Source of the DNA: a virus
Virus record (IMG/VR): IMGVR_UViG_3300017741_000069
Span: 1-21,584 of that record
Direction: 5' to 3' (one strand)
DNA: 21,584 bases
The notes beneath the pieces were generated by a model that had not been told where the DNA came from, did not search any database, and saw only the letters and a program-made list of their open reading frames with translations. Both the position numbers and the translations under genes were made by a program. Shown here piece by piece: positions 1-21,584 of the stretch. Numbering within the stretch: position 1 is the stretch's first letter; each line of letters opens with the position of its first letter.

Positions 1-3000
1 AAAACCATATATTTTAGATAAAACTTTCCAATCTTCATTGTTTGCAGCAAAATCTAAGTCACTAGTTTCAAATATATCTTTAGTTTGAAATAATCTTATT
101 TTACGTTGTTTTTCTTTACTAAACTTAAAACTTTTAGATCTATCTATTGCTTTAGAAACTTTTTCTGTAGTCTGTGTTTTATCTACAAACTCTCTTTTTT
201 CTTTAACATCAGGTCTTTGTATAGTCTGCATAGTAGCATCAGTTGCAAACTCTTGAGCTAAAGCTTCGGCCAACGCATCTTTTCTAGTACCTTTAGTTGA
301 TGTACCTACGTCTCTACCCAAAAAGTAATTAATAAATTCAGCTTTGGTAATATCTTTTTTCTTAAATATCTTTTTACCTTCTTTAGTTTTTTCTCTTTTA
401 CCAGTGTCTTCTGCAAAAGGTCTAAATCTTTTATTTATAACATCTTGAGGTAATGCTTCTATTATAGCCTCAAAGTTATCTCTTAAAAATGTTTCATAAG
501 CTGCTCTTGATCCTAAGACATCTTTAGCAATAGTTGTTTTTAATTCTGTTCTAAAAGCTTTTAATAATGCTTGTTTAAATTGTTTAGAATCAGCTGGCGG
601 TAATTTAGTGCCAAATGTTTTTACAACAGCATCAACTACTTTTTTACTAGTAGCATCAGTAAGCTTAATTTTCTTTCTTAAACTTTCTTTTGCTTTAGTA
701 GGCTTTTCAGCAACTTGTTCAGTTTTATCTTCAGTAGTAGTATCTGTAACGCCTCTTGCTTCTGTAACATCAACTGTAAACTCTTCTCCTAAAACTCTTT
801 TAGAAGCTTCAATAGCTCTTGAAGGTAAAAATTGGTTTATATAAGCAGCTAGTGGAACACCTTTACTTGCATCATATTCTGATATTAAATCTAGAATACC
901 TCGTTTACCAGTTTCAATTTCATCAGTTAATAATTGTCTATCAAAATTTGGTGCTTGACTTCTTGACTGGACTATTCTATTTGTTATAGGTTTAAATTCT
1001 TCTATTATTTCTATAGCACCATCTTTACCTTTTGTATCAAATATTTTTTGAACTTTATTAGATGCTGCTTCTGATGTAGCTTTTGAAAAAGCCTCTATAT
1101 TTGTTCCTTCAGAGCTATTAAAAAATTTAGAATCTTTTAATCTTTTAGATACTTCACCTGTTTCAAAGCTTTCTTTGTATGATCTTAAAAAAGAACCTAA
1201 ATCATCTTTAGTTGCAAAAGACCAGTTGTATTTACCTCCAGAAGCTTTTCTAATTAATCTCTCAACAAATCTTGCTGCTTTTTCAAAAGCACTTGCCTCA
1301 CCTAAATAGTTTGCGTCATATAACTGTGTTAAATATTCATCAGGTCGTGAGTCTAAATAATCAGAGTCATAACCCATTTCTTCCATTTGCTTTTTTAATG
1401 ATTCTAAATTTTCTTTTCCATAAGATTTTTCAACAAATTCTTCAATGTTTTTTCTATTTAAATCTCCATCTAAAAGAGATTTTGCTAAAACTCCATGTAG
1501 TAATTCATGTGAAGCTGTTGTTATTTCGTAATTATCTAATTGATCAAGAACTTTATTATTTAAATATATATTTTTACCAGAAATAAAACCATAATCTTTA
1601 TTAATATCAAAATCTTCAGGTGCAGCCTCTTCTAATGCTTTTTGATTTTCTTCAGTATTTGCTTCAACAACAGCAAGCCCAACACCTTCAGCAAATTTTT
1701 TAGTAGTTGCAACGTCTTTAACTTTTGATAAATCAGAAGATTCTTTAGAAATTTCTCTTAATCTATTGTTAATAGTTTCTACTTGACCTAGTTTGACATC
1801 GGCAAGAGGTTTTGATTTACCTCTTTTTATAGCTTTTTCTAAAACTTCTTTTTCTTTTAATAAATTAATTGCTTCAGTTTGTAAAGATCCATCAATACCT
1901 AAAGATTTAACTCTATTTGTTGTACCTTGTGTATTGTAAAAATTTTTTAAAATAGCATTAGCTTGATTTTGAGTCACCTCTCCGTTTGTAACAGCTGTAT
2001 CTAAATCTTGTTTTAGTATTACGTCAGCATTTTTTAAAGAAGATATTTTTACTTGTTGTTCAGTTGTTACATTTGATTTATTAAATAATTGAAAAGTTTT
2101 TTTAACATTAGTAGGCCCAGGCGTATCTTTTAATATTTTAGAAATTCTAGTCCTAGTTATAGCATTATTTACACCTTGACTCGCTTGAGAAACAGTAATT
2201 GGTGCTCCATATACACCACCACTACCCATACCTATTACAAAAGCATCTGCAATCCCTTGAAAAAGAGGATATCCTTCTATAGCATTTTGAGTTATTTGAG
2301 TGGCTACCTCTTCAATTCCTTCACCAACAGGAGCTATAGCAACTCCATATTTTTTAAGAGCAGATTCGTACATAGCTATAAGACCATTTTTAAAAGTAAC
2401 TTCTCCAGCTTCTTTACCTTGTTTGAATATTATATCTTTATAAACTTTACCTAAAGATCCTTGCGTTATAGCACTAAAAAAACTTTCAGCTCCAGCTAAA
2501 GCTATAGATTTAGTTATATTTTCTAACTCTGTTTGTTCTGGATTTTGCTCACGTTGTTGTCTTAATTCAGTTCCTGTTAACGCAGTAGTCATAAACTTAC
2601 CGGTTTTAGCAATTCCTTTAGTAGCTCCTCCATACATAAAAGCTATACTAACACCAGCTGATTCACCAATTGCATTTCCCATTGTAACAAACCCATCGTA
2701 ATAATCTCCATTAGAAAAATTATCAGTTGGACTTGTTGTTTTAAATCTTTTTTTATCGTAAATATCTAACTGTCTAGTAGATTTTTCTTGTTCTGCTACA
2801 AAGTAATCTAATATAGGATTTTCTACACCTAAACCTTTTTTTAATTCTTCTGATGTAGTTGCTGTATTTTCAGGTAAAACACCTAATTCAACTAATCCTT
2901 TTAAAGGTAAACCAGCTATATCTATTAAAGTTTCTGGAATACTTGCTATTGCTTCACCTAAATATGCGGCTCCTTTATCTAACCCTTCTAGAAATCTAGC

Positions 3001-3600
3001 AGTTCCTGTTTCGTCTTCAATATTTTTAATTCCTTTTTGAGCTTTATTAAAAAGATCAATAGATTTTAATTTTATTTCTGCAGTAGAAGGAGCAACTAAA
3101 ACAGATTCCGCTTGTTGATCTAAAAAATTTAATTGAACTTCGTTTAGTTCATTGTATTTTCTAGGTAAACTTTTGTCCATAAAAATTTCATAAACAACAT
3201 CTTTTTCTTTTCTTAATTTTTTTTTGTCTTCAGCTAGAATATCTACATAACTTGTTAAATCACCAGCTTGATCAACATCTAAAGGTTTATTACTACTAGT
3301 AACACCACCATCAGTATCTTTACTAAAGTTTTGATTAATTTTATTTATTTTTTCTAAACCCAAAGAAATATCTTCCGATCCTAAGTCCGTATTCTGACCC
3401 GCCGCTATTTGTTCGTTTACCGCTGTTGCATTCGCAGCTTTGTCTACAACAGCTTCTTTCTTTACTGGTTCATCTTTTTTTTCTTCTATTTTTTTTATAT
3501 CAGGATGAGCACTAAGATATTCATCTAAACTTAAACCTTTTTGTTTAGCTTTTTCTTCAAGCATTTCTAAAGAAAAAATTTTATTATTATATTCAAACAT
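1..3600 (-). CDS. Giant internal virion / ejection protein with HExxH protease motif (C-terminus beyond window)
   Basis: From ATG at 3600 the frame stays open for 1200 codons to base 1, so the gene is 3'-truncated by the window and the product exceeds 1200 residues. Its place at the end of the structural block, behind two smaller helical proteins, matches the T7 gp16 position, so I infer a protein carried in the virion and ejected at infection. The N-terminus (residues 9-28) resembles short N-terminal motifs of other marine phage giant proteins. Gly/Ala-rich hydrophobic stretches at about 215-241, 301-340 and 421-480 could contact membrane. HELLH lies at residues 698-702 (bases 1495-1509), with a possible third zinc ligand at E755 in PDEYLTQLYDAN, as in gluzincin-type peptidases. 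Residues 901-940 (bases 781-900) resemble sigma-70 region 2 (EYDASKGVPLAAY). The rest is Lys/Glu-rich and helical. Virion role is inferred; the open frame and the protease motif are seen directly. Confidence 0.85.
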   Translation of the reverse strand, partial: MFEYNNKIFSLEMLEEKAKQKGLSLDEYLSAHPDIKKIEEKKDEPVKKEAVVDKAANATAVNEQIAAGQNTDLGSEDISLGLEKINKINQNFSKDTDGGVTSSNKPLDVDQAGDLTSYVDILAEDKKKLRKEKDVVYEIFMDKSLPRKYNELNEVQLNFLDQQAESVLVAPSTAEIKLKSIDLFNKAQKGIKNIEDETGTARFLEGLDKGAAYLGEAIASIPETLIDIAGLPLKGLVELGVLPENTATTSEELKKGLGVENPILDYFVAEQEKSTRQLDIYDKKRFKTTSPTDNFSNGDYYDGFVTMGNAIGESAGVSIAFMYGGATKGIAKTGKFMTTALTGTELRQQREQNPEQTELENITKSIALAGAESFFSAITQGSLGKVYKDIIFKQGKEAGEVTFKNGLIAMYESALKKYGVAIAPVGEGIEEVATQITQNAIEGYPLFQGIADAFVIGMGSGGVYGAPITVSQASQGVNNAITRTRISKILKDTPGPTNVKKTFQLFNKSNVTTEQQVKISSLKNADVILKQDLDTAVTNGEVTQNQANAILKNFYNTQGTTNRVKSLGIDGSLQTEAINLLKEKEVLEKAIKRGKSKPLADVKLGQVETINNRLREISKESSDLSKVKDVATTKKFAEGVGLAVVEANTEENQKALEEAAPEDFDINKDYGFISGKNIYLNNKVLDQLDNYEITTASHELLHGVLAKSLLDGDLNRKNIEEFVEKSYGKENLESLKKQMEEMGYDSDYLDSRPDEYLTQLYDANYLGEASAFEKAARFVERLIRKASGGKYNWSFATKDDLGSFLRSYKESFETGEVSKRLKDSKFFNSSEGTNIEAFSKATSEAASNKVQKIFDTKGKDGAIEIIEEFKPITNRIVQSRSQAPNFDRQLLTDEIETGKRGILDLISEYDASKGVPLAAYINQFLPSRAIEASKRVLGEEFTVDVTEARGVTDTTTEDKTEQVAEKPTKAKESLRKKIKLTDATSKKVVDAVVKTFGTKLPPADSKQFKQALLKAFRTELKTTIAKDVLGSRAAYETFLRDNFEAIIEALPQDVINKRFRPFAEDTGKREKTKEGKKIFKKKDITKAEFINYFLGRDVGTSTKGTRKDALAEALAQEFATDATMQTIQRPDVKEKREFVDKTQTTEKVSKAIDRSKSFKFSKEKQRKIRLFQTKDIFETSDLDFAANNEDWKVLSKIYGF

Positions 3601-3617
3601 AATTTAATTTTTAATTG

Positions 3618-5207
3618 TTACTCAGGTAAATCACTAAAATTACCTAAGTTATTAGAAAGTTTATCTATTTCTAAACCAAACACCGCTTGTAATCCACCTA
3701 TGTCTGAAAAATCAATTTTAGAAATAAGACTTTGCGGAAGTCCATTTGCTCTTAATATAGCAGCTTTAATTTGACCTTGAGTCATATCAGAAGTAATATT
3801 TTGTTTGGTTTTGCCAGAACCTATTGAAACGCTTTTACCATCTTTTCCAAAATTAGTTTCTTGAGAAAGGTCTACAGAAGTATATTTATCTATTTCTTTT
3901 AATAAATCCATAGATGTATCTATATTTTTAAATAAAGGTAATGTTGTTTTTTGTAAATACAAAGCTAATTGTAATCCTTCTTGTAATTCCGCTTGTTTAC
4001 TGTTAGTTTTTGACGATGTTTCTTTAGGTGTTCTGTATATTTCTTTAGGAATACTGTTTTCAAAACGCTCCTCTAGTTGATTTAACATTTCTTCTTTTAC
4101 TATTTCTAGTGATTTTGGATCCAAAGAAGTACCTTGTGAGCTACCAACTTTTAAATTAGGTGCTTTATCTTTTTCTTTTAATTCTTGGACATCTATACCT
4201 AATTCTTTAGCTTTTTTTAAATCAATTTTTTTTCTTAAAACATTATTATAATAACTATCTATAGAATTAAAACCAGTACCTGGACCATCTATTAAACTAC
4301 CTTGATTAGAGTATCCTGCTAATGTTGATAAAACATTTTTATCCATATCTCTTCTAAAAACATCTCTATTTGTTTTGTTAAACTCATATGTTTCTATTGT
4401 TTTACCTTCTATTATTTCTTTTTTACCTGGAGTTAAATAATCTAAAGCTCTTCCAGTTAAATCAGCTTGATCATTTTTGTTAATAATTTTTAATTCTTTT
4501 AAACTATCTATAGATTCTTTTGTAATATTGGGTATTGTAGGTAATTCAGTAGACATTAAAGCCATTAAACTTTGTTGATAACTACCTTCTTTACCAAAAA
4601 CACCACCTGTTGAATTTAAAACAATATCAAATACGCCATTATTATTTACTATATTTATACCTAAATCTGATGGTAATCTATCATTGTATGTTGATAAAAA
4701 GAATTTAGCTAACGTAGGATCTAACTTTTGCATATCAAGACCGCCTTCAGAACCTGCTTTGTTTACAGATCCTATTTTAGAATATAATTCTCTTTTTTCT
4801 TGAAAATTTTGTAATAAGTTTTTCATACCACCACCTTTAAAAAAACTTTCATATTGAGATAATTGACGCTGTAACTCTGCTCTTTCAACAGGATCTTTAG
4901 AGTTAAATAATTTTGCTTTTATTTGTGATCCTTGATCTACTAAGCTTGACAATGCGGGCTGTAATGATGGTTGTAAATCAAAATCTTTAGATGCTAAATT
5001 AGCGCTGTTTAAATAATCTAAATTAAATTTAGTTGTATCGTTTAATAACTTTAAGTTCTCTGCTTCTTTCTTTTTTCTTTCAGCTTCAGCTTTAGCGCCT
5101 AATTTGTCTATAACACCAGCTGTGGTGTTAGAAATATTTTGTATAGCACTAGCAAAGTACTTACCACTTTGAGAATCTACATATGTAACTGGGTTTCTAT
5201 AACTCAT
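3618..5207 (-). CDS. Probable internal virion / ejection protein (T7 gp15 position)
   Basis: A 529-residue protein with no enzyme motif that I recognise. Residues about 31-65 are a strongly charged coiled coil (AEAERKKKEAE), followed by a mostly helical region rich in Leu, Asn, Lys and Ser with many LQ and Q-rich stretches (for example ELQRQLSQYE near 111-120). There is no signal peptide and no clear membrane segment. It lies between the small glycine-zipper protein and the giant protease-motif protein, 17 bases upstream of the latter. By position and composition I infer an internal core or ejection protein analogous to T7 gp15, without claiming homology. The ATG follows an A-rich leader (TTTAAAAAAAAACAATA) with no Shine-Dalgarno sequence. 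The conserved-looking start MSYRNPVTYVD supports this start codon. Confidence 0.7.
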   Translation of the reverse strand: MSYRNPVTYVDSQSGKYFASAIQNISNTTAGVIDKLGAKAEAERKKKEAENLKLLNDTTKFNLDYLNSANLASKDFDLQPSLQPALSSLVDQGSQIKAKLFNSKDPVERAELQRQLSQYESFFKGGGMKNLLQNFQEKRELYSKIGSVNKAGSEGGLDMQKLDPTLAKFFLSTYNDRLPSDLGINIVNNNGVFDIVLNSTGGVFGKEGSYQQSLMALMSTELPTIPNITKESIDSLKELKIINKNDQADLTGRALDYLTPGKKEIIEGKTIETYEFNKTNRDVFRRDMDKNVLSTLAGYSNQGSLIDGPGTGFNSIDSYYNNVLRKKIDLKKAKELGIDVQELKEKDKAPNLKVGSSQGTSLDPKSLEIVKEEMLNQLEERFENSIPKEIYRTPKETSSKTNSKQAELQEGLQLALYLQKTTLPLFKNIDTSMDLLKEIDKYTSVDLSQETNFGKDGKSVSIGSGKTKQNITSDMTQGQIKAAILRANGLPQSLISKIDFSDIGGLQAVFGLEIDKLSNNLGNFSDLPE

Positions 5208-5226
5208 TATTGTTTTTTTTTAAATA

Positions 5227-6117
5227 TTAACTATACCCCATTGATATACCTGATCCTCCTCCACTAATTTCGGGTGTAGTTAGCGGTGATGTTAAAGTAG
5301 GTGTTTTACTATTACCTCCTAAAGCTCCACTAGTAACCAAAGATCCAGCTATATTTCCTAAACCACTAATCATACTTGAACTTATAGCAGCTCTATCAGC
5401 AGCGGCTTGAGATGCTATTTTTTGTTGACCTTCTATAAGACCAGAAACTCTATCTAATTGTTCACCTTCTCTTCTTTCTCTTGTTCCAAATACAAATTGT
5501 TTACCAGCAACATCAGCTTGTTGTAATCTTTGTGCCTCACTCATTTCTAAGTTTTGTATTCTTTGAGCTTCTGCCATTTTAACACGTTGTAACTGTGATT
5601 CACCCTGTGCTCTTAATTTTTCATTTTGTGCCTCTTGAGCCTCAATACTAGCGCTAACTCCTTTTTTACTTTGTAAAGCAGCTTGGGCTAATGCAGTAGC
5701 ACCACCAGCGCTACCACCAGTTGCTCTTAATGTATCTAATGTATTAGCTAACGCAATATCAGTTTGTTCTATTTGTATTTCAGCAGCTTGAGTAGCAACA
5801 CCAAGACTAGCATACGGATTAGAAACCATACCGCTTAAATCTTTTGCCATACCAGATATATCTTTTACACCAGCATAAGGATTCATAATAGCTTGTCTGC
5901 TTTTTTCTAAGCTAGCTAATTTACCTTCTAATCTTCTTTTTTCAGCTAATGCAGCTTTTTGTCTACGTCTTGCAGCACCACCTCCAAATAGTCCACCTAT
6001 AAGATTTACAGCACCACCTATTATTGCTCCACCTATAATTGGATCTATTACTGCCATAGTAACCCCATAAGAGTTACCAAACATAAACTCAAATATTTTT
6101 AATAAAATTTCTTCCAT
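5227..6117 (-). CDS. Small internal virion protein with glycine zipper and coiled coil (T7 gp14 position)
   Basis: A 296-residue protein. Residues 27-47 are a Gly/Ala/Ile-rich zipper (PIIGGAIIGGAVNLIGGLFG) that could span or insert into a membrane, directly followed by a basic stretch (ARRRQK). Residues 78-150 hold paired NPYA motifs (80, 100) and a GGATALAQAALQSKKG block that I recognise from many marine phage virion proteins. Residues 150-205 form a long polar helix with an 11-residue repeat (MAEAQRIQ at 181, MSEAQRLQ at 192). The C-terminus is Gly/Ser/Thr-rich. A short size, a glycine zipper and a place before two larger ejection proteins suggest the role of T7 gp14, which helps form the channel for DNA across the envelope. 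The start is uncertain: an internal ATG at residue 21 (base 6057, MAVIDP) sits just before the zipper and may be the true start. Confidence 0.72.
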   Translation of the reverse strand: MEEILLKIFEFMFGNSYGVTMAVIDPIIGGAIIGGAVNLIGGLFGGGAARRRQKAALAEKRRLEGKLASLEKSRQAIMNPYAGVKDISGMAKDLSGMVSNPYASLGVATQAAEIQIEQTDIALANTLDTLRATGGSAGGATALAQAALQSKKGVSASIEAQEAQNEKLRAQGESQLQRVKMAEAQRIQNLEMSEAQRLQQADVAGKQFVFGTRERREGEQLDRVSGLIEGQQKIASQAAADRAAISSSMISGLGNIAGSLVTSGALGGNSKTPTLTSPLTTPEISGGGSGISMGYS

Positions 6118-6129
6118 GTTAATTTATAT

Positions 6130-7761
6130 TTAATATGATGATTCTACATATTCTGTAGAAACAGCAAATAATTCTTTTTTACCTATACCGTTTGTTATAC
6201 CACCGTTAGGATTGTTTACTAATTCCATCCTTACTACAGCAAAGAAACCTTCAATACCTGACGTATCTTGTCCGTAAAATATTTCACCGGCAATAGGTTT
6301 TTGTGTGTCGTTTACTAAAGTAGCAAAGTATTTGTTTTCTTTTCTTTTAAAATTGTTAGCAAACAATTGGTTTTGTAAACCACCTAAACTAGTTGCTTGT
6401 ACAAACTTACCTATAGGTAATGCTTTTGTAACAACATCAGAAAGAGCATCAGTAGGTGTAACACCAGATGCTATTGTTGATCCTTGTAAAAAGCCCATAG
6501 ACCATTCCGTTCCTCCTTCGTAGTTTATAGTTTTAAAGTTTTTAATTAAAGATGGTTGACCGTTTAATACTAAAGTTACTGTTGCTTTTTGTGTAAAGCC
6601 GTAAAAATTACAATATTGATTAGGATATGTAGGATTTAATGTATGATGTTTCCATAAACCATTATCTTTAAATGTATAAAAAGTAGATGATAAACTTGTT
6701 AAAAAAGATGGTATATAGTTGAAAAAACTAGTCCAACCTAAAACTCCTTCATCAAAACTCACTGTAGCACTAGAATCACCTTGTATAGATATAACATAAT
6801 CTTTAGAATGACTATCCCAACCACCAACTATTTTAGTTACGTTAGCTTGAGTTAAAATGTCTCTAAAGTAATCATGCATACCATAAGATGATATTTCTGT
6901 TATACCATCTCTTGATAATCTTAAAACTACACCTCTTTTTCTATCTGTAAAATATTTTCTATAACCATATACAGCAAAGCTAAATGGATCAGTTGATATA
7001 CCATATTCACCAGCGAAAGCTACTATTTGACCTATAACCAATGGTGTTGAAGTTACTACAGCATTACCTTCAGCTGAATATATAGCGTCTTTATCTATTA
7101 ATGCTCTACTAACTTTATCTTCTTGGAATATAATTAAATTAGTATCTTCAGCATAAAGCTTTTGTATTGAATTATAAGCAGGATCTAAACTTCTTGTTAT
7201 ATCTTCACCAACAGAAAACTCATTAGTTTCATTAACACCAGTTCTAGAGTTAAATACTCCAGAGTATATTAATGAATTAAATCTATTTCTTTGATTAATA
7301 TCTTCTTCTACCGTATAAGCTTTTACACCAAAGTCAACAGTTAAATTATTATAACCACCTCTTATTCTTGATTCTTCTAAATACCAATCATCGCCTGTTG
7401 TTGGATTTTGATCAAGATAAGCTTTTGGTATATTATCAAAATTAATTATTTCTCCAAATGTAAGAACTGAAGAAGCTGGTATTGTTTGAGAGGTGTTTAA
7501 AGTAAACTCTGTATTAGCACCAGAACTATTAGACAAAGCAATAATATAAGCTGTTCCAGTTACACCAAGCCAACTAACTTCTTGGCCTACATTTAACTCT
7601 GTTAAAGTTTTGGAAGCTGTTATAGTTATAACCGCACCTATTTGACTAGCAAATACAGCTGTATTAGGCGCTGCAACAGTGTTAGGTGTTACATCTACTA
7701 TTGGTTTAATTTTTTTTAGCCAAAAAGTGTTAAAATATTTTAATTCAAGTGTTGCTGGCAT
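6130..7761 (-). CDS. Tail protein, P22 gp10-like beta-propeller type
   Basis: A 543-residue beta-rich protein. The start (MPATLELKYFNTFWLKKI) and the block at 124-150 (DDWYLEESRIRGGYNN) look like two conserved pieces parted by a Thr/Val/Ala-rich stretch at about 33-105 (bases 7447-7665), which I read as an inserted beta domain. Residues 200-375 carry propeller-like repeats: IIFQEDKVSRALIDKD near 210, VYGYRKYFTDRKRGVVLRLS near 264, GGWDSHSKDYVISI near 313, SFDEGVLGWTSFFNYIPSFL near 335 and FYTFKDNGLWKHH near 361. This pattern is typical of the tail-stabilisation / hub proteins of podoviruses that annotators compare with P22 gp10. It would sit at the tail below the portal and adaptor. The gene follows the 1556-aa tail gene by 26 bases. 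Function is inferred from pattern recall, not from a search. Confidence 0.7.
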   Translation of the reverse strand: MPATLELKYFNTFWLKKIKPIVDVTPNTVAAPNTAVFASQIGAVITITASKTLTELNVGQEVSWLGVTGTAYIIALSNSSGANTEFTLNTSQTIPASSVLTFGEIINFDNIPKAYLDQNPTTGDDWYLEESRIRGGYNNLTVDFGVKAYTVEEDINQRNRFNSLIYSGVFNSRTGVNETNEFSVGEDITRSLDPAYNSIQKLYAEDTNLIIFQEDKVSRALIDKDAIYSAEGNAVVTSTPLVIGQIVAFAGEYGISTDPFSFAVYGYRKYFTDRKRGVVLRLSRDGITEISSYGMHDYFRDILTQANVTKIVGGWDSHSKDYVISIQGDSSATVSFDEGVLGWTSFFNYIPSFLTSLSSTFYTFKDNGLWKHHTLNPTYPNQYCNFYGFTQKATVTLVLNGQPSLIKNFKTINYEGGTEWSMGFLQGSTIASGVTPTDALSDVVTKALPIGKFVQATSLGGLQNQLFANNFKRKENKYFATLVNDTQKPIAGEIFYGQDTSGIEGFFAVVRMELVNNPNGGITNGIGKKELFAVSTEYVESSY

Positions 7762-7787
7762 AACTTTATTATCACTTATTTATTTTA

Positions 7788-10700
7788 TTAATTACTTCTT
7801 ATTAATGGTGCACAAGAACTAGATGATCCAAAAGTTCCGCAGTTTTGTATATTACATGACCCAGATAAATCTACTACACCTCCAATAGAACTTATTTTAC
7901 CACTAAAAGTGTAACCAGAATAAGGTGTTATTGTAATAGGTGAAGGTGTTGTATTAAATTGAGAGACATTATAAGAATAGTAAGCTTGGTTAACATCGTA
8001 TGATGATGGTTGCCAAACTGAAGTTAAACCTGCTTGAGTATAAAACTGAGAAACATATTCACCATAAGGAGTTGTACTCCAAACAGTAGTTGATCCACTT
8101 CCACTACAATTGTAACCTGACTGCGGATTATGTGCTGTATAACTATAGCTTTTTGGTGTAGTTGTTGAAGCGTAATTAGTTCCACTTTCATCAGGAACAA
8201 TAACACACTGTGCAAAGTTTAAATCATCTGCATTAACCCAAGCCATAGGCATACCATCATTGTTTACCGTAGTGAACTCTCCATTTGTTGTTATTCCAGT
8301 AGCAATAATAGCATACTCACCAGGTGTATTAAAAGCAAAAACCATTTGATTGTAAGCAAAACTACCAACTGAACCTATACTTGTTAGCATAGTATTTAAA
8401 AAACCATTTTGATTAACATCATTTATATCTACAGCTAATTGCCAACCGTTAGGATCACTAGACCCAGATCTATGATAAATATTCCACCCATCAACACCAG
8501 CTGTTAAAGCTAAACTCAAAGGTTGAGAGGTGTTATAATCTTGATACAAGTTTAATGTAAAAACAATAGAACCTTGATTTAATTGTTGTTTTATACCAGT
8601 TGGATTAGTTGAAGTAACAGTTGTATTACCTAAGTGGAATGCACTTCCTCCGTTTTGTGTGGCTTTTCTTGTTGAGTTATTCCAAGGAGCTGGTAAATCA
8701 CTGGCTGATAAAGTATTATTAGAAATATACCAACATGCGTCTATATCACTAGGTGTGCTATTTGCTACACCTAATGGATAAGCTGTATTAGCTGATCTTA
8801 TAGCAGTGCTATTATCTATACAACCAGAATAAACACCTGAGTTAACGGGTTCAGGTCCAACTGTTATTTGTAAAGTTATAGGTGTGTTGTTATTAGCTGT
8901 ATCAGTACTTAAACTTCCTGTACCTAAAGCAGATAGTGTAATATCATAAGCATCTTCTACTGTTATACCTAATGTGTAAACGCCTAGTGGTGTATTAGCT
9001 GAGGTTTTTGATATTTGTCCAACATTGTTAGCGCCGGAAACACTCATTGTAAACTCAGTTGTAGCATTTCCAGCAGAATCTACTTCACTTACTTTACTGT
9101 ATTTTAAATTAATTAATCTATCATTAGCTATTAAAGATCCTGCACCATTTTCGGCTGCAAGCTCTGTTGTCGTTATTACTCCAGTTGTTTCTTGAGCAAC
9201 ACTAACATTTGGTAAAGTTTTAGAACCAACAGCTCCTGTAGCATTTGTTAAAGTAGGTGCTATATTACCTAAATTAGCATTTATTGAGAAACTTCCAGAC
9301 TCACCAGTGGCTAGCGTAAAAGTTAAAGTTATTATATATTCGTTATTCTGTAAAGAAGGTGGTGTTAAAGCTGTTAAAGATTTATAATCAAATATAGGGT
9401 TACCGGTTAATCTAACTTCAAAAGTATCTGGATTTTGAGAAACCCTTACAAGTGTAAAGTCTCCAGCTTGTCCGGCCGTGTTAACAGAATCTAAAACAAA
9501 ACCATTACTAGGAAAATTTAAATCAGCTCCAGAAGCATTTTGAACTTGAAATTGATTTGTAATAGTATTTCCACTAACAAGCGATTCATTATATGTTACT
9601 ACAACATTTGATAATTGACTAGGCCCATCAAAACCGTTAGCTACATCTGCGTTTAAATCAGATATTAAACCAACAGTGGATGTTTCCCAATAAATATCTA
9701 AAACAGAATCTACAGGTTCAGTTTCATATATAGCTAAATATGGCACCATAGATGCCGTAGTAACACCTATAGGATTTTTAGTAGATATTCTAGCTATTAA
9801 AGGGTTTGTGTCTAATTGATAAAGATTTCCAACACCCGTGTCACTTAATGTTTCTAAATCCATATTAGAATCATCAGCACTAGATATGCTAACAACAGTA
9901 TCGGTTAATGTACCTGGAAAATATTGTTTATTTCCAGTTGCAGTATTTTCTACCCTACCAAATAACTGTACAGAACTTCTGTATTGTTTTTGATCAGGAC
10001 CAACCTCTGAAAGATCTCTAGGTATTTTATTTATATTATCATTTATTAATACAACATTAGCTGTTTCACCATTTTCATTTCCAGGAAAAACACCTGATTC
10101 CCATGTGGTATAAGATAAATTAGCATTAGCTCCAAGATATTGTGTGGTGCTAAAAGTATAATTTTGAACATCTATTACCGATGCTATAACAGGAACACCT
10201 AGTATACCCGTACCACTTACTCTCATACCTTGTTGTATGTTTGCGTTTGCAGTAGCTAATTGTAAACTAGTGCTTCCACCAATTGAAGAAGCTAAATTAT
10301 CATTTGTTGTTGCTGTTGATATACCAGGCTGTTGAGGATAACCATCAAGTATACCAGGTAAATATGCATTATAATAATCTTGTTCATTTTGCTTAACAAC
10401 TACTTTATAAGAATACCAACCTCTAGGATTTATACTATAAGCAAATTTAGGATCAACAGAAACGTTAGGACTATTTGAATATAAATCAATATTTATAGGG
10501 TTATCAGTTGTTACAACATATTCTAAAGGATTAACACCTGGAGTTTGAACGTCTGTAACTTCAACATAATCAACATATTCACCTCTCATATAATCACCGA
10601 CTGCTGGTGCATTTGCTACAACAGCTGTTGCACTTAAGGTAAATGTATATAGATTTCCAGCAACAATAGCATTAACACCGTTTATATCAAAACCAATTGA

Positions 10701-12458
10701 AACCCCACCTTTTGGCACAGCATACAAGCCTGGTTCTGCAAAAGTAGTATTGGGTAAATTATTAGAACCTGATGTAATCGCTCCTTCTACTACAGCTTGT
10801 AAAGCGTTACCAAACCAAGTATATATTTCTATATCGTTTATAGATCCATTATATGGATTGTAAATAGTAGATCCTTTTGATATATCACCTGTTGAACTTG
10901 TTCCAGTTGATTCATCAACGTTAGAAAGTATAACAGAAGATTGTCTTCCAAATTTATCTACAAGAACAAAACCAACTTGATAATTTCTATTTTGTTTTAA
11001 CGAATGATTTGGGTACTCTATCCAATTATCAAAACCAACGCTATCTTGTTTGTCACCAACAGCTATTCTATAATTTAAATTAGAAGGAGGAGTATATTTG
11101 TCTTTAAAATTACCATAAATTATTCTATTGCCTACGCTTTCTTGAGCTAAAGCTCTTGTAGGTACTTTATCATAAACTCTAACAGTTTGTGTAGGAGATA
11201 AAGTTCTATATGGTTTTCTTGATTGATAATTGTATTCGTAATAATTTAAACTACTAGTTTCCCATTGTAAATAATTTATTGAATCTAGTACTTTTACAAC
11301 GTTTTGATCTGACTCTTTATAAAGAACTTCTATTTCTTTTATTTTATAGTTAGCAGCTGTAGTAGGTTGACAATTTAAAGCTTTATCTGGTAAAGGAATT
11401 ATTAATTTAATGTTATTAACATTGTTTTCAAAAAATTCTAATACAGTACTTCTATAAGCAGCATCTTCATCACCGTTAATAAAAAATCCTTTTTGTTTTG
11501 GAATAAAAGCTATTTGAGTAAACGGTGCCATTAAAGAATTTTCACCATCATCGTAAACCAACCTATAACTAAATCTTACATATCTACTTTCTAAATAGTT
11601 AGGATCACCAGGCCATGTTGCGACATCACTTTCATTTGTCATCGTAGATATTAAAAAAGTCATTTTATCACCTATGGCTAAATTATCTGAAGAATTACTT
11701 GGGGCTGAAGAAAGTGTAACAGTTGTTATTTCATTAGGTGACACACCACTTGTGACCGCACTAACAACAGTTATATAGTCGGCTCCATTTATTTTATCGG
11801 CACTTGCTGAAGAAACACTTATAACCGTCATACCAACTTCAATATTTGAATTAACATCTACAGAAAAAATAGTTGTTGGGCTAGTACCATCTAAAGTTTT
11901 AACAACTGATGTTGTAGTTTTTAATAAACTTATTTCTTCGTATGGATTATATTTAGCTACAGATATATCTGTTTCTTTTGTGTAATAACCACTGTTAGAA
12001 GTTGCGGTTGTAACGTTTATTTTTCTAGGCTGATTTCTGTTATCAGTAAAAAATAATAAATTTTCTATTAAATTTACACCAGTTATAGGAAAGTTTGGCG
12101 TAAAGTTTAAAAATGATCCTGAAACTAAAGTATTAAGAGTTGAACCATTCCAAGAAACTATACTGCAGTAAGCGTTGTCAGGTACATATACATTTACATC
12201 TTTGTTTTGTTGGTCTGTTAAAAAAACATATATTATAGAATTAGCTTTATCGCTGTAATAACCTATAACACTTGTTCCAAAAGGAAAGTTTACTTCTAAG
12301 TTGTTACCTAAGACATTTTCTAAAGCACCAATATCATCTTCTTCTGATTTACCTACAGAAATATTATAAGCATCTCTATACTCACCGTTAGGAACTAATC
12401 GATCATCAAGATCTTTATTCATCTTGGATCTTAGAAAACTATTCTTTATTTCCGCCAT
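7788..12458 (-). CDS. Very large tail protein: conserved N-terminal hub domain and variable C-terminal tip
   Basis: A 1556-residue protein, the longest complete gene here. The N-terminus (NSFLRSKMNKDLDDRLVPNG, then YRDAYNI and GALENVLGN) and LLFFTDNRNQPRKINV at 134-149 are hallmarks I recognise from marine phage tail proteins compared with the P22 gp10 family, so residues 1-700 are probably the tail hub. Three beta-rich stretches at about 187-269, 585-660 and 715-786 look like inserts. Residues about 1065-1200 resemble Ig or cadherin-like folds (VYTLGITVEDAYDITLS near 1160). The last 350 residues are rich in Ser, Thr, Tyr, Gly and Asn, with scattered Cys (1213, 1242, 1418, 1451, 1535, 1540, 1549), and could form a receptor-binding tip. 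The ATG lies 3 bases after the stop of the previous gene, so the two are translationally coupled. No enzyme motif was seen. Confidence 0.78.
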   Translation of the reverse strand: MAEIKNSFLRSKMNKDLDDRLVPNGEYRDAYNISVGKSEEDDIGALENVLGNNLEVNFPFGTSVIGYYSDKANSIIYVFLTDQQNKDVNVYVPDNAYCSIVSWNGSTLNTLVSGSFLNFTPNFPITGVNLIENLLFFTDNRNQPRKINVTTATSNSGYYTKETDISVAKYNPYEEISLLKTTTSVVKTLDGTSPTTIFSVDVNSNIEVGMTVISVSSASADKINGADYITVVSAVTSGVSPNEITTVTLSSAPSNSSDNLAIGDKMTFLISTMTNESDVATWPGDPNYLESRYVRFSYRLVYDDGENSLMAPFTQIAFIPKQKGFFINGDEDAAYRSTVLEFFENNVNNIKLIIPLPDKALNCQPTTAANYKIKEIEVLYKESDQNVVKVLDSINYLQWETSSLNYYEYNYQSRKPYRTLSPTQTVRVYDKVPTRALAQESVGNRIIYGNFKDKYTPPSNLNYRIAVGDKQDSVGFDNWIEYPNHSLKQNRNYQVGFVLVDKFGRQSSVILSNVDESTGTSSTGDISKGSTIYNPYNGSINDIEIYTWFGNALQAVVEGAITSGSNNLPNTTFAEPGLYAVPKGGVSIGFDINGVNAIVAGNLYTFTLSATAVVANAPAVGDYMRGEYVDYVEVTDVQTPGVNPLEYVVTTDNPINIDLYSNSPNVSVDPKFAYSINPRGWYSYKVVVKQNEQDYYNAYLPGILDGYPQQPGISTATTNDNLASSIGGSTSLQLATANANIQQGMRVSGTGILGVPVIASVIDVQNYTFSTTQYLGANANLSYTTWESGVFPGNENGETANVVLINDNINKIPRDLSEVGPDQKQYRSSVQLFGRVENTATGNKQYFPGTLTDTVVSISSADDSNMDLETLSDTGVGNLYQLDTNPLIARISTKNPIGVTTASMVPYLAIYETEPVDSVLDIYWETSTVGLISDLNADVANGFDGPSQLSNVVVTYNESLVSGNTITNQFQVQNASGADLNFPSNGFVLDSVNTAGQAGDFTLVRVSQNPDTFEVRLTGNPIFDYKSLTALTPPSLQNNEYIITLTFTLATGESGSFSINANLGNIAPTLTNATGAVGSKTLPNVSVAQETTGVITTTELAAENGAGSLIANDRLINLKYSKVSEVDSAGNATTEFTMSVSGANNVGQISKTSANTPLGVYTLGITVEDAYDITLSALGTGSLSTDTANNNTPITLQITVGPEPVNSGVYSGCIDNSTAIRSANTAYPLGVANSTPSDIDACWYISNNTLSASDLPAPWNNSTRKATQNGGSAFHLGNTTVTSTNPTGIKQQLNQGSIVFTLNLYQDYNTSQPLSLALTAGVDGWNIYHRSGSSDPNGWQLAVDINDVNQNGFLNTMLTSIGSVGSFAYNQMVFAFNTPGEYAIIATGITTNGEFTTVNNDGMPMAWVNADDLNFAQCVIVPDESGTNYASTTTPKSYSYTAHNPQSGYNCSGSGSTTVWSTTPYGEYVSQFYTQAGLTSVWQPSSYDVNQAYYSYNVSQFNTTPSPITITPYSGYTFSGKISSIGGVVDLSGSCNIQNCGTFGSSSSCAPLIRSN

Positions 12459-12461
12459 GTA

Positions 12462-13892
12462 TTAAAATTTAAGCCATTTAGATTTACCTCTCATTACTTG
12501 AACTATTTGATCAAGCTTAAGATTAGATATTCTTATTTTAGCATTTCTTAGCTTAGCACTTTTTTCTTGTTTAAATCTTCTTACAATATATTCTTGAACA
12601 CCTCTTGAAACTGATAGTATAGCATATATAATATAAGCATATAAAGCTTCTTCTGCTAATTTAGGTATTCTTAAATCTAAATCATAAGCATTGCCATCTG
12701 ATACATATTCTAAAACAATAACTTTATCTGCAAGTTCGCTTGTAAAATTAAATGTACCTTTTCTTTCGTCTATTTCAAACCAACCATTTTTTTGGCTTGT
12801 TTGCGGTTCTAAACCATATCTTTGACCTAATGAACCATTATAATATCCTTGCCAATATACATTAGCTTCACTAAATTGTTCTGTATAAGAACCACTTATA
12901 TTTCTAGGGTCATTAGAGTCCCAAGCTTTATTTACTTGAGATGTGACTTCTAAGTTAGAATTATTACTATCTTGAGTTGGTATACCTTCATCATCTTGAG
13001 CAGGTGTATTATATGGCCTAGTTGTAAGAGTATTCGCAGGTTGTATGGTGTGTAACACACCTTGACCATCTTTCCAAGCTAATCTAACATAGTTGACGTA
13101 GTCTTGCGGTATCTGTAAGCTTAAGCTTTTAGGTATACCTAATTCAGCAGATCTTACGCTTTTTAATGTATCATAACTAAATTCTTGTAAACCACGCCTA
13201 GCGTGAAATATAATATCAGTTCTTTTTACACTTGGTATAAGTTTACCAGGTCCAACATAAGCTATTTCAAAGTTGTCTATAACATCATCAAGTCTAGTAT
13301 AAGAATAACTACCTAGATTATCATCTAAAGTGTTTTCATTTAACTGTATTTTTAAGTAAGTGTTTATGGCTAAACTAGCGTTTACTGTTATTATATTTGG
13401 CGTTAACATTTGCCAAGGTTGAGTAAACTTAAAAGTTAAATTAGTTGAAACAGGTATAGCCACATCAACGTTACATGTAAAATTAGAGGTATCTACTATA
13501 GCAGTTACAGATCCATATACAGCTCCTGTAGATGAATTTGTTATAACCATACCAACTAAAACATTAGCATTACCAACTGTTATAGGTAAATTTATTCCAA
13601 CACCCGCGTTTACTATAACAGCAGTATTTGCAGCTGTTGTGGATGCTACAGGTGAAGAAGGTGTTAATTCAGTCCAAATGTTACCATCTGAACTTGTATA
13701 CATTTTAAAGCTATTTAAATTATATCCATTGGTTGCAGGATCAGAATAATTACCAGTACCAACGACTAGTGGTGTGTCAAACGTACTTGTTATAGTTTGT
13801 CCAACTCCAGCTAAAGTTATATTTTTCTGCTGAGCACCAGCGTAATACTGTCTGTTAGTTTCGGTTATTAAACCACCATTAGGTATAGACAT
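12462..13892 (-). CDS. Probable head-tail adaptor / tail tubular protein (P22 gp4- or T7 gp11-like)
   Basis: A 476-residue protein. The core block at 220-275 (VKRTDIIFHARRGLQEFSYD, then IPQDYVNYVRLAW) and the C-terminal helix block at 385-455 (LEYVSDGNAYDLDLRIPKLA, then AYIIYAI and EYIVRRFKQEKSAKLRNAKIR) match the layout of podovirus adaptor or gatekeeper proteins, which ring the portal exit and carry the tail. The N-terminal 200 residues are beta-rich and Thr/Val-rich. Within them, residues 88-157 (bases 13422-13631) look like one of the recurrent beta inserts (VGMVITNSSTGAVYGSVTAI). The C-terminus is basic (MRGKSKWLKF). The gene starts 3 bases after the stop of the 392-aa gene and ends 3 bases before the large tail gene, so the three are probably made from one message. 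Assignment rests on motif pattern and position. Confidence 0.65.
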   Translation of the reverse strand: MSIPNGGLITETNRQYYAGAQQKNITLAGVGQTITSTFDTPLVVGTGNYSDPATNGYNLNSFKMYTSSDGNIWTELTPSSPVASTTAANTAVIVNAGVGINLPITVGNANVLVGMVITNSSTGAVYGSVTAIVDTSNFTCNVDVAIPVSTNLTFKFTQPWQMLTPNIITVNASLAINTYLKIQLNENTLDDNLGSYSYTRLDDVIDNFEIAYVGPGKLIPSVKRTDIIFHARRGLQEFSYDTLKSVRSAELGIPKSLSLQIPQDYVNYVRLAWKDGQGVLHTIQPANTLTTRPYNTPAQDDEGIPTQDSNNSNLEVTSQVNKAWDSNDPRNISGSYTEQFSEANVYWQGYYNGSLGQRYGLEPQTSQKNGWFEIDERKGTFNFTSELADKVIVLEYVSDGNAYDLDLRIPKLAEEALYAYIIYAILSVSRGVQEYIVRRFKQEKSAKLRNAKIRISNLKLDQIVQVMRGKSKWLKF

Positions 13893-13895
13893 AAT

Positions 13896-15074
13896 TTAGC
13901 TTTTTTGATTTATTTGTTCTTGTTGTACTTGTTGAGCAGCAACTTGTATTATAGTAGGATCTTTAACTACTACTCCAGCGTACAATAGTACTTTTAATAT
14001 AATTTCTGTTTGCTCTGATTCATGAAGTTCAAAGTTAACTGAATTAGCACTATCATAAACATAGGCATAGTTATTAGAAGAAGAGGATGTAAAATCCCAT
14101 ATAGGATTTAAAGGTTTTCTTATATAATCAACATTAATTCCACTTTGTATAGTTTTTGGATAAACTGTAAGTTTATTATTTTCGTATAAATAAACTGGAT
14201 ATTTAGTAGAAGGTCTAGTTAATTTAGATGCGTTTAAGTGATAAATTTCTGATCTATCAACTCTTTGTAATTCAGTTGGTAACAACGCTCCAACTTCATA
14301 TGTTACCGTACCTAATCTATAAAAATTATTTGTTTGTGAAACAACTGTAATATTATTTATAAATTCTATTGGATCACCTAGTGTTAAAGTTTGAGCAGTA
14401 TCTGTTATAAACGCTTGATTTACACCTATTCCAAAACCAGTACCATTCTGTAATATATTTACAGTGTCAGAAGCATTTCCGACACTACCAGTAACTGTAT
14501 TACCTCTAATATAACTACCAACAGCTATATCAGGTTGAGGAATTATTGTGGTTGTTGTTATTGTTTTGTTTGGAGGAACAACATTACCAACTACAGTATT
14601 AGAAACAATACCTCTTGGTGTGTTGTTATTCCATATCAATGTGTTACCACTTATAGTATAATCTGATGATGGTCTTATTAAACCATTAACATAAACAGTA
14701 GTTGTTCCGTCTGCTAAATCACTAGCTGAAATATTTGTTATTGCGTAAGTGGTTGCGCCAGAAGAAGTTATAGTCCAAGTATATGATGCGCCGTTAGAGG
14801 TTGGTAAATTAAACGTATTGTTAGCGTAAGAAGCACTACCGTTTGTTTTAAATATAGATATTTTTTCATCAAGATTAAGCACTCTATCTGCATAATCTGT
14901 GTTAGTTTGTGGAATACGTAGCTGTTGGTTAAGGTCTTCAAAATATTTTTCAAATATCTCTAATTGAACCTGAGTACCTATTTTATTAAACTCAACAGGT
15001 GTCATATAACCTCTCTGTTCTTTATTTAGTATTAATAAAACGGTTTGATATACAGTATTTACGTTTATTGCCAT
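13896..15074 (-). CDS. Structural protein of the connector / tail region
   Basis: A 392-residue protein. The N-terminal 60 residues are helical (VYQTVLLILNKEQRGYMTPV, VQLEIFEKYFEDLNQQL). Residues about 83-156 are beta-rich, with VYVNGLIRPSSDYTISGNTL near 127-146, which resembles short beta domains of phage fibres. Residues about 169-239 (bases 14358-14570) are another Thr/Val/Gly-rich beta stretch. The C-terminal third returns to a conserved-looking block (DRSEIYHLNASKLTRPSTKY, then VYLYENNKLTVYP, VDYIRKPLNPIWDF) and ends with a Gln-rich helix. The place between the capsid genes and the adaptor suggests a ring or connector component, comparable to the ring proteins in crAss-like phages. That comparison is by position only. 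The gene opens the tail block after a 69-base gap with a hairpin. Confidence 0.6.
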   Translation of the reverse strand: MAINVNTVYQTVLLILNKEQRGYMTPVEFNKIGTQVQLEIFEKYFEDLNQQLRIPQTNTDYADRVLNLDEKISIFKTNGSASYANNTFNLPTSNGASYTWTITSSGATTYAITNISASDLADGTTTVYVNGLIRPSSDYTISGNTLIWNNNTPRGIVSNTVVGNVVPPNKTITTTTIIPQPDIAVGSYIRGNTVTGSVGNASDTVNILQNGTGFGIGVNQAFITDTAQTLTLGDPIEFINNITVVSQTNNFYRLGTVTYEVGALLPTELQRVDRSEIYHLNASKLTRPSTKYPVYLYENNKLTVYPKTIQSGINVDYIRKPLNPIWDFTSSSSNNYAYVYDSANSVNFELHESEQTEIILKVLLYAGVVVKDPTIIQVAAQQVQQEQINQKS

Positions 15075-15096
15075 TTTAGTATTTTAATTAATAATG

Positions 15097-15119
15097 AGGG
15101 CCACGTTTTAAGTGACCCT
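15097..15119 (-). terminator. Hairpin between head and tail blocks (weak terminator or 5' leader structure)
   Basis: The minus-strand RNA AGGGUCAC-UUAAAAC-GUGGCCCU folds into an 8-bp stem with a 7-base loop. One pair is a U-G wobble that exists only on the minus-strand transcript (the plus strand would have a C-A mismatch), which favours an RNA role on this strand. It begins 25 bases after the stop of the 252-aa gene. The tail after the stem (CAUUAUUAAUUAAAAU) has no clean U run, so termination would be partial. It could instead be a 5' leader hairpin protecting the tail-gene message. Confidence 0.5.
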
Positions 15120-15126
15120 TCACTAT

Positions 15127-15132
15127 ATTATA
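15127..15132 (-). promoter_or_regulatory. TATAAT-like box upstream of the tail block
   Basis: On the minus strand AACTATAATATAG contains a perfect TATAAT hexamer, and a second TTATAAT lies 15 bases upstream at the end of the 252-aa gene. Transcription from the first box would begin about at 15119, the foot of the hairpin at 15097-15119. No convincing -35 element and no Bacteroidota-type TAnnTTTG is visible. In DNA this A+T-rich such hexamers occur by chance, so this is only a candidate. Confidence 0.25.
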
Positions 15133-15143
15133 GTTACATGTTA

Positions 15144-15902
15144 TTATAACTTTTTCTCTATTGTTCTGAATATTTCTACTCCTTCATCAGTTTTAAAGAA
15201 TGCAGCCATTGCTGAGTATGGATTTTCATCGAACGGTACTGTCATTAATTTTCTATCGTTAGATCCCCAGTGAAAAGTTCTTTGGTCTTGTGATAGTTTA
15301 ATAATACCTAGTTCAACTGCTTTGATAGCTGTGTTTCTAAGGCCAACGTTTTCGTCATTAGCAATAGCTAAAAATGCTTCTGGATTTTTCTTAGCCATTA
15401 AAAGTAAATCTCTTTTAATTTCTTTAGAACTCATATCTGCAACTCTAGATCCCTTTTCAACTCGTAAAATAGCTTCAGCATGATCTATTTCTATATCTTT
15501 TGCTAAATTTAAAGCATCAATTTCAAAGTTTATTTGATCTAATTCATCTTCTGCAACCTTCATCGGCTCTAATTCATTGTAAATAATACTTTTTTTAGGA
15601 TGAAATATTGAAAGTAGTTTTTGTAGATTTTGTTTTTCTTTTGGAACAACTAAAGCACCGTCTTCAAAAATAATATGACCTAATATAATTTCTCCTTTTT
15701 GTTCATCAACAAAACATGAGTTTTGATTAGTTGCATATCTTATTTCTCTTTGAGTACCTGTTGACTCATCAAACCACATTAGTGGATATCTACGTGAGTT
15801 TCTTGCTCCTAAAGTATATGTTAAAGGACTTAAGTCCTGAGTTAGATAGTATGTTCTATCTTTTATTTCCCATTTAGGGGAAGCTTGTTTTTGTTTTGAC
15901 AT
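15144..15902 (-). CDS. Conserved phage protein of unknown function next to the capsid gene
   Basis: A 252-residue protein. I do not know its function. The N-terminal 110 residues form a compact block (LSPLTYTLGARNSRRYPLMW, REIRYATNQNSCFVDEQ, HIIFEDGALVVPKEKQNLQK) that I recognise from many marine Bacteroidota phages, always as a hypothetical protein close to the capsid gene. Residues 110-150 are Glu/Asp-rich and helical, 155-200 helical, and the C-terminus (TFHWGSNDRKLMTVPFDENP near 209, AAFFKTDEGVEIF near 233) is again conserved-looking. No signal peptide, membrane segment or catalytic motif is visible. It is the only gene with a terminator-like hairpin on both sides, so it may be expressed at a different level from its neighbours. 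A head-associated or maturation role is possible but unproven. Confidence 0.7.
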   Translation of the reverse strand: MSKQKQASPKWEIKDRTYYLTQDLSPLTYTLGARNSRRYPLMWFDESTGTQREIRYATNQNSCFVDEQKGEIILGHIIFEDGALVVPKEKQNLQKLLSIFHPKKSIIYNELEPMKVAEDELDQINFEIDALNLAKDIEIDHAEAILRVEKGSRVADMSSKEIKRDLLLMAKKNPEAFLAIANDENVGLRNTAIKAVELGIIKLSQDQRTFHWGSNDRKLMTVPFDENPYSAMAAFFKTDEGVEIFRTIEKKL

Positions 15903-15903
15903 G

Positions 15904-15917
15904 ATATAATATAATAA
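15904..15917 (-). repeat. 14-base leader repeat, copy before the 252-aa gene
   Basis: The minus-strand sequence TTATTATATTATAT ends one base before the ATG of the 252-aa gene. The identical 14-mer ends one base before the ATG of the scaffolding gene. It takes the place of a Shine-Dalgarno sequence and may aid ribosome entry by staying unstructured. Chance is possible because of the A+T-rich composition. Confidence 0.4.
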
Positions 15918-15937
15918 TAGTTAATAAAATAAAGGGC

Positions 15938-15955
15938 TGGGTGCCGAAGCACCCA
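15938..15955 (-). terminator. Intrinsic terminator behind the major capsid gene
   Basis: In the minus-strand transcript the sequence TGGGTGC-TTCG-GCACCCA forms a 7-bp stem closed by the very stable C(UUCG)G tetraloop. One more wobble and one G-C pair can extend it. It begins 16 bases after the capsid stop codon and is followed by the U-rich stretch CCTTTATTTTATT. A terminator here parallels the one behind T7 gene 10 and would keep capsid mRNA abundant relative to the tail genes, with some read-through. Confidence 0.8.
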
Positions 15956-15971
15956 ACTCTTTAAAGCAATT

Positions 15972-17411
15972 TTAGCTTTGGAACAATACGAAATTGTTAG
16001 CAGCTTGAGTCACAAGACATCTTTCAGATAACCAGTTAACTTGCATTGCATCTAGCTCAGAAGTGTAAACACCTCCAACAGATCCAGTGATCCAGTTTTT
16101 GTATCTTCTGTCATCTCCTTGTGATGATCTATATCTTACGTGTAAGAATGGTCTTCTAATGTTTGTACCTAAAATTTGGTCATACACTGTAGAAGTTCCC
16201 GCAGGAATTAATACACCTTCAATATTACTAACTGCAACAGCACCTCTTGTAGAAGCATCGTTTAAGTATTTCCAGCTAGTTTTGTAAAAGTCATAAGAAC
16301 CTCTTCTAAATCCAGAGAATCCTAAGTTAAGAGCCATATCCTCAGAGTTTTCAAATAAACCATAAGCAACACCTCCAGCAAAACCACCAGAGATTTGTCC
16401 TAGCATATCATCAAAATCTAAATCCATAGATCTGTTTAAGAAAAGCATGTTTTCTTCAATAGCTCCTTGAGTATCAAGATTTTTAAGTACTTGATCAAAG
16501 TCAGAGATACCAGTACCACCGTTGAATCCGGTCATAACATTACCTCTAGCTGTGATAGCAGCAAATAAACCTTCAGAACCATGAGCAACAGCAGCACCAC
16601 CAGCAGCTGTAAATCCTGGTACGTTTGCTGAGCTAGCAGCAAAGTTAATACCAGCAGCTCCAGCAGCTAATTCTGATTCAACCATTGACATTTCTAAATA
16701 GTCATCAAATCTTAATCTTGTTTCAGACTCAGATTTTAAATACCATAGGTATCCTGATGTACCATCTTCTGTGGCAACTTCTACCCATCCAATTTGTGCA
16801 GTATCAGAACCGTTGATTTCATATCTATCTTTTATGATAATCGGTTGGTTAGAATACTGAGTAAATTGTGGTTCAATTGATTTGCTTCCTGACGCTGTAC
16901 CTTTTGCAAAGATAGAACCGTAAACAAATACTTTTAAGTTACCAACTAGTCCTAAAGCATCCCAGTTAGCAGCTTGAAAAGGATAAGCTGTAATATTACC
17001 AGCAGCAACTGCACCAACAATACCTTTAACAGTAACTCCAGTAACTGGGTTCATTATTACTACAGTATCATTTGGAAAAATTGAGTTTTGAATAGTACCA
17101 GCATTAGCAGGAATAGTGATAACAGCTAAACCGTTACCAGTTAAAGTACATCCTGTGTACGCGATGTGTAATCTATTTTGTTCAGACCAGATAACCTGAT
17201 CAGACGTCATTGGCATTTCAGCGCCAACCATTCTTAAGAAACCATTTAAAGTCCTGTTTCCATATCTTTCGACTTCAGCTTCGTATACCTCTGGTAAATA
17301 TTGTTGAGCAAAGTCATTCGCTCCACCGTTAAATGCCAAATAGTTACTAGCTAGGGTTTGTGGCGCTTGGGAAGGTATTAAGTTTCCAAATGCCGGATTT
17401 AATGTAGCCAT
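15972..17411 (-). CDS. Major capsid protein (HK97-fold type)
   Basis: A 479-residue protein that builds the icosahedral shell. It sits directly after the scaffolding gene (15-base gap) and before a strong terminator, the classic capsid position. The N-terminal helical arm (LPEVYEAEVERYGNRTLNGF near 39-58) is followed by GAEMPMTSDQVIWSEQNRLH, a segment I recognise from capsid proteins of marine crAss-like and related podoviruses. Residues 85-170 are beta-rich, in the place of the E-loop. Later there are the spine-helix region (YLKSESETRLRFDDYLEMSM near 224-243), a Gly/Ala-rich stretch at 250-300, and a C-terminal block ending VNWLSERCLVTQAANNFVLF. Size is normal for this class. The ATG follows an A-rich leader with no Shine-Dalgarno sequence. 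Confidence 0.85.
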   Translation of the reverse strand: MATLNPAFGNLIPSQAPQTLASNYLAFNGGANDFAQQYLPEVYEAEVERYGNRTLNGFLRMVGAEMPMTSDQVIWSEQNRLHIAYTGCTLTGNGLAVITIPANAGTIQNSIFPNDTVVIMNPVTGVTVKGIVGAVAAGNITAYPFQAANWDALGLVGNLKVFVYGSIFAKGTASGSKSIEPQFTQYSNQPIIIKDRYEINGSDTAQIGWVEVATEDGTSGYLWYLKSESETRLRFDDYLEMSMVESELAAGAAGINFAASSANVPGFTAAGGAAVAHGSEGLFAAITARGNVMTGFNGGTGISDFDQVLKNLDTQGAIEENMLFLNRSMDLDFDDMLGQISGGFAGGVAYGLFENSEDMALNLGFSGFRRGSYDFYKTSWKYLNDASTRGAVAVSNIEGVLIPAGTSTVYDQILGTNIRRPFLHVRYRSSQGDDRRYKNWITGSVGGVYTSELDAMQVNWLSERCLVTQAANNFVLFQS

Positions 17412-17426
17412 TTTGTAATTGTGTTT

Positions 17427-18608
17427 TTAGTTAAATTTTTTAGTTTTAATTCTCAGTTTTGAACTATCTAAACCACTAACAGCTTTTACTTTTAATCCAT
17501 TAACAAATACATCACCAGTAGGACTTTCTCTTACTTCTGTTTGTACGTTTTTAGATTTAGCAGCAACATCTCTTATAGCATCAGCTTTACCTTGCTCATA
17601 AAAATGTTGTGCAATAGTATCCACGTTTTCAGCAGCATACATAGCTTTATGATAACCTTTAACATCTGTTACATCACCTTTATCGTTTAAGAACTTCTTA
17701 ACTACATTAGTAATATTAGATTGTTTTTCTGCAACTACTTCAGGATTTTTAACTCCGTATCTAAATTTCTTTTCTCCTACATTGAAGTCAAAACCTTTGA
17801 ATTCTTTTGAGAAATAATCTTTAGTGTTAGATTTAAATCTTTCGTGTTGCTCTTGAGCAGATTCTTGCTCTTGGTTATAGCGATTAAAAAAGTCCATAGC
17901 TTTTTGTTGGTCTTGAGTAACGCCGGGTCTCAACTTGATCTCCTCGTAATATTGACTCTTTAAACCTTCTAAATGCTTACGTGCTTTTGCAACCTCTTCT
18001 TTATATGCGAGTTTTTTCTTACGAATATCTCGCTCTTCATCCACTTCTTCATCAAAAGAAAAATTATCTTCCATCATGAAATTAATTTCTTCTGAGTCTA
18101 AGTGTGACTTAGCTTGTTTGTAATACTCTCTTAATAAAGTATCATTGTCTACGTTAGAATAATCTGCATTTAATCTTACATAATCTTCTAATGTTCCACC
18201 TGTTTCTTTCATAAAGTCTACGACTTTTTCTATGTTTTCAGGTAGTTTAGCTATTTCTCTTACTTCTTCAGGTGTAGGAGCAATAACCCTTTCTTCAATT
18301 TTTTCACCTATTTGTTGTATTTCTTCTTCAACTTTTTCTTCAATAGGTTTTATTTCTTCTTCGATAATTTCAGTAACCGGGTTGGATTCTTGTACTTCCA
18401 CATCTTCGCTGGACCGTACTTTTTCATCCACTTTTTGTATATCTCCGGTTCGTTTATCTTCAGGTAGTTTTCCTGTTTCTTGCTTTGGAATGGCATCTGA
18501 TTCTGTTTTTTTAGATAAATCAACTTTTATTGGTTCATCTTTTTTTACTAGATTTTTAGGTTTCTTTTTAATTTTAAAAGTACCTTCTTCTTTTACTTTT
18601 TCTGACAT
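17427..18608 (-). CDS. Probable capsid scaffolding protein
   Basis: A 393-residue, highly charged, mostly helical protein between the portal and capsid genes, the usual place of the scaffold on which the procapsid forms. The first 80 residues are Lys/Glu-rich and probably disordered. Residues 83-104 are two 11-residue units (EEEIKPIEEKV, EEEIQQIGEKI), a coiled-coil pattern. Residues 135-230 hold ETGGTLEDYVRLNADYS and a long acidic-then-basic helix, a block I recognise from scaffold-like proteins of marine phages. The ends resemble each other: FKIKKKPKN at residue 11 and LRIKTKKFN at the C-terminus. Basic C-termini of scaffolds often bind the capsid protein in other phages, which is the likely role here. 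No protease motif is visible. The start is set by ATG directly behind a TTATTATATTATAT leader. Confidence 0.75.
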   Translation of the reverse strand: MSEKVKEEGTFKIKKKPKNLVKKDEPIKVDLSKKTESDAIPKQETGKLPEDKRTGDIQKVDEKVRSSEDVEVQESNPVTEIIEEEIKPIEEKVEEEIQQIGEKIEERVIAPTPEEVREIAKLPENIEKVVDFMKETGGTLEDYVRLNADYSNVDNDTLLREYYKQAKSHLDSEEINFMMEDNFSFDEEVDEERDIRKKKLAYKEEVAKARKHLEGLKSQYYEEIKLRPGVTQDQQKAMDFFNRYNQEQESAQEQHERFKSNTKDYFSKEFKGFDFNVGEKKFRYGVKNPEVVAEKQSNITNVVKKFLNDKGDVTDVKGYHKAMYAAENVDTIAQHFYEQGKADAIRDVAAKSKNVQTEVRESPTGDVFVNGLKVKAVSGLDSSKLRIKTKKFN

Positions 18609-18609
18609 A

Positions 18610-18623
18610 ATATAATATAATAA
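18610..18623 (-). repeat. 14-base leader repeat, copy before the scaffolding gene
   Basis: This is the second exact copy of TTATTATATTATAT, again one base before the start codon and again preceded, a few bases further, by TATTAA. The other start sites in the window do not carry it. Confidence 0.4.
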
Positions 18624-18639
18624 AAATTAATAAATAGGT

Positions 18640-21039
18640 TTATTGAGGTGAAAACTGCTCTAAACCAAATCCGTCTAGATTATCATTACCAGCCGATTCA
18701 AAATCTGTAGGTAATAAATCATTTTGACGTTGTTCAATCATTTTTGATTGTTGTGTTGCTTGTATTTTAGTTCTTTTGTCTTTACGATCTTCTATGAACT
18801 GTTCTTTTTGTCTATCGGTATTTATTTTAGCTTGAGCTAATTGTAATTGATAGTTGAATTCTTCAGCCATTAATTGTTTTTTAATCATAGCTTCTTGTTC
18901 CATTCTTTGTATTTCAAATTGAGATTTAGCTTGCTCTATCTGTATTTCAGTATTAGCTAAAGCTTCTTGTTTTTGAACTTCATTCATAGCCGCCTGTTCA
19001 GAAGCTTGCATATTGGCTTGTGCTTGAGCTTGTATCTGCTGTTGTTGTGCGGCTTGATCTTGTTTTTGTTTTTGTATTCTTCTATATTTTAATATTTGAT
19101 TAGCTAATTGTATATTTTTAACCTCTCTAATATCAATAGCGTCTTCAAGATATATTTGACCTGCTTGTAAAGCTACTTGTATGTTTTGCTCAAGTAAAGC
19201 TTTATCTTCTTCTTCTGGCTCTAATTCTAAATAAATACCAAAATCATATAAATGAAGGTTTTTTAATTCATCTAAATTTTGTGTGTTAGTTAAAGAAATA
19301 CTTTGCATTAAAGCTTGTTTAGTTAAATCAAACTCTAACGCATCAGCTAATCTTAACGATATGTTTTCGCATGTTCTTAATGTTAAATATAAACTAGCAT
19401 CTACAATATGTTTAGTAGCTATATTTGAAGCATTGGCAGCCATTTTTTGCAATCCGACCAATGCGTCTTTGTCTGGTAAACTGCCGTCTCTTGCTTCATT
19501 AAGACCTGTTACGTCTCTAATCATTTGTAAATAATATTGGTAAGTGTTTACAAGTGATGCTATTTTTCCGTTTGCACTAGATGATTGTAATTCTTGAATA
19601 GGTACTTTGCCTCTATTAGGATCACCATCTTGTGTTAAGCTTCTACCAACTATGCTACCAGTTTGGAAATACATGTTTAAAGCTTCTTGTGGATTATAAT
19701 TTGTTCCGTTGCCTAAATCAACCTCTGCTAAACCATCTACATCTACAAATACACCATCTGGTACCATCCTTGCAATTACTTGTTGTAATTTTAATGACGT
19801 TAATTGTATCATATCAGCAAAACCAGTAATACGGCTTACAAGCGATTCTACGCGACCTTGGTACATATGAGGTGCACATATAGCATAATTCATATTAACT
19901 TTAGTTAAATCACTTTTAGGTCTTGTCATATTTTCAGCTAACTTCCACTCTAACATTTGTGGAACGCCCATAACTTTACAACCACTAAATAAAACTTCAA
20001 TACTTCTTGAAACTCTATCAAAATTATCACTTTGTGGAGGATTAAAAGTATCTGATTTTACTAAAGCTTTTTCTAAACCTTGATCAGTCTTTTTTATTTT
20101 AAATACTTGATCAACAAAAGTTTTGTATTCAAAATATAATACTTGAACTAAATCATTATCGTAATTTGGTTGAGCTATATAACCTTGACGACCAGGATAT
20201 TTTACTAATCTTTGTAATTCGTCTTCTGTTAAATAAGGAAATTGTTTTTTTATTTCAGCTAATGTTAAAGATTTAATTTCACCAACGTAATATATATCTT
20301 CAAAATTAGGATCATTAGTATAAGAATAAACTAAATTAGCAGGATCTACATAATCTACAACAACTCCTTCAGATTTGTTAAAACTAGTTTTTACAGCACC
20401 AATACCAATTGTAACAATATCATCTACTAATCTTTTTTTAGTCAATTGATATTTATTAAATGCTAACGTATTATTTATAGCTTCTTCTTCAGCAATTTCT
20501 ACAGACTGCTTGTAGTTTAACTGCATATGTATTTCTAATTCTTCTTTTGACTGTGGTAATGTTTTTTTATCAGAATTATATAAATTCATTCCTGTAGTCT
20601 GTTCAATTTCATCAAGATATTCTTGACCCATCATATCTCTATATATACCACCTACATAATCAGTTCTTTGTTTTAAAGAAAAAGGATCTTGAGCATAAGC
20701 CTTTAATTCATAATCTTTAGATGCAATACCATTTGTTACTATATCTACAAACTTAGGTATAATTGGAACTGGCTTCCAGTCTAAATTTAAATAAGACAAA
20801 TCACCATTAACAGATAATTCGTCTTTATATTTTTGAACAGATTGTTCTCCTCTAGCATATAATCTTAGCCTGTTATAATTTTGATAACCTGTTTGCCATT
20901 TGTTACTATTAACTTTTCCGCCTCTAAACCACTCATATTCAATAGCTTGCCCAACTAGCAAACCATACTCTAAACTTTTCTTTTCTTCCTCAGATACCAT
21001 CTGACTTGGAAATGCGCTGTTAACACTAGTATTAATCAT
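18640..21039 (-). CDS. Portal protein with long Gln-rich C-terminal helix
   Basis: A 799-residue protein forming the ring at the capsid vertex through which DNA enters and leaves. Landmarks are the N-terminal helical region with RLYARGEQSVQKYKDEL near 58-75, DWKPVPIIPKFVDIVTNGI near 87-105, TKKRLVDDIVTIGIGAVKTS near 200-219, the stem and crown region KLQQVIARMVPDGVFVDVDG near 417-436, and RDVTGLNEARDGSLPDKDAL near 508-527, a typical portal block. Residues 650-775 are a long Gln/Ala/Glu-rich coiled coil (DQAAQQQQIQAQAQANMQAS near 661), longer than in compact portals and like the C-terminal tails of crAss-like portals. Its ATG immediately follows the terminase stop codon (TAG then ATG, no spacer), indicating translational coupling. 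Confidence 0.85.
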   Translation of the reverse strand: MINTSVNSAFPSQMVSEEEKKSLEYGLLVGQAIEYEWFRGGKVNSNKWQTGYQNYNRLRLYARGEQSVQKYKDELSVNGDLSYLNLDWKPVPIIPKFVDIVTNGIASKDYELKAYAQDPFSLKQRTDYVGGIYRDMMGQEYLDEIEQTTGMNLYNSDKKTLPQSKEELEIHMQLNYKQSVEIAEEEAINNTLAFNKYQLTKKRLVDDIVTIGIGAVKTSFNKSEGVVVDYVDPANLVYSYTNDPNFEDIYYVGEIKSLTLAEIKKQFPYLTEDELQRLVKYPGRQGYIAQPNYDNDLVQVLYFEYKTFVDQVFKIKKTDQGLEKALVKSDTFNPPQSDNFDRVSRSIEVLFSGCKVMGVPQMLEWKLAENMTRPKSDLTKVNMNYAICAPHMYQGRVESLVSRITGFADMIQLTSLKLQQVIARMVPDGVFVDVDGLAEVDLGNGTNYNPQEALNMYFQTGSIVGRSLTQDGDPNRGKVPIQELQSSSANGKIASLVNTYQYYLQMIRDVTGLNEARDGSLPDKDALVGLQKMAANASNIATKHIVDASLYLTLRTCENISLRLADALEFDLTKQALMQSISLTNTQNLDELKNLHLYDFGIYLELEPEEEDKALLEQNIQVALQAGQIYLEDAIDIREVKNIQLANQILKYRRIQKQKQDQAAQQQQIQAQAQANMQASEQAAMNEVQKQEALANTEIQIEQAKSQFEIQRMEQEAMIKKQLMAEEFNYQLQLAQAKINTDRQKEQFIEDRKDKRTKIQATQQSKMIEQRQNDLLPTDFESAGNDNLDGFGLEQFSPQ

Positions 21040-21584
21040 CTAATTAATTATTTTTGATTCAAACCCTTTGTTATCATATTTAGCAAAATTTAAATTAAGT
21101 TTTGCTTTTGTAACATCAGCAACTGGTCTATATTTATTTTTATTGCAAGCCATGATAGCTAAGCCAGAGCTTATTGATGCATCATGTTTTGTTCTATTGT
21201 TTATGTCAAATGCCGCCCAGTCTTCTAATGTTCTTTGAAAATACATTGTACCGTATTGTTCATTGTTAAATCCAACAAACATTTCAATGTAGGCTTCAAT
21301 AGCTGCGGCATGAGCTTGTTTTACGTCTTCACTTGAATTAGGTATACCACCTATTTCTTTTTCAGTTATAGACATTTTATGTATTGTTTTATCAGGTCTA
21401 TTCATAGAATAACCCCTGTAACCTCTACGTTTAAAATGGTATAATAATCTAGGTTTATTATTTTCTGCAAGTATTGGCATCCCATAAAATATGCAAGCCA
21501 TAAGCACATCTTCAAAAAATATTTCTGCAGTCTGAGGTCTAGCTATATATTCTAAAAAGAACTCCCATATCGGAAGAGCACAAA
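21040..21584 (-). CDS. terL: Terminase large subunit, C-terminal nuclease part (start beyond window)
   Basis: The frame is open from the right edge of the window, giving 180 visible residues before TAG. It reads CALPIWEFFLEYIARPQTAE from base 21582. A GTG at 21507 is only an in-frame codon, not the start. MPILAENNKPRLLYHFKRRG, then YRGYSMNRPDK, is the C-terminal RNase H-like nuclease region of terminases from Bacteroidota and crAss-like phages. Here E40 of the visible part is a candidate metal ligand. In NRTKHDASISSGLAIMA the Asp at visible residue 134 fits the final catalytic acidic residue. The protein cuts concatemeric DNA and drives packaging into the procapsid. The ATPase half lies outside the window. 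It is the first visible gene of the morphogenesis operon and abuts the portal gene. Confidence 0.8.
   Translation of the reverse strand, partial: CALPIWEFFLEYIARPQTAEIFFEDVLMACIFYGMPILAENNKPRLLYHFKRRGYRGYSMNRPDKTIHKMSITEKEIGGIPNSSEDVKQAHAAAIEAYIEMFVGFNNEQYGTMYFQRTLEDWAAFDINNRTKHDASISSGLAIMACNKNKYRPVADVTKAKLNLNFAKYDNKGFESKIIN
21569..21582. other. 14-base match to the common Illumina adapter core at the window end
   Basis: The plus-strand sequence ATCGGAAGAGCACA is identical to 14 bases of the common Illumina adapter (AGATCGGAAGAGCACACG), yet it reads in frame as part of the terminase (complement codes for CALPI). It may be true phage sequence where adapter trimming ended the assembly, or a short leftover of adapter. 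Confidence 0.5.

Follow-up and report, generated by a model that had tools for sequence, protein, structure and literature searches.

The window (the whole stretch of DNA analyzed, 21,584 nt) comes from a marine phage of flavobacterial type, the nearest annotated phages infecting Flavobacterium, Maribacter, Cellulophaga and Tenacibaculum. Its genes follow in the order terminase fragment, portal, capsid, muzzle-like protein, and then a 296-aa protein, a 529-aa protein and a giant protein; all features given below with coordinates are on the minus strand. The terminase piece is read from gene order as a C-terminal fragment. The portal protein (18640..21039) was assigned by sequence match, and the major virion structural (capsid) protein (15972..17411) by sequence identity, being 48-49% identical to its counterparts in a podovirus from Manatee Spring and in Maribacter phage Panino. 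The muzzle-like tail protein (6130..7761) matches Pfam crAss_MUZ; a match to this crassvirus muzzle family is thus seen in a podovirus of flavobacterial type. The 296-aa protein (5227..6117), with a glycine-rich N-terminus, is akin to gp99, found in the virion of Cellulophaga phages (E=4.6e-8 to the phi38:1 copy), and the 529-aa protein (3618..5207), for which sequence comparison with phage proteins gave no match, lies by gene order where phi40:1 has gp100, its second ejection/cargo protein. The contig end at positions 21564-21584 reads TTTGTGCTCTTCCGATATGGG, 14 bases of which we take to be the end of an Illumina adapter. It is probably residual adapter, and the opening codons of the ORF fragment at this end are thus probably not real.

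The giant protein (1..3600) is seen over 1200 residues, at which point its ORF runs off the contig end; its relatives reach about 1,600-3,700 residues. Giants end the same gene order in Elemovirus (3,694 aa), ctfjg026 (3,859 aa), Panino (1,829 aa) and Callevirus phi38:1/phi40:1 (1,691 aa). Judging by its relatives and by syntenic giants of cultured flavobacterial phages, this is a mosaic protein of the polyvalent type, i.e. a multidomain protein encoded among virion genes. The first-pass annotation, made from the sequence alone, had described it as an ejected virion protein. No sequence match was found between the window giant and the giant of phi38:1 (near-identical to that of phi40:1), and the location in the particle is supported indirectly, by gene order and by relatives. 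In particular, phi40:1 gp97-gp101, including the syntenic giant gp101, are annotated from MS/MS of particles, with gp99 among the proteins found in virions. Together with the kinship of the 296-aa protein to gp99 and the match of the N-terminal part to the Panino giant, this makes it likely that the giant is virion cargo. Ejection into the cell, the other half of the description, is suggested by the gene position and by the precedent of T7, N4 and crassviruses.

The N-terminal part of the giant (residues 1-587; 1840..3600) matches residues 6-317 of the Panino giant by its family profile (E=1.6e-16), and is detectable in few of the ten closest loci. A highly conserved block at residues about 975-1170 (about 195 residues; 91..678) has 70-94% identity across these ten loci and is kept while its flanks diverge. 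On sequence comparison, the giants evidently exchange parts between relatives. No significant family was found for the window giant in Pfam and PHROGs. In the giants of L017, L059 and L063, Pfam identifies zeta-toxin/polynucleotide kinase-like P-loop domains at residues around 1640-1860, and one long relative has a sub-threshold match to LPD14. In L069, a P-loop kinase of the same type was seen by eye just after the zincin-like domain described below.

Gluzincin-type metallopeptidases carry HExxH and a downstream Glu. Both elements reported for the window giant in the first-pass annotation were confirmed in their positions: HELLH at residues 698-702 (1495..1509), where H698 and H702 are the predicted zinc ligands and E699 the predicted general base, and, as the predicted third ligand of the zinc, E755 (1336..1338), with which a predicted helix begins. 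The giant has only three His, with 110 Glu, in 1200 residues, and two of the three His are in HELLH; from its composition, 0.0007 occurrences of HExxH are expected in this protein, and one is seen.

The conservation of the site was assessed in three samples. The scan with patterns lacking the motif yielded ten loci, nine of which have HExxH in the giant (in the most distant one, L010, at a different place), the remaining locus, L003, having EELFH at the motif position. A wider scan with the domain alignment yielded 61 loci. Its patterns contained motif residues, and as a control for this bias the loci were split by the pattern that had retrieved them: HExxH is present in all 14 loci retrieved only via the Glu pattern, and Glu in all 36 retrieved only via HExxH. 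The alignment of homologues proposed in the first pass bears the site out, H698, E699, H702 and E755 all being invariant in 58 distinct relatives. Few other columns are invariant, G671, N681, Y744, T758, F795, F804 and Y808 are nearly so, and around the site the identity of the relatives to the window protein is in most cases no higher than about 20-30%. The third sample comprised 79 giants selected only by the downstream sigma-like domain (see below); HExxH is found in 75 of them, 123-223 residues (median 146) upstream of that domain, and nowhere else in the 155,913 residues of these giants.

The exceptions are EELFH in L003 and L112, EEIFH in L108, HDTGH in L156, and L092 and L172, which have no zincin domain. 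Among 72 distinct relatives there are three degenerate motifs and one giant that is without the zincin yet has the sigma-like domain. The absence of the residues from homologues had been named beforehand as evidence against the assignment; the residues proved to be kept in the family, with four relatives departing from the standard motif, and catalysis is thus not strictly required. The degenerate sites of L003, L108 and L156 keep the third Glu, and their sequences suggest repeated loss of catalysis.

Residues 588-857 were modelled with AlphaFold2 from an alignment of 57 sequences (mean pLDDT 77.5), giving the order strand, helix, hairpin, HExxH helix, and helix starting at E755. H698-H702 lie inside predicted helix 108-123 (model numbering), E755 begins predicted helix 168-175, and predicted strands 56-59, 84-87 and 90-93, as well as helices 10-52 and 63-72, fit the MPTase topology, in which a three-stranded sheet and an N-terminal helix precede the HExxH helix, but the fold searches are weak. 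Iyer et al. (2017, PMC5512222) described the same order of elements for the zincin-like MPTases found in polyvalent proteins. Of the fold prediction and fold search recommended by the first-pass annotation, the prediction thus agrees with a zincin, but the search gave no confident PDB match: Foldseek comparison of the model with PDB and viral libraries returned nothing at E<=0.001, and the second-look structure matches, led by M34 zincins, have Z of 3.5 and lower, being weak and not counted as proof. Zincin profiles found nothing among PDB sequences.

A modest relationship to the peptidase region of N4-type vRNAPs was detected by hhalign (score 40.1, P 4.5e-5, vs 10.8-15.9 for shuffled and reversed controls and 12.0 for an unrelated alignment); with HExxH masked, the score was 22.5 and the register unchanged. 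Members of the family weakly match Peptidase_M78, SprT-like, DUF3267 and M90, and a weak match to a PHROG metallo-protease was also seen. The invariant residues in the alignment of relatives, the zincin order of the predicted fold and the profile similarity to the metallopeptidase of N4 vRNAP uphold the gluzincin-type HExxH...E domain (residues about 636-818; 1147..1695), which is very probably of the zincin type. We classify the domain as a new branch of the polyvalent-type zincin-like metallopeptidases, with putative activity and expected to bind zinc and to cleave proteins.

The earlier reading overlooked the known theme of zincins in polyvalent proteins (PMC5512222), as well as the neighbour of the peptidase, a helical domain resembling sigma-70 region 2 (residues about 844-944; 769..1071) that was recognized by AlphaFold2, fold search, PHROG and hhalign. 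This is the best conserved part of the giant: 62 of 64 non-redundant relatives are about 58-76% identical to the window copy. The AlphaFold2 model of this domain has a confident helical core. In the PDB fold search most rows are sigma factors, none with E-value < 0.001, and all 50 second-look matches listed are sigma factors, the best one with Z 9.4 and 2.7 A over 90 residues of sigma-70. The tool cautions that helical bundles can commonly give Z values below about 13, and therefore we rely on the uniform sigma identity of the matches and on sequence signals. As for the latter, the PHROG family of RNA polymerase sigma factors is matched by 20 of 65 members (best E 0.0054), Pfam Sigma70_r2 is weakly matched by one member, and hhalign against four E. 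coli sigma factors gave scores of 26.5-28.9 vs 8.0-14.0 for controls, in the register of regions 2.1-2.3. Sigma matches obtained with a small profile in the PDB sequence search (E 0.13-0.26) were gone with a larger profile, and thus the sigma reading rests on the fold, PHROG and hhalign.

These sequence signals are weak but independent, and with the model they make a sigma region 2-like fold quite probable. Scans of the full ORF in nine long relatives gave no match to Sigma70_r4, the window copy being truncated by the contig end; hence the domain is called region 2-like here, and not a demonstrated sigma factor. A lytic transglycosylase was also considered and looks less likely: the weak match of the small sigma-domain profile to lytic transglycosylase chains (E 0.0089) did not recur with the larger profile, and the second-look matches listed in the structure comparison were all sigma factors.

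The sigma-like domain is present in about 130 IMG/VR environmental contigs; tblastn against 50,697 phage genome records gave no match to it even at E<=1, and a search of genome contigs found none. Among the 58 zincin-bearing giants retrieved by the zincin itself, 39 are without a clear sigma-like match. In one group of relatives, a diverged post-zincin domain aligns with sigma region 2 (26.8 vs 12.1 for the control), in group g017 the post-zincin domain scores 24.7 vs 16.1, although not within the core register of region 2, and of two further groups one is marginal against sigma region 2 and one does not align. L035 and similar giants have, in the same post-zincin position, a diverged domain with a sigma 2.3-like stretch, RFNPKESKFSTWV. 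The pairing of the zincin-like and sigma-like domains may thus, by sequence, be wider than clear matches indicate.

Phages without a virion RNA polymerase must seize host transcription immediately. Virion-borne polymerases are known in N4, crassviruses and P23-45, and T4 Alt is a virion-borne modifier of RNA polymerase; we know of no virion-borne sigma-like module, and none was found in open-licence papers. The zincin family is known and the motif finding is real; its pairing with a sigma-like domain is, as far as searchable papers show, new within the open-licence literature. The explanation that we consider best overall, giving it somewhat less than an even chance, is that the peptidase cuts its own polypeptide and so frees the sigma-like module after packaging or entry. 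The zincin-like peptidase would sit in a giant that is packaged in the virion and enters the cell by ejection, and would cut its own chain at interdomain linkers, either in head maturation or after entry. The cutting would free the sigma-70 region 2-like domain and the remaining cargo, and the freed domain would bind host RNA polymerase, which would then be redirected to early phage genes or blocked in host initiation. Cleavage in cis is proposed tentatively, and action on RNA polymerase is what we infer for the freed domain.

A local task for the peptidase is favoured by its being intact and in fixed pairing with the sigma-like domain. Self-processing has been proposed for such zincin domains, with the processing of P1 DdrB before packaging as a precedent; against self-cutting, the N4 vRNAP, which bears a related peptidase, is packaged uncut (PMC5512222). 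Moreover, given three degenerate domains and one absent domain among 72 distinct relatives, release by the peptidase cannot be obligatory. The best explanation is also weakened by the 39 of 58 zincin-retrieved giants that show no clear sigma-like match, by the empty Foldseek search with the zincin model and by the negative region 4 scans in nine relatives. The fuller proposal, that virions of widespread uncultured flavobacterial-type podoviruses contain a sigma-like module, freed by the peptidase on entry and capturing host RNA polymerase before phage gene expression, is rather doubtful. If this mechanism is true, a transcription switch able to release itself may be brought into the cell by these phages. 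In any case, the adjoining peptidase makes the old proposal, zincin processing of injected polyvalent proteins, directly testable.

The first-pass annotation had offered processing of virion proteins, opening of the cell wall or action on host proteins as possible roles of the protease. The cell-wall role finds no support. Action in trans, with an injected effector protease cutting host proteins such as RNA polymerase partners or defence proteins, is named as an alternative for such domains in PMC5512222, and relatives here do carry other effector-like domains, e.g. the zeta-toxin/polynucleotide kinase-like P-loop; still, the constant position of the peptidase next to the sigma-like domain (75 of 79 giants) fits local action better, and we consider this role unlikely. 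A virion maturation protease, cutting structural or neighbouring cargo proteins in assembly, would agree with encoding in the late virion module and with the case of P1 DdrB, where processing precedes packaging (PMC5512222). It is improbable, since the domain is built into the cargo protein itself and the giants of the cultured phages phi38:1, phi19:3 and Panino are without HExxH, so that maturation in this group needs no HExxH peptidase.

Retention of the zincin fold as a structural or metal-binding scaffold, devoid of protease activity, could explain the degenerate motifs EELFH, EEIFH and HDTGH, but nearly all relatives retain the catalytic Glu together with every ligand despite mostly about 20-30% identity of the surrounding sequence, which makes this quite improbable. 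A chance match to HExxH, conceivable for so short a motif, has practically no probability left: the expectation is 0.0007, and the invariance in 58 relatives, the controls split by pattern and the positional linkage already refute it.

Several known systems can be compared with the window giant. T7 gp16 has a lytic transglycosylase domain, located at its N-terminus; the window giant has no Pfam match, and a weak hit to lytic transglycosylase chains came from the small sigma-domain profile only. Polyvalent zincin-like MPTases (PMC5512222) share with the domain described here the HExxH helix with Glu in the next helix and the mid-position in a giant multidomain late-gene protein, and the relatives here also co-carry the zeta-toxin-like kinase and the LPD14 match. 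In contrast, the domain here belongs to no Pfam or PHROG family and has a sigma region 2-like domain as its partner; the main text of PMC5512222 never uses the word sigma. In the Crassvirales (PMC10172136), a muzzle-like protein likewise lies upstream of ejected cargo and the module contains a giant cargo protein, but the crass giants are RNA polymerase-associated, and no protease is mentioned in the text of that paper. The N4 virion RNA polymerase gp50 (Schitoviridae) shares the portal-to-cargo order with the giant last, and its HELVH peptidase domain is profile-similar to the zincin here; however, N4 carries an RNA polymerase, instead of which the giants here have the sigma-like domain, and no polymerase match was found in long relatives of the window giant.

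With the sigma-70 family the sigma-like domain shares a region 2 fold, by prediction, and a weak sequence similarity that keeps the register of regions 2.1-2.3, the differences being that no region 4 was found and that the domain here is embedded in a giant virion-type protein. Elemovirus gp18 (Flavobacterium phage vB_FspP_elemoE_6-9C) is a syntenic giant structural protein that differs in having 3,694 aa and no detected sigma-like domain. The zincin family profile matches its residues 1474-1669, with the motif HEIFH (E=5.6e-8), and Elemovirus is a cultured phage bearing a related peptidase domain, open to study now.
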